64,000 nucleotides of DNA from the NCBI RefSeq assembly GCF_000422725.1, contig NZ_KE383911.1, positions 186,001 to 250,000 on the forward strand, given 5' to 3'. The stretch is from Flavobacterium subsaxonicum WB 4.1-42 = DSM 21790 (GTDB lineage: Bacteria; Bacteroidota; Bacteroidia; Flavobacteriales; Flavobacteriaceae). The first letter of the stretch is position 1. Every line of letters begins with the position of its first letter. The notes below the pieces were generated by a model. That model worked only from the letters and a program-made list of their open reading frames with translations, searched no databases and had not been told where the DNA came from. The translations under genes were made by a program, and so were the position numbers. Of this stretch, positions 1 to 64,000 are shown piece by piece.

Positions 1-2
1 AT

Positions 3-665
3 AAAGTAAGAGTTAATCAATATTTGAATGGTAAATTGGACGGAGAATGCTTTGAGTACAAAGATAAAATTCTAATCAAAAAGAAAATTTACTCAGATAA
101 CAGTTTGTTAAAATTGATTTTATTTGATGAAATTGGAAAAGAAAATAAAACTTTTGATCTATATGATATAAAACTAAACTCACTTAGAGTAAAAGTAACT
201 TCTAAATTAGACAATAATTTTTATAGCACACAAGAATACAAGTTCACAAAAGATGTTGATTTTAATTTTAATATCTTCGATTTATATTTTTTTATTTATG
301 CAAATTCAGATAAAGGTTTTAAAGATGGACAGTATAATTTATTTGATTCTGAAAACAAATTATTAACTACTGGAGAATTTAATAAAGAAAAGCAAATTGG
401 TCTTTGGAAGTTTTATCATTATGATGAGAAAATTAGAATTGAATCAATGTTTTTCTCAGGAGTTAAATCTGATGAAACATATTACAGTTTGAAGGATAAT
501 GATTACTTCGACGGAACTTTTGTATATACCGATGAAAAAAATTCCACAATAGAAAAAAGAAAGATAAAAAAGGGGTTGCGCAACGGGAAAACTACGATAA
601 TAGATCTGAAAACTAACAAAACTATAAACACTATAATCTACAAAAATGGAAGTCCAGTCGAATAG
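3..665 (+). CDS. MORN-repeat-like protein, 5' end cut by window
   Basis: The reading frame is open to the left edge, so the gene is partial. The first internal start is a TTG at 24, but in-frame codons continue upstream without a stop. The protein has several short units of the form NGKLDGE...Y, KEKQIGLWKFY and KGLRNGKTTI, which resemble MORN_2-type repeats (YwqK/antitoxin-like family) that form extended beta hairpins. I see no catalytic motif. The gene is much more AT-rich than bshC next to it, and the protein is rich in Lys, Asn and Asp. Its function is unknown; such proteins are often exported or linked to toxin loci, but no partner is visible here. Confidence 0.6.
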   Translation, partial: KVRVNQYLNGKLDGECFEYKDKILIKKKIYSDNSLLKLILFDEIGKENKTFDLYDIKLNSLRVKVTSKLDNNFYSTQEYKFTKDVDFNFNIFDLYFFIYANSDKGFKDGQYNLFDSENKLLTTGEFNKEKQIGLWKFYHYDEKIRIESMFFSGVKSDETYYSLKDNDYFDGTFVYTDEKNSTIEKRKIKKGLRNGKTTIIDLKTNKTINTIIYKNGSPVE

Positions 666-813
666 ATTACCAAAGCATTCGCTTCATACCTTATAAATGC
701 TATGTTCTGATAAATGCTCGATCTAATACGTGCTAAGCCTAAGTTGTCATAATATGCGGCTGTAAAATAGTTCTAATGTGTTTTTTCCGTAATTTTACGC
801 AAAATAAATTACA

Positions 814-2403
814 ATGCCATCAGACTGTATCACGTACCAGGGTTCAGGATATTTTACCCCACTTATAACAGATTACCTTAACCAAAAAGATACGCTGAAA
901 CCGCTGTACCACAGGTTTCCTACACTGGAGAATTTTAAGCTTCAACTGGAGGAAAAGCAGCAAAACTACCCATTAGGCTCGCGCACCGTGCTTGCCAACG
1001 CCCTTGAGCAGCAGTACAAAAGCCTTGAGCCGTACATAATTACCCAACAAAATATAGGCCTGCTTAAGCAGCCCAACACCTTTACCATTACTACGGGCCA
1101 CCAGTTAAATTTGTTTACGGGTCCGCTATACTTTTTGTATAAAATAGTATCGGTAATAAACCTTACCAAAGAACTTAAGGCCGCCTACCCCGATTATAAC
1201 TTTGTGCCCATTTACTGGATGGCTACCGAAGACCACGATTTTGAAGAGATTAACTATTTTAACTTTAAAAACAAGAAAATAAAATGGCCCCGCGAAAGCA
1301 CTGGCCCTGTGGGCAGGCTTAGCAACGAGGGCCTCGATGCCGTGCTAAGTGCTTTTAGCAAGGAGCTTGGTCAGGGTAACAACGCCAAATGGCTGACCGA
1401 CCTATTTGAAGCGGCCTACCTTAAGCACGACAACCTTGCCGATGCTACCCGATTTTTGGCCAACAAGATTTTCGGTAAGCAGGGATTGGTAATTGTTGAT
1501 GGCGACGATGCCAGCCTTAAGCAACTTTTTGTGCCGTATGTTAAAGAAGAGCTGATCAACCAGACATCGCATCAAAAAGTGGCCGAGGCTACCGAACTTT
1601 TAAAAGAGTACAACATTCAGGTTAACCCGCGCGAAATAAACCTGTTTTATATTGAAGATTCGATAAGGGAGCGCATTATTTTTGAAGACGGCGTTTATAA
1701 AGTCAACAATACGGCAATGTCGTACTCCAAAAGTGAAATATTAAGCCTTTTAGAGGCCCATCCGGAGCGGTTTAGCCCTAACGTAATTATGAGGCCGCTG
1801 TACCAGGAAGTTATACTGCCAAACCTTTGCTACATTGGCGGCGGTGGCGAGCTGGCTTACTGGCTGGAACTCCGGTCGTTCTTTGGGTCGGCTAACGTAA
1901 CTTTCCCTATATTGCTGTTGCGCAACTCGGTACTATTGGCTACCCAAAAACAAGCCGAAAAGCTTGATAAACTGCAACTTAGCTGGGCAGATGTGTTTTC
2001 TAAGCAGCAAAATTTGCTCAACAAAAAGGTTCAGGAATTCTCTGAATTCAAGCTTGATTTTACAGAGCAGAAGGAGTTTTTAAAGCGGCAGTTCGAAACC
2101 CTGGAGGCCATTGCCACTAAGACCGATGCATCGTTTACCGGAGCAGTTAAAGCACAACAAACCAAGCAGTTAAAAGGTCTGGAGAACCTTGAAAAGAAGC
2201 TGCTTCGCGCCGAAAAACGCAACCACGACAGCCAGTTAGAGCGTATAGCACTGCTGCAAAATGAGTTATTCCCCGGGTTGAGCCTGCAGGAGCGCAAGGC
2301 TAACTTTTCTGAGTTCTACCTGGATTTTGATGGCAGGCTTCTACAGGAGCTATTTAACCAGTTAAAGCCTTTAAATCAGGAATTTAACGTTATTGTGCTT
2401 TAA
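814..2403 (+). CDS. bshC: Putative cysteine ligase BshC (bacillithiol synthesis)
   Basis: BshC is thought to join cysteine to glucosamine-malate in the last step of bacillithiol synthesis, in the cytoplasm. The 529-residue protein has the usual family length and hallmark stretches: TTGHQLNLFTGPLYF near residue 90, PIYWMATEDHDFEEIN near 130, and a long coiled-coil segment in the C-terminal half (about 370-480). The ATG at 814 is the natural start, with an intergenic gap of about 150 bp before it. The gene stands alone, ahead of ndk. Family assignment is firm from sequence; the reaction is known from the Bacillus family and is inferred here. Confidence 0.93.
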   Translation: MPSDCITYQGSGYFTPLITDYLNQKDTLKPLYHRFPTLENFKLQLEEKQQNYPLGSRTVLANALEQQYKSLEPYIITQQNIGLLKQPNTFTITTGHQLNLFTGPLYFLYKIVSVINLTKELKAAYPDYNFVPIYWMATEDHDFEEINYFNFKNKKIKWPRESTGPVGRLSNEGLDAVLSAFSKELGQGNNAKWLTDLFEAAYLKHDNLADATRFLANKIFGKQGLVIVDGDDASLKQLFVPYVKEELINQTSHQKVAEATELLKEYNIQVNPREINLFYIEDSIRERIIFEDGVYKVNNTAMSYSKSEILSLLEAHPERFSPNVIMRPLYQEVILPNLCYIGGGGELAYWLELRSFFGSANVTFPILLLRNSVLLATQKQAEKLDKLQLSWADVFSKQQNLLNKKVQEFSEFKLDFTEQKEFLKRQFETLEAIATKTDASFTGAVKAQQTKQLKGLENLEKKLLRAEKRNHDSQLERIALLQNELFPGLSLQERKANFSEFYLDFDGRLLQELFNQLKPLNQEFNVIVL

Positions 2404-2498
2404 AAATATTAAATGCTACCTTAAAAAATAATTATTATTTTTAGGTATGAAATTGATAGCTTCTATTATAGAATTCGCAATAATTGATTAAAAACCAT

Positions 2499-2506
2499 TA
2501 CTTTTG
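2499..2506 (+). promoter_or_regulatory. Candidate -7 element (TACTTTTG) for ndk
   Basis: TACTTTTG fits the Bacteroidota -7 consensus TAnnTTTG and lies 20 bp before the ndk ATG. No TTG is found at the expected 17-20 bp spacing upstream, so only the -7 element is supported. Confidence 0.35.
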
Positions 2507-2525
2507 CAAAAAATTTAAAATTACA

Positions 2526-2945
2526 ATGGCAACAAACAGGACATTTACCATGATTAAGCCGGATGCAGTTGAAAAAGGGCATATCGGTGGAATTTTAGCA
2601 ATGATTACCGATGCTGGTTTCAGGATCGTATCTTTAAAATTAACGCAACTTACTGTAGCTGACGCTAAAGCATTTTATGCTGTACACAGCGAAAGGCCTT
2701 TTTATGGCGAACTTGTAGAATTTATGTCACGCGGACCTATCGTTGCCGCTATCTTAGAAAAAGATAACGCTGTAGAAGACTTTAGGAAACTAATTGGCGC
2801 TACAAACCCTGCTGATGCTGCCGAAGGCACTATCCGTAAAAAATATGCTACATCAATGGGCGAAAACGCCGTTCATGGATCTGACAGTGATGAGAATGCA
2901 GCTATAGAAGGTGCTTTCCATTTTTCTGGCAGAGAGCAGTTCTAA
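2526..2945 (+). CDS. ndk: Nucleoside diphosphate kinase
   Basis: Ndk moves the gamma phosphate from ATP to nucleoside diphosphates through a phospho-histidine and so keeps NTP and dNTP pools balanced. The 139-residue product starts [18 protein letters not shown] and has the active-site stretch NAVHGSDS with the catalytic His at 117, plus the family C-terminal FHFSGREQ. The ATG at 2526 was chosen over an in-frame TTG at 2484, because the candidate promoter element lies between the two and the family starts at this Met. A bidirectional terminator follows at 2970-2998. The gene is monocistronic. Confidence 0.97.
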
Positions 2946-2969
2946 GAATCTCCAAAAAAGATTATATAA

Positions 2970-2998
2970 AAAATGCCGCTTAACAGCGGCATTTTTGT
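2970..2998. terminator. Bidirectional terminator between ndk and DUF721 gene
   Basis: Nine-base-pair perfect stem (AATGCCGCT / AGCGGCATT) with a TAAC loop. An A tract on the left and a T tract on the right let it work for both convergent genes. Confidence 0.85.
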
Positions 2999-3295
2999 TT
3001 ATCGTAACACAAGGTTGGTAACTACTTCGCGGCCAAGCTCTTCGTTAAGCATCTTGATTATTTTATCTTTGCCGTAGCTTAGTTCTTCCCGCAATACGGC
3101 CGATGTAAGCTCTACATACAACGTACTGTTTTTAAGCATAATCTCACGCGTGTAGTTATTTACGCCGTTGCCCATAAGGTTTGCCCAGGCATCGCGCACA
3201 TCAATCTTATCCATGCCCTTTTGCAGGTTGTTAGTCTGCATAATGTGCTTAAGCACATCGCTTAAAGAGTTATTATCGTTTAATCGCTTTGCCAT
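2999..3295 (-). CDS. DUF721 (DciA-like) family protein
   Basis: Small 98-residue protein of the DUF721 family. The region DVRDAWANLMGNGVNNYTREIMLKNSTLYVEL is the family core, with the pattern 'W..ivG..ia..T......g.L.v...' that is also seen in DciA, the replicative helicase loader/interaction factor. A DNA-replication role is inferred from that distant family link only. It follows the lipoprotein gene with a TAATG overlap (stop and start share one base), so the two are translationally coupled. Confidence 0.8.
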   Translation of the reverse strand: MAKRLNDNNSLSDVLKHIMQTNNLQKGMDKIDVRDAWANLMGNGVNNYTREIMLKNSTLYVELTSAVLREELSYGKDKIIKMLNEELGREVVTNLVLR

Positions 3296-3714
3296 TATTT
3301 TATTGTAAAAGGTATTGGTCTTTTGTAGTGATACTCTATGCCGTGCTGGTTTTTAACCACCAATACATCATCATCCAGCTTTACAAGCTCTTCCTGCCAT
3401 TTGGCGTATGTAGTGGTATAATTTACAAAAGTCTTGCCGTCTTTATCGGTAATTGTAAAATCTTCAGAAAGGTCGTTAACCCTATACGTACCGTCAAACT
3501 GCGGCATTACCTTCTTCCGAAAGCCTTTGGTGCCCTTCACTTCAAAAAAATCAACCGTTGGGTTAACCTTATAGTCTTTTTCGGTACCATCGGGCATTTC
3601 AACTTTTTCTATCTCCCAATAGCCATTTATTTTGGCCAGGTCGGCTGTACTAATCTTGGTGTTGCACGACATCATTATAAACGATGCGAACAATAAAAGG
3701 ACAAAATTTTTCAT
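3295..3714 (-). CDS. Small lipocalin-like lipoprotein
   Basis: 139-residue protein with a lipoprotein signal peptide (FASFIMMSCN; lipobox MSC at 15-17), so it should be lipid-anchored in the cell envelope. The mature part has alternating beta-strand segments (INGYWEIEKVEMPDG near 30, FDGTYRV near 75, DFTITDKDGKTFVNYTT near 85), as in Bacteroidota lipocalin-like proteins that begin with a 'G.W.i' motif. No ligand can be named. It is the first gene of a two-gene unit with the DUF721 gene. Confidence 0.7.
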   Translation of the reverse strand: MKNFVLLLFASFIMMSCNTKISTADLAKINGYWEIEKVEMPDGTEKDYKVNPTVDFFEVKGTKGFRKKVMPQFDGTYRVNDLSEDFTITDKDGKTFVNYTTTYAKWQEELVKLDDDVLVVKNQHGIEYHYKRPIPFTIK

Positions 3715-3814
3715 GTATACTTTAATCAGAGGGCAAATTTAGGCATTAAAAACGGGGCAAATTTACAACGCCGCTAAAACATTTTACTAACTTTAACCTA
3801 TAAAATTTTCGACC

Positions 3815-4900
3815 ATGAAAAATATCTGGCTGCCCGTAGTTTTAATGCTCGTGCTAAGTGCCTGTTCGTCTGATAACGATGCGCCGGCCAGCACCACCCC
3901 ACCTGTCGAAGAGGCCATATATTTTCCGGATAATGGCTCTAATACCTGGCAAACAAAGAGCATTGATTCTTTAGGATGGAACACTGCTGCCGTAGCTCCA
4001 TTGCTTAGTTATTTAGAACTAAAGCATTCCAAATCGTTTATTATACTGGTTAACGGCCGCATTGTGGTAGAAGAATACTTTAACGGCCATGCTGCAAACA
4101 CGCCGTGGTATTGGGCAAGCGCAGGTAAAACCCTTACCGCCACAGTTACAGGAATTGCCCAGCAAGATGGCTTTTTAAATATCAACGATAAAGTGTCTGA
4201 TTATCTTGGCACGGGTTGGACGAGCGCTCCCCTGGCTAAAGAAAACCTTATTACCTGTCGGCACCTGCTTACAATGACTAGCGGACTTAATGATGCTTTA
4301 GGCGATGATGTTTCTGCCACCAACCTGCAATATGTAGCCGACGCCGGCACCCGATGGGCTTACCATAATGTATATGTAAAAATGCAGGATGTTATTGCGC
4401 AGGCTACCGGGCAAACGTGGGAGGGCTATTTTAACAGCAGCCTTAAAAATAAAATTGGGATGACCGGAGCGTGGACAAATACCGGCACGGGAGACGACCT
4501 TAGCGTATACTGGAGCACTACCCGGAGCATGGCGCGCTTTGGCCTGTTGGCACTTAATAATGGTAATTGGAACGGTTTACAAATAGTAAATGAGGTCTAT
4601 TTTAACGATATGGCAACAACATCGCAAAATATAAATAAATCGTATGGGTATTTGTGGTGGCTAAACGGTAAAGAAAGTTACCACATGCCTCAAACCCAGA
4701 TACAATTTGCAGGTAGCCTTATACCTACTGCCCCGGCAGATATATTTATGGCGCTGGGCAAAAACGACCAGAAAATTTATGTTATACCCTCTAAAAATAT
4801 GGTTGTAATACGCATGGGCGAAGCCGCCGACGAAGAAAACTGGGCACTATCAGGCTTTGATGAAGATTTGTGGGAGAAGATATCGGCCGTAATTAATTAG
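3815..4900 (+). CDS. Serine hydrolase, class C beta-lactamase-like lipoprotein
   Basis: 361 residues with a lipoprotein signal (LVLSACSSD, Cys 17). The beta-lactamase/transpeptidase fold is shown by the catalytic SxxK as SAGK (Ser102, Lys105) and the YxN motif as YHN (Tyr183-Asn185). A third, KTG-like box is not clear. This places it in the broad penicillin-binding/esterase EstB-like 'beta-lactamase family protein' group (PF00144), whose members are mostly peptidases or esterases rather than antibiotic resistance enzymes. It is probably anchored in the periplasm or outer membrane. The 3' end overlaps the convergent membrane protein gene by 8 bp. Confidence 0.88.
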   Translation: MKNIWLPVVLMLVLSACSSDNDAPASTTPPVEEAIYFPDNGSNTWQTKSIDSLGWNTAAVAPLLSYLELKHSKSFIILVNGRIVVEEYFNGHAANTPWYWASAGKTLTATVTGIAQQDGFLNINDKVSDYLGTGWTSAPLAKENLITCRHLLTMTSGLNDALGDDVSATNLQYVADAGTRWAYHNVYVKMQDVIAQATGQTWEGYFNSSLKNKIGMTGAWTNTGTGDDLSVYWSTTRSMARFGLLALNNGNWNGLQIVNEVYFNDMATTSQNINKSYGYLWWLNGKESYHMPQTQIQFAGSLIPTAPADIFMALGKNDQKIYVIPSKNMVVIRMGEAADEENWALSGFDEDLWEKISAVIN

Positions 4901-5210
4901 GTATAAACAACTGGCTTATATCTTCAATAAAAAAACGAAGTAAAAAAATCCCGGCTACAGATATACTGCAAACCGGGATAAAATATTGTTTTTTAACTAT
5001 ATAAAAAATATTTAACGTGATTATTACCAGATAAACACCGGCCATAAAAATGGTAAAGTTTCTTACATAATCTAAAAGCGATTGAGGTATTAAAGGGTTT
5101 GCACCTATACTTGCACTACTGTTTATGTAATTTGCTACAAGTATAACAATTTGCACTCCACAAAAAACAATCATCAGTATAGCAAATAATGCTTTACCCT
5201 TTTTTTCCAT
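4893..5210 (-). CDS. Small three-helix membrane protein, unknown
   Basis: 105 residues with three clear hydrophobic segments, at about 7-27, 51-72 and 77-92. It has no recognisable domain. It lies 6 bp downstream of the outer-membrane barrel gene on the same strand, so it is probably co-transcribed with it. Its 3' end overlaps the serine hydrolase gene by 8 bp. Confidence 0.6.
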   Translation of the reverse strand: MEKKGKALFAILMIVFCGVQIVILVANYINSSASIGANPLIPQSLLDYVRNFTIFMAGVYLVIITLNIFYIVKKQYFIPVCSISVAGIFLLRFFIEDISQLFIPN

Positions 5211-5216
5211 TGCTTA

Positions 5217-6461
5217 TTAGTTTAGAGTGTATCTTAAATTAAGCCCAATCCTTGATGATATTACTTTATTACTACCTCCAGATACGTGGCCTAAAAAGTC
5301 TCTGTTAGTATCTAAACGCACTTCGGCAGTAAATTTATTGATAAATGTGTAACCAACGGCAAAATTAAAATAAACAGCATTACCAATATCCAGTTTATTT
5401 ACCGTTACATTATCTATAGTAGTACCAGAATCGTAATTAATTGTTGTGCTTTGCGTTAAATCTCCTGTAGGGAATGCAGCAACTACGGCACCATCAATAA
5501 AAAGCCTGTTCTTATCGTTTAAATTAAAATAATAACGCGGACCAAAATATAAGTTGAACAAGCCGCCTTTTAGTTTAAAATTATTTTGGGTTATAGTGCT
5601 GCCATAAGGAGTTGTATACACATTTACAAGTTCAGATTTCATGCTCTCATACTCTGCCCTAAAAAATAATGCAAACTTATCTGATGGAAACATCATTGCT
5701 ATCTCTGCACCAGCTGCAAACGAAAGATATTTATCATCGGCTACTTCCGGGTTAATACCCTCTATATTAAATTTACCGTTATAAAGACCTGCAAAAACAC
5801 TGTATAAAACATGCGTTTTTTTACCTGTATTGTTTTTATAAACAACGTTTTGAGAATTTTTACAAGTATTGTACTCTTCAAACAAAGTAACAAGCTCGGC
5901 TTTACGATAGTCTAAGTCAATAAACTTATCCATTTTATTAGAGTCGTTGCAGTTAAGGTCTGTATACAGCTGCTGCCTGAATTTATTATTTTCTGCACTG
6001 GTTAAAGATCCCGAAGTATATTGCCTGTACAAAAGTTGTTGCGGCTCTAATTGTTTCGACTCTATTTTGTAAAAGAATTTAGTGCCTTTATCTGTAGTGT
6101 ACGAATATAAAGTGGCATCTCCTTCTACCAAAACATTTAAAAACAGGGTTTGTTTTTGCCATGTAGCATCTTTATTGGCACTCAACTGGCCTTGTGCAGC
6201 ATCGGTTACATCTATCTGTACGGTGTATTTAACCGATTTATAATCGGTGCCAACACCATATTCCTTAACATCTTTGGTATCCAGAAGCGTAAAATCGCCG
6301 GCTGAACCCGATTTAAATTTTAATGTATTGGCGTTTAAAAAGTCAGTTTCCATAAACTGCCCATCTACACGCTGGCCTCCTGTGGTTACATAATAACCGC
6401 TTTGCTGTGCAAAACCTACAGAAGCTAATAATAAACAAAATAGTAAGGTAATTTTTTTCAT
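5217..6461 (-). CDS. Outer-membrane beta-barrel protein
   Basis: 414 residues. A cleavable signal peptide ends near FAQQSG (residues 1-19). The N-terminal half (20-200) is a soluble domain with a YYVTTGGQRVDGQF start and a conserved look of secreted Bacteroidota proteins. The C-terminal half (about 210-414) alternates aromatic and hydrophobic residues in strands and closes with SRIGLNLRYTLN, typical of an outer-membrane barrel with a C-terminal strand. Cys175 and Cys201 lie in the soluble domain. Substrate and role are unknown. It leads a small unit with the three-helix membrane protein. Confidence 0.72.
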   Translation of the reverse strand: MKKITLLFCLLLASVGFAQQSGYYVTTGGQRVDGQFMETDFLNANTLKFKSGSAGDFTLLDTKDVKEYGVGTDYKSVKYTVQIDVTDAAQGQLSANKDATWQKQTLFLNVLVEGDATLYSYTTDKGTKFFYKIESKQLEPQQLLYRQYTSGSLTSAENNKFRQQLYTDLNCNDSNKMDKFIDLDYRKAELVTLFEEYNTCKNSQNVVYKNNTGKKTHVLYSVFAGLYNGKFNIEGINPEVADDKYLSFAAGAEIAMMFPSDKFALFFRAEYESMKSELVNVYTTPYGSTITQNNFKLKGGLFNLYFGPRYYFNLNDKNRLFIDGAVVAAFPTGDLTQSTTINYDSGTTIDNVTVNKLDIGNAVYFNFAVGYTFINKFTAEVRLDTNRDFLGHVSGGSNKVISSRIGLNLRYTLN

Positions 6462-6508
6462 GAATATGGTTGGGGAAATTAAGTTACATGGCTTGTAATA
6501 GAAAGAAT

Positions 6509-7462
6509 TTACTTAAAAAAAGAGTCTACAAATTCGTACTTGTTAAATACCTGAAGGTCTTCTATGCCTTCGCCTACACCTATGTATTTAACCGGAATCT
6601 GGAACTGGTCTGATATGCCTATTACCACGCCGCCCTTTGCAGTACCATCTAATTTTGTAACAGCAAGGCAGCTAACCTCTGTAGCGGCGGTAAATTGTTT
6701 GGCCTGCTCAAAAGCATTTTGGCCGGTAGAGCCGTCCAGCACAAGTAATACATCGTGCGGGGCATCTTCTATAACTTTTTGCATAACGCGCTTAACTTTA
6801 GTAAGCTCGTTCATTAAATTTACTTTGTTGTGCAGTCGGCCTGCGGTATCTATAATAACCACATCGGCATTTTGGCTTACGGCGCTTTGCAGCGTATCGA
6901 ACGCTACAGATGCCGGGTCGCTGCCCATTTGCTGCCTTACAATAGGCACACCTACCCTGTCGGCCCAAATTTGTAGTTGGTCTATAGCTGCAGCCCTAAA
7001 GGTATCTGCCGCGCCAAGCACTACGTTGTAACCCGCTTTTTTAAACTGGTACGCCAGTTTGCCAATAGTAGTGGTTTTGCCCACACCATTAACACCCACC
7101 ACCATTAAAACGTATGGTTTTTTATTGGCCGGAACATCAAACTCTGTAGCCTCGCCCGAGTGGGTTTCAGATAACAGGCCTGCAATTTCGTCGCGCAAAA
7201 TCTGGTTAAGCTCGTCGGTGCCCAGGTACTTGTCCTGCGCCACGCGTGCCTCTATACGCTCAATAATTTTAAGGGTAGTGTTTACGCCAACGTCTGATGC
7301 TACAAGTATTTCTTCAAGGTTATCAAGAACCTCGTCGTCTACTTTAGACTTTCCGGCAACGGCTTTAGATAGTTTAGAAAAAAAAGAGGTCTTAGTTTTC
7401 TCAAGTCCTTTATCAAGGGTTTCTTTCTTTTCGGAAGAAAATATTTTTTTAAAGAAATTCAT
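6509..7462 (-). CDS. ftsY: Signal recognition particle receptor FtsY
   Basis: FtsY docks SRP-ribosome complexes at the inner membrane through a GTPase heterodimer with Ffh. The 317-residue protein has a short charged N-terminus and lacks the long acidic A domain of E. coli. The NG domain shows the P-loop GVNGVGKTT (about 123-131), the DTFRAAA insertion-box region (152-158), DTAGR (205-209) and TKLDGTAKGG (269-278). It is the last gene of the conserved rpmB-rpmG-DUF4295-ftsY order, although a strong terminator separates it from the first three. Confidence 0.97.
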   Translation of the reverse strand: MNFFKKIFSSEKKETLDKGLEKTKTSFFSKLSKAVAGKSKVDDEVLDNLEEILVASDVGVNTTLKIIERIEARVAQDKYLGTDELNQILRDEIAGLLSETHSGEATEFDVPANKKPYVLMVVGVNGVGKTTTIGKLAYQFKKAGYNVVLGAADTFRAAAIDQLQIWADRVGVPIVRQQMGSDPASVAFDTLQSAVSQNADVVIIDTAGRLHNKVNLMNELTKVKRVMQKVIEDAPHDVLLVLDGSTGQNAFEQAKQFTAATEVSCLAVTKLDGTAKGGVVIGISDQFQIPVKYIGVGEGIEDLQVFNKYEFVDSFFK

Positions 7463-7507
7463 AGGTATTAAATAGTCTTTGTTTTTTCCCGATGGTAAAT
7501 GTAGAAA

Positions 7508-7547
7508 ATAAAAAAGCTACTTTCTTTATCTGAAAGTAGCTTTTTTA
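7508..7547 (-). terminator. Terminator after rpmB-rpmG-DUF4295
   Basis: Nine-bp perfect stem GCTACTTTC/GAAAGTAGC with a 7-nt loop and T tracts on both sides. It lies between DUF4295 and ftsY and would end or attenuate the ribosomal-protein transcript. Confidence 0.85.
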
Positions 7548-7563
7548 TATATTGTGGGGATAA

Positions 7564-7716
7564 TTATTTCTTTTTAAGAAAAGTATCCACTTCTTCTGGA
7601 GTCATAACGCTTTCAATAAAAGTATAGGCACCTGTTTTAGGCGATTTTACCATTTTGATTGCTTTAGTTAACCTCTTTGAAGACGTTTGTAACGATGCTA
7701 CGGTTTTCTTTGCCAT
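7564..7716 (-). CDS. DUF4295 family small protein
   Basis: A 50-residue basic protein beginning MAKKTVASLQTSSKRLTKAI and ending DTFLKKK. It matches the Bacteroidota-specific DUF4295 family, which sits next to rpmG and rpmB in many genomes of this phylum. The small size, high Lys content and position suggest a ribosome-associated protein, but that is inference. It begins 9 bp after the end of rpmG and ends before the terminator at 7508-7547. Confidence 0.88.
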   Translation of the reverse strand: MAKKTVASLQTSSKRLTKAIKMVKSPKTGAYTFIESVMTPEEVDTFLKKK

Positions 7717-7725
7717 GACTCTTTA

Positions 7726-7908
7726 TTATTTAATTTCTTTATGTACAGTCACTCTCTTAAGTACAGGATTAAATTTCTTAATCTCTAACCTATCAGGAGT
7801 GTTTTTTTTGTTCTTAGTAGTAATGTACCTTGAAGTTCCGGCTACGCCAGAAGCTTTATGCTCAGTACACTCTAAAATTACCTGGATTCTATTGCCTTTT
7901 TTTGCCAT
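7726..7908 (-). CDS. rpmG: Ribosomal protein L33
   Basis: 60-residue large-subunit protein, [21 protein letters not shown], with the family [24 protein letters not shown] core. There is only one Cys, so it is the zinc-free form. It lies 26 bp after rpmB and 9 bp before DUF4295 in one ribosomal operon. Confidence 0.97.
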
Positions 7909-7934
7909 TGTGCTATATATTTATTTGGTAAGGA

Positions 7935-8171
7935 TTATTTAATAAATCCGTTAGCTTTAGCCTGTTTTAAAACAGCTGCTATACCATTTTTGTTAATTGT
8001 CTTGATAGTAGAAGCCGCTACCCTAAGAGTGATCCACCTGTCTTCTTCAGGAAGATAAAAACGCTTCTTCACTAAGTTTACACTAAACTTACGTTTAGTT
8101 TTGTTCATTGCGTGGGAAACATTATTTCCAACCATCGCTTTTTTACCGGTAAGGGCACAAACTCTTGACAT
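7935..8171 (-). CDS. rpmB: Ribosomal protein L28
   Basis: 78-residue large-subunit protein with the start [21 protein letters not shown] and the body [28 protein letters not shown] that define L28. It is the first gene of the rpmB-rpmG-DUF4295 operon, with a likely promoter at 8210-8240. Confidence 0.97.
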
Positions 8172-8209
8172 TATTTCTCGCTTTTATATCGTTATTCAAA
8201 ATCAGGGTG

Positions 8210-8240
8210 CAAAGAAACAAAAAATAAAAGTATCATGCAA
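8210..8240 (-). promoter_or_regulatory. Candidate promoter of rpmB operon
   Basis: On the minus strand, TTG (8240-8238), a 20-bp spacer and TTTCTTTG (8217-8210). The -7 element differs from TAnnTTTG at one base. It lies about 40 bp before the rpmB start codon. Confidence 0.5.
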
Positions 8241-8250
8241 ACACAATCTG

Positions 8251-9498
8251 TTAGTTTTTTAAAATTTCCTGATAAATTATTTCCAGCGCCTTGCCTGATG
8301 CCCTGTCAATTACCTTTTCGCGGGGTTGGCCAAACTCAAATTTGGCACTATAAACTCCGTTTGGAGTGGCAAATCCAATGTAAACCGTACCCACTTCTAC
8401 CGCCGAATCTCCTTTGTACGGGCCGGCATTTCCGGTGGTGGCAACGGCATAATCTGTACCAAAAAGTTCTTTGGCATTTTTAGCCATACTCTCGGCAACC
8501 TTGGCACTTACCACGCTGTAAACGTCTATAAGCTGCGGGTTTACCTTTAAAATATTTATCTTGGCACTGGTAGCATACGTTACCGCACTGCCCTTAAAAT
8601 ACGCCGAAGAGCCCGGCACGCTGGTTATCATCTGGGCAATTTTTCCGCCGGTGCAGCTCTCTGCTGCAGCAATGGTTTTTCCTTTTTTGGCAAGTAGCCG
8701 TCCAAGCATCACCTCCATGGTTTCGCCTTCATCATAACCCACTATAATATCGGCAATAATATTTTTTAATTTTTCGGTTTCGGCTTCAATTCCTGCCCTT
8801 AAAAGTGCTTCATCGGTGCCGCGGGCACTTAAACGCAGCCTAACTTTACCCGGGCTTGGCAAATAGGCCAGCTTAATAAAGTCGGGCAAATTGTTTTCCC
8901 AGTCTTCTATACGCTCGGCAACCAGGCTCTCGCCCTGCCCGTACGTGATTATAGTTTTATGAATAATATACGGCCTCTCAAACTCGGCAACCAGTTTTGG
9001 CACTACCTGGTTATCAATAATATATTTCATTTCATACGGCACGCCCGGCAGCGATATAAACACCGTATCAGCACGTTTCATCCACATGCCGGGGGCAGTG
9101 CCCACAGCATTGTGCAACACCTTAGCCTTAGAAGGCACAAGTGCCTGGTCTTTATTTAATTGCGATGCCGGCCGCTGCAATGCTTTTTCTATAATTTCTA
9201 TAACATGCGCCAGCACCTCATCATTAACCACTAAATGATCGTCAAAATATTCGCAAAGGCTTGTTTTAGTAATATCGTCTTTAGTTGGGCCCAGGCCGCC
9301 GGTAATAATAACCACATCTACCCTGTTTTGCAAAAAGGCCAATGTGTTTAGTATATGCAGCCTGTCATCGCTTACAGATAGCATTTCGAAAACGCCAATG
9401 CCAATTTTATCCAGCGCTTTGGCAATATACCCGGAGTTGGTATCGGTTATCTGCCCAATAAGTATTTCGTCGCCTACGGTAACAATGGCTGCTTTCAT
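8251..9498 (-). CDS. cinA: CinA family protein (nicotinamide-nucleotide amidase)
   Basis: 415 residues with two domains. The N-terminal MoCF/COG1058 domain (about 1-170) has [17 protein letters not shown] and [11 protein letters not shown]. The C-terminal CinA domain (about 255-415) has [25 protein letters not shown] and [11 protein letters not shown]. Known members hydrolyse NMN to nicotinate mononucleotide and act on ADP-ribose in pyridine-nucleotide salvage. It is the last gene of a four-gene operon, 4 bp after the Hpt gene. Transformation competence cannot be inferred from this gene alone. Confidence 0.95.
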
Positions 9499-9502
9499 AT
9501 TG

Positions 9503-9847
9503 CTATAATTGATAGTCTTTTTTAAGTTCTTTAAGCGTTAGCTTAACAAGATTTCTGAGGCTTTTAACCACATCTTTAATTTCTTTCTTTTTGCCTTCTG
9601 CCCTGCTCCAGGTTTCTACAGCAATAACATCATCATAAGCCAGGTCCATGCCCAGCAAATCAAGCGTTGGCTTTATTTTATGCGCAGCATGGTATACCAT
9701 GTTATGGTCTTTAGCTTTAAGGCCTTCGCGAATGTTTTTTATCTCGGGCGGAACCTCCTCTGTAAAAAGCACCACTATTTGGCGGGCAAAGTCCACATCG
9801 TTCTCAGATATTGCATATACTTTAGATAAATTGTAGTGTAGCGCCAT
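9503..9847 (-). CDS. Stand-alone Hpt-domain phosphotransfer protein
   Basis: 114 residues, helical throughout. The histidine phosphotransfer motif [14 protein letters not shown] holds the likely phospho-accepting His56. No kinase or receiver gene is adjacent. It overlaps the FAH gene stop by one base (TAATG) and ends 4 bp before cinA, so it is co-expressed with metabolic genes. It could relay phosphate between unlinked hybrid kinases and response regulators; partners are unknown. Confidence 0.82.
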
Positions 9848-10458
9848 TATTTTACCTGTACTTTAAATAGTTTCTTACCTTCTAAAAAGCCCTCCAGCAC
9901 ATTGCCGGGGCTAACCTTTGCAACACCCTTGGGCGTACCTGTAAAAATAACATCGCCGGTTTTAAGCGTAAAATATTGCGATATAGATGCTATAAGTTCG
10001 TCTATCTTCCAGATCATTTGCTCTGTGTTGCCCGTTTGCACAGCAACCCCATCATTAGTAAGCTCAAAATTTAGATTGTCTAACGATGCAAATTCTGTTT
10101 TTGGAATGAAATCGCCCACTATGGCCGACCCATCAAATGCTTTGGCTTTTTCCCACGGCAGGCCTTTTTCTTTAAGCTTTGCCTGCAGGTCGCGGGCTGT
10201 AAAATCGATGCCTACGGTAACCTCATCATAATATTTATGGGCAAACTTGGCATCTATGTACTTGCCTACCTTGTTTATTTTAACCACAATTTCTATTTCG
10301 TGGTGCACATCGGTACTAAACTCCGGAATTACAAACGGAAACTGCTTTTGCAAAAGGGCCGTATCGGGCTTTAGGAAAATAACCGGCTCATCGGGCCTTT
10401 CGTTTTGCAGTTCTGCTATATGGTCAACATAATTTCTGCCTATGCAAATAATCTTCAT
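9847..10458 (-). CDS. Fumarylacetoacetate hydrolase (FAH) family protein
   Basis: 203-residue short FAH fold protein. The start MKIICIGRNYVDHIAEL, the metal-site acidic residues in HHEIEIVVKI and VGIDFTARDLQ, and FTGTPKGVAKVSPG are family signatures. Family members hydrolyse or decarboxylate acylpyruvates and oxaloacetate. The substrate here is unknown; the length and motifs are closest to acylpyruvase/oxaloacetate decarboxylase (FAHD1-like). It lies 17 bp after the exonuclease gene and overlaps the Hpt gene by one base. Confidence 0.88.
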   Translation of the reverse strand: MKIICIGRNYVDHIAELQNERPDEPVIFLKPDTALLQKQFPFVIPEFSTDVHHEIEIVVKINKVGKYIDAKFAHKYYDEVTVGIDFTARDLQAKLKEKGLPWEKAKAFDGSAIVGDFIPKTEFASLDNLNFELTNDGVAVQTGNTEQMIWKIDELIASISQYFTLKTGDVIFTGTPKGVAKVSPGNVLEGFLEGKKLFKVQVK

Positions 10459-10475
10459 ACGTAGCTATTGGAATA

Positions 10476-11252
10476 TTATACCAATTTATTATTTAATTTC
10501 CTGAGTTTAATGGCTGTTAGCACTTTTTTAGTATAAAGCGGAAAATCAGCATTTTGTATCCAGCCATAGTAGCCCGGCTCCTGCTCCAGTACCTTTTCTA
10601 CCTTAACACCTTTGTGTTTGCCAAACGTAAATATTTCTTCGCCATTTTCATCGAGTGCAATAAAGCCGGCAAAATCTATTGCTTTTTTACGGGTAGTGAA
10701 TTCAGAAAGCGATTTCATATCGTTCTCTAAATCTTCGTAACGATCTAATTGCGACTTAAGTATCTCGTACGTGGCATTGGTATCGGCAGCGGCGGTATGG
10801 GCATTTTCCAGCACCTGGCCACAGTAAAACTTGTAGGCAGCGCTAAGGGTGCGCTCTTCTTTTTTATGAAAAATAGTCTGCACATCTACCGATACGCGGT
10901 TTTTCATATCAAAGTCCAGGCCGGCACGCAACAGCTCTTCGGCCAATAGCGGAATATCAAACCTGTCGGAGTTATACCCCCCCAGGTCGGCGTCTTTAAT
11001 AAGGTTGTATATTTGATGAGACAGTTGCTTAAACGTAGGTTCGTTAGCTACTTTATCGTCTGTAATGCCATGAAAAACCGTGGTTTGCGGCGGTATAGGC
11101 CGTTCCGGGTTTACAAGCCATGTCTTGCTTTCTTTATTGCCGTTAGGAAAAACTTTTAAGATAGAAATCTCTACAATACGGTCTTTACAGATGTCTGTAC
11201 CCGTGGTTTCGAGGTCGAAAAAGCAAATAGGCCTGTGCAGTTTAAGTTCCAT
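10476..11252 (-). CDS. DEDDh 3'-5' exonuclease with DUF3820-like tail
   Basis: 258 residues from the Met of MELKLHRPICFFDLETTGTD; an earlier in-frame Met at 11285 adds 11 residues that do not look like family sequence. The DEDDh exonuclease motifs are DLETTGTD (ExoI, about 14-21), GYNSDRFDIPLL (ExoII) and AHTAAADTNAT (ExoIII), as in the DNA polymerase III epsilon family. The C-terminus (about 215-258), FGKHKGVKVEKVLEQEPGYY, resembles the DUF3820 fold found after exonuclease domains in Bacteroidota. It leads an operon with FAH, Hpt and cinA. Repair or RNA trimming is possible. Confidence 0.88.
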   Translation of the reverse strand: MELKLHRPICFFDLETTGTDICKDRIVEISILKVFPNGNKESKTWLVNPERPIPPQTTVFHGITDDKVANEPTFKQLSHQIYNLIKDADLGGYNSDRFDIPLLAEELLRAGLDFDMKNRVSVDVQTIFHKKEERTLSAAYKFYCGQVLENAHTAAADTNATYEILKSQLDRYEDLENDMKSLSEFTTRKKAIDFAGFIALDENGEEIFTFGKHKGVKVEKVLEQEPGYYGWIQNADFPLYTKKVLTAIKLRKLNNKLV

Positions 11253-11349
11253 AATCGTGTTTCTGTTATTACAAATATAAGCCACATTGGTTAAAAACGG
11301 CTATTTAAGCACGGTTAATTGACGCTCAAATTTGCAATATGCAGATTAT

Positions 11350-11982
11350 TTACAGGTTACAATCCCATTTAAAGTCGGATGTTTCAAACCGCTTTTGCCT
11401 GTAATCAAAATGCCACCACTCGCCATCGTACGGTTTAAAGCCGGCCCGTGTCATTATACGGCGCAGCAGCCTGCGGTTTCTACGCGCCTCTTTACTAAGC
11501 CCTTCGGCATTATAATTGGAGATGGCCGAGAAATCATCAAAGGCGCCCCCCATATCCAGCAGCTGCCCGTTCTGGTCCATAAGAGAAAGGTCTATAGCGG
11601 CACCACGGTTATGGTTAGAGCCCTTGCCGGGCTTGGCTACATAGGTGGGATTATTAACAATTTGATACATTTTGTACTGATAGCTGTACGGGCGGTAGCA
11701 ATCATAAACAACAAGCGTAACCCCTTTATATTTAGCAATTTGGTTAGCTTCCAGCAACGCTTCGGCAACTTCGGGGCGAAGAAAACACCGCGCACAGGGG
11801 TATATCTTTTCGTGCATAAAGTTGGTTGTATCGGCGTACGCCATACGGTTAACAATAGCAAGCGAATCAAAATTAACCTCTGCCCATTCGGCCGGCACAT
11901 AATCAGCATTTACAGCCGTTTGCGCGCAAAGCGTGTCGAAAAAAAACAGGTTGAAGAATGCGAAATAGTATATGAGTCTCAT
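11350..11982 (-). CDS. M15 family D-Ala-D-Ala dipeptidase (VanX-like)
   Basis: 210 residues from the ATG at 11982; the longer in-frame start at 12018 would overlap the nuclease gene and add a non-signal leader. A signal peptide ends near LCAQ. The zinc site follows the VanX/DdpX pattern: SNHNRGAAID (His124, Asp131) and EWWHFD (catalytic Glu188, His191), with YRPYS giving the substrate Arg98. Such enzymes cleave D-Ala-D-Ala in the periplasm for cell-wall recycling. No vanHA or ddl gene is nearby, so this is not a resistance cluster. It starts 7 bp after the nuclease gene. Confidence 0.88.
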   Translation of the reverse strand: MRLIYYFAFFNLFFFDTLCAQTAVNADYVPAEWAEVNFDSLAIVNRMAYADTTNFMHEKIYPCARCFLRPEVAEALLEANQIAKYKGVTLVVYDCYRPYSYQYKMYQIVNNPTYVAKPGKGSNHNRGAAIDLSLMDQNGQLLDMGGAFDDFSAISNYNAEGLSKEARRNRRLLRRIMTRAGFKPYDGEWWHFDYRQKRFETSDFKWDCNL

Positions 11983-11989
11983 GAATAAA

Positions 11990-12988
11990 TTAAAATGATA
12001 AATCTTTAAAATTACCAAAAGTTCTTTTCAGAACAGCCGAATCTGGAAGTGGCAGATTATTCACTATAAATTGATTTAGTATATCATCTCTATCCATAAA
12101 CAATATTTGACTACGCTTTGATGTATCTAATTTACCGCCCAACCAGTTTTTAGCGGCCTTTGTTATTTCACCACCAGCAACTATAAAGGCATGATCAACT
12201 AATACTTTTTTTCCTATTTCTGGATCGAAGATTTCATGCCCCAACATCATTAAAACTTGATTATGAATCTCACTAATGTTAGAATTACTCCCTTTTGTCA
12301 TCCCTGCAGCATCAAGCTTTCCTTTCTTTACCTGTATACCGAAATATAGCCAATGTTGAGTTGGGAGAATCAATTTCATCCAAATATCTTTTCCATATTC
12401 TAAAGATTTATCTTTATGCCCAGCTACCGAAATCTTGTGAAATCCCAATTGCCTAAACAGAGGGATTAAAATCTCTTCAATTAAATCATCCTCTGAACAT
12501 TTATCTAAATATCCAATAAGTATTTCTCGCTTTTGCGCTTCAATTACAGAAAAAGGTCTGTGAGGATTTGTAGACGCTTTCAATACTTTTTGAGTTGGAA
12601 TATATTTTAGATAGCATTTGTTATCTTCAGCATAAAAAGCTTCAAAATTTTCCCTGGATAAAGCGGTATTTAATTCTAATAATGCATTTGTTCTATCCTT
12701 ACTTTCATTAAATGCATCTGACTGATCCATGAGGTTTTGAATTACGCGACAAAAGGTATCGGATGGCATATCGTCAATGTTTCCAGGCTCCTTAAGTATT
12801 TCTGATAATGTTTCAGAGACCCATTTAGGTCTCGTTGATCCATCATGAGTGAATTCTGTTTCAGCATCCGCAAAAAATTCTGTTAAGTAAAAGCTACTAC
12901 GATAAATAAAATACGATTTTAAATTATCCTTGATATCTCCACAAATCATTTTTGCAATCTGATTGAGTGTTCGAGTTTTGAATTCCAT
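11990..12988 (-). CDS. AbiJ-like N-terminus fused to PD-(D/E)xK nuclease, probable defence gene
   Basis: 332 residues. The N-terminal part (about 15-125), with YRSSFYLTEFFADAETEF and HDGSTRPKWV, resembles abortive-infection AbiJ N-terminal domains as I remember them. The C-terminal part (about 165-300) looks like an Mrr-type restriction endonuclease fold: RQLGFHKISV, EYGKDIW (Asp201) and YFGIQVKKG (Gln219, Lys221) give a D-x(17)-QxK active site. I infer a nuclease that acts on phage or invading nucleic acid. The gene is AT-rich, lacks the codon style of its neighbours, and borders a 450-bp gap with gene remnants, which fits acquisition by transfer. No methylase is nearby. Confidence 0.6.
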   Translation of the reverse strand: MEFKTRTLNQIAKMICGDIKDNLKSYFIYRSSFYLTEFFADAETEFTHDGSTRPKWVSETLSEILKEPGNIDDMPSDTFCRVIQNLMDQSDAFNESKDRTNALLELNTALSRENFEAFYAEDNKCYLKYIPTQKVLKASTNPHRPFSVIEAQKREILIGYLDKCSEDDLIEEILIPLFRQLGFHKISVAGHKDKSLEYGKDIWMKLILPTQHWLYFGIQVKKGKLDAAGMTKGSNSNISEIHNQVLMMLGHEIFDPEIGKKVLVDHAFIVAGGEITKAAKNWLGGKLDTSKRSQILFMDRDDILNQFIVNNLPLPDSAVLKRTFGNFKDLSF

Positions 12989-13124
12989 ACTAATAGTCTA
13001 ACTTTAAAAGCTAAGATAGTACTTTAGATGTTTTGAAATTAAATAAGTATAAAGCAAATATATTTGAATTCAATAATATTCATATATTATTAGATTTAAT
13101 CAGTGATTAAATCGTTTTTTTTAT

Positions 13125-13164
13125 GTGATAAAGCCAAAGATTCGAACCTTTCTCTTTCTCGCAC
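13125..13164 (-). other. T-arm-like hairpin (possible tRNA-like remnant)
   Basis: On the minus strand, AAAGG-UUCGAAU-CUUUG forms a tRNA-like T-arm (13151-13135) with four of five pairs. It is enclosed by AAAG/CUUU and GUG/CAC pairs. There is no D-arm or acceptor-length sequence upstream, so it is not a tRNA. It may be a degraded relative of the tRNA-like units at 16.0-16.3 kb. Confidence 0.3.
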
Positions 13165-13314
13165 TCCTAATTTAGTATAAAAATATGTTCACGTTTGGTA
13201 AATCTGACAGGAAATAACAATTACGACCTCAAGTAATTAAATCACCAAAAAAAGGATGCCTTTTTGATATTCCAACCAAAATATATAAAATAAATAATTA
13301 TTATTATAAAGAGA

Positions 13315-13396
13315 TCTATCCTCCCTACTGCCATACGCACAATTTTAGGAATAAATTTAGCAACCACATCAACCAGTCCGCTTTGGGCCACAATCT
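13315..13396 (-). pseudogene. Duplicated 3' end of rtcB
   Basis: About 80 bp closely match the last codons of rtcB (14430-14515). Read on the minus strand, it still encodes GLVDVVAKFIPKIVRMA where intact rtcB has GLVDVVAKFTPKIVRMA. Nine bases are missing near the end compared with the gene, the stop codon context is lost, and upstream the match ends abruptly. It is a remnant with no start. Confidence 0.8.
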
Positions 13397-13442
13397 GGTA
13401 ATATGCCTGCGCGGCAATAAGCGTAAGCCGTGATTTTTTGAT

Positions 13443-13907
13443 TTATTCTTTTTTAAAATACATATGTATTATATCGCCGCCTTTGTTAAGCATTAGTGTT
13501 AGCACATTATCCTGAAGGATATATTCTGTTTCGGCACCATTGCCGCCAAAAATATAATGCTTGCCATCCTTATCGACAATCTTATACGTATCGTCGTTTA
13601 CAATAGTGTTTTGTATTTTCATTTGCATGGTGCTATCGGCATTAAGGCTAAGGCTTATATTTTTGTAGCTTAGCCCCAGTGCTTTAAAATTGGCTTCGGC
13701 TTCTTTTATATTAATGTTTTCTTTTTTTGCCTGTTTTAATGTCTCATCAGTAAACGTTACCTTGTAGGTGCTAAGATCAATAGTATTGCCCTCCATCCCT
13801 ATAGATGTAATGTTCCACGTGCCCACAAGGGCTTTTTGAGCAGCGGTTTGCGCACTTGCTGCTGTTAAAATTAAAAACGCGATAAAAGAAAAGTAAATCT
13901 TTTTCAT
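13443..13907 (-). CDS. Secreted lipocalin-like protein
   Basis: 154 residues with a signal peptide ending near ASAQTA. The mature protein opens with ALVGTWNITSIGMEG, the lipocalin-like (DUF4923/DUF5004-type) start, then alternates short strands up to IHMYFKKE. It is probably periplasmic. No ligand is known. It stands alone between two stretches with gene fragments; a candidate promoter is at 13927-13955. Confidence 0.7.
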   Translation of the reverse strand: MKKIYFSFIAFLILTAASAQTAAQKALVGTWNITSIGMEGNTIDLSTYKVTFTDETLKQAKKENINIKEAEANFKALGLSYKNISLSLNADSTMQMKIQNTIVNDDTYKIVDKDGKHYIFGGNGAETEYILQDNVLTLMLNKGGDIIHMYFKKE

Positions 13908-13926
13908 AATAGAAAGTTTATAGTGC

Positions 13927-13955
13927 TAAAAGTAACAAAATATTGCATCAGGCAA
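13927..13955 (-). promoter_or_regulatory. Candidate promoter of lipocalin-like gene
   Basis: Minus strand TTG (13955-13953), 18-bp spacer, TACTTTTA (13934-13927); the last base differs from TAnnTTTG. It lies 20 bp before the start codon. Confidence 0.35.
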
Positions 13956-14217
13956 CGCTAATAATATAGTATGCCAATTAAAGGTACTCTAAAAGAAATA
14001 TCAGCACTGCAAAGTTACCACAAGTTTTAAACCAAAGTACTGAAGCAGGTCTTTCAGTAAAAATTGGAGGCTATATAAATTTTGATATTTCACACCACTA
14101 TTTTGTTTTTTAGAAAATCTGGCTCTTTTTTTAGGATAAAAGAAATATAAAGTAAGGCACAAAATATAAACCACTAAAGTACAGACTTATAACAAATCAT
14201 CAAAACGCGATTCTAAA

Positions 14218-14247
14218 GTCCGAAAGTGAAATATTAAGCCTTTTTAG
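14218..14247 (+). repeat. Fragment matching bshC internal sequence
   Basis: Thirty bases match 1726-1754 inside bshC with one substitution and one inserted T. It keeps no useful reading frame. It could be a short duplication or a chance match in AT-rich sequence; length and identity favour the former. Confidence 0.5.
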
Positions 14248-14282
14248 AAATACCGATTATACAAAAAGTGAAATATTAAAAG

Positions 14283-14310
14283 CAAAAAAGCACCAAAAAA
14301 CTGGTGCTTT
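14283..14310 (-). terminator. Terminator of the Ro60-RtcB unit
   Basis: Nine-bp perfect stem AAAGCACCA/TGGTGCTTT with a 6-nt loop and a T run on the minus-strand side, about 120 bp after the rtcB stop codon. Confidence 0.75.
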
Positions 14311-14426
14311 AAATATCTAAAAATGTAGTACTTTTTTTACTTTATCTCAAACTCCATTTTCTGAATAGTATCACTATTTTATCTAAAAAATGTTAAAGGT
14401 TCCGGCTCTACAAAATTTGTAGTTTT

Positions 14427-15851
14427 CTAATCTTCCCTGCTGCCATCATCGGCCATACGCACAATTTTAGGAGTAAATTTAGCAACCACATCAACCAGTC
14501 CGGTTTGGGCCGCCATAACCATATCAATATCTTTGTAGGCCATAGGCGCTTCGTCGCGGCCGGCACCAATAAGGCTCACACCGTGATCTTTAAGCACCTG
14601 CCTCATATCGGCTTTGGTAATGCTTTTAATGGCCTGTGTACGGCTCATTTGCCTGCCTGCCCCGTGCGACGCGCTGTTAATAGCCGAGGCCTCTCCCCTG
14701 CCCCTTACTAAGAACCCGGGGGCCGTCATACTACCGGGAATTATGCCCATAACGCCTTTACCGGCAGGGGTGGCACCTTTACGGTGCACAATAACCTCTT
14801 CGCCGTTTAAAATTTCTTTCCAGGCAAAGTTATGATGGTTCTCTACCTTAGCAAGCACCTGTGCGCCAATTGCTTTTGCCATTTTATCGTGAATTACCTG
14901 GTGGCACGCCGAAGCATAATCGCCGGCAAGGTTCATGGCTATCCAGTACTCCTGCCCTTCCTGGCTGTTTAAATCCAGATAGGCAAGGTTGGCGGCCTCT
15001 TTAGGCAGCTTGCAAAGGTCTTTTGCCAGGCGGGTGTAATGCCCTGCAATGGTGGCCCCAAAACCACGTGAGCCGGAGTGGGTTAGCAATGCCAGGTAAC
15101 GCCCTTTTTGGATACCAAGCACCTCATCGGCCTGTTCGAATTCGATAATACCGAATTCTACAAAGTGGTTACCCCCGCCCGATGTACCCAGTTGCGACCA
15201 TGCCTTATCGTGCAGGTTCTTTACAAAACGATTCAGGTTAAAATCAGGGCTGTCCAGCACGCCATGATCGGCCTTATGCTGACCGTGGTAGCCATGCCCC
15301 GCGCCAAATTTGGTATGGGCAATAAGCTCTCTCTTATACTTGGCCTCATTCTCATAAAAATGATGCTCCGGAATATCGTATACCGACAGCGCCATACGGC
15401 AGCCAATATCTACCCCTACACCATACGGTATAATGGCATTTTTGGTAGCCAGCACCCCGCCAATTGGCAGGCCGTAGCCCTGGTGGGCATCGGGCATTAG
15501 CGCCCCTGCTACGGTTACGGGCAGTTTCATGGCTATATCCATCTGGGCTTTAGCGCCCGGTTCTATATGGCTTTCGCCGAAAATTGAATACGGCTGCGCA
15601 TTTTCTATCAGTGGGATGATCTCATCTTTCGGCGCATTGGCCTCCTCTATCATGGCCGTTGCCAGGGGCTCCAGCACTTCATCGTCTAAAAAATTCTCAG
15701 GGTAGTCTTTCACCTTCTTAAAAAGTGGCAGCACCACATCTTTGGCCTGTGCACTGTATGCCGAATTGGCTATTTTAAGGGCAATGCCCAGTATAGTACT
15801 CTCGGTATATCCTAAGGCTAAAAGGTCGGTTCCTGTTATTGGCTTTTCCAT
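14427..15851 (-). CDS. rtcB: RNA-splicing ligase RtcB
   Basis: RtcB joins RNA 2',3'-cyclic phosphate or 3'-phosphate ends to 5'-OH ends using GTP and Mn2+, and repairs cleaved tRNAs and other RNAs. The 474-residue protein has the full motif set: MPDAHQGYGLPIGG (119-132), GVDIGCRM with the metal ligand Cys151, GGGNHF (225-230), HSGSRG (258-263), ENHHNF (337-342) and ASHGAGR with the guanylylated His396. The ATG at 15851 begins MEKPITGTDLLALGY. It is the distal gene of a unit starting at the TROVE gene, with three RNA units between them. No archease or RtcA gene is nearby. Confidence 0.97.
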   Translation of the reverse strand: MEKPITGTDLLALGYTESTILGIALKIANSAYSAQAKDVVLPLFKKVKDYPENFLDDEVLEPLATAMIEEANAPKDEIIPLIENAQPYSIFGESHIEPGAKAQMDIAMKLPVTVAGALMPDAHQGYGLPIGGVLATKNAIIPYGVGVDIGCRMALSVYDIPEHHFYENEAKYKRELIAHTKFGAGHGYHGQHKADHGVLDSPDFNLNRFVKNLHDKAWSQLGTSGGGNHFVEFGIIEFEQADEVLGIQKGRYLALLTHSGSRGFGATIAGHYTRLAKDLCKLPKEAANLAYLDLNSQEGQEYWIAMNLAGDYASACHQVIHDKMAKAIGAQVLAKVENHHNFAWKEILNGEEVIVHRKGATPAGKGVMGIIPGSMTAPGFLVRGRGEASAINSASHGAGRQMSRTQAIKSITKADMRQVLKDHGVSLIGAGRDEAPMAYKDIDMVMAAQTGLVDVVAKFTPKIVRMADDGSRED

Positions 15852-15919
15852 TGTATTTATGTATTATGTAACAAGTTACAGTTTTATATTTTTTTGATAG
15901 TTAATTAATTTTTAAAAAG

Positions 15920-15983
15920 AGGCAATGGGCGTAGTGTGCAATAATTTTCATTGGGAGACGAAGTAACACACCACAAACGGCAC
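15920..15983 (-). ncRNA. Minimal Y-RNA-like RNA (third unit)
   Basis: On the minus strand it opens with GUGCCGUUUG and GUUACUUCGU, the two blocks shared by all three units. GUGGUGUG (15974-15967) pairs fully with CACACUAC (15938-15931), allowing one G-U pair. A small CAAU/AUUG hairpin replaces the tRNA-like module, and the 3' end UACGCCCAUUGCC is followed by a U run. About 64 nt. The boundaries are estimates. It resembles a bare Ro60-binding stem. Confidence 0.6.
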
Positions 15984-15993
15984 TCTTGTTATA

Positions 15994-16100
15994 AGAGCAA
16001 TAGGCGTAAGCGCTTGGGTACTTGCAGGATTCGAACCTGCATATCCGGGGGTTAGCCCGTAATATTCATCCGGACGAAGTAACGCTTAACAAACGGCATC
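15994..16100 (-). ncRNA. Y-RNA-like RNA with tRNA-like module (second unit)
   Basis: Minus strand. The 5' part AUGCCGUUUG...GUUACUUCGU is shared with the other units. UAAGCG (16088-16083) pairs with CGCUUA (16012-16007) to close the RNA. Inside are a D-arm-like stem UCCGG/CCGGA (16074-16070 with 16048-16044; 21-nt loop containing GGGCUAACCC) and a strong T-arm, UGCAGG-UUCGAAU-CCUGCA (16041-16023). There is no anticodon arm. The 3' part UACGCCUAUUGC matches the third unit. About 107 nt; ends are estimated. Confidence 0.7.
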
Positions 16101-16123
16101 TTATTTTTTTGTTTTTTTATTTT

Positions 16124-16165
16124 GGGAGTCCTTACCCCCAATCCCTCTCCAAAAGAGAGGGGAGC
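16124..16165. repeat. Dispersed hairpin repeat between the two tRNA-like RNAs
   Basis: A GGGAGTCC...CCCCAATCCCTCTCC...GAGAGGGG sequence of the kind scattered in intergenic regions of Bacteroidota. The stem CCCTCTCC/GAGAGGGG folds on itself. It probably separates the first and second RNA units rather than belonging to either. Confidence 0.55.
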
Positions 16166-16186
16166 AAATTATATTAAAGGAGCAAA

Positions 16187-16309
16187 ATGCGGCATGGGAC
16201 ATAGTGGGGCGTGTTGGCGCCGGAATCGAACCGGATAGCCTTGCCGGGTTTACGACTGCGCTATTCCTCCCCTATTGTGATAACGAAGTAACCCACACCT
16301 ACGGCATCC
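16187..16309 (-). ncRNA. Y-RNA-like RNA with tRNA-like module (first unit)
   Basis: Minus strand, directly downstream of the Ro60 gene. The 5' part AUGCCGUAGG...GUUACUUCGU matches the other units. GUGGG can pair with CCCAC, and the termini AUGC/GCAU pair. Inside, UAGGGG (16274-16269) pairs with CCCCACUA (16209-16202) with one bulge. AUAGC/GCUAU (16264-16260 with 16239-16235) encloses a 20-nt D-loop-like GCAGUCGUAAAC sequence. CCGG-UUCGAUU-CCGG (16234-16220) is the T-arm. No anticodon arm is present. About 123 nt; ends are estimated from pairing. Confidence 0.7.
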
Positions 16310-16391
16310 TTTTTTAGTTATAAATTGACAGCGATACGCTTACAGTTTTCCATTCCGACGCAGGAGGAATCTTACATGCTTTCTTTAAGTT

Positions 16392-16605
16392 TTCAGTATT
16401 CAGTCGCAGTAGGCAGTGCCATACGGACTGAATACTGAGACTATAAACTGAATACCGTAAACTGATCACTGTTAACTGAATACTGCAAACCTGCAGCCCT
16501 TAGGCGATGGCTCCCGCAACATCCAAGCGGCCACGGGAGCAAACCCATTGTTATATTTTTCAGTATTCAGTCGCAGTAGGCAGTGCCGTACGGACTGAAT
16601 ACTGA
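16392..16605. repeat. Two 47-bp repeats plus word array, with enclosed hairpin
   Basis: Copies at 16392-16438 and 16559-16605 match at 46 of 47 bases. Each begins TCAGTATTCAGTC and ends with its exact reverse complement, so each folds as a 13-bp hairpin. Related words (AACTGAATACTG, AAACTGATCACT) fill the space and continue to 16675. Between the copies, GCTCCCG/CGGGAGC (16510-16516 with 16534-16540) forms a separate 7-bp stem in GC-rich sequence unlike the array. Relatives of the repeat occur at 28.4 and 54.0 kb. Confidence 0.75.
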
Positions 16606-16667
16606 AACTGTTAACTGATCACTCTAAACTGACCACTGTAAACTGTAAACTGAATACTGTAAACTGA

Positions 16668-18188
16668 TCACTGCAACTCTAAAGCTTTTATCTTCTCTAC
16701 TGCCGAACCTGCATTACCTACAGAGTCGAGTATATCGAATATCTTATCGCTCCAGCCGGCTATTAAATACACATCGTTCTGGCGTATATCTAATGGTGTT
16801 GCACCGTGGCCGGCAAGGTCAAACAAATACAGTTTGGCATTGGGTGCTATGGCTTTGTAACGTTTCCAGTACACCTCAAAGCTATAACCGCTCATATTGC
16901 TGTTATACAGTTGCAAATCGGTAAACAGCATTACTTTATCTACAATTAGTTTTCGGCGTATAAGGTCGTCTATAACAAGATAGCCGTTGGTGGCATAACC
17001 CACTTCGCCCTCCCGTTTATAGTATTCCATAACGTTAGCCAGTACATTGCGCTTAGGCATATTTATTATTTTCCATGTGTTGCCAAACATACCGCTAACC
17101 ACATTTTTGCATCGGCTTTGCATAAGCATGCCCAGCATAAGGCCAATATCGTACAACTGAACGGTACTTTTTTTAGAAACCGGCTGCTGCATAGAGCCCG
17201 AAACATCGCACGCTATTACTACAGATGTATTGTAACCAAAACCCCGTATGTTTTTTGCGCTGTGCATAACGGCATCTTCCAGCGCATCCAGCACCATCGA
17301 CGTAAAGTTCGAATTATGGCCTTTAAGCTCGCGGTAAGCCGAAAGAAATCTAAAAGGCAGTTGCTTAGATGTTGCCACCGCCGTTGGGCTGGCCAGATAG
17401 TTGCAAACCATTTGCAGGTGGGCTACAGATACCCCGGCATCCAGTATATTGCGGAGGTTGCGCATTAGCGCCATGTAGCCCATTTTTTTACTGGCTATTA
17501 ATTCTTCCCATTTAGTTTTAAAGGCAGCTGCTTTTGCCGCAGGGCTTTCAAACCTTTGCTGGCCCAGGGCAGACAGCTCCGTCTCCCAGGTGTACGGCGT
17601 GGCAAGGGCATCGGCAGCTATTTTATTAAACACTGCCTGCTGATTATCGTCTTTAGCCCTTGGGTGTACCAAAAACAGCGCATCCCTAAGCTTAACATCG
17701 GTACTCCTGTTGTATTTGGCAAACTGGTACTCATCAAACTTATTGAATGATACCGCTAAGCCTTTTTGTACCTGCTTAGATAGCCTGTTTAGCTTTTTGG
17801 TACCCGTTCTGGCATTAGCCAGTTGGTAGTAGGCCAAAAGTTCGCATATTTCGTCGGCGCGCTGTACAACATTACTAACCGTTTTGCTTACCGCCGATGT
17901 GCCCGATGCCGCTTTGGCCAGCTCTACCGCCAATACCATTGGCACAGAGCGAAGGTGCATTTGTGTACGGGCATACACGGCAAGCCTGGCAACAAACTCC
18001 GGGTCGCACTGGCTTATAAGCTTTTTAATACGCTCCAGCCTGTTGTCTCCCAATTCGTAAAATGAATCATTTAAACCCGTTGTAACCACTGCGGTATACA
18101 ATTCTGTTTCGGGAGTTATTTTATAAGCTTTAGCCCCCTGGTAATTTACCGTTGCATTGTTTAGTTTGCTTAAAAAATTGAATTTCAT
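16668..18188 (-). CDS. rsr: Ro60-like RNA-binding protein (TROVE domain, Rsr)
   Basis: Ro60 proteins form a ring of helical repeats that binds misfolded RNA ends in the hole and Y RNA on the outside. In bacteria they work with exonucleases and RNA repair. This 506-residue protein has the TROVE helical region (about 1-310) and a C-terminal von Willebrand A domain (about 320-500) with an intact metal site: DVSGSMQ (Asp328, Ser330, Ser332), Thr400 in GYATNGY, and FTDLQ (Asp424). Three RNA units and rtcB follow on the same strand, and a WYL regulator is divergent. The promoter and operator-like sites lie at 18254-18296. Confidence 0.92.
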   Translation of the reverse strand: MKFNFLSKLNNATVNYQGAKAYKITPETELYTAVVTTGLNDSFYELGDNRLERIKKLISQCDPEFVARLAVYARTQMHLRSVPMVLAVELAKAASGTSAVSKTVSNVVQRADEICELLAYYQLANARTGTKKLNRLSKQVQKGLAVSFNKFDEYQFAKYNRSTDVKLRDALFLVHPRAKDDNQQAVFNKIAADALATPYTWETELSALGQQRFESPAAKAAAFKTKWEELIASKKMGYMALMRNLRNILDAGVSVAHLQMVCNYLASPTAVATSKQLPFRFLSAYRELKGHNSNFTSMVLDALEDAVMHSAKNIRGFGYNTSVVIACDVSGSMQQPVSKKSTVQLYDIGLMLGMLMQSRCKNVVSGMFGNTWKIINMPKRNVLANVMEYYKREGEVGYATNGYLVIDDLIRRKLIVDKVMLFTDLQLYNSNMSGYSFEVYWKRYKAIAPNAKLYLFDLAGHGATPLDIRQNDVYLIAGWSDKIFDILDSVGNAGSAVEKIKALELQ

Positions 18189-18253
18189 ACTACAAATGTT
18201 TATTATTAGTACTTGTTTTACAGGAGAGTAATTGTTGTCTCATCCTGACATTG

Positions 18254-18283
18254 CAAAGATGGCCGCACTACTACGCAACACAA
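18254..18283 (-). promoter_or_regulatory. Candidate promoter of the Ro60-RNA-rtcB unit
   Basis: Minus strand TTG (18283-18281), 19-bp spacer, CATCTTTG (18261-18254), one base from TAnnTTTG. It lies 66 bp before the TROVE start. A TGCGCAGTAAAA site lies immediately upstream, at an activator-like position. Confidence 0.5.
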
Positions 18284-18284
18284 T

Positions 18285-18438
18285 TGCGCAGTAAAAATAA
18301 AATTCAAAATATTTCACTTTGCATTGATTTACAATAATTTAAAATTTAAAATTCATCATTTAAAATTTTAAATAATGTAAGTGCGCAGCTACAGTGCGCA
18401 GTAAAAGCAAATTTTGCTATTTTTGATGCGCACCAAAA
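18285..18438 (+). promoter_or_regulatory. Four TGCGCA-based operator-like sites
   Basis: TGCGCAGTAAAA occurs exactly at 18285-18296 and 18395-18406. TGCGCAGCTACA is at 18382-18393 and TGCGCACCAAAA at 18427-18438. All four point the same way. They flank both divergent promoters and are the best candidates for binding sites of the WYL regulator. Confidence 0.55.
18418..18425 (+). promoter_or_regulatory. Candidate -7 element of the WYL regulator gene
   Basis: TATTTTTG fits TAnnTTTG and lies 39 bp before the ATG. A TGCGCAGTAAAA site covers the -33 region and a TGCGCACCAAAA site lies just downstream, which would suit autoregulation. Confidence 0.45.
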
Positions 18439-18464
18439 GCACCTAAACACAAATTATTACACTA

Positions 18465-19502
18465 ATGGCTACAAATAAGCTTGCCCTGCTACGCTATAAA
18501 ACCATAGACGACTGCCTTAAAAACCGATTTAGAAAATGGAGCCTGGAAGACCTTATAGAAAAAGTAGCCGATGCGCTTTACGAATACGAGGGTATTACTA
18601 CCGGGGTAAGCCGCCGCACCATACAGGCCGACCTGCAAATTATGCGCAGCGACCGCCTGGGCTACAATGCCCCCATTATGGTAACCGACCGTAAATTTTA
18701 CAGTTACGAAGACCCTGCCTACAGCATTACAAAATCGCCGGTTAATACAGCCGATATGGATAAGATGCGCGAAATTGTAAGCGTACTTAAGCAGCTTAAC
18801 GGTTTTAATTACTTTGATGAGATGAGCGACCTTATTGCCAAGTTGGAAAACAACGTAAACAAAACAGCGCATAAGAGTAAAAACTACATTCAGTTTGAAG
18901 ATAACAAGAACCTTAAGGGCATAGAGCACATTAACCCGCTGTACCAGGCCATACTTAGCAAAACACCGCTGCTTATAGAGTACCAGTCGTTCAGGGCATT
19001 AAAGCCAAGTAAAGAAATTTACTACCCCTACCTGCTTAAAGAGCACCGCAACCGTTGGTTCTTAGTGGCGCAGTGCAAAAAGAGTCCGTATTTAATAACG
19101 CTGGCGTTAGACCGCATGGTAGAATTTCATGTACTTACTAAAGAGCTTTTTGTAGAATACAACGGCGTAGATTTCGACCGGTATTTTAACGACCTTATTG
19201 GCATTACCAAATCGCAAAAAGACAGGGCACAAAAAGTAGTGCTCCAGTTTGATAAAACCAACGCGCCCTACGTGCTTACAAAGCCCCTGCACCACTCGCA
19301 GCAACTGCTCAGCGAAAACGAAAATGGCATTACCATACGTATAGATGTAGTACTTAACTTTGAGCTGGAAAAAGAAATTTTAGGCTTTGGCGAATGCGTA
19401 AAGGTATTAGCACCCCGCAACCTTAAAAGCTTTATACAAAAGCGGCTTAAAAGGGCAAGTGTACAATATGAGGAAGAGGTTGTTGGGAAGAAACAGAATT
19501 AA
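18465..19502 (+). CDS. WYL-domain transcriptional regulator
   Basis: 345 residues. The N-terminal part (about 1-65) contains a helix-turn-helix typical of the WYL group (YEGITTGVSRRTIQADLQIM). The WYL domain (about 155-250) contains KTPLLIEYQSF, EIYYPYLLKEHRNRWFLVAQ and ITLALDRMVEF. A WCX-like C-terminal extension follows (about 260-340). WYL regulators in bacteria sense nucleic-acid or nucleotide ligands in DNA-damage and phage responses. It is divergent from the TROVE-RNA-rtcB unit and shares its promoter region, so it is the likely switch of that unit, in the place taken by RtcR in proteobacteria. The ligand is unknown. Confidence 0.9.
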   Translation: MATNKLALLRYKTIDDCLKNRFRKWSLEDLIEKVADALYEYEGITTGVSRRTIQADLQIMRSDRLGYNAPIMVTDRKFYSYEDPAYSITKSPVNTADMDKMREIVSVLKQLNGFNYFDEMSDLIAKLENNVNKTAHKSKNYIQFEDNKNLKGIEHINPLYQAILSKTPLLIEYQSFRALKPSKEIYYPYLLKEHRNRWFLVAQCKKSPYLITLALDRMVEFHVLTKELFVEYNGVDFDRYFNDLIGITKSQKDRAQKVVLQFDKTNAPYVLTKPLHHSQQLLSENENGITIRIDVVLNFELEKEILGFGECVKVLAPRNLKSFIQKRLKRASVQYEEEVVGKKQN

Positions 19503-19522
19503 CAGCATACTTTCATATCACA

Positions 19523-19551
19523 AAAAAGTCCCGCCAATGGCGGGACTTTCT
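19523..19551. terminator. Bidirectional terminator, WYL gene / delta-60 gene
   Basis: Eleven-bp stem AAAGTCCCGCC/GGCGGGACTTT with an AAT loop, between two convergent genes. The core is identical to the hairpin at 22129-22157. Confidence 0.85.
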
Positions 19552-19570
19552 ACATATACTTATCTAATTA

Positions 19571-22099
19571 TTAGTAATAGATTTTTTTAGTTTGAGATGT
19601 ATTATCCGCGTACTGCACTTTTACTATTAGTATTTTAGCCGCTGCACTAATGTTTTTAATACCTGTAAAACTACTCTTTACATTATTTTGACTTGCTACC
19701 AGCCTGCCCTGCAAATCGAACACACTAATCGATGCAATTACTTTTTGAGACGATTGAATGTTTAAAACATTGTCCTGAGTGTAAACTGCAAGGTTGTTTT
19801 TAGGGGCAGCCAGTTGCGCATTAATGCTTAACGCACCGCTACTAAACAAACGGGCTATCCTGTTACGGCCAACACCATCAAAATTCACAAAGCTTCCCAC
19901 AATTACCACTTTATCCCCTTGTAGCACCATATCACCTATGTAAGAATAGGTTGAAGTACCGGTGTCGAACGTTTCATCCGGACTCCCATCATTATTTAAA
20001 CGTATAATTCTTATGCCGGGCAGTGGAGCAAAATCAGGGCCAAACCCACCGCTAACAAGTATTTTACCATCGGGCTGGGCAAGAATACAATCTAAAAACG
20101 GCGATTCAAAAATACTTTCGCTGTATATAACTATGTCTGGTGTACCATTGGCATTAAACCTCATAAAACGGGTATTAAAGGTTTCAGACTCGTTTAAATA
20201 CAAGCCAAAAACTAAAATTTTACCATCTGCCTGAAGGCTTACTTTTTGAATATCTCTTACCCACTGACTGGTTATTGGCGTAAACGATGCATCTACAATG
20301 CCATTGTAATCAATTTTAACTATCGTGTTTTGAAGTGCTACGGACGAATTACTACCCGCTACCAGAATTCTGTTCTCATTAGGAAGAACTACTATTTCAC
20401 TAATTAATTTATCTGAAGAACCTGTAAAAAAATCAGAATTAAAAGTACCATCTAACGCACCAGTGTTAGTAAGTTTTACCATTTTACCACAGGGCACACC
20501 TCCATACGATAAAAAAGGGCCGCCAACTAAAATACTTCCATCAGGCAGTACATTAAGTGCCGAAATTGAATATTGAGGATAATAGATATTTTCGAACACT
20601 GCTGCTGTAAAACTTACATCAAGGCTACCGTCGGCATTTATACGCGCCATATTATTAACCGGTACATTATTATATGAAGTAAAATTACCCGCAATTACAA
20701 TTTTACCATCCTGGGTTAATTTTATTTGCTCTATCCTGCCATTAACACCGCTACCGGGATTAAATCCGGTATCTATAGCCCCATCTTCAAGCAATCTTAC
20801 TATACCGCGCCTTGACACGCCGTTATACGTATAAAAATCGCCTACAATTATAAGTTTATCGTCATTTTGTTTAACAACACGATAAACAAGCCCATCAGCG
20901 CCGGTAAGTGCCGATGCACCTGTATCAAAACTATTATCCTTACTACCATCAGGGTTAAGCAGCATCAAATTATTATCGGCTATACCGTTATATGCATTAA
21001 ATGAGCCAGCAAGAAAAATGCTGCCTTGTGGCGTAAGTTCAATACAAAAAACGTCACCATTTATATAGGATATAGCATAAGAAGTATCTGAACTGCCGTT
21101 TTCATTTAGCCTGATAACCGTGTTACTTTCATTTGAATTATTGTTAACTGACAATAGTATTTTATTATCCGGCTGAAGTTTTAATTCAGTAATCGAGTTA
21201 ATGCTTAAATTATTAGTAAGTACAAAAGAAGTATCCTGATTACCATTGGCATGGTAACGGTAAATTTGGTCTGCCGGTTCACTTTCTGTTCCGGAAAAAC
21301 CTACAACTACTATCTTTCCATCATTTTGTACAACCACTTTATACAAACCTGTGCCAGGATAATTATGCACAAAGCCAGTATCAACACTACCATCCTGGTT
21401 TAGCCTTACCAAACCTTTTGTAGTAAACCCACCAAAAGAAATAAAATTTCCTACCGTCACGATCTTGCCATCGGCCTGAACGGCAACATCCAACAAAGGA
21501 TTGCCTGATCCTGCTGCCGTACCCGGATTAAAAGTGGTATCAGCCGTACCATCGCTATTTAATCGCGCAATAGTAATATACGGAAGGCCATTATATTGTG
21601 TAAAATATCCGGCTATAATAATTTTACCATCTGGAGAAACAGCAGTAGCATTTATAAATTCGTTAGCACCTAAACCGCCCTGATTAAATGTAGTATCAAG
21701 GCTTCCGTCAGAATTTAAACGGGCTATCCTTCCGCAGGGTATATTATTATAGGTTGTAAAGCTTCCTGCAATTAATATTTTCCCTTCAGGCAATAGTACC
21801 AGGCTGGCTATTGAGCCATTAACACCAACCCCAGAATTAAAGCTTAAATCAACAGATTCATCTGCATTAATGCGTTTAATTATTACATTAAAAGCCCCAA
21901 GGTAAACCTCGCTTCCCGCAGTGACAATAAGTTTACCATCGGGTTGTAACGCCATTGCACCTATACCCGTTGAAACACCGTTAAAAGAGCCTGAATCTGT
22001 AGGATTAAAAGTTGCATCTACACTACCGTCCTGAGCAGTGGCTATTAAAGAAAACATCAATATTACTGCTGTAAGCAACGTGGTAATTGTACATTTCAT
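19571..22099 (-). CDS. Delta-60 repeat protein with type IX sorting tail
   Basis: 842 residues from the ATG at 22099; the longer frame opens at a TTG and lacks a signal-like start. The signal peptide ends near ATAQDGSVD. The body holds about fourteen beta-propeller-like units of around 50 residues, each marked by DGSxDTTFN and by LQPDGKILIxGxFxxYNG. The last 75 residues (AAPKNNLAVYTQ... to KKIYY) match the Por secretion C-terminal domain used by the type IX system. The protein should be exported to the cell surface and released or anchored there. The role of delta-60 proteins is unknown. Confidence 0.88.
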   Translation of the reverse strand: MKCTITTLLTAVILMFSLIATAQDGSVDATFNPTDSGSFNGVSTGIGAMALQPDGKLIVTAGSEVYLGAFNVIIKRINADESVDLSFNSGVGVNGSIASLVLLPEGKILIAGSFTTYNNIPCGRIARLNSDGSLDTTFNQGGLGANEFINATAVSPDGKIIIAGYFTQYNGLPYITIARLNSDGTADTTFNPGTAAGSGNPLLDVAVQADGKIVTVGNFISFGGFTTKGLVRLNQDGSVDTGFVHNYPGTGLYKVVVQNDGKIVVVGFSGTESEPADQIYRYHANGNQDTSFVLTNNLSINSITELKLQPDNKILLSVNNNSNESNTVIRLNENGSSDTSYAISYINGDVFCIELTPQGSIFLAGSFNAYNGIADNNLMLLNPDGSKDNSFDTGASALTGADGLVYRVVKQNDDKLIIVGDFYTYNGVSRRGIVRLLEDGAIDTGFNPGSGVNGRIEQIKLTQDGKIVIAGNFTSYNNVPVNNMARINADGSLDVSFTAAVFENIYYPQYSISALNVLPDGSILVGGPFLSYGGVPCGKMVKLTNTGALDGTFNSDFFTGSSDKLISEIVVLPNENRILVAGSNSSVALQNTIVKIDYNGIVDASFTPITSQWVRDIQKVSLQADGKILVFGLYLNESETFNTRFMRFNANGTPDIVIYSESIFESPFLDCILAQPDGKILVSGGFGPDFAPLPGIRIIRLNNDGSPDETFDTGTSTYSYIGDMVLQGDKVVIVGSFVNFDGVGRNRIARLFSSGALSINAQLAAPKNNLAVYTQDNVLNIQSSQKVIASISVFDLQGRLVASQNNVKSSFTGIKNISAAAKILIVKVQYADNTSQTKKIYY

Positions 22100-22128
22100 A
22101 AAATGAGGGAGTTTATGCTGCAATAGTA

Positions 22129-22157
22129 CAAAAAAAGTCCCGCCAATGGCGGGACTT
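22129..22157 (-). terminator. Terminator of the E2 gene
   Basis: GTCCCGCC-AAT-GGCGGGAC stem with a T run on the minus-strand side, 25 bp after the E2 stop codon. The core is identical to the terminator at 19523-19551, on the other side of the delta-60 gene. Confidence 0.8.
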
Positions 22158-22181
22158 CAGGTATATTTATTTTGCTGATTT

Positions 22182-23513
22182 TTAGTAATCTCTGTTGGCA
22201 TCAAAAGCCTCCAGGTATTCGGCAACGCGTTTTACGAACGATCCTCCCAGAGCACCATCTACCACCCTGTGGTCGTAACTGTGCGAAAGGAACATTTTCT
22301 GGCGGATGCCTATAAAATCGCCCTCAGGGGTTTCTATAACAGCAGGCACTTTACGTATGGCCCCTAATGCAAGGATGCCCACCTGCGGCTGGTTTATAAT
22401 TGGCGTACCAAACACACTGCCAAACGTACCCACGTTGGTTACGGTATAGGTACCACCTTGTGTATCATCCGGTTTAAGCTTACCTGCTTTTGCGCGGTTA
22501 CCAAGGTCGTTAACCGCTTTTGCCATACCTACAAGGTTTAGCTGATCGGCATTTTTAATAACCGGAACAATAAGGTTGCCATTAGGCAGGGCCGCAGCCA
22601 TACCCAGGTTTATATTTTTCTTTTTAATAATGTAATCGCCATCTACAGAGATGTTCATACCCGGAAAGTCTTTAAGCGCTTTGGCTACCGCTTCCATAAA
22701 TATCGGGGTATAGGTTAGTTTTTCGCCTTCGCGTTTTTCGAAAGCCGTTTTAACCTTATCCCTCCATTTTACAATATTAGTCACATCTACCTCTATAAAC
22801 GACTGTACGTGTGCCGATGTTTGCACACTCTGCACCATGTAGCCGGAGATTAGCTTACGCATACGATCCATCTCTACCACCTCGTCCTGGCCGTTAACCG
22901 ATACCGGTGCAGCTTTTTGAGCAGTTGCTGGTTGTTGGCTATTAGTTGCCGGTTGTTGGCTGTTGGTTGTTGGTTGAGCAGCTGTTTGTGTTTTGAAATT
23001 TGGATCTTGTTTTTTAGAAACGTACTCCAATATATCTGTTTTAGTAACCCTGCCGTCTTTACCGGTGCCGGTTAGGGCTTCCAGTTCGGCAAAAGAGATA
23101 CCTTCTTCTTTAGCTATGTTTTTTACCAGTGGCGAATAAAATTTTTCTGAAGCCGAAAAATCTTCGGGTGTTGCTACCAGTTGTTTAGCTGCTTCAAAAG
23201 TTTTTTCTACGGCAGTAATATCAACGTTTGCAGCCGTAGTAGCCTCGCTTGGTGCATCTACCACCACGCCGCCTTCGGTTTCTATATAGGCAATGGTTTG
23301 CCCTACCAAAACCACATCATTCTCTTTAAAAAGTATTTCAGACAAGATACCCGATACCTCCGATGGCACCTCTGAGTCTACCTTATCTGTAGCAATTTCC
23401 AGTACAGCCTCATCGGCCGCAATGTGGTCGCCCACCTTTTTTAGCCAGTTGGTAATGGTTGCCTCTGCAACGCTTTCGCCCATTTTGGGTAATTTCAGTT
23501 CAAATTTTGCCAT
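22182..23513 (-). CDS. 2-oxo acid dehydrogenase E2 (dihydrolipoamide acyltransferase)
   Basis: 443 residues. The lipoyl domain (1-78) carries the lipoylated Lys44 in EIATDKVDSEVPS. The E3/E1-binding domain (about 125-165) is SPLVKNIAKEEGI...KDGRVTKTDILEYV. A flexible linker has the repeated unit QPATNSQ (about 178-198). The catalytic domain (about 215-443) ends with HSYDHRVVDG (His415, Asp419). It transfers acyl groups to CoA in the pyruvate, 2-oxoglutarate or branched-chain keto acid complex. The sequence looks closest to branched-chain/general E2; no E1 or E3 gene is adjacent, so the substrate is not settled. Confidence 0.9.
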   Translation of the reverse strand: MAKFELKLPKMGESVAEATITNWLKKVGDHIAADEAVLEIATDKVDSEVPSEVSGILSEILFKENDVVLVGQTIAYIETEGGVVVDAPSEATTAANVDITAVEKTFEAAKQLVATPEDFSASEKFYSPLVKNIAKEEGISFAELEALTGTGKDGRVTKTDILEYVSKKQDPNFKTQTAAQPTTNSQQPATNSQQPATAQKAAPVSVNGQDEVVEMDRMRKLISGYMVQSVQTSAHVQSFIEVDVTNIVKWRDKVKTAFEKREGEKLTYTPIFMEAVAKALKDFPGMNISVDGDYIIKKKNINLGMAAALPNGNLIVPVIKNADQLNLVGMAKAVNDLGNRAKAGKLKPDDTQGGTYTVTNVGTFGSVFGTPIINQPQVGILALGAIRKVPAVIETPEGDFIGIRQKMFLSHSYDHRVVDGALGGSFVKRVAEYLEAFDANRDY

Positions 23514-23586
23514 ATCAATAACCTAAAGGTAAATTTGGTATTTATACTTGCGAAATTAATAAAAAAATCGACTTAATACTTTTTTG

Positions 23587-24762
23587 TCAATAATTTTTGA
23601 CGCTTTTTACGTCAATTCCCTGCAATAAAAGCACATCGCCCCTGTCGCTGCTGCTGTTACTGCCAATAATAAAGGCAGATCCGGCAGGTTTTATCTTATA
23701 GGTAAAATTCAGGTCTCTGTATTTTTCCATAAAGGCAATCATCTGCGAAAAGCTCACAAAATCATTATCAAAAATAATTTCGGTTTTATTGTTACGTAAA
23801 AATAAGGCTTCCTGGGCAACCAGGTCGGTAAGTATTACATTTTTATTAAGCTGCCCCTGTAGCGACTGCCTTAAAAATTCGTCTTCGGATATTAATATAT
23901 AATGCTGCGGAATGTACTGGTGCGACTTCTTGTTTTTCTTTGCCATGGCAAAAAACAGCGTGCCCACGCGCATTAGCAAATCAAACTGTGGCGACCTCCT
24001 AAAGTGTTTTTGATAGAAAAACTGCATAGCCTCCCTAAAACGCTTCATGTAGGTTCCGTCTTTTACAGTGCTTTCGCCTTTGTAGTGAATTATGGCCGTA
24101 TCGGCAAAATAGTAATTGCGCAGCCCTTTTTTAAGTATGGTGTACGACAGGTCTATATCATCGCTGTACATAAAACAGTCTTCATCAAAACCACCAACTT
24201 CTAAATACAGTTCGCGGCGCATTACCATAAAGCAGCCCACCAGTATATCTACCTTGCCGGTTTGGTTTTCCTGAAGGTGCTGTGCATAATAACGGTTAAA
24301 AATTTGCTGCTTGGGCAAAAGTTTGTACAGGCTGCCAATTTTAGTAAAGGCCACCCAGGGCGTTGGCACCCCGCGTTTGCTTTCGGGTAAAAAATGGCCG
24401 CGGCCGTCTACCAGTTTGGCGCCGGCAATACCAAAATCTTTCTGGCTTTCGGCAAAAGCCAAAATTTTAGAAAAAGTATCTTCGGCAACCACCGTATCGG
24501 GGTTTAATATGCAAATATATTTGCCTTTTGCGGTAGCAACACCAATATTATTACCTTTCGGGAAGCCGGAATTCTCGTTATTTTCTATCAGCGTAATTTC
24601 CGGAAAGCGCTCTTTCATCATCGCGCAACTATTGTCGGGCGAATTATTATCCACCACAATTATCTCTGCATCAATACCTTTAATAGCCTGTTGTACACTA
24701 AGTACACAGAGCTCTAAAAAGTAGCGGACGTTGTAGTTAAGGATAATTATAGATAACTGCAT
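23587..24762 (-). CDS. Family 2 glycosyltransferase (rhamnosyltransferase-like)
   Basis: 391 residues. The GT-A fold is shown by IIILNYNVRYFLELCV (4-19), IIVVDNNSPDNS, the NPDTVV metal-binding turn (about 92-97), and the acceptor-site region CFMYSDDIDLSYTILKKG (about 195-212). A C-terminal extension (about 260-391) contains a short basic stretch and no membrane helix. It resembles WbbL-like enzymes that add sugars to cell-surface polysaccharide. The gene is alone, so donor and acceptor cannot be inferred. Confidence 0.88.
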   Translation of the reverse strand: MQLSIIILNYNVRYFLELCVLSVQQAIKGIDAEIIVVDNNSPDNSCAMMKERFPEITLIENNENSGFPKGNNIGVATAKGKYICILNPDTVVAEDTFSKILAFAESQKDFGIAGAKLVDGRGHFLPESKRGVPTPWVAFTKIGSLYKLLPKQQIFNRYYAQHLQENQTGKVDILVGCFMVMRRELYLEVGGFDEDCFMYSDDIDLSYTILKKGLRNYYFADTAIIHYKGESTVKDGTYMKRFREAMQFFYQKHFRRSPQFDLLMRVGTLFFAMAKKNKKSHQYIPQHYILISEDEFLRQSLQGQLNKNVILTDLVAQEALFLRNNKTEIIFDNDFVSFSQMIAFMEKYRDLNFTYKIKPAGSAFIIGSNSSSDRGDVLLLQGIDVKSVKNY

Positions 24763-24927
24763 TTGGCAAAGATAGTAATTTGCTAATTTTAACCATACCG
24801 CAATTGGAAAGGATATGCTTTAAAATAAAAAAAAGTGCCAATTTGCTAAATATTATGCAGTAAAATAAGGCAATAATGTATTTCTTTTTTTATTTAATAG
24901 TGTATTTTCCTGCAAGGTTTATAAAAT

Positions 24928-24960
24928 AAAAAAAAGCGCCCCTGCCGCAGCAGGAACGCC
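24928..24960 (-). terminator. Terminator of hsp20
   Basis: Minus strand GCGTTCCTGC-TGCG-GCAGGGGCGC stem (ten pairs with two G-U) followed by a run of eight T. Confidence 0.85.
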
Positions 24961-24982
24961 CTTTAACCAACCAAACCAATAA

Positions 24983-25399
24983 TTATGAAATCTCTATTAA
25001 CCTTTTTGTATTTTGTTGCGATACCTCTTTTTTAGGCAGCGTAACTTTTAAGATACCATCCTGGTAAGCAGCATTAATTTCCTGCTCGTTAATGGTATCG
25101 GGCAATGTAAACGACCTTTTAAATGAAGCCTTTACAAATTCCCTTTTAGTAAACTTAACTTCGGCCTCGGCTTCGGTAGTTTCTTTTTTAACTTCAGATG
25201 ATATAGTAAGCAGTTTATCATCTACCTCTATATTAAAATCTTCTTTTTTAAATCCGGGAGCCACAAGCTCTAAGGCAAAAAACTGCTCGGTTTCTTTAAT
25301 ATTTACGGCCGGTACTGTTTTTTGTATGTATTGTGTACCACCTAATAAGTCTTTAAATAATTGATCTGTGTTGCTGTAATGACGTTTTACTAAGTTCAT
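24983..25399 (-). CDS. Small heat shock protein, Hsp20/alpha-crystallin
   Basis: 138-residue ATP-independent holdase chaperone. The alpha-crystallin domain (about 30-125) includes PAVNIKETEQFFALELVAPGFKKEDFNIEV and DGILKVTLPKKE. The C-terminal RLIEIS has the I-x-I-type motif used for oligomer assembly. It has its own terminator. A tandem 20-bp repeat lies about 75-115 bp upstream of the start and may be a regulatory site. Confidence 0.95.
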   Translation of the reverse strand: MNLVKRHYSNTDQLFKDLLGGTQYIQKTVPAVNIKETEQFFALELVAPGFKKEDFNIEVDDKLLTISSEVKKETTEAEAEVKFTKREFVKASFKRSFTLPDTINEQEINAAYQDGILKVTLPKKEVSQQNTKRLIEIS

Positions 25400-25475
25400 T
25401 TTTATTATGTTTTAGTTTGAAATATTATTTTCGATTTGATAGGTTATAGTCAATTTACATTCCAAAGTATTTTTT

Positions 25476-25515
25476 AATGACAAAATGTCGCTTTTAATGA
25501 CTTTTTGTCATTTTT
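25476..25515. promoter_or_regulatory. Tandem 20-bp repeat with dyad symmetry upstream of hsp20
   Basis: Two adjacent units start with AATGAC and contain TGTC eight to ten bases later (25476-25489 and 25496-25511); the second is a clear ATGAC-N5-GTCAT dyad. The spacing of two helical turns suits a regulator binding one DNA face, and the site could serve hsp20 or the divergent membrane-protein gene. Confidence 0.4.
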
Positions 25516-25622
25516 GTAATTTTACCCTACAGACAAGTGTAAAGTTTGATAGGATAATTTTAACAATTGATATCATAAATTACATTGTTTGAATTATATT
25601 TACCACTGCAAACCAAACACTT

Positions 25623-26804
25623 ATGAATACCATTACCAAACGCATACAAAGTATAGACGTGCTTAGGGGCATTATTATGGCGCTGATGGCTTTAGACCAT
25701 ACCCGCGACTTTTTACACATAGATGCCATGACCGAGGACCCTACCAGCATGGCTACCACCACACCCTTTTTATTTTTTACCCGGTGGATAACCCATTTTT
25801 GTGCACCTACGTTTGTGTTTCTGTCGGGTGCATCCATTTACCTGCAAAGCATCAGGAAGACTAAAAAAGAGCTGGCGTGGTTTTTATTTACCCGTGGCCT
25901 CTGGCTTATTATTGCCGAACTTACCCTTGTGGGCTTTGGGTGGAGTTTTGATTATTTTTTCAGGCTGTTCTTTTTACAGGTAATCTGGGCCATTGGGTGC
26001 AGTATGGTAATTTTATCCGGCCTTATATTCTTCAATTACCGGGTGCTGGCTGCATTGGGCATTATTATTACGCTCTTCCATAACCTTATGGACCACGCCA
26101 CCATTGCCGACCCTGATTTAGATGCTGCCGCCAACCTGCTTATAGTAACCAACTTTGCCCCCTACACTGTAGGGCCGTTTAACTTTATAAGCGCTTATGC
26201 CGTTTTACCGTGGACGGGAATTATGCTCCTCGGCTTTGCCATTGGCAAGTGGTACAACACAGCAGTTTATACTGCACAGCAACGTAAAAAAGCTTTAGTC
26301 ACATTCGGATTATCCTTAATTGCACTCTTTATAGTATTACGATTTATTAATAATTATGGCGACTTACAACCGTGGTCGGCGCAGGCGATTCCGGTTTACA
26401 CAGTACTCTCGTTTTTAAACGTTACCAAATATCCGCCATCATTAATGTATGCCTGCATGACGCTTGGCCCGGCCCTACTGGCACTCGCAGCGTTAGAAAA
26501 CATTCAGAATAAATTTACCGGCATAATGAATGTTTTTGGCCGTGTACCCTTTTTCTACTATCTGCTGCATGTATATGTAATTCACCTTTTATGCGTAGTG
26601 GTATTTTATGCCGAAGGCTACGAATTTGCCGATAACTTTAAGTTACAAATGGCTTTTGGCTTTAGGCCACGAGAAAATTTTGGCTACTCGCTGGGCATTA
26701 TATACCTGCTATGGCTGCTGGTACTGGTTATTTGCTACTACCCCAGCCGATGGTATAATAACTACAAGAGCAACAATAAAAAATGGTGGCTAAGCTATGT
26801 TTAA
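25623..26804 (+). CDS. DUF1624/heparan-acetyltransferase-like membrane protein
   Basis: 393 residues with about ten hydrophobic segments. The N-terminal IDVLRGIIMALMALDHTRDFLH, with the buried Arg and His, is the hallmark of the DUF1624/HGSNAT_cat family of acyltransferase-like proteins. FYYLLHVYVIHLL near residue 315 has the second conserved His pair. Family members are thought to move acetyl groups across the membrane to sugars. The substrate is unknown. It is monocistronic and divergent from hsp20. Confidence 0.85.
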   Translation: MNTITKRIQSIDVLRGIIMALMALDHTRDFLHIDAMTEDPTSMATTTPFLFFTRWITHFCAPTFVFLSGASIYLQSIRKTKKELAWFLFTRGLWLIIAELTLVGFGWSFDYFFRLFFLQVIWAIGCSMVILSGLIFFNYRVLAALGIIITLFHNLMDHATIADPDLDAAANLLIVTNFAPYTVGPFNFISAYAVLPWTGIMLLGFAIGKWYNTAVYTAQQRKKALVTFGLSLIALFIVLRFINNYGDLQPWSAQAIPVYTVLSFLNVTKYPPSLMYACMTLGPALLALAALENIQNKFTGIMNVFGRVPFFYYLLHVYVIHLLCVVVFYAEGYEFADNFKLQMAFGFRPRENFGYSLGIIYLLWLLVLVICYYPSRWYNNYKSNNKKWWLSYV

Positions 26805-26811
26805 GAGTTAC

Positions 26812-26880
26812 GGGTTTTGAGTTTTGAGTTAAGAGTTATGAGTAAGTTTAACCCGAAAACCCAAACACTAAACCCTGAAC
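26812..26880. repeat. Degenerate word array with inverted arms
   Basis: Left arm: repeats of GAGTTTTGAGTTAAGAGTTATGAG-type heptamers. Right arm: AACCCGAAAACCC...AAACCCTGAACT, partly complementary. It lies between the DUF1624 and ABC genes. Confidence 0.6.
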
Positions 26881-26932
26881 TTATCACCACTTAAAAAAAT
26901 TGTTTACTTTTAAGCCTCAAAATAAAACAGGC

Positions 26933-27634
26933 ATGGCACAGGCTATAATAGATATAAAAGGCATAACCCGCGATTTTCCGCTGGGCAGCGAGATTGTAAA
27001 GGTACTTAAGGGCATAAACCTTACTATTAATAAAGGCGAGTATGTGGCGCTTATGGGGCCTTCGGGTTCCGGCAAGAGTACACTTATGAATTTACTGGGC
27101 TGCCTGGACACCCCAACATCGGGCCATTATATACTAAACGGTAAAGACGTTAGTAAAATGAGCGACGATGAGTTGGCCGAAATTCGTAATAAAGAAATTG
27201 GCTTTGTTTTCCAGACTTTTAACCTGCTGCCAAGAACCACGGCTTTAGACAATGTTGCCCTGCCTATGGTATATGCCGGCTACAAAAAACCCGAGCGAGA
27301 GGCCCGCGCTACCGAAGTTTTAAAACAGGTAAGCCTGGCCGACCGTATGGACCACAAGCCCAACCAGCTTTCGGGTGGCCAGCGCCAAAGGGTTGCTGTG
27401 GCACGCGCACTGGTTAACCGCCCGTCCATCATCCTTGCCGATGAGCCTACAGGTAACCTGGACAGTAAAACATCGGTAGAGATCATGGCCCTGTTTAACG
27501 ACATACACGCCAATGGCAACACCGTTATTTTAGTAACCCACGAAGAAGACATTGCCGCCTACGCCCACCGCGTTATCCGCCTTAGAGATGGCATTATAGA
27601 AAGCGACAATGTAAATCCTAATCCGCATAAATAA
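26933..27634 (+). CDS. ABC transporter ATPase, LolD/MacB type
   Basis: 233 residues from the ATG at 26933 ([20 protein letters not shown]); an earlier in-frame start at 26900 lies in leader-like sequence. Walker A is GPSGSGKST, the signature [15 protein letters not shown], and Walker [13 protein letters not shown]. The [12 protein letters not shown] and [12 protein letters not shown] regions place it with LolD/MacB ATPases, which drive lipoprotein release or peptide export with a FtsX-like permease. No permease gene is adjacent, which is common for this group in Bacteroidota. Confidence 0.92.
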
Positions 27635-27640
27635 TATTAG

Positions 27641-27787
27641 ATTTCAGATTTTAGATTTCAGAATTCAGATTGAGCTTCACTCCTATTCTAAAGTCTAAAA
27701 TCTGAATATCAAAACATAGTAACATTCAAATTTCAGATTACCCTCATCGGCAGCTCAATCTGAATTCTGAAATCTAAAATCTGAAAT
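27641..27787. repeat. Perfect 35-bp inverted repeat built from ATTTCAGATT words
   Basis: The arms at 27641-27675 and 27753-27787 are exact reverse complements over 35 bp. Each is made from ATTTCAGAT/TTTAGATTTCAG words. The 77-bp loop holds more degenerate copies. The right arm ends 5 bp before the next start codon, so a transcript from upstream would fold over that start. Confidence 0.85.
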
Positions 27788-27792
27788 CCAAC

Positions 27793-28365
27793 ATGAAAGT
27801 ATACACTAAAACCGGCGATAAAGGCACTACTGCCCTTTTTGGTGGCACCCGCGTGCCCAAACACCACATACGTATAGAGAGCTACGGCACGGTAGACGAG
27901 CTAAATTCGCATATTGGGCTTATTCGCGACCAGGATATCAACCCCAATTATAAGAAAATACTGGAGCGCGTGCAGGACAGGCTCTTTACTTTAGGTGCCA
28001 TATTGGCAACAGACCCCGAAAAGACTATACTTAAAAACGGCAAAGAGCGCCTAAACATACCAAAAATTACCGATGCCGATGTCGAACTTCTTGAAAACGA
28101 GATAGACACTATGGAAAGCGAGCTGGAACCTATGACACATTTTGTACTGCCCGGCGGGCACACAACGGTGTCATACTGTCATATAGCGCGCTGTGTTTGC
28201 CGCCGTGCAGAGCGCCTTTCGGTACATTTACACGAGTTAGAACCTACCGATGAGCTGGTTTTAACCTACCTAAACCGCCTTTCTGACTATCTTTTTGTGT
28301 TGGCACGAAAGTTGTCACATGATCTGCATGCCGATGAAGTAAAATGGATACCGAAAAAGTATTAG
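27793..28365 (+). CDS. Cob(I)alamin adenosyltransferase, PduO type
   Basis: 190 residues. It transfers the adenosyl group of ATP to reduced cobalamin to make coenzyme B12. The ATP-site signature KVYTKTGDKGTTALFGGTRV (2-21), ESYGTVDELNSHIGL (30-44), the RCVCRRAERLSV helix (about 136-147) and YLNRLSDYLFVLAR (158-171) are all present. B12-dependent genes are not nearby. A perfect inverted repeat ends 5 bp before its start. Confidence 0.95.
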   Translation: MKVYTKTGDKGTTALFGGTRVPKHHIRIESYGTVDELNSHIGLIRDQDINPNYKKILERVQDRLFTLGAILATDPEKTILKNGKERLNIPKITDADVELLENEIDTMESELEPMTHFVLPGGHTTVSYCHIARCVCRRAERLSVHLHELEPTDELVLTYLNRLSDYLFVLARKLSHDLHADEVKWIPKKY

Positions 28366-28372
28366 TTTACAG

Positions 28373-28460
28373 TATCCAGTCTCAGTTGGCAGTAGTAAAT
28401 GAGTTGCAACTAATGCGTTTACAGCTTCTAAACTGATAACTGCGACTGCGACTGAAAACT
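28373..28460. repeat. Relative of the CAGTATTCAGT repeat family
   Basis: TTTACAGTATCCAGTCTCAG and GGCAGTAG on the left, AACTGATAACTGCGACTGCG on the right, as in the arrays at 16.4 and 54.0 kb but more diverged. Confidence 0.55.
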
Positions 28461-28509
28461 CAAAAAAACACGTTCTTAATTTTTTTATTGAAAATAAACA
28501 ACTTTTTAC

Positions 28510-28539
28510 TTGACAATTTCAGTAGAAAATTTATTTTTG
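28510..28539 (+). promoter_or_regulatory. Promoter of the DUF2795 gene
   Basis: TTG (28510-28512), exactly 19-bp spacer, TATTTTTG (28532-28539): a full match to the Bacteroidota housekeeping promoter, 23 bp before the ATG. Confidence 0.8.
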
Positions 28540-28562
28540 CATAAACTTTAATCGTTTAGAAG

Positions 28563-28784
28563 ATGTATTGGACATTAGAATTAGCATCTTATTTAAGTGA
28601 TGCACCGTGGCCGGCTACCAAAGATGAGCTAATTGATTACGCCATCAGGACTGGGGCTCCGCTTGAGGTCGTAGAAAACCTGCAATCCATTGAAGACGAG
28701 GGAGAGATCTACGAGTCTATGGAAGAAATTTGGCCAGATTATCCAACAGACGAAGATTATCTTTGGAACGAGGATGAATACTAA
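28563..28784 (+). CDS. DUF2795 family small acidic protein
   Basis: 73 residues, strongly acidic, with the DUF2795 core WTLELASYLSDAPWPATKDELIDYAIRTGAP and the tail WPDYPTDEDYLWNEDEY. It is near-universal next to secA or in similar places in Bacteroidota; its function is unknown. It has its own consensus promoter and a weak terminator at 28805-28833. Confidence 0.9.
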   Translation: MYWTLELASYLSDAPWPATKDELIDYAIRTGAPLEVVENLQSIEDEGEIYESMEEIWPDYPTDEDYLWNEDEY

Positions 28785-28804
28785 GCAAAAATAGAATCAA
28801 TTGA

Positions 28805-28833
28805 AAAGTCTTCTTTCAGGAGGCTTTTTTTTT
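28805..28833 (+). terminator. Terminator after DUF2795 gene
   Basis: AAGTCTTC/GGAGGCTT stem (eight pairs with G-U) and a 5-nt loop followed by a run of nine T. Confidence 0.75.
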
Positions 28834-28836
28834 GGT

Positions 28837-28844
28837 TAAATTTG
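28837..28844 (+). promoter_or_regulatory. Candidate -7 element of secA
   Basis: TAAATTTG fits TAnnTTTG, 37 bp before the secA ATG. The -33 position falls in the preceding terminator and has no TTG. Confidence 0.35.
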
Positions 28845-28881
28845 CACCTATATAGTTTAAATATACGTAATTACAAATATA

Positions 28882-31800
28882 ATGAGTTTAATAAACAGCA
28901 TACTTAAAGCCTTTGTGGGCGATAAGTCGCAAAAAGACGTAAAGGCCATACAGCCACTCGTAGACAAAATAAAGTCGTTCGAGGGGGCCTTAACACAGCT
29001 ATCGCATGATGACCTAAGGGCAAAGACTATCTATTTTAAAGATACCATTCGTAAAGCCCGTGCCGAAAAAGACGCTAAAATTGCTTCTTACCTTGAAGAG
29101 GTAGAAAAAACAGCCGATATTGATGCACGTGAGGATATCTATGCTTCTATAGATGCTCTTGAAAAAGAAGCTTACGACCTTTCTGAAAAAGCATTATTGC
29201 AAATACTTCCGGAAGCTTTTGCTGTGGTTAAAGAAACCGCACGCCGTTTTAAAGAAAACACGTCTATAACGGTTACCGCTACAGAAAAAGATATGGAGCT
29301 ATCGGCTACCAAGCCATACATTAGTATTAACGGCAACACCTCTACATGGGCCAACACATGGAATGCCGCAGGTAAAGAAATGACCTGGGACATGATACAC
29401 TACGACGTACAGCTTATTGGCGGTATTGTTTTGCACCAGGGTAAAATATCTGAAATGCAAACCGGTGAAGGTAAAACCCTTGTGGCTACCCTGCCGCTTT
29501 ACCTAAACGCACTTACAGGCAACGGTGTACACCTTGTAACCGTGAATGACTACCTTGCAAAAAGGGATAGTACCTGGAAAGCGCCATTGTTCGAATTTCA
29601 CGGTATTACAGTAGACTGTATCGATAACCACCAGCCAAACTCTGATGCGCGCCGTAAAGCTTACGCAGCAGATATTACTTACGGTACCAATAACGAATTT
29701 GGTTTTGACTACCTTAGGGATAACATGGCACATTCGCCAAACGACTTAGTTCAGCGCAAGCACAACTACGCAATTGTAGATGAGGTCGATTCAGTATTAG
29801 TAGATGATGCCCGTACGCCTCTAATTATCTCGGGTCCGGTTCCGCAGGGCGACCGCCACGAGTTTAACGAGCTTAAGCCAAAGGTAGACCACCTTGTTAA
29901 CCTGCAGCGTACATTGCTTAACGGTGTTTTAGCCGAGGCTAAAAAACTGCTTAAAGAGGGCAAAACTAAAGAAGCCGGTTTTCTTTTACTAAGGGTACAC
30001 CGCGGACTTCCTAAAAATAAAGCGCTTATTAAAGTATTGAGTGAAGACGGTAACAAGCAATTGCTTCAAAAAACCGAAAACACCTATATGGCCGATAACA
30101 ACCGCGACATGCACAAGGTTGACGAAGCCCTTTACTTTGTAATCGAAGAAAAAAACAACCAGGTAGAACTTACAGATAACGGTATCAAATTCCTTTCTCA
30201 GGATACCGATAACGACTTTTTCGTTCTTCCGGATATTGGTACCGAGATTGCCAACATCGAAAAGAAAAAACTGGATAAAGAAGTTGAGACCGAAGCTAAA
30301 GAAGAACTGTTTAAAGACTTTTCTATTAAAAGCGAGCGCATCCACACACTTACACAGCTTTTAAAAGCCTACACGCTTTTTGAAAAAGATGTGGAGTATG
30401 TTATCATGGAAAACAAAATCATGATAGTAGATGAGCAAACAGGCCGTATTATGGATGGCCGTCGTTACTCAGACGGACTACACCAGGCTATTGAGGCTAA
30501 AGAAAATGTAAAAATTGAGGCTGCTACCCAAACGTTTGCTACCATTACCCTGCAAAACTATTTCAGGATGTACAGCAAACTTGCCGGTATGACGGGTACT
30601 GCGGTTACAGAGGCGGGCGAGTTCTGGGAAATATACAAACTGGATGTGGTAGAGATACCTACAAACAGAGGTATGGCCCGTAAAGACCAGCACGACCTTA
30701 TATACAAAACAATGCGCGAAAAGTTCAATGCCGTTATAGAAGACGTTAGCGAACTTTCGGCAGCCGGAAGGCCGGTACTTATTGGTACAACATCGGTAGA
30801 GATATCAGAGCTTTTAAGCCGTATGCTTAAAATGCGTAATGTTGCACACAATGTACTAAATGCTAAATTGCACAAAAAAGAGGCCGATATTGTTGCCGAA
30901 GCCGGTAAGCCGGGTGTGGTAACCATTGCTACCAACATGGCAGGCCGTGGTACCGATATTAAGCTTACCCCAGAGGTTAAGGCCGCAGGTGGTTTGGCAA
31001 TTATTGGTACAGAGCGCCATGATTCAAGGCGTGTAGACAGGCAGCTGCGAGGCCGTGCCGGTCGTCAGGGAGATCCGGGAAGCTCTCAGTTCTACGTTTC
31101 TCTTGAAGATAACCTAATGCGTTTATTTGGCTCTGAAAGGGTTGCCAAAATAATGGACCGTATGGGCCTTAAAGAAGGCGAAGTTATACAGCACTCTATG
31201 ATGACAAAATCTATAGAGCGTGCACAGAAAAAAGTAGAAGAGAACAACTTTGGTGTTCGTAAGCGTTTGCTTGAGTACGACGATATTATGAACTCGCAAC
31301 GCGAGGTGGTTTACAAACGCCGTAAGCATGCTTTGCATGGCGAGCGCCTTAAAGTAGACTTAGCCAACATGATGTACGATACTGCCGAGCTTATTATCGA
31401 AGTTAACAAGCCTACAAACGACTTTAAAAACTTTGAGTTCGACCTTATACGCATCTTCTCTATCAGCTCTCCAATTAGCGAGTCTGATTTTACAAGGCTA
31501 ACCGACAGGGAGCTTACAGGTAAAGTTTACAAAGCGGTACTTGATGCTTATACAGAGCGTAACGAGCGCAACGCTACCGAAGCTTTTGTGGTAATTAAAA
31601 ATGTTTACGAAAACAACAACGGCCAGTACGAGCGCATCGTGGTTCCGTTTACCGATGGCATTAAAACCCTTAATGTGGTAACCAACCTTGATAAGGCGTA
31701 TGAAACCGAAGGTAAATCGTTAATAACTGATTTCGAGAAAAACATTACGCTTTCTATTATCGATGAGGCCTGGAAAAAGCACCTTCGCAAAATGGACGAG

Positions 31801-32244
31801 CTTAAGCAATCGGTTCAGTTAGCCGTTCACGAGCAAAAAGACCCGCTGCTTATTTATAAGTTCGAAGCCTTTAACCTGTTTAAGAAAACAATAGACAGCA
31901 TTAATAAAGATGTAATATCGTTCCTTTTCAAGGCCGATCTTCCTTCTCAAAACTCTAACAACATACAGGAGGCAAGACAGCCAATCCGTCAGCAGGAAGA
32001 ATACATTGAGATTAAAGACGAAGTTATGAATACCGATGAAATGGCTGCCAAAGCCCGTGAGGTATCGCAACAAAGTCAGTCACGCCCACAGGTAACCGAG
32101 ACCATTACAAGAGATGCACCAAAAATTAACCGTAACGATAATGTTACGCTTAAGCATGTAATGAGCGGCAAAACCGAAACCATGAAATTTAAAAAAGCCG
32201 AAGCCCTTTTATTAACCGGCGAATGGATTATTACTAACGAGTAA
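28882..32244 (+). CDS. secA: Preprotein translocase ATPase SecA
   Basis: SecA pushes unfolded secretory proteins through SecYEG using ATP. The 1120-residue protein is about 220 longer than E. coli SecA, as in other Bacteroidota. Walker A is MQTGEGKTL (GEGKT 195-199), with VDEVDSVLVDDARTPL as the DEAD-type Walker B. TNMAGRGTDIKL and QLRGRAGRQGDPGSSQFY are the second-motor motifs. An insertion rich in Lys and Glu (about 330-450) lies in the first half. The C-terminus has no CxCxSGK...CH zinc motif for SecB binding; it ends ALLLTGEWIITNE. Confidence 0.97.
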   Translation: MSLINSILKAFVGDKSQKDVKAIQPLVDKIKSFEGALTQLSHDDLRAKTIYFKDTIRKARAEKDAKIASYLEEVEKTADIDAREDIYASIDALEKEAYDLSEKALLQILPEAFAVVKETARRFKENTSITVTATEKDMELSATKPYISINGNTSTWANTWNAAGKEMTWDMIHYDVQLIGGIVLHQGKISEMQTGEGKTLVATLPLYLNALTGNGVHLVTVNDYLAKRDSTWKAPLFEFHGITVDCIDNHQPNSDARRKAYAADITYGTNNEFGFDYLRDNMAHSPNDLVQRKHNYAIVDEVDSVLVDDARTPLIISGPVPQGDRHEFNELKPKVDHLVNLQRTLLNGVLAEAKKLLKEGKTKEAGFLLLRVHRGLPKNKALIKVLSEDGNKQLLQKTENTYMADNNRDMHKVDEALYFVIEEKNNQVELTDNGIKFLSQDTDNDFFVLPDIGTEIANIEKKKLDKEVETEAKEELFKDFSIKSERIHTLTQLLKAYTLFEKDVEYVIMENKIMIVDEQTGRIMDGRRYSDGLHQAIEAKENVKIEAATQTFATITLQNYFRMYSKLAGMTGTAVTEAGEFWEIYKLDVVEIPTNRGMARKDQHDLIYKTMREKFNAVIEDVSELSAAGRPVLIGTTSVEISELLSRMLKMRNVAHNVLNAKLHKKEADIVAEAGKPGVVTIATNMAGRGTDIKLTPEVKAAGGLAIIGTERHDSRRVDRQLRGRAGRQGDPGSSQFYVSLEDNLMRLFGSERVAKIMDRMGLKEGEVIQHSMMTKSIERAQKKVEENNFGVRKRLLEYDDIMNSQREVVYKRRKHALHGERLKVDLANMMYDTAELIIEVNKPTNDFKNFEFDLIRIFSISSPISESDFTRLTDRELTGKVYKAVLDAYTERNERNATEAFVVIKNVYENNNGQYERIVVPFTDGIKTLNVVTNLDKAYETEGKSLITDFEKNITLSIIDEAWKKHLRKMDELKQSVQLAVHEQKDPLLIYKFEAFNLFKKTIDSINKDVISFLFKADLPSQNSNNIQEARQPIRQQEEYIEIKDEVMNTDEMAAKAREVSQQSQSRPQVTETITRDAPKINRNDNVTLKHVMSGKTETMKFKKAEALLLTGEWIITNE

Positions 32245-32265
32245 TATCCGGCTGATTACATAACT

Positions 32266-32300
32266 AAATCCCCGAACTTATAATTCGGGGATTTCTTATT
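32266..32300. terminator. Terminator after secA
   Basis: Eleven-bp perfect stem AAATCCCCGAA/TTCGGGGATTT with a 7-nt loop and T-rich end. Confidence 0.85.
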
Positions 32301-32302
32301 TT

Positions 32303-32971
32303 ATGAAGATACTTAACTGGAATATAGAACGCCTTAAACGCCCTGCCTTTAAAGAGGCAGTGCTTGCTATTATTGATAGTTATGATGCCGATATTATTGT
32401 TTTGACTGAAACCTCAGCACAAATTAATCCGGGAAATAGTTACAATTCTGTACAGACCTTTGCCCTGTCCTCGTTTCACGATGGTATTAAATATAAAGAG
32501 GGAGAAAACAGGGTTACCTTGTTTTCTAAATATCCTATTATTCAAACCCACAAAACGTATGATGATTATACCAGTGTTTGTGCAGACGTAGCAACAACAT
32601 TAGGCCCGTTAAGGATTTATGCAACCATAACCGGAGTATTTGGCGGTATAGGAGAACGTTTTAAACAGGATATATTGGGTCAAATGTCAGATTTTAAAAC
32701 GTTACTATACGATTGCCCCACCTGTATTATCGGCGACTTAAATACTACATTTTCGGGTTATACCTACCCCAGCCATGCAGCACGGAATACTTTAATTGAT
32801 TATTTTGATAAAAAAAAAATGACCAACATTACGGCTCCTATAGCTGATAATGTTGATCATATAATTTTAAGTATTGATTACTTAGGCTCTGCAAAAATCC
32901 TGACTTCTGTATTTAACGAAGGCAAAAAACTAAGCGACCATATTGGTATTTGTGTAGAGATTGATTTTTAG
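32303..32971 (+). CDS. Endonuclease/exonuclease/phosphatase-fold protein
   Basis: 222 residues. The EEP fold is shown by KILNWNIERLK (2-12), the metal-binding Glu in IVLTETSAQ (about 34-42), GDLNTTF (about 143-149) and the C-terminal LSDHIGICVEI with the catalytic Asp-His. It could be a nuclease or a phosphatase on nucleotides or lipids; the sequence does not say. It starts only 3 bp after the secA terminator, so it probably has its own promoter within that region. Confidence 0.85.
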   Translation: MKILNWNIERLKRPAFKEAVLAIIDSYDADIIVLTETSAQINPGNSYNSVQTFALSSFHDGIKYKEGENRVTLFSKYPIIQTHKTYDDYTSVCADVATTLGPLRIYATITGVFGGIGERFKQDILGQMSDFKTLLYDCPTCIIGDLNTTFSGYTYPSHAARNTLIDYFDKKKMTNITAPIADNVDHIILSIDYLGSAKILTSVFNEGKKLSDHIGICVEIDF

Positions 32972-32974
32972 TTT

Positions 32975-33058
32975 CCTGCAAGGTTTTCAAAACCTTGTAG
33001 GTATATAATAATATGGCTATTAAAAATAAAACCTACAAGGTTTTAGAAACCTTGCAGG
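32975..33058. repeat. Inverted repeat of the CCTGCAAGGTTT type
   Basis: Arms of 28 bp at 32975-33002 and 33031-33058 match as reverse complements at 26 of 28 bases. Each arm is also nearly self-complementary (AAGGTTTT/AAAACCTT). It is of a kind common between flavobacterial genes. Confidence 0.8.
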
Positions 33059-33117
33059 TTGATGTATGTGCAAATAAAAATCCGCGCTCGTAAATCCGCT
33101 TTATCCGCGTTCCAACA

Positions 33118-33192
33118 ATTGCTACATTAATAAATTAATTTATCATTGCATTGAAATTGCTACATTAAATAATTAATCCATTGCTATATTAA
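33118..33192. repeat. ATTGCTACATTAA word array at gltD 3' end
   Basis: ATTGCTACATTAA at 33118-33130 and 33156-33168, and ATTGCTATATTAA at 33180-33192, which runs into the gltD stop codon. A further copy (ATTGCTACATTAC) covers the gltB start at 39258-39270. Confidence 0.6.
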
Positions 33193-34712
33193 AAAGCACC
33201 AAAAGCTTCCGTCTCTAAACTCGCATCCCTGTTTTCCAGTACCGATGTTTGCTTGCTCAAAAACGCATCAACGTTACGGGCACATTCGCGGCCTTCGCTA
33301 ATAGCCCAAACCACGAGGCTCTGGCCCCTGCGCATATCGCCACAGGCAAATATTTTTGGGTACGAAGTTTTATAGGTAACCTCATCGGCCAAAATGTTGC
33401 CGCGGGTATCCTTATCAATATCATAACGGTCTAACAGCAATTGCTCCGGTTTAGAAAAACCAATAGCAATAAGCGCCAGGTCGCACGGAATAATACGCTC
33501 AGAACCCTCCCTTTCGGTCGAGCCTATAGCCTTACCGTTGGGGGCAAACTCCCATTGCAGGTCGGCTACCCTGAGTGCGGCCAGGTTGCCGTTACCATCG
33601 CCAATAAACTCTTTGGTAACGGTGGCAAAAAGGCGCTCGGCACCCTCTTCCTGAGACGACGATGTACGGTGAATGGACGGATACTGCGGCCACGGCGTAT
33701 GCATCGGCCTGTTAGTTCCCGGCTGAAACATTAATGCCAGCTGTGTGACTGATTTAGCCCCCTGGCGAATGCTCGTACCCATACAATCCGATCCGGTATC
33801 GCCACTACCCACAATAACAACATCTTTTCCTTTGGCGGTAACTTCCTGCTCAATAATATTGCTTTCTATTTCGGCAAAAGCCAACGGGTCTTTTTTAGCC
33901 ACACGCTTGTTTTGCTGCTTTAAAAAATCCATTGCGTAATGAATACCCTTAAGCTCACGCCCCGGCAACGCAAGGTCGCGTGGCACCATAGCACCACCAG
34001 CCATAACCACAGCATCGTACTCGTGCAAAATATCGCTTAAAAACACATTAATACCCACATGGGCATGGTATTTAAACACAATACCCGATTGCTCCATAAG
34101 GGCAACACGCCTGTCTATAACGCTTTTTTCCAGTTTAAAATCGGGTATGCCGTAGCGCAGTAAACCACCTGCGGCATCGTCTTTTTCGTAAATAGTAACC
34201 CAGTGCCCGGCAGCATTTAACTGCTCGGCGGCAGCCATGCCCGCAGGCCCACTGCCCACAACGGCTACCTTTTTACCGGTACGGTCTTCGGGCAAAAACG
34301 GCTTAACCAATCCCTGCTGAAAAGCGATCTCTATAATATGTTTCTCGATAGCCTCTATGGCTACAGCGGGGCGGTTGATATTCAACACACAAGCCGACTC
34401 GCACGGGGCCGGGCATATCCTGCCGGTAAATTCCGGAAAGTTATTGGTAGATGCTAAAATTTCGTACGCCTCTGCCCACTGCTCGTTAAAAACAGCGTCG
34501 TTAAATTCTGGTATAACATTGCCTAACGGGCAGCCGCTATGGCAAAACGGCACACCGCAATCCATACATCGCGCTGACTGCTGATGCAGTTTCTCCGGTG
34601 GGTAGGCATGCGTAAACTCGCTATAATGTTTTATCCTTTTGGCTACAGGCTCAACCGCCGGCAGCTCGCGTTCGTATTGCTTAAATCCTGTTATTTTATC
34701 CTGCTTCATCAT
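33189..34712 (-). CDS. gltD: Glutamate synthase small (beta) subunit
   Basis: GltD passes electrons from NAD(P)H to GltB for the synthesis of glutamate from 2-oxoglutarate and glutamine. The 507-residue protein has the N-terminal iron-sulfur region CMDCGVPFCHSGCP (49-62) and RICPAPCESACV, an FAD site GSGPAGMAAAEQLNAAG (about 152-168), and a second nucleotide site VIVGSGDTGSDC (about 298). It begins with two Met codons in a row. It is 14 bp after gltB in a gltBD operon. Confidence 0.96.
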   Translation of the reverse strand: MMKQDKITGFKQYERELPAVEPVAKRIKHYSEFTHAYPPEKLHQQSARCMDCGVPFCHSGCPLGNVIPEFNDAVFNEQWAEAYEILASTNNFPEFTGRICPAPCESACVLNINRPAVAIEAIEKHIIEIAFQQGLVKPFLPEDRTGKKVAVVGSGPAGMAAAEQLNAAGHWVTIYEKDDAAGGLLRYGIPDFKLEKSVIDRRVALMEQSGIVFKYHAHVGINVFLSDILHEYDAVVMAGGAMVPRDLALPGRELKGIHYAMDFLKQQNKRVAKKDPLAFAEIESNIIEQEVTAKGKDVVIVGSGDTGSDCMGTSIRQGAKSVTQLALMFQPGTNRPMHTPWPQYPSIHRTSSSQEEGAERLFATVTKEFIGDGNGNLAALRVADLQWEFAPNGKAIGSTEREGSERIIPCDLALIAIGFSKPEQLLLDRYDIDKDTRGNILADEVTYKTSYPKIFACGDMRRGQSLVVWAISEGRECARNVDAFLSKQTSVLENRDASLETEAFGAF

Positions 34713-34726
34713 GCTCGCTCTTATAA

Positions 34727-37700
34727 TTATTTAACCACTTTACCGGCTTCTTCCTGCTTAAGCAGCGCCTTTTTATAGTCTTTAGGGAAAACTTTTACAA
34801 AGCTGCCCAGTTGGTTATCAAAATCTTTTAAAATAAAATTGGCCGTGGCACTGCCCGTATATTCCAGATGTTTTTGCAGCATGGCAAACAGCTCATCGCG
34901 GTCGGCTTCATTGCATTGCTCCAGGTCAATCATCTCTGGGTTGCAGCGGTCGGCAAAATCCTTGTACACATCGTAAACATAGGCAATACCACCACTCATA
35001 CCCGCGCCAAAGTTGCGCCCAATTTTGCCCAGTACCACTACCCTTCCGCCGGTCATGTACTCGCAACCGTGGTCGCCAATACCCTCTACCACCACCTTAG
35101 CGCCACTGTTGCGCACCGCAAAACGCTCGCCGGCACGGCCATAAATATAAGCCTCGCCACTGGTAGCACCGTACAGCACCACGTTGCCCACAACGCTGTT
35201 AGCCTCGGGTGTAAAGCCTGCATTGGGCGGGGGGCAAATAATCAGCTTGGCACCGCTAAGGCCCTTGCCAAAATAATCGTTGGCATCGCCTTCTACGCGC
35301 ATGGTTAAGCCTTTGGCAGCAAAGGCACCGAAACTCTGGCCCGCTGCCCCGTAAAACTGAAAGTTAAGCGTGTCGTGGGGCAGGCCTTCGCTCTTAAATT
35401 GTTTAGAAATTTCGTTACTAAGCAAAGTACCCACTGCCCTGCGGGTATTTTTTATTTTAAAGGAAGCCGCTACCCTTTCGCCATTTTTAAGGGCGGGCTG
35501 TGCTGCTTCCAACAGTTGCCAGTCCAATATATCTTCAAGGCCATGATCCTGCTTTTCGGTACAGTACAGGCTAATATTATCCGGGTTAGGCTCTTTGTAC
35601 AGAATACGCGACAGGTCGATATTTTTATGTTTCCAGAATTCGATATCTTCCCTTTGTTTCAGGTTATCGCTTTGCCCTATCATTTCGTCGATAGTCCTAA
35701 AGCCCAGTTCGGCCATAATTTCGCGAAGCTCCTCGGTAATAAATTTAAAGAGGTTAACCACATGGTCTACCTCGCCGGTAAAGCGGCTGCGCAGTTCTTT
35801 ATCCTGCGTGGCAACACCTACTGGGCAGGTATTTAAGTGGCATTTGCGCATTAGCACGCAGCCCTCTACAACAAGTGCTGCGGTGGCAACGCCCCATTCT
35901 TCGGCACCTAAAAGGGCGGCAATAGCAATATCGCGGCCGGTTTTCATTTGCCCATCGGCCTGTACAACCACACGGCTGCGCAGTTTATTTTTCATAAGGG
36001 TCTGGTGCGTTTCGGCCAAGCCTAACTCCCACGGAAGCCCGGCATGCTTAATAGAGCTAAGCGGCGATGCCCCCGTGCCCCCATCAAAACCCGACACCAA
36101 AACTACATCGGCCTTAGCCTTTGTAACCCCCGATGCTATAGTACCCACCCCGGCCTTGCTTACCAGCTTAACGCTGATGCGGGCTTCGCGATTGGCATTT
36201 TTAAGGTCGAATATAAGCTGTGCCAAATCTTCGATAGAATAAATATCGTGGTGCGGCGGTGGCGAAATTAACCCCACCCCCGGCGTGGCGTGGCGTGTAC
36301 GGCCAATCCACTCGTCTACTTTTTCGCCGGGCAGCTGCCCGCCCTCTCCCGGTTTGGCACCCTGCGCCATTTTTATCTGAAGCTCTGTAGCCTCGGTAAG
36401 GTAACGGCTGGTTACGCCAAAACGGCCGCTGGCCACCTGCTTAATGGCACTACGCATGCTGCTGCCGTCTTCGGCAATTTCGTAGCGGGCTTCGTCTTCG
36501 CCACCCTCGCCGGTGTTGCTTTTAGCACCCAGTTTGTTCATGGCAAGCGCAAGCGTAGTGTGCGCCTCCCACGAAATAGAGCCAAAACTCATAGCCCCCG
36601 TAGAAAAACGCCTGTATATGTTCTCGGCAGGCTCTACCTCATCAATAGAGATGGATTTCTGCTTTTTATCGAAGGTTAGAAGGCTGCGGAGCGTACAGGC
36701 TTTTTCGCCCTGCTCGTTAACAAGTTTTGAGTATTTTTTGAATAGCGAATAATCATCGGTACGTGTAGACAACTGCAACAAGTGAATGGTTTGTGGATTG
36801 AAAAGGTGAAACTCTCCTTTACGTTTCCATTGCAGCTCGCCTCCCACAGGTAGCCTGTCGGCCGGAATTTGCTTGTTGCTAAAGGCAAAGCGGTGCTTAA
36901 TAAGCGCCTCTTCGGCAATATCATCAAGCCCAAGGCCTTCTATGTTTGATGTCGATCCTGTAAAATACTGGCTGACTACTTCTGAACTCAGTCCTAAAAT
37001 CTCAAAAATTTGCGCACCCTGGTACGACTGGAATGTTGAGATTCCCATTTTAGAGAATACCTTTAACAGGCCGCCGTTCATGGCTGCAATATAATTTTCG
37101 CGAAGGTCTTCAAACGGTACGGTAGTATCGCACAAGCCTTCGGCAACGCGGTCGCGGATGGTAGCAAACGCCATGTACGGATTGATGGCCGTAGCCCCAT
37201 ACGCAATAAGGCAGGCCGCATGCTGCACCTCCCAAACATCGCCGGCCTCTACAATAATGCCCACCTCGCCCCTTAAACCTTTACGGATAAGGTGGTGGTG
37301 CACTGCCGCAGCCGACAGTAACGACGGTATAGGTGCATGGCGGGAATCTATAGCCCTGTCCTGCAAGATGATCATTCGGTAACCGTCTTCCACAGCATCT
37401 ACAGCATAACGGCAGATACGGTCCAGCGCTTTTTTAAGCGCATCGGCACTGCCATCGGCCCTAAAATAGCATTGTATGGTTTTACTCTGAAAGGTTCCGG
37501 TATCGATACTGCGTATCTTCTCTAAATAATAATTATCTAATATGGGATGGCGCAATACTATGGTATGCGCCGCCATTGGGTCTTCTTCTAAAATATTGCC
37601 GCTTGTGCCTGCAAAACTTGCCAGCGACATTACCAGTTTTTCGCGTATCGGGTCGATTGGCGGATTGGTAACCTGGGCAAACAATTGCTTAAAATAGCTT

Positions 37701-39259
37701 GTTAAATGCTGCGGCTCTTTGCTTAGCACGGCCAAAGGGGTATCTGTACCCATGGAGCCAACGGGTTCTTTACCGGTAAGTGCCATAGGCATAACAATAT
37801 CTTCTATAGCCTCTGTAGTGTAACCAAAAGCCTTTTGGTACCTAAAAACCTGCGGGTGTGCCAGCGGCGTAAAGGTTACACGCGGCTCGGCAATTTTGCC
37901 CATGGTAATTTTGTATTTCTCCAGCCACTCATCATACGGCTGTTGCAGGCAGATGTTCTTTTTAAGCGGATCGTTAAACAAGATCTCGCCTTTTTCTAAA
38001 TCTACCACCAGCATTTTACCGGGACGAAGCCTTCCTTTCTTAACTACTTCTGATGCGTGCAGGCCAAGCACACCGGTTTCGGATGCCATAATAATGCGCC
38101 CATCGGCTGTTATACTGTAACGGATAGGCCTCAGGCCATTACGGTCTAACGTAGCACCAATCATTTTACCATCGCTAAAGCAAACGGCAGCGGGTCCATC
38201 CCACGGCTCCATTAGGCAGGAGTGGTATTCGTAAAATGCCTTTTGTAGCGGGTCTAACGCCTCATTCTCATCCCATGCCTCGGGAATCAGCATCATTAAT
38301 ACGTGGGGTAACGATCGGCCGCTAAGCATCAGCATCTCAACCATATTATCTAAACTGGCAGAGTCAGACTGTTTGCCCGGCACCAATGGCAGGAGCATGT
38401 TAAAATCCTCTTTAGTAAAGTGTGGCGATGCAAAATTCTTTTCGTTTGTGCGCAGCCAGTTAAGGTTGCCCTGCAGCGTGTTTATTTCGCCATTGTGGGC
38501 AATGTACCTAAACGGCTGTGCCAGTGCCCATGAGGGGAAGGTATTGGTTGCAAAGCGCGAATGCACCAAAGCATAAGCGCTTGTAAGTATCTTGTTTTGA
38601 AGATCCGGGAAATAGTGGCGCACCTGGCTGCTGGTTAGCTGCCCCTTATATATTATGGTAGCCGCCGACAGCGATGCAATATAAAAGCCCGTCTCTGTTT
38701 TACGGATGGTACTGTTTATAGTGTGCGATGCATAGTTGCGAAGCACAAAAAGCTTGCGTTCAAACTCAATATCCGTTTTAAGGTTAAGCGGCCTGCGTAT
38801 AAAAACCTGCTCAATGTGGGGTTCTACGCTCAAGGCAGTATCTCCAATGCCATCGCGGTTTACAGGTACCTGTCGGTAGCCCATAACCTCAAGGCCCAGC
38901 TGTTCTGCGGCAGCGGCAAACAGGTCTTTGCAATCTTCTATAAGATGTTCGTCTTTAGGAAAGAAAACCATACCTACCCCATACTGCCCGGCTTCGGGCA
39001 GTTTGATGCCCAGCTTAACGCATTCGCTTACAAAAAAGCCGTGCGGCACCTGGAACGATATACCCGCTCCGTCGCCCGTGTTGTCTTCGCAGCCACATGC
39101 GCCCCGGTGCTCTAAATTCTCTAATATAGTTAGGGCATCGGCAATGTGCTGATGCATTTTTCGTCCGTTTATACTGGCTACAAAACCTATACCGCAGGCA
39201 TCGTGCTCATGGTCGGGGTTGTAAAGCCCTTTCTGTTCGTTCTCCATTAAATTTTTCAT
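34727..39259 (-). CDS. gltB: Glutamate synthase large (alpha) subunit
   Basis: The 1510-residue subunit holds, in order, a class II glutamine amidotransferase domain whose nucleophile is Cys22 (HDACGIGFVAS, freed by removal of a short propeptide), a central domain, an FMN-binding synthase domain (about 850-1200) with the 3Fe-4S Cys cluster in CVLMRKCHLNTCPVG, and a C-terminal beta-helix (GGRVVVLGKIGRNFGAGMSGG). The start may be 12 bp later (MENEQKGLYN), because the upstream Met lies inside an ATTGCTACATTA repeat word. It leads the gltBD operon. Confidence 0.96.
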   Translation of the reverse strand: MKNLMENEQKGLYNPDHEHDACGIGFVASINGRKMHQHIADALTILENLEHRGACGCEDNTGDGAGISFQVPHGFFVSECVKLGIKLPEAGQYGVGMVFFPKDEHLIEDCKDLFAAAAEQLGLEVMGYRQVPVNRDGIGDTALSVEPHIEQVFIRRPLNLKTDIEFERKLFVLRNYASHTINSTIRKTETGFYIASLSAATIIYKGQLTSSQVRHYFPDLQNKILTSAYALVHSRFATNTFPSWALAQPFRYIAHNGEINTLQGNLNWLRTNEKNFASPHFTKEDFNMLLPLVPGKQSDSASLDNMVEMLMLSGRSLPHVLMMLIPEAWDENEALDPLQKAFYEYHSCLMEPWDGPAAVCFSDGKMIGATLDRNGLRPIRYSITADGRIIMASETGVLGLHASEVVKKGRLRPGKMLVVDLEKGEILFNDPLKKNICLQQPYDEWLEKYKITMGKIAEPRVTFTPLAHPQVFRYQKAFGYTTEAIEDIVMPMALTGKEPVGSMGTDTPLAVLSKEPQHLTSYFKQLFAQVTNPPIDPIREKLVMSLASFAGTSGNILEEDPMAAHTIVLRHPILDNYYLEKIRSIDTGTFQSKTIQCYFRADGSADALKKALDRICRYAVDAVEDGYRMIILQDRAIDSRHAPIPSLLSAAAVHHHLIRKGLRGEVGIIVEAGDVWEVQHAACLIAYGATAINPYMAFATIRDRVAEGLCDTTVPFEDLRENYIAAMNGGLLKVFSKMGISTFQSYQGAQIFEILGLSSEVVSQYFTGSTSNIEGLGLDDIAEEALIKHRFAFSNKQIPADRLPVGGELQWKRKGEFHLFNPQTIHLLQLSTRTDDYSLFKKYSKLVNEQGEKACTLRSLLTFDKKQKSISIDEVEPAENIYRRFSTGAMSFGSISWEAHTTLALAMNKLGAKSNTGEGGEDEARYEIAEDGSSMRSAIKQVASGRFGVTSRYLTEATELQIKMAQGAKPGEGGQLPGEKVDEWIGRTRHATPGVGLISPPPHHDIYSIEDLAQLIFDLKNANREARISVKLVSKAGVGTIASGVTKAKADVVLVSGFDGGTGASPLSSIKHAGLPWELGLAETHQTLMKNKLRSRVVVQADGQMKTGRDIAIAALLGAEEWGVATAALVVEGCVLMRKCHLNTCPVGVATQDKELRSRFTGEVDHVVNLFKFITEELREIMAELGFRTIDEMIGQSDNLKQREDIEFWKHKNIDLSRILYKEPNPDNISLYCTEKQDHGLEDILDWQLLEAAQPALKNGERVAASFKIKNTRRAVGTLLSNEISKQFKSEGLPHDTLNFQFYGAAGQSFGAFAAKGLTMRVEGDANDYFGKGLSGAKLIICPPPNAGFTPEANSVVGNVVLYGATSGEAYIYGRAGERFAVRNSGAKVVVEGIGDHGCEYMTGGRVVVLGKIGRNFGAGMSGGIAYVYDVYKDFADRCNPEMIDLEQCNEADRDELFAMLQKHLEYTGSATANFILKDFDNQLGSFVKVFPKDYKKALLKQEEAGKVVK

Positions 39260-39500
39260 TGCTACATTACATTTACGCCAAATACAATATCTTTATGGCT
39301 TGTTGCCGCCCCATAAACATGCTTATAAAAGCGGGCGGTTAAATTATGAAAAATTTATATATAATTTGTTAATACTACATTACTTTAAAAGCTAAAAAGC
39401 CGAAAACAAGCCATTTAATGCAGCTAATACAGATTAATTATAAATAATATTCATTTTTAAAGTAGCCAAAAACCACCAAACGTTATATTATAGTTAGTAC

Positions 39501-41102
39501 ATGCGTCAAATTTTTAAATATTTATCTTTTATAGCCTTTTTGTTATTATTTGCAGCATGCGGAAAAAATAACATTGAAACTAACGACAACCTTGTTTTTC
39601 GTTATAACGAAAATGCTGCGGTAAACTCATTAGACCCTGCATTTGCCAAGATCCGACCTTCGATATGGGTATGTAACCAACTGTATAACGGCTTGGTACA
39701 GTTAGACGATAGCCTTAATATTAAGCCTGATATTGCTAAATCGTGGACACTCTCTGCTGATGGTAAAACCTATACGTTTGTACTGAGGAAGGATGTGCGT
39801 TTTCATAAAAGCAGCCTTTTTGGTGCCGATAGTACCCGCACGGTTACCGCTGCCGACTTTACCTATAGCCTTAACCGACTTTTAGACGAGAAGGTTGCCG
39901 CGCCCGGCCGTTGGATACTGCAAAATGTAGAAAGCTTTAAAGCCGTTAACGATACGGTTTTCCAGATACAGCTCAATAAAACCTTTCCTGCCTTTTTAGG
40001 ATTGCTTACCATGAAATACGCATCGGTAGTGCCGCATGAGGCATTTGATAAACCGGGGTACGACTTTAGGTCGGCGCCCATTGGCACTGGCCCTTTTCAG
40101 TTTAAAATCTGGGAAGAGAATGTAAAGCTGGTGCTGCGTAAAAATCCATTGTACTATGAGCGTGACGATAAAGGCGTGCAACTACCCTACCTTGAAGCTG
40201 TTGCCATTACCTTTTTGCCCGATAAGCAAAGCGGCTTTTTGCAGTTTGTACAGGGCAAGCTGGATTTTGTTTCGGGTCTTGACCCATCGTATAAAGATGA
40301 AATTCTTACGCCAAAAGGCGAATTGGCACCTAAGTATCGCAACAGCGTAAAAATGATTACCGGGCCTTATTTAAATACCGAGTATATGGGCTTTCGCCTG
40401 GATGGTGCCGATGCCCCGGTTAAAGACAAACGCATACGCCAGGCACTTAATTATGGTTTTGACCGTAATAAGATGATACTGTTTTTGAGAAACAACATGG
40501 GTACGGGTGCCGTAAACGGAATGATACCCAACGGGCTTGCAGGATCTGGCGCTACAGGTTATACTTTTAACCCTGCCAAAGCCCGCGAACTGGTGGCCGA
40601 ATATAAAAAGCAAACGGGCAACAACAACCCAAAAATACAAATGAGCACTACGGCATCGTACCTTGATATTGCCGAATACCTGCAACGCGAGTGGCAAAAA
40701 ATCGGGCTGAATGTAGAGGTAGATGTTAACCCGCCTACCACGCTTACGCAGTCTATTTCTACCGGTAAATCGTCGTTTTTTAAAGCTACCTGGATTGCCG
40801 ATTATCCCGATGCCGAAAACTACCTTTCGCTTTTTTACAGCAAGAATTTTTCGCCGGGCGGGCCTAATTATACGCATTTTAAGAATGCCGAATTCGACCT
40901 CTTTTACGAGCAGGCTTTTTTAGAGACCGATGATAAAAAACGCCAGGAACTATACAAAAAAATGGATGAGCTGGTTATGCAGGAGGCGCCGGTTATTCCG
41001 TTATTTTATGATAAGGCCGCCCGTTTTACACGCAACAATGTTACCGGATTAGGCATAAACCCATTGAATTCGTTGATTTTAAAACGGGTTAAAAAAAATT
41101 GA
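39501..41102 (+). CDS. Peptide ABC transporter substrate-binding lipoprotein
   Basis: 533 residues, SBP_bac_5 family (OppA/DppA-like). The lipobox LLLFAACGKN gives Cys20. Family stretches are LVFRYNENAAVNSLDPAF, ADFTYSLNRLLD, PIGTGPFQFKIWEENVKLVLRKNPLYYERD and the C-terminal APVIPLFYDKAARFTRNNV. It should bind peptides or similar ligands at the membrane. No permease or ATPase gene is adjacent, so it works with components elsewhere or is a stand-alone binding protein. Confidence 0.92.
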   Translation: MRQIFKYLSFIAFLLLFAACGKNNIETNDNLVFRYNENAAVNSLDPAFAKIRPSIWVCNQLYNGLVQLDDSLNIKPDIAKSWTLSADGKTYTFVLRKDVRFHKSSLFGADSTRTVTAADFTYSLNRLLDEKVAAPGRWILQNVESFKAVNDTVFQIQLNKTFPAFLGLLTMKYASVVPHEAFDKPGYDFRSAPIGTGPFQFKIWEENVKLVLRKNPLYYERDDKGVQLPYLEAVAITFLPDKQSGFLQFVQGKLDFVSGLDPSYKDEILTPKGELAPKYRNSVKMITGPYLNTEYMGFRLDGADAPVKDKRIRQALNYGFDRNKMILFLRNNMGTGAVNGMIPNGLAGSGATGYTFNPAKARELVAEYKKQTGNNNPKIQMSTTASYLDIAEYLQREWQKIGLNVEVDVNPPTTLTQSISTGKSSFFKATWIADYPDAENYLSLFYSKNFSPGGPNYTHFKNAEFDLFYEQAFLETDDKKRQELYKKMDELVMQEAPVIPLFYDKAARFTRNNVTGLGINPLNSLILKRVKKN

Positions 41103-41108
41103 TTTTGC

Positions 41109-41163
41109 CACGAATTACACCAATTTTCACAAATTAAATTCGTTAAAATTGATGTAATTCGTG
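41109..41163. repeat. Inverted repeat of the CACGAATTACACCAATTTT type
   Basis: 19-bp arms at 41109-41127 and 41145-41163 pair at 18 of 19 positions. The motif is of the sort spread through flavobacterial intergenic DNA. It lies between the SBP gene and the response regulator promoter. Confidence 0.75.
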
Positions 41164-41229
41164 TCGAAAAAAACGACGGAAATTCCCAAATCTTTCCAGA
41201 ATGTAATCGTTCCTTGCTGCGTTAATTGG

Positions 41230-41237
41230 TATATTTG
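41230..41237 (+). promoter_or_regulatory. Candidate -7 element of the two-component operon
   Basis: TATATTTG fits TAnnTTTG and lies 22 bp before the ATG at 41260. TTC at 41210-41212 gives a 17-bp spacer, a weak -33. Its position supports the start at 41260 over a GTG at 41161. Confidence 0.45.
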
Positions 41238-41259
41238 GTATACGCATAAAAACAGAAGC

Positions 41260-41937
41260 ATGAAAATTCTTATCGTAGAAGATGAGCAGGGCCTTAGGGA
41301 GGTTATAAGGGAGTCGTTAGAAAAAGAAAAATACATTGTAGAAACTGCACACGACTACATAACCGGCCTGGAAAAAATTGGCAGTTATGATTACGATTGT
41401 ATCCTGATAGATATAATGCTGCCCAACGGCAGCGGCCTTAACCTGGTACGCGAGCTAAAGCAGCTGCAAAAAAAGGAGGCTGTGATTATTATTTCGGCTA
41501 AAGACAGTGTAGATGATAAAGTGGAAGGACTGGACCTGGGTGCTGATGATTACCTGGCCAAACCTTTTCACCTGGCCGAACTGCATGCCCGTATTAAATC
41601 GGCCATACGGCGCAAGAGCCATGATGGCGATACCTTTGTTACCCTCGAAAATATAAAGCTTTCGCCGGAACTGCGATCGGTAACTGTTAATGGCACCGAC
41701 CTGACACTTAACCGCAAAGAATTTGACCTGTTGTATTATTTTATGATAAACCCTAACAGGCTGGTTAACAAAACCGCGTTGGCCGAATCGGTCTGGGGCG
41801 ATTACATCGACCAGGCCGATAACCTCGATTTTGTGTATTCTCAGATAAAAAACCTTCGCAAAAAAATGAAAGATGCCGGTGCCGAAGCCGATATACAGGC
41901 AGTGTATGGCATGGGCTATAAATTAACTACATCTTAA
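41260..41937 (+). CDS. OmpR-family response regulator
   Basis: 225 residues from the ATG at 41260; the longer frame back to 41161 runs through an intergenic repeat and past the promoter element. The receiver domain (1-115) has the acidic pair Glu7-Asp8, phospho-acceptor Asp51 (ILIDIMLPNGSG) and Lys near residue 101 (YLAKPFH). The winged-helix DNA-binding domain (about 130-225) has LTLNRKEFDLLYYFMINPNR and VYGMGYKL. The sensor kinase gene starts 2 bp after its stop. Confidence 0.95.
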   Translation: MKILIVEDEQGLREVIRESLEKEKYIVETAHDYITGLEKIGSYDYDCILIDIMLPNGSGLNLVRELKQLQKKEAVIIISAKDSVDDKVEGLDLGADDYLAKPFHLAELHARIKSAIRRKSHDGDTFVTLENIKLSPELRSVTVNGTDLTLNRKEFDLLYYFMINPNRLVNKTALAESVWGDYIDQADNLDFVYSQIKNLRKKMKDAGAEADIQAVYGMGYKLTTS

Positions 41938-41939
41938 AA

Positions 41940-43244
41940 ATGAGCAGCATACAACCATCTAAAAAAAGCGTTTCGCTACAATATTATACCCTGCGCTACC
42001 TTATTGTAGCCCTGCTGGTTATTATTGCGGTATGGGCAGGCTTGTTTTATGCCGTTATTTTAGATGAGGTGTACGACAATATAGACGATGGCCTAAAAAA
42101 CTCCAAGATACTTATTGAGCGCGAGGCTTATGCCCATCCGGAATTGTTTAATACACCCGAGTTTGGCATCAACCAGTTTAAGATACAGCCGTTGCCAAAG
42201 GGCACTTACGATTTTTCGGATAAGTTTACCAGTACCTTCGAGTTTATGGAGTATGACGATGATGATGAGCCCATACGCCTGTTAGAAACGGTTTTTAACG
42301 ACCCGCAGGGCAACCCTTACAAGCTTACCATTCGCGCCAGCATGGTAGAGGAAGATGAACTGCTGGAAGACCTGCTTACCGCCCTTGTGGCACTTTATAT
42401 AATGCTGGTTATTAGCATTGCGCTGCTTAACCGCTATATTTTGCGCAAGGTCTGGAAATCGTTTTACGAATTGCTGGGCAACCTTAAAAGCTACAAACTG
42501 GGTACGGGAAGAAATTTTACAGCGCCGGATTCACCCGTGTCTGAATTTAAAGTGCTGGGCAACGAACTGGAAGATTTGCTTAAGCGAAGCGAGGCTATTT
42601 ACTCCAGCCAGAAACAGTTTATAGAAAATGCATCGCACGAGCTGCAAACCCCGCTTGCCATAAGCCTTAATAAACTGGAACTTTTTGCAGAAAACAATAA
42701 CCTGCCCGACGAGCAGATGATGGAAATTGGCAAGGTTAGTGATACGCTAAACCGTTTAGTACGCCTTAATAAATCGTTACTGCTGCTGTCTAAAATAGAG
42801 AACAGGCAGTATGCCGATGAAGATGCTGTAAACTTTAATACCCTGATTACACAGCTTGCCGAAGATTTTGAAGACCTGGCAGAATTTCGCGAGATTAAAA
42901 TTAATGTTGTAGCGCAGGGCGATTTGAGCTTTAATATGAATAAAGGGCTTGCCCTTACGCTGGTTACCAACCTGCTTAAAAATGCACTGGTGCACAACCA
43001 TGCCGGTGGTGTGGTAAATATTGTTATTAACCAAAATAGCCTTTCGGTACAAAATACGGGTGCCAATGCCCCATTGGACGAAAGAAAGGTTTTTGACCGT
43101 TTTTACAGAAGTTCTACCAACGAGCAGTCTACCGGGTTGGGGCTTTCTATTGTATGGTCTATTGCCAACAGCTACAAACTGGCTGTAAACTATAGCTTTA
43201 ACGGCAACCATGCGTTTACTATTACCTTCCCCACAAAAAAATAA
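41940..43244 (+). CDS. Sensor histidine kinase
   Basis: 434 residues with two membrane helices (about 20-40 and 143-163) around a periplasmic sensor region of about 100 residues with an acidic stretch (EYDDDDEP). The H-box is ENASHELQTPLA with phospho-His233; the ATP-binding domain has an N-box (NLLKNALVHNHA), a G1 form NTGANAPLDE where Asp is replaced by Asn, an F-box (VFDRFYRSS) and STGLGLSIV. It is coupled to the response regulator. Sensed signal unknown; the PepSY-like gene downstream hints at envelope stress. Confidence 0.94.
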   Translation: MSSIQPSKKSVSLQYYTLRYLIVALLVIIAVWAGLFYAVILDEVYDNIDDGLKNSKILIEREAYAHPELFNTPEFGINQFKIQPLPKGTYDFSDKFTSTFEFMEYDDDDEPIRLLETVFNDPQGNPYKLTIRASMVEEDELLEDLLTALVALYIMLVISIALLNRYILRKVWKSFYELLGNLKSYKLGTGRNFTAPDSPVSEFKVLGNELEDLLKRSEAIYSSQKQFIENASHELQTPLAISLNKLELFAENNNLPDEQMMEIGKVSDTLNRLVRLNKSLLLLSKIENRQYADEDAVNFNTLITQLAEDFEDLAEFREIKINVVAQGDLSFNMNKGLALTLVTNLLKNALVHNHAGGVVNIVINQNSLSVQNTGANAPLDERKVFDRFYRSSTNEQSTGLGLSIVWSIANSYKLAVNYSFNGNHAFTITFPTKK

Positions 43245-43318
43245 AAAGTTTTTTATATTCCCATTTGTTTCCAGATTGTGGTAATAAACTTGTACTATAA
43301 TTTAAAAACAAAGAAATC

Positions 43319-43768
43319 ATGACAACTAAATTCGGATTACAAAAAACACTCTTACTGGGCGTAGCTTCTATACTAAGTTTTGCCTGTACTGCACAAAAAA
43401 CCACTATTACTTTAGCCGAACTGCCTGCTGCTGCACAAAGTTTTGTAAAGGCTAACTTTCCTAACCAGGCAACATCATACATTATAAAAGATAAAGATTT
43501 TACCGAAACCGAATACGAGCTTAAATTTACAGGCGGTGCCGAAGTGGAATTTGACGAAAAAGGTAACTGGAAAGAAGTAGATGCTAACCGAAGCACTATG
43601 CCGGCAACAGTACTACCCAAAGCCATAGCCGATTACAATGCTGCCCATTACAAAGGCCTGCTGGTAGAAAAAATTGAGAAAAAACACTGGGGCTATAAAC
43701 TGGAGTTTACCAACGATTTAGAGCTGGAGTTTGATAACAGTGGTAAATTTTTAAGGATAGACGACTAA
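43319..43768 (+). CDS. Secreted PepSY-like domain protein
   Basis: 149 residues with a signal peptide ending near SFACTAQ; the Cys may make it a lipoprotein. Two repeats of the PepSY-like (DUF2874) pattern are visible: YELKFTGGAEVEFDEKGNWKEVD (about 63-85) and YKLEFTNDLELEFDNSGKFLRID (about 125-148). Such small proteins are often targets of an adjacent two-component system. It lies 75 bp after the kinase gene and has a strong terminator. Confidence 0.85.
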   Translation: MTTKFGLQKTLLLGVASILSFACTAQKTTITLAELPAAAQSFVKANFPNQATSYIIKDKDFTETEYELKFTGGAEVEFDEKGNWKEVDANRSTMPATVLPKAIADYNAAHYKGLLVEKIEKKHWGYKLEFTNDLELEFDNSGKFLRIDD

Positions 43769-43791
43769 TTTTTTACAGAAATTGATGAACT

Positions 43792-43831
43792 AAAAAGCGG
43801 TAGCGAATCCTGGAATTCGCTACCGCTTTTT
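43792..43831. terminator. Strong bidirectional terminator
   Basis: Seventeen-pair stem AAAAAGCGGTAGCGAAT/ATTCGCTACCGCTTTTT with a 6-nt loop, between two convergent genes. Confidence 0.9.
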
Positions 43832-43851
43832 AGTTATTATTGAAGCATTGC

Positions 43852-44340
43852 TTACATCACTATCTGCCTTTTATAATAGGCAAGCTGTGCATCATTCATA
43901 AAATGCCTTTTAAAAGCAAGGTTATGGTCTAACCCTCTATCGGGGTTATAAGTAAGGTATTTCTTTTTTTGTGCATCGGTTAATAGTTTTCTAAAGGCTT
44001 CTTCGTGTTTTATAATAACCTTTATCAATGCAATTTTATCATTGGCATGTTTGCTCTTTTTATAGGCGCAATAAGCAGTATTCCATTCTTTATACTGGGT
44101 TTTAAAAAGAGCCATAAACTTATCTTTTTGCTCAGACGGAATATCAAAAACTTCTACATTTCTGTCTTTATCCTTTAATGCAGCATACTTGTAGTAAACA
44201 TAGCCACCTTCTTCAGATGAATTTTTCTTTGCCCATCCCTTAAGGTAAATTTCTACCGATGATGTTTTATATTCAAAATCGTAACCGTCCTGAATTAGCG
44301 GGGTAAAAGCTAATAACCATAATATAAGCATGTATTTCAT
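43852..44340 (-). CDS. Secreted protein of unknown function
   Basis: 162 residues with a short N-terminal signal (MKYMLILWLLAFTPLIQDG). The mature part is basic and mostly helical, rich in Lys and Tyr. The segment AFRKLLTDAQKKKYLTY resembles the 'LTdaQ..kyl' pattern of small periplasmic Spy-like helical proteins, which is weak evidence. No domain can be named. Confidence 0.6.
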   Translation of the reverse strand: MKYMLILWLLAFTPLIQDGYDFEYKTSSVEIYLKGWAKKNSSEEGGYVYYKYAALKDKDRNVEVFDIPSEQKDKFMALFKTQYKEWNTAYCAYKKSKHANDKIALIKVIIKHEEAFRKLLTDAQKKKYLTYNPDRGLDHNLAFKRHFMNDAQLAYYKRQIVM

Positions 44341-44656
44341 AAGGTGCGGCTTTACAATTCAATTAACCTGTTTAAAAAGGCTATGCAAATTTAATTATCA
44401 TTTTCTAAAATCAATCTGCCCAGGTGCATTTTTAAGTTAAATAGTAATTAGTCTAAATTATACCAACAAATTCACAACATCTAAGCAAATAACTGACTAT
44501 AAAAAACTTACAAAGGCAAAGCTATAAAAAAAGTGCAATAATTTTACTTTAACAGTACAAATACTACTGTCTTATTAATTTATAGATAGGCAACATACAT
44601 TTGTAAAAAATGCTGCACAAAATACACAGCATATACCGTTCCATAAAATGCCGGTT
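44341..44656. other. Gene-free gap
   Basis: About 315 bp, AT-rich, with no credible ORF on either strand. Only weak short inverted words are visible near 44600-44650 (ATGCTG/CAGCAT, AAATGCC). I see no promoter consensus or RNA motif I can support. Confidence 0.5.
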
Positions 44657-45277
44657 TTAAAACTTTTTCCTGCTTTTATTCCTTTTTTGTTTGCGCCATT
44701 CCCACGGGGCTACAGGGTTTTTATCGGCCCATAGGCCAAGATGGCTCTGGCGGGCTTCTTCTTCAAAAACCGTTAACCCTGCGTTTTTAGAATATTGCTT
44801 ATAGTGCCATGCCAGTCCGGCTTTTAATAAAGCCTCGTTAACATTGGTACCGTTTTGCGTTACAACAGTGCCCACAATACGGTTATAACGATCGCGCTTG
44901 CCGGTAGAAGTTACCGTAACAATCTTGCCAAAGCAAAGGTCTGACGCATATTGCCGGGCATTCTTGCCAAAAGCCTGCGATTTTTCGGGGCAGTCAATTT
45001 CGGCAAGGCGCACGCGCTCGGGCTGGTTGTCATATAAAACCTCAAACGTATCGCCATCTTTAATACCTGTAACCTTGCCCGTAAAAGTAGTAAGGTAGCG
45101 CAGCTCTGATGGCTCTTTAGCTTTTTTGGCTCTCTTAGCCTTTGTAGCTTTGCGCTCTGTGGGCGGCTTTGCTTTAGGCTCGTTTTTAACACCGTAGTTG
45201 TAGTAAACCGCCAGTACCAGTAAGAGCAATAGTGTGGCAATGCCAAATTTAGGTTTAGTTTGTCTTTGCCCTGCCAT
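44657..45277 (-). CDS. Membrane-anchored thermonuclease family protein
   Basis: 206 residues. One N-terminal hydrophobic helix (about 12-29) and a Lys/Ala-rich linker (30-58) precede a staphylococcal-nuclease fold (about 62-195). The catalytic pattern is present: GDTFEV with a calcium Asp, RLAEIDCPEK with the catalytic Arg, and GKRDRYNRIVG with the second Arg. It probably degrades DNA or RNA outside the cytoplasm. It lies 30 bp after the GlmU-like gene on the same strand. Confidence 0.9.
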   Translation of the reverse strand: MAGQRQTKPKFGIATLLLLLVLAVYYNYGVKNEPKAKPPTERKATKAKRAKKAKEPSELRYLTTFTGKVTGIKDGDTFEVLYDNQPERVRLAEIDCPEKSQAFGKNARQYASDLCFGKIVTVTSTGKRDRYNRIVGTVVTQNGTNVNEALLKAGLAWHYKQYSKNAGLTVFEEEARQSHLGLWADKNPVAPWEWRKQKRNKSRKKF

Positions 45278-45307
45278 GTAGTATTTTATTGCAACGGTAG
45301 GTTGCTA

Positions 45308-46483
45308 TTATATGTTTCTAAGTTTTTCTGTTTGTTGGTACACCTCTAAAAGAATAGCCTCATCCTGCGCTGTAAATTCAATATCGCGGCGTGCCATAAC
45401 AATACGGGCGGTTTCAAAAGCCTTTTTAACATCGTAGGTCATCATGCCCGATGCCCCACCCCATGAAAAGCTGGGCACAAAATTGCGCGGGAAGCCACTG
45501 CCAAAAATATTGGCGCAAACCCCTACTACCGTACCGGTATTAAACATAGTGTTGATGCCGCTTTTGCTGTGGTCGCCCATCATAAGGCCACAAAACTGAA
45601 GCCCTGTTTTTACAAAGCTACTTTTTTCGTAGCTCCAGAGCTTAACCTCTTCGTAATTGTTTTTAAGGTTGGAGTTGTTGGTATCGGCACCCAGGTTGCA
45701 CCATTCGCCAAGCACGGCATTGCCTAAAAAGCCATCGTGCCCTTTATTAGAATAACCAAATAGTACCGAGTTGCTAACCTCGCCCCCAATCCTGCTAAAA
45801 GGGCCCACCGTGGTAGCGCCATATACTTTAGTAGCCAGTTTTACCTGGGCACCCTCGCACAAGGCAAACGGGCCACGAATAACAGAGTTCTCCATTATTT
45901 CGGCATCCTTACCTATATATATAGGCCCGGTTGAAGCGTTAAGGGTAACAAACTCCAGCTTAGCACCTTCTTCTATAAAAATATTTTCGGGGCTAATGGT
46001 GTTAACGCTGGTTGGTATGGGTTGCGATGTGCGACCCTCTGTAAGCAACTCAAAATCTTCGCGCAGGGCGGCATCGTTCTTTTTAAAGATGTCCCACACG
46101 TGCTCAATTTTAAGTCCGTCTTCGCTGTATTCTATAATATCGTACGTATCAAAATCAACCTCTTCCTGGTTTTCTGTAGTATAAAAGGCAATAACTTCGT
46201 CGCCACTAAAAATAGCCTGGTTCTCTTCAAGCGCCATAACCATTTCGGCAAGCACCTCGTTAGGCAGGTAGGCCGCGTTAATAAGCACATTCTTCTCCAT
46301 CTCTACCATCGGAAATTTCTCTGTAAGATACTCTTCGGTAACCGTAGTGGTGGTATAGCCCAGGTATTTTTCCCATTTTTCGCGAATAGTAAGTATACCT
46401 ATGCGAATATCGGCTACGGGGCGGGTAAAGGTAAACGGCAGCAGGGCATTGCGCACAGGGCCATCAAAAAGAATGTAGTTCAT
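45308..46483 (-). CDS. GlmU-family sugar-phosphate nucleotidyltransferase-like protein
   Basis: 391 residues. The N-terminus MNYILFDGPVRNALLPFTFTRPVADIRIG is the marker of the Bacteroidota GlmU-like group. The N-terminal nucleotidyltransferase-like region (about 1-150) lacks a typical GxGTRM signature. The C-terminal half (about 170-370) is a left-handed beta-helix (hexapeptide repeats VTLNASTGPIYIGKDAEI). It may act in amino-sugar nucleotide metabolism; with the signature missing, activity is uncertain. Confidence 0.85.
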   Translation of the reverse strand: MNYILFDGPVRNALLPFTFTRPVADIRIGILTIREKWEKYLGYTTTTVTEEYLTEKFPMVEMEKNVLINAAYLPNEVLAEMVMALEENQAIFSGDEVIAFYTTENQEEVDFDTYDIIEYSEDGLKIEHVWDIFKKNDAALREDFELLTEGRTSQPIPTSVNTISPENIFIEEGAKLEFVTLNASTGPIYIGKDAEIMENSVIRGPFALCEGAQVKLATKVYGATTVGPFSRIGGEVSNSVLFGYSNKGHDGFLGNAVLGEWCNLGADTNNSNLKNNYEEVKLWSYEKSSFVKTGLQFCGLMMGDHSKSGINTMFNTGTVVGVCANIFGSGFPRNFVPSFSWGGASGMMTYDVKKAFETARIVMARRDIEFTAQDEAILLEVYQQTEKLRNI

Positions 46484-46493
46484 TTTTTTTATG

Positions 46494-46715
46494 AGTTGCA
46501 GAGTTACAAAGTGCCAAAGTTAGTAAAAAGGTTCTTAGTTTCTAAGGGGCTTAGTTACTTAGTTTGGATAGTTCCAAAGTAGCAAAGTAGCAGAGTTACA
46601 GAGTTGCAAAGACTAAACGGTTATATTACCACTCTGTAACTCTGCTACTTTGCTACTTTGAAACTTTGTTACTCTGTTACTTTGCAACTCTGTCACTCTG
46701 TTACTTTGAAACTTA
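46494..46715. repeat. AGTTACAAAGT word array with perfect 29-bp inverted repeat
   Basis: 46575-46603 and 46632-46660 are exact reverse complements over 29 bp, made from CAAAGTAGC and GAGTTACAG words. More degenerate copies on both sides extend the array to about 220 bp. It separates the L31 gene and the GlmU-like gene. Confidence 0.8.
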
Positions 46716-46716
46716 A

Positions 46717-46750
46717 ACAAAAAAAGCCCTCCGGTTTCCCGAAAGGCTTT
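46717..46750 (-). terminator. Terminator of rpmE2
   Basis: Twelve-pair stem with a GAAA tetraloop (minus strand AAAGCCTTTCGG-GAAA-CCGGAGGGCTTT) and a T run. Confidence 0.88.
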
Positions 46751-46770
46751 GTATAAGTTTAAAGAAGTAA

Positions 46771-47043
46771 TTACTCTTCTGTAGTCTTAGTTTCTTTGCT
46801 AAATTTAGCATATTTGTTTTTGAACTTGTCAATACGTCCTGCAGTATCGATAAGTTTAGATTTACCTGTGTAAAAAGGGTGAGAAGTTCTTGAGATCTCC
46901 ATTTTCACTACCGGATATTCAACTCCGTCGTGTACAATTGTTTCTCTTGTGTCAGCTGTAGATTTAGTAATAAAAACATCTTCGTTAGACATGTCTTTAA
47001 AAGCAACTAATCTGTAATTTTCCGGGTGTGTACCTTTTTTCAT
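46771..47043 (-). CDS. rpmE2: Ribosomal protein L31, type B
   Basis: 90 residues, beginning [20 protein letters not shown] and with the conserved [24 protein letters not shown] core. It lacks the zinc-binding Cys set, so it is the zinc-free type B form. Monocistronic with its own strong terminator. Confidence 0.96.
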
Positions 47044-47244
47044 CTTGTAAATTTTTATTGTTTGGCTGCAGCCCGTTTTGCGGCTTCTTGTGTTGAAGGT
47101 GTAAACGCCTTACAGCTTTTTGTTTATAATCTTTTTTAAATCAGGCTGCAAAATTACAACTATTTTTTTAATATCAAATATTCCGCCTGCTTTTTTTCGG
47201 CACAACCACAACACTTTTTTAACAGCACATACGTACGGATTTAG

Positions 47245-47252
47245 TATATTTG
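47245..47252 (+). promoter_or_regulatory. Candidate -7 element of DUF4199 gene
   Basis: TATATTTG fits TAnnTTTG, 29 bp before the ATG. No TTG at the usual spacing. Confidence 0.4.
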
Positions 47253-47281
47253 CTTCTTAAAACCAATATAACAAAACAACC

Positions 47282-47839
47282 ATGAATGAGAACATCTCTA
47301 CTTTAAAACCTATAACTCCTGCAAAAGCCGCTGTTAATTATGGGGTAATTTTTGGAGTAATTATGATTTTAGAATTTGTATTAGCCTATGTATTAGACAT
47401 AGAGCCGCAAGACAACAAATGGTTTGGCATAGCCAACAGCCTGCTTAACAACCTTATATTGCCTGTTATATTTATAATATTGGCCTGTAATTATTTTAAA
47501 AAGGCATCTGGTGGCTACATAACTTTTGGCGAATCTTTAAAAACAGGTGTTTGTACTGTAGTTATAGGAGCCTTAATTTTTGCTGTATTTAATATTATCT
47601 TCAACCTTATTTTACCAGAATTTCAGGCAGATATGCTGGATAAAATGAAACAGGCAATGCTTGTTAGCAACCCTAATATGAGTGCCGAAGAATTAAAAAT
47701 TGGAATACAAATGGCAGAGATCTTTATGAAGCCTTATGTTGCTTTTCCATTCACCATATTATTTTATGCTTTTTTAGGCCTTGTTTACTCCCTGATTGTA
47801 GGTGCTATTGTTAAAAAAGAAAACCCGGGGGCATTTTAA
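47282..47839 (+). CDS. DUF4199 membrane protein
   Basis: 185 residues with four hydrophobic segments (about 21-41, 53-70, 84-105, 148-172) and the DUF4199 pattern YITFGESLKTGVCTVVIGALI. It is common in Bacteroidota directly before a family 2 glycosyltransferase gene, as here (3-bp gap), so it probably acts with that enzyme in the membrane. Its function is unknown. Confidence 0.88.
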   Translation: MNENISTLKPITPAKAAVNYGVIFGVIMILEFVLAYVLDIEPQDNKWFGIANSLLNNLILPVIFIILACNYFKKASGGYITFGESLKTGVCTVVIGALIFAVFNIIFNLILPEFQADMLDKMKQAMLVSNPNMSAEELKIGIQMAEIFMKPYVAFPFTILFYAFLGLVYSLIVGAIVKKENPGAF

Positions 47840-47842
47840 TAC

Positions 47843-48793
47843 ATGAACTTATCTATAGTTATACCCCTTCTTAACGAAGAAGAATCGCTTAAAGAACTTC
47901 ACCAGTGGATCGTAAAGGTAATGACCCAGCATAGCTACAGCTATGAGGTTATTTTTATTGATGATGGCAGTACCGACGATTCCTGGCCCATTATACAGCA
48001 GCTTGGCAGCATAGACCCTAATGTAAAAGGCATTAAGTTTTTTAAAAATTACGGTAAATCGCAAGCGCTGCATGCCGGTTTTGCAAGGGCACAGGGCGAT
48101 GTTATTATTACCATGGATGCCGATTTGCAGGACAGCCCCGAAGAAATTCCGGGCCTGTACAGTATGGTAACCACCGGTGGGCTCGACCTTGTATCGGGCT
48201 GGAAGAAAAAACGTTACGACTCTATACTTTCTAAAAACATGCCGTCTAAATTGTTTAACTGGGCTGCCAGAAAAACATCGGGCGTTAAGCTGCACGATTT
48301 TAACTGCGGCTTAAAGGCATACAAACAAAAGGTAGTAAAAAATATTGAAGTTAGCGGAGAAATGCACCGATACATACCCGTACTGGCCAAAAATGCCGGT
48401 TTTGCCAAAATTGGCGAAAAAGTGGTTATACACCAGGCACGTAAATACGGCACAACCAAATTTGGCATGGAGCGTTTTATAAACGGTTTCCTGGACCTTA
48501 TTACCATTTGGTTTTTGTCGCGTTTTGGCAAAAGGCCCATGCACCTTTTTGGGGCACTGGGCGTGCTTATGTTTTTAATAGGCTTATCATCGGCCGTATA
48601 TATAGGTATAAACAAGCTGTATAAACTATACATGCACGAAAGGGCTATTTTAATTACAGATAACCCCTGGTTTTACATTGCACTGGCTACCATGATAATT
48701 GGAACACAGCTATTTTTAGCCGGCTTTTTAGGCGAGATCATCCTTCGTACAAAAAACAACGAAGAGCGCTACAAAGTCAGCGAAACTTTATAA
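47843..48793 (+). CDS. Family 2 glycosyltransferase, GtrB/DPM1-like
   Basis: 316 residues. The catalytic domain (1-210) has NLSIVIPLLNEEESL, IFIDDGSTDDSW, ITMDADLQDSPEEIPG (metal site DAD) and QARKYGTTKFG. Two C-terminal membrane helices (about 236-258 and 275-297) anchor it. Enzymes of this type move a sugar to undecaprenyl or dolichyl phosphate. It is coupled to the DUF4199 gene and lies just before the phosphosugar mutase. Confidence 0.93.
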   Translation: MNLSIVIPLLNEEESLKELHQWIVKVMTQHSYSYEVIFIDDGSTDDSWPIIQQLGSIDPNVKGIKFFKNYGKSQALHAGFARAQGDVIITMDADLQDSPEEIPGLYSMVTTGGLDLVSGWKKKRYDSILSKNMPSKLFNWAARKTSGVKLHDFNCGLKAYKQKVVKNIEVSGEMHRYIPVLAKNAGFAKIGEKVVIHQARKYGTTKFGMERFINGFLDLITIWFLSRFGKRPMHLFGALGVLMFLIGLSSAVYIGINKLYKLYMHERAILITDNPWFYIALATMIIGTQLFLAGFLGEIILRTKNNEERYKVSETL

Positions 48794-48832
48794 ATTTAAT
48801 CCAACCAAAAAGAAATTAATAAAACCTCATCC

Positions 48833-50560
48833 ATGGAAATTGAAAAATCTATCCTCGACAAAGTAAACGTATGGCTTACCCCGGTTTTTGACAGCGAAAC
48901 GCAGGCTGCCATAAAAGACATGATGACTTCTTCTCCCAAAGAACTGGAAGACAGCTTTTACCGCAACCTTGAGTTTGGTACCGGCGGTATGAGAGGTATT
49001 ATGGGCCCGGGTTCTAACCGTATTAACAAATATACTTTAGGCAAGGCTACACAAGGCTTGTCTGATTATTTGCATACCAACTTTCCTAACCAGGAAATAA
49101 GGGTTGCCATAGCTTACGATTGCCGTAATAACAGCGATGTGCTTAGCAAAGTGGTAGCCGATGTATTTTCTGCCAACGGTATTAAAGTATTTTTATTCGA
49201 AGAGCTTCGACCAACGCCAGAGCTTTCTTTTGCCGTTAAAGAGCTTAAATGCCAGGCTGGTATAGTACTTACAGCATCGCACAACCCGCCAGAATATAAC
49301 GGTTACAAAGTATATTGGGAAGATGGCGGCCAGCTTGTACCCCCGCACGATAAAGCCCTTATAGATGTTATTGAAGCCTTAGAATACAGCGCTATTAAAT
49401 TTGAAGCTAACGAGGCCCTTATAGAAATTATTGGCCACGATATAGATGTAGCCTTTATAAAGTCGTCTTTAATTAATGCATCGTTCAATACGCCTGCAGA
49501 AGCTAAAACCGACCTTAAAATTGTTTACACGCCCCTGCACGGTACATCGGTTAAACTTATCCCGGATCTTTTAGAAGATGCAGGCTACAGCAATGTGCAC
49601 ATTGTGGCAGAGCAGGCTGTACCTAACGGTAACTTCCCAACGGTAAAATCGCCAAACCCGGAAGAGCCTGAAGCACTTTCTATGGCAATTGCACAGGCAG
49701 ACGATATTGATGCCGATGTGGTTATTGGTACCGACCCGGATGCCGACCGCCTTGGTGTGGCCGTTCGTAACGGTAACGGTATTATGACGTTGCTTAACGG
49801 TAACCAGACCATGATACTTATGACAGAGTTTTTGCTTAACGAGTGGCAAAAACAAGGCAAACTTGATGGTAAACAGTTTATTGGCTCGACTATTGTATCT
49901 ACCCCAATGATGCAGGAACTGGCAAGTGCCTATGGCATAGAGTGCAAAGTGGGTCTTACCGGCTTTAAATGGATCGCTAAAATGATCGTGGATTTTCCTG
50001 AGCAGGAGTTTATTGGCGGTGGCGAAGAGAGCTTTGGCTACATGGTAGGCGACGCTGTTAGAGATAAAGATGCTATTACATCTACCCTGCTGCTTTGCGA
50101 AATTGCTGCACAGGCCAAGGCTAAGGCAAGCTCGCTGTACCAGGAGCTTTTAAAACTGTACGTTAAATACGGTTTCTATAAAGAGTACCTTATCTCTATC
50201 ACCAAAAAAGGTATAGAAGGTGCTGCCGAAATTAAGCAGATGATGATTAGCCTGCGCGAAAACCCGCTTAAAGAAATTAACGGCCAGCGTGTGCTTATGG
50301 TAGAAGATTACCAATCGTCTACAGCCAAAAACCTGCTTACCGATGAGGAGGAAGCACTTACGCTGCCAAAATCAGACGTGCTTATTTACTATCTTGAAGA
50401 TGGTACTAAAATTTGCGCCCGCCCAAGCGGTACAGAGCCTAAAATTAAATTTTACTTTAGTGTAAACGATAAGCTTGATGATGTTAAGAACTTTAAAGAA
50501 GTAGAGGCATCATTAGACCAAAAAATTAAGAACATTATACAGGAAATGAACCTGAACTAA
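48833..50560 (+). CDS. Phosphoglucomutase/phosphomannomutase family enzyme
   Basis: 575 residues. It moves phosphate between C1 and C6 of hexose phosphates. The active Ser149 is in TASHNPPEYNGYKVYW. The metal loop GTDPDADRLG, the sugar-binding GGEESFGYM and the phosphate-binding RPSGTEPKIKFY follow in the family order. Length and the NPPEYNGYK form match the large PGM/PMM type of Bacteroidota and Firmicutes. It lies 40 bp after the glycosyltransferase, and the ABC exporter starts 3 bp after its stop. Confidence 0.95.
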   Translation: MEIEKSILDKVNVWLTPVFDSETQAAIKDMMTSSPKELEDSFYRNLEFGTGGMRGIMGPGSNRINKYTLGKATQGLSDYLHTNFPNQEIRVAIAYDCRNNSDVLSKVVADVFSANGIKVFLFEELRPTPELSFAVKELKCQAGIVLTASHNPPEYNGYKVYWEDGGQLVPPHDKALIDVIEALEYSAIKFEANEALIEIIGHDIDVAFIKSSLINASFNTPAEAKTDLKIVYTPLHGTSVKLIPDLLEDAGYSNVHIVAEQAVPNGNFPTVKSPNPEEPEALSMAIAQADDIDADVVIGTDPDADRLGVAVRNGNGIMTLLNGNQTMILMTEFLLNEWQKQGKLDGKQFIGSTIVSTPMMQELASAYGIECKVGLTGFKWIAKMIVDFPEQEFIGGGEESFGYMVGDAVRDKDAITSTLLLCEIAAQAKAKASSLYQELLKLYVKYGFYKEYLISITKKGIEGAAEIKQMMISLRENPLKEINGQRVLMVEDYQSSTAKNLLTDEEEALTLPKSDVLIYYLEDGTKICARPSGTEPKIKFYFSVNDKLDDVKNFKEVEASLDQKIKNIIQEMNLN

Positions 50561-50563
50561 TTA

Positions 50564-52393
50564 ATGAGTGATTATAAAAAAATAGCGCGCTTAGCACTGC
50601 CTTATAAAAAGTATATTTTTTTAAATATATTTTTTAACGTGCTAAGCGCGTTTTTCAGTACCCTTTCGTTAATAGCCGTAATACCGGTATTAAATGTAAT
50701 ATTCGAAAATACCAAGCCAATAATACACCAACCTGTTTATCATGGCATAGGCGATTTAAAAACGTACCTTCAGGATTTACTTAATCATACCTTGTATGTC
50801 CAGATATTGGAGCAGGGTGTATTTACTGTATTAATGTACATTATAGGCCTGATCATAATAATTTTTATGCTCAAAAACCTTACTACCTACCTGGCTGTAT
50901 ATTTTATTACCTATTTACGAAACGGCCTAATACGCGATATTCGAGAGGCCATGTATGCCAAGATAGTAAAACTACCGGCATCTTATTATTCGGCTACAAC
51001 TAAAGGCGATGTTATTACCCGCCTTACAACCGATGTAAATGAGATAAGTAACTCCCTTCAAAATATCCTGGAAATGGTGGTTAAAGAGCCACTAACCATA
51101 TTGTTTACGCTTGGGGTTATGACAGCACTTAGCTTAAAGCTTACCCTATTTGTTTTTATATTTATACCAATTGCGGGGTTTTTAGTTTCTAAAATAGGCA
51201 AAAGCCTTAAAAAGAAATCAATGCTATTGCAACGCGAACAAGGCGAGGTACTTTCTGTTCTTGAAGAAACAATAAGCGGACTCAAGATCATTAAATCATT
51301 TACTGCAGAGGCAATATTCGGTAAAAAATTCAACATTACCAGCAACAGGTTGTTTGATCATAGTAATGCCGTGGCAAACCGCCAGAACCTGGCATCGCCC
51401 ATGAGCGAATTTTTAGGCATCGTTATTATTGCCGTATTATTGGTATATGGTGGTTATCTGGTTTTTGAAGACAAAAGTATGGAAGCCGATTTCTTTTTGG
51501 GCTATATCTTAATGGCCTACAACATCCTTACGCCTGCTAAAGATATCTCTAAAGCAAGTTATGGGCTAAAACGAGGTACGGCATCGGCAGAACGTATTGT
51601 ACAAATACTGGAAGCTCCTGTAGCCATTGATGATCATGCTAAGGCCATAGAAAAAGATACTTTCGAAAAAGGTATCAGCATTAACAATATCAACTTTTAT
51701 TATAAAGATGAAAAATATGTACTTACAGATTTTTCTGTATCAGTGCCAAAAGGCCAGACAGTAGCCCTTGTTGGGCAGTCGGGTTCCGGTAAAAGTACAA
51801 TTGCCAACCTGCTTACACGTTTTTACGATGTTCAGGAGGGCAGCATCAAGATAGATGGTATTGATATTCGCGACATTAAACTTAAATCGCTTAGAGGGAT
51901 GATAGGACTTGTAACGCAGGACAGCATCTTATTTAACGATTCTGTACGAAATAACATGCTTGTAGGCCGACACGATGCAACAGACGAACAGATATTTGAC
52001 GCTCTAAAAGTAGCCAATGCCTACGAATTTGTTGTGGGTCACTCCGAAGGGCTTGACTACAATATTGGCGATGGCGGTAATAATCTTTCGGGTGGGCAAA
52101 AGCAACGCCTTAGCATTGCCCGTGCGGTGCTTAAAAACCCTCCTATCATGATTCTGGATGAGGCTACATCAGCCTTAGATACCGAAAGTGAAAGATTAGT
52201 ACAACAAGCGCTGGATAACATGATGCAAAACCGTACATCGGTGGTTATTGCGCACAGGTTGTCTACCATACAAAAAGCCGATAAAATTGTGGTAATGCAA
52301 AAAGGCCGCATTGTAGAACAGGGCACCCACGACGAACTTATTGCCCAGGAAGGCACTTATAAGAAGCTTGTGATGATGCAATCATTTGAATAA
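50564..52393 (+). CDS. ABC exporter with fused membrane and ATPase domains (MsbA-like)
   Basis: 609 residues. The N-terminal half (about 1-325) has six hydrophobic segments; the C-terminal half has Walker A VGQSGSGKST, a D-loop/signature NLSGGQKQRLSIARA, Walker B IMILDEATSALDTES and the switch His in AHRLSTI. The architecture matches lipid A or lipid-linked glycan exporters. It follows the phosphosugar mutase by 3 bp. The substrate cannot be read from the sequence, but the neighbours suggest envelope glycan or lipid export. Confidence 0.93.
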   Translation: MSDYKKIARLALPYKKYIFLNIFFNVLSAFFSTLSLIAVIPVLNVIFENTKPIIHQPVYHGIGDLKTYLQDLLNHTLYVQILEQGVFTVLMYIIGLIIIIFMLKNLTTYLAVYFITYLRNGLIRDIREAMYAKIVKLPASYYSATTKGDVITRLTTDVNEISNSLQNILEMVVKEPLTILFTLGVMTALSLKLTLFVFIFIPIAGFLVSKIGKSLKKKSMLLQREQGEVLSVLEETISGLKIIKSFTAEAIFGKKFNITSNRLFDHSNAVANRQNLASPMSEFLGIVIIAVLLVYGGYLVFEDKSMEADFFLGYILMAYNILTPAKDISKASYGLKRGTASAERIVQILEAPVAIDDHAKAIEKDTFEKGISINNINFYYKDEKYVLTDFSVSVPKGQTVALVGQSGSGKSTIANLLTRFYDVQEGSIKIDGIDIRDIKLKSLRGMIGLVTQDSILFNDSVRNNMLVGRHDATDEQIFDALKVANAYEFVVGHSEGLDYNIGDGGNNLSGGQKQRLSIARAVLKNPPIMILDEATSALDTESERLVQQALDNMMQNRTSVVIAHRLSTIQKADKIVVMQKGRIVEQGTHDELIAQEGTYKKLVMMQSFE

Positions 52394-52434
52394 ATGATAA
52401 TTTGATGATTTGTTTATTCGGTTATTTGAAACAT

Positions 52435-52545
52435 TTAGTAGCCACAAAGCCTTGTGAGCTTCTGCTGTAAGCAGTTACCTTAGTGAACATTGTGGATTAT
52501 TGTAAAATATGGCTTTGTGCCTTTGTGGTAAATTTCTATAGCAAA
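52435..52545. repeat. CCACAAAGCC...GGCTTTGTGCC inverted repeat
   Basis: Intergenic repeat with AGCCACAAAGCC on the left and GGCTTTGTGCCTTTGTGG on the right, plus a CTTAGTGAACATTGTGG word. It is a type widely seen between Bacteroidota genes. Confidence 0.6.
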
Positions 52546-52586
52546 AATCATCAATAGACAAACTTGGATAAAAATAACAATTGATT

Positions 52587-52617
52587 AATAGCTGCATTTT
52601 TTGCGGCTATTTTTTTT
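52587..52617 (+). terminator. Terminator after the ABC exporter
   Basis: AATAGCTGCA/TGCGGCTATT stem (ten pairs, one of them a T·G) with a 5-nt loop and a T8 tail. Confidence 0.8.
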
Positions 52618-52649
52618 AGGCGTACCTTTAAACTTCCAACTATTTTTAT

Positions 52650-53273
52650 ATGCCGAAAAAAGCTATTATTTACGACCTCGACAATACGGTTTACCCTGTT
52701 AGTGCCATTGGCGAAAAGCTTTACGGCCCTGTTTTTAATGCTATTGTGCAAAGCGGTCGGCATCAGGATTATATAGATGACATTAAAAAAGGCACCATGC
52801 GCACGCCGTTCAGGCTGGTAGCGCAGCAGTATAATTTTAGCCCCGAACTTACCCAACAATGCATCGACATTCAGGAGCATCTTACTTATGATGAACCCAT
52901 TGCCACGTTTGAAGACTATCCCGAAATTAAAAACATTCCCGGGGAGCGCTTTTTAGTTACCACCGGATTTAAAACCCTGCAGGACAGCAAAATCAAGCAG
53001 ATGGGCATTGCTCCCGATTTTAAAGAAGTGCACGTTGTAAATCCGCTTATTACCAATAAGAAAGAGGTATTTGCCGATATCCTGAAACGATTTGAATATA
53101 AACCAGATGAAGTTTTAGTAGTGGGAGACGACCCGGAATCTGAAATTGCGGCGGCAAAGGCTTTGGGCATCCCTACGGTTTTGTACGATAAGCACAATGC
53201 CCACAATGCAACGGAAGCCGATTATAAAATTGACCATTTTAAAGACCTAAAAGATATTTATCTTAATTCCTGA
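52650..53273 (+). CDS. HAD-family hydrolase (pyrimidine 5'-nucleotidase-like)
   Basis: 207 residues. HAD motifs: IYDLDNTVYP (nucleophile Asp9, acid Asp11), VTTGFK as motif II, Lys in LITNKKEVF as motif III, and VVGDDPESEIAAAKALGI as motif IV. It resembles the pyrimidine 5'-nucleotidase group. Substrate not settled. It is 14 bp before the DUF2971 gene. Confidence 0.88.
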   Translation: MPKKAIIYDLDNTVYPVSAIGEKLYGPVFNAIVQSGRHQDYIDDIKKGTMRTPFRLVAQQYNFSPELTQQCIDIQEHLTYDEPIATFEDYPEIKNIPGERFLVTTGFKTLQDSKIKQMGIAPDFKEVHVVNPLITNKKEVFADILKRFEYKPDEVLVVGDDPESEIAAAKALGIPTVLYDKHNAHNATEADYKIDHFKDLKDIYLNS

Positions 53274-53287
53274 AACTTAAACAACCT

Positions 53288-53986
53288 ATGTATATTTCCA
53301 ACAACCAGATTACAATACCCGACCCGGATACCATAGTTTGGAAATATTTAGACCTTTCCAAATTTTTAGACCTGCTGTTTTGCAGGCAACTGTTTATGTC
53401 GCGATCGGATAAGTTTGAAGACCAGTACGAGGGTACTTTTAGCGAACCTACTTTTGAGGAGATCAAAAAAATATCCGAACACAACAGGCAATTTTTAGAT
53501 TACTATAAATCGCACCGTAAAAATGTGGTTATAAGCAGCTGGCATATTAATGAGTACGAGAGTTATGCCATGTGGCAGATATTTACCAAAAACAACGAGG
53601 GCCTGGCCATACAAAGCACCATTGGCCGTTTACAGGAGGCACTTGGCCCCGAAAACCGCTACGACCAGCATATTGGCGAGGTAAAATATATTGATTACAA
53701 AAAGGAGTATATTCCTTTTAATGATACGTTTTTCCCGTTCCTGTTTAAGCGCAAAAGCTTTCAGTACGAACGTGAGGTACGTATAATATCCGACCTTACC
53801 GAACATCATTTAAACATAAATGAGGGCGTTAAAGCCAACGTAGACATTAACCAGCTTATCGAGAAGATATACATTCACCCAAAATCAGAAAACTGGTACA
53901 AAAACCTTGTAATACAGCTGATGCAGCAATTGGGCTTTGATTTTAAAATAGAAAAATCAGACCTGGAGAGTGATATCTTGATTTAG
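53288..53986 (+). CDS. DUF2971 family protein
   Basis: 232 residues with the DUF2971 core: KYLDLSKFLDLLFCRQLFMSR, SDKFEDQYEG, ISSWHINEYESYAMWQIFTK and LFKRKSFQYEREVRII. Function unknown; DUF2971 genes often sit in accessory or defence regions. It follows the HAD gene on the same strand and is probably co-transcribed with it. Confidence 0.88.
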   Translation: MYISNNQITIPDPDTIVWKYLDLSKFLDLLFCRQLFMSRSDKFEDQYEGTFSEPTFEEIKKISEHNRQFLDYYKSHRKNVVISSWHINEYESYAMWQIFTKNNEGLAIQSTIGRLQEALGPENRYDQHIGEVKYIDYKKEYIPFNDTFFPFLFKRKSFQYEREVRIISDLTEHHLNINEGVKANVDINQLIEKIYIHPKSENWYKNLVIQLMQQLGFDFKIEKSDLESDILI

Positions 53987-54113
53987 TGTTCAGTATTCAG
54001 TCACAGTAGGCAGTTACATGACCAAACAATTTTGAGTGAGATTCTTCGACTCCGCTGCGCTGCGCTCAGAATGACATACAATGTCGCAAAACTGCGACTG
54101 AATACTGAACACT
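53985..54113. repeat. Inverted repeat of the CAGTATTCAGT family
   Basis: Arms at 53985-54007 and 54091-54113 pair at 22 of 23 positions (AGTGTTCAGTATTCAGTC...). The loop carries GATTCTTCGACTCCGCT and GCGCTCAGAATGACAT, a second dispersed repeat type. The arms are relatives of the 16.4-kb repeat. Confidence 0.8.
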
Positions 54114-54118
54114 GCAAA

Positions 54119-54853
54119 CTATTCTACCGGTTTATAATCGGTAACAGTCCAGTCGGCGGCAAGTAAGTCGGCGTAGTGGTAGTGCACCACATCGTTCTTA
54201 TCGAAAGCGCCATTTTTGTTGATATCTTCGATGGTGCGGAAATAAATACGGTTTTGGGCATCAATAAGCGTCCAGTCTACCAGTTCCTGCACATCTCCCG
54301 ATAATTTTTTAAAGTGTTTGCCATTAATCTCGCTAATGTAAAGCGATTTAATATCGTTGCTGTCTACCTTGCCATCGGCATTGGTATCGGCATCTACAAG
54401 GGTGTACACCAGTATTTGCCTGCGGGTTTTATCGGCAATGGTATTAAGATAGGTTGCGGTTTGAATTTGCAGCTTCAGGTCGGTTAACGGCCTAAGCGCA
54501 GTAGAATCAACATGCTGAAATTTAAGGTTCTCAAAATAGCCGGTAATCTCAAAACGGTTGTAGTTGGATATAGCATAGCTAACAGAGCTGTTGGTACGGC
54601 TGGAACCATAGCTTCGGTTACTATCATCATAGATGCGTATATCGCCCACCGGGTGAATTAAGTACTTAGTGCCTTCCATTAAAATGGGCAGGTCGGCTAT
54701 TTTAATCTGGGTAGAATCTACCTTTTTAGGCCTGGCCTCGGCAGCCTTAGCACCTTCATAAATTACCTTTGGCTTTGGCTTTTCTTCTTTACAGCTAACC
54801 ATAAAGGCAGCAGTAAAGGCAAGGACTATAATCGCGGCTTTTTTCATTTTCAT
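54119..54853 (-). CDS. Lipoprotein with calcium-loop motifs
   Basis: 244 residues from the Met at 54853 (MKMKKAAIIVLAFTAAFMVSCKE; lipobox Cys 21). The C-terminal third has two EF-hand/dockerin-like loops: DADTNADGKVDSNDI and DINKNGAFDKNDV, each with Asp/Asn at the positions that bind calcium. Elsewhere no known domain. It is 40 bp after the TonB-dependent receptor gene on the same strand, so it may be a surface or periplasmic partner of the receptor. Confidence 0.75.
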   Translation of the reverse strand: MKMKKAAIIVLAFTAAFMVSCKEEKPKPKVIYEGAKAAEARPKKVDSTQIKIADLPILMEGTKYLIHPVGDIRIYDDSNRSYGSSRTNSSVSYAISNYNRFEITGYFENLKFQHVDSTALRPLTDLKLQIQTATYLNTIADKTRRQILVYTLVDADTNADGKVDSNDIKSLYISEINGKHFKKLSGDVQELVDWTLIDAQNRIYFRTIEDINKNGAFDKNDVVHYHYADLLAADWTVTDYKPVE

Positions 54854-54893
54854 CAGTAGATATATACCAAAAATAAGCAATTTGTTTCAATAA

Positions 54894-57395
54894 TTATATC
54901 TTAGCCGTAAGCTTAAGGCTGAAAACACGCGTGGTTAAGTAGTTAGGTATACCGTACTGGCTTTTAGTATATACATCGCGCACCCATGTATTGGTAATAG
55001 AGTTCTGGTTATCGAACAGGTTAAATATCTCAAGGCCAAGGGCAAGCTCTTTAAACGGCTGCAGCCATTTGGCTTTAGGCTTGTCGCCTTCTTTAACCGG
55101 GGTACCATCTACAAAAACATACGAGAAACCGGCATCGGCACGGCGGTAATCGTTAAGGCGGCTCTGGTAAATATAAGAGTCGGCATACGATGGCGAACCA
55201 CCCGGCAAACCGGTGTTGTACACTAAATTAAGGTACATTTTAAGGCTTGGTATGTTAGGCACATAATCCTGGAACAACACCGCCACTTTAAGCCTTTGGT
55301 CAGTCGGGCGGGCAATGTAGCCACGGCCGTTAATATTTTCTTCGGTCTTCATGTAACCAACACTAATCCACGACTCCGTACCCGGTACAAACTCACCGTT
55401 CATACGCATATCAAGGCCGTAAGCATAGGCAACCGCATCATTATTGGCGCGGTAGCGAATACGCACATTCTCTAACGTATAGGTATTAACATTATTCATG
55501 TCTTTATAATAGGCTTCGGTAACCAGCTTAAACGGCCTTTCCCAAAGTTTAAAGCTATAATCGTTACCGGCAACTATGTGTACAGATCGCTGCGCTTTAA
55601 CACTGGGGCGCACCATGCCAAGCGAATCGCGTAGCTCGCGGTAAAACGGCGGCTGTTGGTACAAACCTCCCGAAAGGCGGAAAAGCATATTTGTTCGCTC
55701 CCATTTCGGTTTAAGGGCCAGTTGCCCACGTGGGCTAACCACTATCTGGCTTTTGCCATCAAGGCCATCGCCTGTAACCTGCCACTGATGCACGCGGGCA
55801 CCGGCATTCATATATAATTCGCTTTCGCCAACCGTAACTTTTCGGCTCCATTGTGCATAGCCCGAAAAACGGTTTATAGTAACAAAATTAGTGGCCCTTA
55901 TAGTATTATACGGCACAAGCGGACCTGTGTAAGGCGTGTAAGGCTGATCGTTAGGCACCATATCTATAACCGGTGGCCTGATAGAAAACCCGGCAGAGTC
56001 GATAACCTCCCACTCTAAAAGGCGGTCGCGAATATCCTCGCGGGTATATTTTACACCCCACTCTACTTTATTATCGCCAATATCGTGGTAGCCTTTAATC
56101 TCTGCATTGGCAATAAGGGCATCCAGGTCGTTACGGGCATGGTTTAGCTGAGAGCCTACCCCACGGGCAAACTGGATATCGCCAAACGTGTCCGACCCTA
56201 TGTTGCTGTCTACCTCGCCAAGGGCATACTGCGCAAGGATATCAAAATATTCCTGCTCCTGAGTGTGGTAAACCGATCCGATAAACTTTAAAGCAAAGTT
56301 TTTAGACACTTTATATTTAGAGGTAAAGGCACCAAAAAAGGTTTGGTATTCGTCTTTTTCCTGGCCTTCGTAAAATATTTGTAGTGCAATAGGGTCGTTT
56401 ATGGTACCAAAGTTTGTTTGCCTTGAAAGTGGCTGGTACTGGTATTTGTTTTGTGCAATGTTACCCAGAAAACTAAAGTCCCATTTTTCGTTAGGGGTAA
56501 AGGTTACAAGGCTTTGCACATCTATAAATGTAGGCCTAAAGTTGGTTTGCGTTTCCTGGCTGTTAACCAACAGGCTGTTATCGCGGTAACGGGCACCTAC
56601 AATAGCACCCCATCTTTTATCTTTAGAAACACCCTCTAAGGTTAGGCTTCCGCCGAGGAAACTCGCCTCTAAAGCAGCACCGTAACGGGTTGGTTTTCTG
56701 TAAGTAATATCCAGCACCGATGACATTTTATCGCCATATTTAGACTGGAAACCACCGGCAGAAAAATCAACGTTAGATACCATAGCGCTGTTGGTAAAGC
56801 TAAGCCCTTCCTGCTGGCCGGAACGGATTAAAAACGGACGGTAAATTTCTATATCGTTAACATACACAAGGTTCTCATCAAAGTTACCCCCGCGCACATT
56901 ATAGCCTGTACTAAGCTCGTTATTAGCATTAACCCCTGCGAACGATTTTAAGATATTCTCTACACCCGGGTTAGGCCCCAGCATGCGCAATATAACTTCC
57001 GGTTCTATGGTGGTTATACCCTCAACCTCTTTACGGCCGGTATCTTTGTTGATTACAAGGTTGCCAAGTTCTTCGACGCTTGTGTTAAGCTTAGAGTTAA
57101 ACTCAAAACTGTCGCCCATGCCCATCTCTAAGTAAAAAGCCGATAATTTAAAACTTATGTGCGAAAACCAAACGGTTACAGGAGTATCGGCAGGAATTGT
57201 TATCTGGTAAAAACCGGTTTTATCGGTAGTGGCCTGTACACGCCCGGCAGGCCCATCATAAAAAATGCTTACCCCTTCTACAGGCTTGTTGTCTTCGTCT
57301 ATCATAATACCGTATAAAACGGGATTTTGCTGGGCAAAAGCAACCGTACAAAATAATAGGAACAGTAACGTTAAAAGCTTATTTATTGTTTTCAA
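54894..57395 (-). CDS. TonB-dependent outer-membrane receptor
   Basis: 833 residues from a TTG start at 57395, chosen because the frame gives a signal peptide MKTINKLLTLLFLLFCTVAFAQ there, whereas the upstream Met at 57455 lies deep in the peptidase gene. The receptor has a carboxypeptidase-like N-terminal domain (about 25-105), a plug with GYNVRGGNFDENLVYVNDIEIYRP (about 165-188), and a 22-strand-type barrel that ends RVFSLKLTAKI. It overlaps the M23 peptidase gene by 17 bp, so translation is coupled. No SusD-like partner is nearby; the substrate is unknown. Confidence 0.88.
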   Translation of the reverse strand: MKTINKLLTLLFLLFCTVAFAQQNPVLYGIMIDEDNKPVEGVSIFYDGPAGRVQATTDKTGFYQITIPADTPVTVWFSHISFKLSAFYLEMGMGDSFEFNSKLNTSVEELGNLVINKDTGRKEVEGITTIEPEVILRMLGPNPGVENILKSFAGVNANNELSTGYNVRGGNFDENLVYVNDIEIYRPFLIRSGQQEGLSFTNSAMVSNVDFSAGGFQSKYGDKMSSVLDITYRKPTRYGAALEASFLGGSLTLEGVSKDKRWGAIVGARYRDNSLLVNSQETQTNFRPTFIDVQSLVTFTPNEKWDFSFLGNIAQNKYQYQPLSRQTNFGTINDPIALQIFYEGQEKDEYQTFFGAFTSKYKVSKNFALKFIGSVYHTQEQEYFDILAQYALGEVDSNIGSDTFGDIQFARGVGSQLNHARNDLDALIANAEIKGYHDIGDNKVEWGVKYTREDIRDRLLEWEVIDSAGFSIRPPVIDMVPNDQPYTPYTGPLVPYNTIRATNFVTINRFSGYAQWSRKVTVGESELYMNAGARVHQWQVTGDGLDGKSQIVVSPRGQLALKPKWERTNMLFRLSGGLYQQPPFYRELRDSLGMVRPSVKAQRSVHIVAGNDYSFKLWERPFKLVTEAYYKDMNNVNTYTLENVRIRYRANNDAVAYAYGLDMRMNGEFVPGTESWISVGYMKTEENINGRGYIARPTDQRLKVAVLFQDYVPNIPSLKMYLNLVYNTGLPGGSPSYADSYIYQSRLNDYRRADAGFSYVFVDGTPVKEGDKPKAKWLQPFKELALGLEIFNLFDNQNSITNTWVRDVYTKSQYGIPNYLTTRVFSLKLTAKI

Positions 57396-59097
57396 CAGCG
57401 GCAGTATTTTGTGTTCTAAAAAAATGAGTTTCAAAGGTAGTAGAATTTCCAACATTATCGGTAACCGTAACTTTTAAATCGTTGCGGCCCTCGGCTACTA
57501 CCCCATCACTAAAATTGTGAAAGATAATCCTGGTCTTATAATCGTAATGCATTAATATCCATTTACCGTTTAGCCATGCATCAAAGGTAGCAATACCACT
57601 CATGTCATCGCTAATTTTAAGGCTAAAAGTATCGTTTTTGGTAAGCCATTTACCTTCGGCAAAGCTTGGGCTAAAAATTTTAGGGGCAGTGGTATCCATC
57701 GCCAGTTTAAAATTGCCCAGTGTTTTTACCTTGGCAGTTAGCTTGCCGTCTTCCATGTACGTGTTGTTATAAGAGATTCTCTTATCGGTAAAGCCGGCAA
57801 TAAAGGTTTTAGGCAGTTTTTCTTTGGGTATGTTAGCCGCATCAAAAGATACTGTAACCGCAGTGTGCACCGGTACGGTGGCATTGTGCAGGTGCAGTAC
57901 AGAATCGGTAACATCAAAATCCATATAAAAATCGTCGTAAAGCGCATTGGCCGGAATAAAAACCGACACATTGTTCTTGGTATAATTATTATCGTTAGCG
58001 GCCTTTACAAAATAAGGCGTAACGTGTTTAGGGTCGGCTACGGTGCCGGGCTTATCGCTGTATTCAATACTGCCGTTAACCAGGGTTTTGTTGCCATGAA
58101 AATCGCTTACCACTATCCTGAAGTTCTTAACCGTATCTTTTACAATAGTAAACTGGCCGTTGGTACCGGTGTGCTTTAACAGCGATAACGGGTACGGCGT
58201 TTTTACAAACAGCTTCTGGAAACGCTGGCCCGTGTTGTAATAACGCGGATAATCTATAAAATTGTTTACGTAGCGCGATTCGTCGAACGCAAAGGTGTCG
58301 AACATATAGCTAAAATGCGGGCTGCCGTTAAAAAACGTCTCCACTTTAAAAATGCCGTTGTTGCCCGAGCTACCGGTAGATTTATCGGTAGTGCTTATCG
58401 AGAAGCCTATTTTGCCTTTGGCATACACCTTATCGGCAATATAAGTACCGTCTTTTTGCAGCTTAAGGTTAATAAGCATAGGCTTTTTAGACTCGTTTAC
58501 CACGGCATCATCGCTTAAGGGGTACACCACAATGCCATGAATGGCGGGTGCCTTGGTATCCTGCATTTTTTTGTTAAGGCCAAAAAGCAGTGGGTTTAAT
58601 ATCATTTCGGTCTTGGTATCGCGGTATTCAAAGTGAAGATGGGGTCCGCCAGAGCCGCCTGAGTTACCGGAATAGGCCACTACTTCGCCCTGCACTACCT
58701 CCAGCTCGCCCGGTTTAGGGAACAGCTCTATATCAAACGACTTTTTTTCGTATTGCTTGGCGCGAACGTAGGCCTCTATTTTTGGGCCGTAAGCACTTAG
58801 GTGGCCGTATAGTGTTGTAAAACCGTTGGGATGGTCTATATAAAGCGCCGTACCGTAGCCATAGCTGGATACTTTTATGCGCGACACATGCCCGCCTGCA
58901 GCAGCATACACAGGATGGCCAGTGGTTTGATTGGTACGGAAATCGAGGCCGGCATGAAAATGATTGGTGCGCAGCTCGCCAAAAGTGCCCGACGGATGCA
59001 CGGGCAAATCCATTGGAGAACGGAAGTAATCCTGCGGGTAAGGGCTTTGCGCCGAAAGCGTTAGGCTAAATAATAGTGCAAGTAAGGAAAATCTCAT
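57379..59097 (-). CDS. Secreted M23 family metallopeptidase
   Basis: 572 residues; signal peptide ends LTLSAQS. The LytM/M23 domain (about 35-175) has the zinc motifs NHFHAGLDF (His48, Asp52) and GPHLHFEY. The rest (about 180-570) is beta-rich, perhaps substrate- or wall-binding. M23 enzymes cut peptidoglycan cross-links. It leads an operon with the TonB-dependent receptor and the lipoprotein. Monocistronic regulation unknown; no promoter consensus was found. Confidence 0.9.
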   Translation of the reverse strand: MRFSLLALLFSLTLSAQSPYPQDYFRSPMDLPVHPSGTFGELRTNHFHAGLDFRTNQTTGHPVYAAAGGHVSRIKVSSYGYGTALYIDHPNGFTTLYGHLSAYGPKIEAYVRAKQYEKKSFDIELFPKPGELEVVQGEVVAYSGNSGGSGGPHLHFEYRDTKTEMILNPLLFGLNKKMQDTKAPAIHGIVVYPLSDDAVVNESKKPMLINLKLQKDGTYIADKVYAKGKIGFSISTTDKSTGSSGNNGIFKVETFFNGSPHFSYMFDTFAFDESRYVNNFIDYPRYYNTGQRFQKLFVKTPYPLSLLKHTGTNGQFTIVKDTVKNFRIVVSDFHGNKTLVNGSIEYSDKPGTVADPKHVTPYFVKAANDNNYTKNNVSVFIPANALYDDFYMDFDVTDSVLHLHNATVPVHTAVTVSFDAANIPKEKLPKTFIAGFTDKRISYNNTYMEDGKLTAKVKTLGNFKLAMDTTAPKIFSPSFAEGKWLTKNDTFSLKISDDMSGIATFDAWLNGKWILMHYDYKTRIIFHNFSDGVVAEGRNDLKVTVTDNVGNSTTFETHFFRTQNTAAVENNK

Positions 59098-59216
59098 TGG
59101 GCTAAAATATAAAAAACCACTAAAAAAACCGCAGCCTTTAGCTTAAACTTATAACTATGCCACACGCAATTTATTACAGGAAATTTAAAAAAAACTAAGA
59201 TTTTTACACCCAACTA

Positions 59217-59246
59217 TTGTTTCTCATTAAAGTAATCTTAACTTTG
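59217..59246 (+). promoter_or_regulatory. Promoter of the coiled-coil/zapA operon
   Basis: TTG (59217-59219), exactly 19-bp spacer, TAACTTTG (59239-59246): full match to the Bacteroidota consensus, 12 bp before the ATG. Confidence 0.8.
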
Positions 59247-59258
59247 TAAAATCATGTA

Positions 59259-59564
59259 ATGAAATTTGCAGAGATGAGCGGATTGTCTGAAATTGTTGAT
59301 TCTCTTGAAAGTAAGCTCGATATGCTGGCCCGAAGGCTGGAGCATGCCGATAAAGCTAAGAAAGGACTGGAAAGCGAAATATCACATTCGGCTGCGCTCA
59401 TTAACAGGCAGGCAGAGGAAATAGCGGCGCTTAAACAGCAAAACGAATCCTTAAAAATGGCAAACTCATTATTAGGCAGCGACGAAAACAAGAGAGATAC
59501 GAAACTCAGGATAAATTCTTTGATACGCGAAATTGATTATTGCATAGCACAACTTTCTGATTAA
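59259..59564 (+). CDS. Small coiled-coil protein upstream of ZapA
   Basis: 101 residues that form one long coiled coil from LSEIVDSLESKLDMLARRL to NESLKMANSLLG, with hydrophobic residues every three or four positions. It resembles ZapB-like division proteins in size and form, not in detectable motif. It has its own promoter and is 7 bp before zapA, so a division role is inferred from context. Confidence 0.75.
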   Translation: MKFAEMSGLSEIVDSLESKLDMLARRLEHADKAKKGLESEISHSAALINRQAEEIAALKQQNESLKMANSLLGSDENKRDTKLRINSLIREIDYCIAQLSD

Positions 59565-59571
59565 AGAAGGA

Positions 59572-59865
59572 ATGGACGACAAACTGAAAATTAAAATATC
59601 GATTGCAGACAGGGTATACCCGTTAACGGTAGACCCCTCTCAGGAAGAAGGGCTTAGAAGCGCTTCTAAAAAAATTGATGCCATGATAAAGCAGTTTGAA
59701 GAAAACTATGCCGTAAGGGATAAGCAGGATGTACTGGCAATGTGTGCGCTACAATTTGCATCGCTTAGCGAGCAAAAAGTATTAGACCGCTCTGAAGAGC
59801 TGGAAGCCACGCAGGCACGCCTTTTACAGATGGATGAAAGACTGGGAGACCTTCTCAAACAATAA
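59572..59865 (+). CDS. zapA: Cell division protein ZapA
   Basis: 97 residues. ZapA bundles FtsZ filaments at the division ring. The N-terminal IKISIADRVYPLTVDPSQEEGLRSASKKIDAMI and the coiled-coil tail (about 50-97, QDVLAMCALQFASL...) match the family. It lies 7 bp after the coiled-coil gene, upstream of the 6S RNA. Confidence 0.95.
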   Translation: MDDKLKIKISIADRVYPLTVDPSQEEGLRSASKKIDAMIKQFEENYAVRDKQDVLAMCALQFASLSEQKVLDRSEELEATQARLLQMDERLGDLLKQ

Positions 59866-59895
59866 AATACGTTCTTAAACATACGTCAATAATAC

Positions 59896-60060
59896 TGCCT
59901 ACATTAGTACTTTTTTGATAAACTCAACGCCAATTTTTTAAAAATGGGTGAATCGTCGCTACTATAGCAAGCTGCCCTGAGCAGATCCTTGAACAGCGGG
60001 TTAGCCCAAAACTTGTTACACCGAGTTTATACAATTACCCACTGATGTAGGCTTTTTTTT
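59896..60060 (+). ncRNA. ssrS: 6S RNA (6S-Flavo type)
   Basis: The location between zapA and rny is typical for 6S RNA, which mimics an open promoter and holds the housekeeping RNA polymerase in stationary phase. The RNA folds as one long hairpin: GCCTACATTAGT pairs with ACTGATGTAGGC at the ends, then ATAAACTC (59918-59925) with GAGTTTAT (60023-60030), with internal bulges and a terminal loop. A run of nine T follows as a terminator. Fold and location agree; the class call is from memory of the Flavobacteriales family. Confidence 0.75.
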
Positions 60061-60091
60061 TACATATACATATACACCAAACAAACAACCT

Positions 60092-61657
60092 ATGGACATG
60101 ACATTAATGATAATTATCGGGATAGTAATAGGGCTGGCAATTGGCTTCGGGGTGGCAAAATTCCTGGAGAAAAAAAGTGCCGGCAGCTTATTGAGCAGCG
60201 CCAAAAAAGATGCTGAATCTATCATAAAAGACGCAACAAACCAGGGAGAAAACCTGAAGAAAGATAAATTACTACAGGCTAAAGAAAAATTTCTTGAACT
60301 TAAAGCCGAGCACGAGCAGGTTATTTTAGGCAAGGACAAAAAAATTGCCGAAGCCGAAAAAAGAACTCGCGATAAAGAATCGCAGGTTTCTAACGAGCTT
60401 GCCAAGGTTAAAAAAACCAATGATGAGGCCGAAGCTAAAATTTTAGACTATACCACCCGTATAGAGCACCTTGATAAAAAACAGCAAGAAATAGACAGGC
60501 TGCACAAAAGCCAGGTAGACCAGCTGGAGGTTATTAGTGGCCTATCAGCCGAAGAAGCTAAGAACCAATTGGTAGAAAGCCTTAAGGCCGAAGCCAAGAG
60601 CACTGCTATGAGCCACATTCAGGATACTATAGAAGAGGCTAAGCTTACTGCACAGCAGGAGGCTAAAAAAATAATAATAAACACTATTCAGCGTGTAGGT
60701 ACTGAGGAAGCGGTAGAAAACTGCGTATCTGTATTTAATATCGAATCTGATGATGTTAAAGGCCGTATTATTGGCCGTGAGGGCCGTAACATACGTGCTC
60801 TTGAAGCCGCTACCGGTGTAGAAATTATTGTAGATGATACCCCGGAGGCTATTATACTATCGTGCTTTGACCCTGTACGTAGGGAAATTGCACGCCTTGC
60901 ACTGCACAAACTGGTTACAGACGGGCGTATTCACCCGGCGCGTATTGAAGAGGTGGTTGGCAAAACTGCCAAACAAATTGAAGACGAAATTATAGAAGTG
61001 GGTAAACGTACCGTTATTGACCTTGGTATACACGGACTGCACCCTGAACTTATAAAAATTGTGGGAAGGATGAAATACCGTTCTTCTTACGGGCAAAACC
61101 TGCTGCAACACTCGCGCGAAGTATCTAAACTTTGTGGTATTATGGCAGCGGAGCTTGGCCTTAACGTTAAGCTTGCTAAAAGAGCCGGTTTACTACACGA
61201 TATTGGTAAAGTGCCGGATGCTGAAAGCGACCTTCCGCACGCATTACTGGGTATGCAGTGGGCTGAAAAATATGGTGAGAAAGAAGAGGTTTGCAACGCT
61301 ATTGGTGCCCACCACGACGAGATAGAAATGAAATCGATGCTATCGCCTATTATACAGGTGTGTGATGCTATATCGGGCGCAAGGCCGGGTGCAAGAAGGC
61401 AGGTACTGGATTCTTACATTCAGCGTCTTAAAGACCTTGAAGATATTGCTTACGGCTTTCCGGGCGTTAAAAGTGCCTACGCCATACAGGCCGGACGTGA
61501 GTTGCGTGTTATTGTAGAAAGCGAAAAAGTAAGCGATGACCTTGCTGCTAACCTTTCTTTTGAGATCTCTCACAAAATTCAAACCGAAATGACCTATCCC
61601 GGACAGGTAAAAATTACCGTAATCAGGGAAACAAGGGCGGTTAATATAGCTAAATAA
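60092..61657 (+). CDS. rny: Ribonuclease Y
   Basis: 521-residue endoribonuclease that starts mRNA decay at the membrane. An N-terminal membrane helix (about 3-25), a coiled coil (about 35-200), a KH domain ([26 protein letters not shown], about 215-275) and an HD domain with LLHDIGKV and the AHHDE metal site follow in the family order. The ATG at 60092 has a second Met two codons later. It follows the 6S RNA gene. Confidence 0.96.
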
Positions 61658-61660
61658 GAT

Positions 61661-61815
61661 GCTTAGGAGCTGAGAGTTTTAGGGACTTAGGTTTAAGAGA
61701 TGATAGATAAGAGACATCAGATAATAGACCTCGGACTTTTAACTTTAAACTTTAGACATAGACCGGCAGGTTTTAGATGCAGGCTTAGCGCCTAAGCAGC
61801 TTAGAACCTCAGCCA
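61661..61815. repeat. AGATAAGAGA / CTTAGG word array
   Basis: Degenerate repeats GAGATGATAGATAAGAGACATCAG and TTTAACTTTAAACTTTAGAC, plus GGCTTAGCGCCTAAGC, which is self-complementary. It lies between rny and the efflux outer-membrane gene. Confidence 0.55.
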
Positions 61816-61826
61816 CTCAGAAATAA

Positions 61827-61853
61827 AAAGAGCTGCCCAATGGGCAGCTCTTT
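61827..61853. terminator. Bidirectional terminator, rny / efflux gene
   Basis: Twelve-bp stem AAAGAGCTGCCC/GGGCAGCTCTTT with an AAT loop, between convergent genes. Confidence 0.88.
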
Positions 61854-61871
61854 CAACATCAATAAACACCA

Positions 61872-63287
61872 TTATTTCCAGCCTCCGCCCAGTGCTTTAT
61901 ACAGCCGGGCTACCGCAGAGAGCTGGTTTCTTTTAAGGGCTGCAAGCTCCAGTTCGCTTTGCAGCACATTGCTTTGTGCGGTTATAACCTCCAGGTAGGT
62001 AGCCATGCCGCTTTTAAAAAGCATATCGGCGTTGGTTACGGCCCTTTGCAGGTTATCTACCCTTGCTGTGGCAAAGGCGCGCTCTTCTTTAAGTTTTTCA
62101 ACCTCAACTAAAGCATCGCTTACCTCGCCTACCGCCACCAGTACCGATTGCCTAAAGGCAATCACGGCTTTTTCGCGTTCGGTTTTGGCAACCTCATATT
62201 GGGTTTTAAGCCTCCTGCCCTGCAATAACGGCTGGGTAAGGCTACCGGCAACCATGCCAAATAACGATGCCGGCATGTTAAACCAGTTATTCGACTGGAA
62301 CGAGTTTACCCCACCACCTGCTGTAATATTAAGCGCAGGGTACATATACGCCTTGGCAATACCCACACGGGCATTGGCGGCATTCAGTTCATATTCAAAC
62401 GACCTAACATCTGGCCTGCGGCTTACAATACCCGCCGGTAAACCGGTGGCAATTTGTGTGTGCAGTTCGGCTAAGTCCAGCTTAGTATCTCTTGCAATAG
62501 CATCGGGCAACGACCCGGCTAAAACGCTAAGGGCATTTTCCTGAATGGCGATTTCTTTTTCCAGTTGCGGAACAATTTGCGCAGCAACCAAACGCTGGGC
62601 ATCGGCCTGCTCTGTAGCTAATGATGTTACCTGGCCGGCCGTAAACTGCTGTTTGATAATCTTAACCGTATTTTCACCCAGGTCGCGGTTTTTAATGGCA
62701 ATGTCCAGTTGGGCATCAAGCATTAAAAGGTTATAATACCCCTGTGCTACAGACGCTACAATATCGGTCTGGATAGCCTTACGGGCTTCTTCCGTTTTAA
62801 GGTAGGCGGCAAGCGCTTCACGCTTCCTGCTGCCTATTTTACCCCAAATATCAGCTTCCCACGATAGTGTACCACCGGCACTATAGTCTTCTATATGGCT
62901 TGTATTTAAAAAACTATTAAGGCTTATGCCGTTAAGGCTGTTTTTAGAAGCTATAGTGGTACTGGCGGTTACACTGGCATTAAGCTGTGGTACATTGCCC
63001 CATTTACTCTGACGGAACTGCAACTGTGCGATCTCTAAATTTTTGATAGCCGTCTGCATATCATAATTTTTAGCAATAGCACGGCCAATTAATTCCTGCA
63101 GGTTAGCATCAGGAAAAAAGCTCTTCCACTCAATGTCGGCAATAGAGGTCGTATCGGTAACAGTAACATCGTTATTCCTGAAAGCTGTAGGCAACTCGGG
63201 CTCGGGTGTTTTGGTATCTTTAGATACACTACATCCTGCAATTACAAGCATGGCAGCAAACAGTATGTAAATATTAAACGTTTTCAT
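61872..63287 (-). CDS. Efflux outer-membrane factor (TolC/OprM family lipoprotein)
   Basis: 471 residues, lipoprotein signal VIAGCSVSKD (Cys 19). The two internal TolC-type repeats are visible (NYDMQTAIKNLEIAQLQFRQSKWG near 95; VEKLKEERAFATARVDNLQRAV near 400), with the periplasmic barrel stretch RRPDVRSFEYELNAANARVGIAKA in the middle. It is the last gene of an RND efflux operon that starts beyond the window. Confidence 0.93.
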   Translation of the reverse strand: MKTFNIYILFAAMLVIAGCSVSKDTKTPEPELPTAFRNNDVTVTDTTSIADIEWKSFFPDANLQELIGRAIAKNYDMQTAIKNLEIAQLQFRQSKWGNVPQLNASVTASTTIASKNSLNGISLNSFLNTSHIEDYSAGGTLSWEADIWGKIGSRKREALAAYLKTEEARKAIQTDIVASVAQGYYNLLMLDAQLDIAIKNRDLGENTVKIIKQQFTAGQVTSLATEQADAQRLVAAQIVPQLEKEIAIQENALSVLAGSLPDAIARDTKLDLAELHTQIATGLPAGIVSRRPDVRSFEYELNAANARVGIAKAYMYPALNITAGGGVNSFQSNNWFNMPASLFGMVAGSLTQPLLQGRRLKTQYEVAKTEREKAVIAFRQSVLVAVGEVSDALVEVEKLKEERAFATARVDNLQRAVTNADMLFKSGMATYLEVITAQSNVLQSELELAALKRNQLSAVARLYKALGGGWK

Positions 63288-63312
63288 CTTTTTTATAAAC
63301 TATAGTTGGTTT

Positions 63313-63338
63313 AAGCGCCACCACAAGGGGCGGCGCTT
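63313..63338. other. Hairpin between RND pump and outer-membrane factor genes
   Basis: AAGCGCC/GGCGCTT stem with a 12-nt loop in the 58-bp gap. The T run lies on the plus-strand side, so on the minus strand it may only protect or stall the transcript. Confidence 0.45.
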
Positions 63339-63345
63339 TTGTTCT

Positions 63346-64000
63346 TTATCCTATTAATCCTAATTCGGCCTGTGTTGCAGGCTCTTTTTTACCCGATACC
63401 CTTTCCTGTAAGTACTGGAACACGATAAACAATACCGGGATAATAAATAACCCCAATATTACACCGGCAAGCATACCCCCGGCGGCACCAATACTAATAG
63501 AGTGGTTACCCTGGGCCGATGGGCCTGTGGCACTCATCATGGGTACCAATCCTACCACAAAGGCAAGAGATGTCATTATAATTGGTCGTAATCGCAGTTT
63601 GGCCGCTTCTAACGATGATGCAAGGAGCGATTTACCGGCACGGCGGCGCTGCACGGCGAATTCCACAATCAAAATAGCATTCTTGGCGAGCAGCCCTATA
63701 AGCATTACCAGCGCCACCTGTACGTAAATGTTGTTGGAAATTCCGGTTAAACCGATGGCAACAAACACCCCGAAGATACCGGTTGGTATAGAAAGTATAA
63801 CCGCAAACGGCAGTATATAACTCTCGTATTGGGCTGCTAATAAAAAGTAGATAAATATTAAGCTTAGCGCGAAAATAACCGCTGATTGCCCACCAGAAGT
63901 GATCTCTTCCCTCGTCATACCCGAGAACTCATACGAGTATCCTGAAGGCAGGTGTATGGCAGCAACCTCTTCTACCGCTTTAATAGCATCACCAGAGCTG
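63346..64000 (-). CDS. RND efflux permease, C-terminal part (HAE1 family)
   Basis: The frame is open to the right edge; the first internal Met is not the true start. It has five hydrophobic segments and the RND signatures GQSAVIFALSLIFIYFLLAAQYESY, LPFAVILSIPTGIFGVF, LLAKNAILIVEFA and RPIIMTSLAFVVGLVPMM. A short LPSGYSYEFSGMTREE stretch before it belongs to the periplasmic docking part. It exports drugs or bile-like compounds by proton exchange through the outer-membrane factor gene 58 bp downstream. Confidence 0.95.
   Translation of the reverse strand, partial: SSGDAIKAVEEVAAIHLPSGYSYEFSGMTREEITSGGQSAVIFALSLIFIYFLLAAQYESYILPFAVILSIPTGIFGVFVAIGLTGISNNIYVQVALVMLIGLLAKNAILIVEFAVQRRRAGKSLLASSLEAAKLRLRPIIMTSLAFVVGLVPMMSATGPSAQGNHSISIGAAGGMLAGVILGLFIIPVLFIVFQYLQERVSGKKEPATQAELGLIG

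Follow-up and report, generated by a model that had tools for sequence, protein, structure and literature searches.

A Ro60, Y-RNA-like array and RtcB locus beside a divergent WYL regulator in Flavobacterium subsaxonicum, and its variants among relatives

The closest described relative of the locus analysed here is the RtcR-controlled rsr-yrlBA-rtcBA operon of Salmonella, which, in the excerpts of the literature available to us, encodes a Ro60 orthologue, Y RNAs and RtcB in the order that its name gives (PMC7790460) and has been connected with the tRNA fragments that follow DNA damage (PMC7790460, PMC8394870). Excerpts of the same two papers describe how Rsr and Y RNA of Deinococcus work with PNPase (RYPER). 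Further points of comparison are the bacterial Pnkp1-Rnl-Hen1 complex (PMC4411300, in excerpt) and the WYL regulators, among them the activators PafBC and SiwR, the repressor BrxR, and DriD. As far as the excerpted sources go, SiwR and BrxR have a short palindrome near the promoter (PMC10693628, PMC9122601), and PafBC works through a -26 motif from a position between the promoter and sigma domain 4 (PMC11804915); in these partial texts on PafBC, SiwR, BrxR and DriD we found nothing that connects Ro60, Y RNA or RtcB with a WYL regulator.

The DNA analysed, a stretch of 64,000 nt from Flavobacterium subsaxonicum (the window), contains a compact RNA-repair locus made up of a Ro60 gene, three Y-RNA-like units, rtcB and a divergent gene for a WYL-WCX regulator. 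The rtcB gene, for an RNA 3'-phosphate/5'-OH ligase (14427-15851, minus strand; PF01139, 283.7 bits), occupies the only place in the 4.64 Mb assembly (completeness 99.98%) where a profile search finds RtcB. Aligned to a solved RtcB, its product has all of the HQGYG, DIGC, GNHF, HSGSRG and HGAGR stretches, which we take to be those of the active site, and by profile and these stretches it is predicted to belong to the RtcB ligase family. The Ro60/Rsr gene (16668-18188, minus strand; PF05731, 105.3 bits, matched in two stretches) is the only TROVE gene found in the assembly. Residues 9-490 of its product align to the solved TROVE proteins PDB 9l5y/9kop (E 8e-32) with the DVSGSM stretch present, and the vWA_Ro60 model scores 26.4 bits, just below its cut-off of 27.7; the predicted architecture is that of a TROVE domain plus a vWA domain with a MIDAS motif. 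The regulator gene lies on the plus strand (18465-19502; PF13280 41.8 bits, PF25583 37.1 bits; PADLOC WYL model 83.2 bits). RtcA (PF01137) and archease (PF01951) have no match in the assembly, the former with a profile that matches 5 of 14 control genomes including E. coli, and no RtcR lies beside the locus, where the divergent neighbour is the WYL-WCX gene. The gene identities, the strand layout and the absence of RtcA and archease claimed in the original prediction are thus all borne out. A reading as a defence system was set aside: PADLOC is empty for RtcB and Ro60, and its matches for the WYL gene are two models of WYL signalling and one of Cas3c (31.9 bits). We likewise rejected a recent transfer through phages or plasmids: none of the Ro60 relatives in such records (95 and 77) reaches 60% identity.

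The three units lie in the gap between Ro60 and rtcB, on the same (minus) strand as both genes, and have in common a two-part covarying terminal stem and UUACUUCG. Unit B (16174-16314) has a head consisting of a GGGG..CCCC pairing, a hairpin and then a T-arm, in unit C (15989-16106) the head is a T-arm, GCAGG-loop-CCTGC, and in unit D (15914-15990), which adjoins rtcB, no T-arm was found; the T-stem pairs at 5 of 5 positions in C and at 4 of 5 in B. The prediction of three small structured RNAs in the gap therefore stood, and their description as tRNA-like fits C and B and fails for D. Covariance models R1 and R2 each listed two of the three units per search: in the window, R2 gave unit B 129.8 and unit C 44.4 bits, and R1 gave unit D 65.1 and unit B 49.3 bits, leaving C unlisted, while the whole-genome search with R1 listed unit D at 65.1 and unit C at 40.3 bits. 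It should be noted that the R1 score of unit D and the R2 score of unit B are not independent, since D was a row of the R1 alignment and B of the R2 alignment; unit C was in neither. Folded singly against shuffled sequences, unit D (15917-15990) gives z -3.10 and unit C z -2.93, and unit B alone (16178-16316) folds no better than shuffles (z +0.17). Because single-sequence folding is such a weak guide, we replaced it as the main evidence, and the case for the gap RNAs rests on comparison.

Standard tools pass over these RNAs, as had been foreseen for automatic annotation: in the window, ARAGORN finds no tRNA gene, which disposes of the units as true tRNA genes, and Rfam reports none of the three; two miRNA-family matches at E<=1 elsewhere in the gap were taken as chance. 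The YrlA family (RF02553), which shares with the units a terminal stem formed from both ends, has no match in the gap at E<=1, and typing by text rules found no type A unit there, the type which in relatives has the same arm order as YrlA. In the Ro60-to-array spacer there are two 110-nt direct repeats (16381-16490 and 16548-16657, strand not assigned; span 16381-16657). Relatives often have a type A unit at this position, and by eye part of the repeat region resembles the spacer of one related locus (L008).

The comparative evidence comes from alignments of units that had all, type D rows included, first passed a pairing filter: all 36 listed type B units, 37 of the 92 listed short type D units and 39 of the 121 listed type A units, the D and A rows being chosen by hand for diversity. 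In the type B alignment (36 sequences), both partners vary in 24 of the 36 predicted pairs. For the terminal stem, in an alignment that includes unit D (A2), this holds for 15 of 16 pairs, and 90.2% of cells are paired as against 66.5% after shuffling and at most 53.6% after sliding; RNAalifold, given no structure at all, recovers the same stem. Part of the stem is conserved as UGYCGU/UUGC. Covariation over types B and D thus establishes the conserved stem of 5' and 3' ends by which Y RNAs are recognised, and, as is also usual for Y RNAs, the units are encoded next to a Ro60/Rsr gene. On these sequence features the gap units are predicted to belong with the bacterial Y RNAs.

The array is conserved. 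The comparison set comprised 80 of 218 Ro60 relatives, and 79 of these loci have at least one unit with both stems downstream of Ro60 and on its strand, the one locus without a unit being cut by a contig end (L060). Over 83 sources (the 80 loci, L004, L005 and the window) we counted 382 units, whereas the opposite strands had 2 cores, of which 1 was paired. The R1 model, built from 37 units of which 36 came out of the 80 loci, has 373 matches in them at E<=1e-4, and the 300 listed are all downstream of Ro60 on its strand. R1 matches occur in 7 of 7 genomes with Ro60 and 0 of 9 without it. Among 397 same-family genomes it matches four, two with Ro60 and two without, the latter weakly (30.5 and 28.2 bits in G383 and G155), which on reading by eye we took as chance; in a third Ro60 genome, whose contig stops some 190 bases past Ro60, there is no match. 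The gene order WYL-Ro60-array-rtcB, whose search in related genomes the original prediction had proposed as a check, is kept in 16 of the 80 loci (tblastn), each with units, and the loss of the gap in relatives, which was to count against it, did not occur. The reading of the locus given there is supported. Our literature search found no published description of these arrays; an earlier one is possible.

The units differ in their heads. Types A to D were assigned by simple text rules, and some long "D" units have other heads, including 23S-like ones. In the seven loci scanned, type A units of relatives match RF02553 at 30-41 bits (best 41.2), below the gathering score of 69 bits, and align to it in the order T-arm, closed acceptor stem, D-arm, with the Ro60 stem in the place of the anticodon arm. 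D, T and acceptor arms, the parts of a tRNA-like domain, are seen in these units; in the window, units B and C have a T-arm, and in D none was found. In ten related Chryseobacterium-type loci, the head of one unit resembles 23S rRNA, with 0-3 mismatches over 25-33 positions to the host's own 23S rRNA in the seven loci compared; we take the matching part to be the helix 69-71 region. An origin of this head from a group I intron was dropped, as Rfam gives no match of that kind at E<=1 in L036:7900-8900.

Since the gap RNAs would belong with the bacterial Y RNAs, YrlA being matched weakly by those of relatives, the layout may be regarded as that of the known rsr-Y RNA-rtcB operon in a variant form. 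It differs from the Salmonella operon in having a divergent WYL-WCX gene and a palindrome instead of RtcR, in that RtcA was not found, and in its RNAs, of which there are three in the window and up to 11 cores in relatives as against two in Salmonella, and which have several types of head; in addition, two rtcB-less loci of relatives have Rnl1/Hen1 or Pnkp. The Deinococcus system likewise combines a Ro60 protein with a Y RNA, whereas the window has several such RNAs and a linked RNA ligase.

The palindrome, of 27 bp, occurs twice between Ro60 and the WYL gene: before Ro60 as TGCGCA-N7-TGCGTA on the minus strand (18268-18294, 22.6 bits) and before the WYL gene as TGCGCA-N7-TGCGCA (18378-18404, 22.7 bits), the third-best site in the 64 kb scoring 9.0 bits. 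The weight matrix was trained on 63 sites from the same loci, the second copy among them, and the first copy is not matched by the training pattern. TTTG, a putative -7 core of the Ro60 promoter, follows 10 bases past the first copy (18254-18257, minus), and by eye another TTTG lies 8 bases past the second (18413-18416, plus). An initial pattern with a 6-base spacer was discarded, being at chance level (15 sites against 10.1 expected at <=2 mismatches); the spacer is 7. In relatives (counted without L069, at a contig edge), the palindrome precedes Ro60 in 62 of 79 loci, in every one of which (62 of 62) a TTTG follows at 9 or 10 bases, and in the other 17 it scores below 9 bits; palindrome and TTTG separate Ro60 from the array in 47 of 78 loci (also without L060), and before rtcB the palindrome is below 13 bits in 13 of 19. 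Position and co-occurrence thus make it a candidate operator of the WYL regulator. In the window, the matrix finds none before the array or rtcB, so that transcription would have to read through from Ro60. The core pattern occurs at 4 places in the genome, two inside this locus, and in some genomes away from Ro60 and WYL (e.g. G410, G413:C111, G402:C5:439883 and G398:C107:567858), so the regulon may be wider.

The ligase linked to the array varies. Eight Chryseobacterium/Epilithonimonas genomes have the WYL gene away from Ro60, and in all eight a second RtcB is found within 0.6-5.3 kb of it; the palindrome (>=11 bits) precedes that RtcB in 5 of 8, with none at 11 bits in the other three regions. 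In two rtcB-less loci examined, other repair genes take its place: one (L015) has genes for an Rnl1 ligase and Hen1, preceded by the palindrome, and the other (L021) a Pnkp gene at the Ro60 locus. These recall the Pnkp1-Rnl-Hen1 complex (PMC4411300, in excerpt), from which they differ in lying near Ro60/Y-RNA arrays, the L015 pair behind the shared palindrome; they are not in the window locus.

Together, these data make it quite probable that the locus is an inducible RNA-damage operon consisting of a WYL switch, Ro60, a Y-RNA array and RtcB. The WYL regulator would bind the palindromes of its own promoter and of that of Ro60. In response to damage, the signal being probably an oligonucleotide or the end of a nucleic acid, it would alter the expression of Ro60, the array and RtcB in one direction or the other. 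The units, once transcribed, would bind the Ro60 ring via the common terminal stem and display different heads, by which one Ro60 could be gated, or attached to a range of RNA substrates or enzymes, and RtcB would rejoin 2',3'-cyclic-phosphate/5'-OH breaks, e.g. in nuclease-cut tRNAs, without RtcA or archease.

The most serious alternative, which we consider a real possibility while leaning towards cooperation, is that Ro60-Y RNA and RtcB share locus and regulator and act separately, the former guiding PNPase or another nuclease to structured RNA that is damaged, for decay, and the latter repairing other breaks. This would agree with Deinococcus, where, in the excerpted papers, Rsr and Y RNA work with PNPase (PMC7790460, PMC8394870), and with the Chryseobacterium-named loci, which keep Ro60 and array (except L060, contig-cut and without a unit) with no RtcB in the flank examined, so that the array does not need a linked RtcB. 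Against it stand the repeated linkage of Ro60 and array to rtcB (best match on the Ro60 strand in 18 of 80 loci), the Rnl1/Hen1 or Pnkp genes of the two rtcB-less loci and the shared palindrome, which fit joint induction and do not prove joint action. We regard it as unlikely that the tRNA-like heads are decoys for tRNA-cutting nucleases or tRNA-modifying enzymes, shielding tRNAs while RtcB mends cut ones. The heads do copy T-arm and, in type A, D-arm features, but anticodon nucleases cut in the anticodon arm, whose place the Ro60 stem takes in type A and which was not found by eye in types B and C. For YrlA, the available excerpts suggest a role as competitive inhibitor (PMC7790460) and name it as a substrate of DusA and TruB (PMC8394870), but report that fragments of Salmonella YrlA were not detected (PMC7790460). 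That the units are no more than structured parts of an mRNA (processing signals or leaders) rather than stable Ro60-bound RNAs is very improbable, for although they sit between two co-directional genes with no palindrome before them, with sigma-70-like promoters at chance (2 sites against 1.8 expected, in a scan that does not cover Bacteroidota promoters) and no terminators in the gap, arrays of up to 11 cores occur in loci without rtcB in the flank, many arrays have a palindrome and TTTG between them and Ro60, type A units match YrlA, and in 6 of 10 viral loci a match to this stem model lies upstream of Ro60.

We tentatively propose, as a picture that we rate as less likely than not, that Bacteroidota possess a modular Ro60 platform, in which a Y-RNA array with RNA-mimic heads (circularly permuted tRNA in A, hairpin plus T-arm in B, T-arm in C, headless D, and the 23S mimic) would be tied by a WYL-sensed operator to the ligase of the strain, be it RtcB, a second RtcB or Rnl1/Hen1/Pnkp, and the heads would direct Ro60, or an enzyme of repair or decay, to the cognate classes of damaged translation RNA. 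The analysis provides a covariance model for RNAs that escaped both Rfam and ARAGORN in this case. The natural variants, which keep the stem, differ in heads and ligases and come with a regulator whose candidate operator is recognisable, make the roles of head and ligase testable, and the 23S-like head suggests that mimicry by Y RNAs may extend from tRNA to ribosomal RNA.

The gene layout of the original prediction was borne out: the genes for Ro60 (16668-18188) and RtcB (14427-15851) share the minus strand of the window, with Ro60 upstream and an 816-base gap separating it from rtcB, and a gene for a WYL-WCX regulator (18465-19502) diverges from both. In the assembly as a whole (4.64 Mb, 18 contigs), a search found a single Ro60 and a single RtcB. 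The predicted absence of RtcA and archease also held, as the profile search found neither in the assembly, and the same profiles rang in 5 and 6, respectively, of 14 control genomes. RtcB itself opens 2',3'-cyclic phosphates, which makes RtcA dispensable. The order WYL-Ro60-gap-rtcB was sought in relatives: RtcB was the best hit on the Ro60 strand within the flank at 18 of 80 Ro60 loci, and a WYL gene accompanied this same-strand RtcB at 16 of them.

The first sign of repeated units in the gap was ACGAAGTAAC, present three times on the plus strand. Read on the minus strand, each unit consists of stem 1, a U bulge, G(C/U), CGU, stem 2, UUACUUCG, a head, stem 2', about nine bases ending in UUGC or UUAC, and stem 1'. 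The structured RNAs expected in the gap are three minus-strand units (16174-16314, 15989-16106 and 15914-15990, of head types B, C and D), whose array is conserved in relatives and, as anticipated for automatic annotation, was missed by both Rfam and ARAGORN. In all, 83 sources (the 80 loci, two further loci, L004 and L005, and the window) were scanned by a script accepting only units with the motif and both stems; it returned 382 units, versus two cores, one of them paired, on the opposite strands. At least one unit was found by the script in 79 of the 80 loci; it found none in L060, the sequence of which ends about 200 bases past Ro60. The covariance model R1, built from 37 short type D units, gave 373 hits at E<=1e-4 in the 80 loci, and all 300 matches listed of these lie on the Ro60 strand, downstream of Ro60.

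RNAalifold recovered the double stem without an input structure in the alignments of both types B and D; in type B (36 units), 24 of the 36 pairs predicted in stem and head vary on both sides, and in type D (37 units) 13 of 14 do. When the stem was taken as stated, 15 of its 16 pairs in the type D set change on both sides, including columns 11/75, where U-A replaces C-G in 13 of 37 sequences, and the covariation is 0.707 versus 0.249 after shuffling. In this set 90.2% of cells are paired, versus a shuffled mean of 66.5% and at most 53.6% for slid versions, a percentage that is favoured because the rows had already passed the pairing filter of the script.

Text rules divided 416 motif cores into types A (134), B (39), C (107) and D (136); the order A-B-D-C-D occurs in nine loci, and the window has only B-C-D, together with two 110-nt repeats between Ro60 and the first unit. 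The type A head, with a T-arm, a loop-closed acceptor stem and a D-arm in that order, is a circularly permuted tRNA in which the Ro60 stem takes the place of the anticodon arm; in the seven loci scanned it scored 30-41 bits against YrlA of Rfam, under the cut-off of 69. Type B has another hairpin followed by a T-arm, type C a T-arm and type D neither. Four or five of five stem positions are paired in 135/215 (A), 38/51 (B), 105/150 (C) and 1/169 (D) T-loop-like hits, and in 472/5278 on the opposite strand as control. The description of the window RNAs as tRNA-like holds in part: a T-arm was found in the type B and C units and none in the type D unit. More T-loop-like stretches lie upstream of Ro60 in L034:343-2268, L046:1998-2182 (with partial YrlA and tRNA matches in Rfam) and L026:3004-3528; no UUACUUCG core is listed in them.

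At ten loci (L023, L034, L036, L040, L046, L047, L051, L053, L075 and L077), the head of a unit of about 220 nt contains ACGGTCCTAARGTAGCG, as in L051:8605-8832, L053:9523-9748 and L036:8296-8520. In the seven of the ten that were compared, the head was set against the corresponding stretch found elsewhere in that genome; the best local match spans 25-33 positions, 0-3 of them mismatched, and in genome G404 it is identical at 33/33. We take this stretch to be 23S rRNA, presumably its helix 69-71 region. The remainder of the head is conserved too; over their entire length the ten units align with 88% mean column identity, the Ro60 stems are readable in all ten, and the L051 unit has a fold z of -4.10. 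The pattern had no matches in the window genome; since it matches there not even in a 23S gene, this assembly is no test of the 23S-like head.

Among 397 genomes of the same family, three have a Ro60 of the window kind and four an R1 match, strong in two with Ro60 and weak in the two others; the third Ro60 genome, in which the contig stops some 190 bases past Ro60, has no R1 match. Upstream of Ro60, R1 further gave matches at six of ten viral loci (L147-L151 and L153; 20 to 47 bits) and none in L145, L146, L152 and L154, and the stem is therefore part of a wider kind of Y RNA. In viral contig L151, which has its R1 match at 3325-3400, a dense run of tRNA matches (18-2466) lies upstream of the Ro60 gene. 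Brevundimonas phage vB_BpoS-Bambus (L154) has a permuted tmRNA match above the cut-off (7744-8001, 57.9 bits) a few kb from Ro60 and a weak YrlA match (3283-3395). The window also contains a 6S-Flavo RNA (59922-60028, 96.4 bits), consistent with Flavobacteriaceae.

Between Ro60 and WYL the window carries two copies of a 27-bp palindrome, a candidate operator with CTGCGCA-N7-TGCGCAG as its best form. With a scoring matrix trained on 63 sites of the loci analysed here, they score 22.6 and 22.7 bits, the third-best site in the 64 kb scores 9.0, and five mononucleotide shuffles gave 0, 0, 1, 0 and 0 sites at 9 bits; the assembly contains the core pattern four times, twice at this locus, and its backward control once. 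A palindrome of at least 9 bits lies upstream of Ro60 in 62 of 79 related loci, in all 62 followed by TTTG, which is outside the matrix, after 9 (40 loci) or 10 (22 loci) bases. Between Ro60 and the first unit, 47 of 78 loci have one of at least 15 bits, with TTTG at 9 (29 loci) or 10 (18 loci) bases; before rtcB, 6 of 19 cases reach at least 13 bits. For the housekeeping sigma factor of Bacteroidota, the -7 consensus is described as TAnnTTTG, which was confirmed in F. johnsoniae, a species in which no -33 motif could be identified (PMC7366714); the TA part is present in none of the 62 upstream sites. Such a position of the palindrome, immediately before a weak -7, would fit an activator working like PafBC, which is described as contacting a -26 motif (PMC11804915); the regulator may also be a repressor such as BrxR (PMC9122601).

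Eight Chryseobacterium/Epilithonimonas genomes have no WYL gene adjoining Ro60; in all eight, a WYL homologue (44-50% identical) and a second RtcB (33-35% identical), RtcB2, lie 0.6-5.3 kb apart. The prediction of a palindrome just before RtcB2 was tested: at 11 bits or more it was found in five of the eight (12.8 to 29.5 bits) and not in the other three. In L111 the palindrome and the initial part of the longest reading frame overlap, and the frames of relatives start later. Short genes lie between WYL and RtcB2 in L107-L114 (one in L110 is of the HopJ family, PF08888, and others look alike by eye), and L109 has a helicase-like gene of 1331 aa (AAA_11/12, DUF4011), with a similar one by eye in L107. 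At Ro60 loci with other ligases, L015 lacks RtcB and has genes for a T4-type Rnl1 ligase (PF09511) and Hen1 (PF22032) with the palindrome ahead; in L021, Pnkp (PF25109 + AAA_33) follows a palindrome-preceded gene that resembles the L015 ligase by eye; and in L011, RlaP (PF10127) lies alongside rtcB. Pnkp1-Rnl-Hen1 is described as a repair complex (PMC4411300). Of 17 genomes searched, 15 have between 1 and 3 copies of the core pattern, some of them away from Ro60 and WYL; those outside the Ro60 and WYL-RtcB2 regions (G410:C49, G410:C65, G413:C111, G411:C1, G402:C5:439883 and G398:C107:567858) are possibly further regulon members or chance matches.

Salmonella is described as having the same layout, which is connected there with tRNA fragments following DNA damage (PMC7790460, PMC8394870). 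The stem of YrlA is reported to bind Rsr and its head to resemble tRNA (PMC8394870); by analogy, the window units would be Ro60-bound Y RNAs, and RtcB would mend cleaved RNA. The WYL domains of PafBC are reported to sense single-stranded DNA (PMC11804915). The Ro60-RtcB locus, with its conserved Y RNA array, WYL regulator and candidate operator, is a variant of an already known kind.
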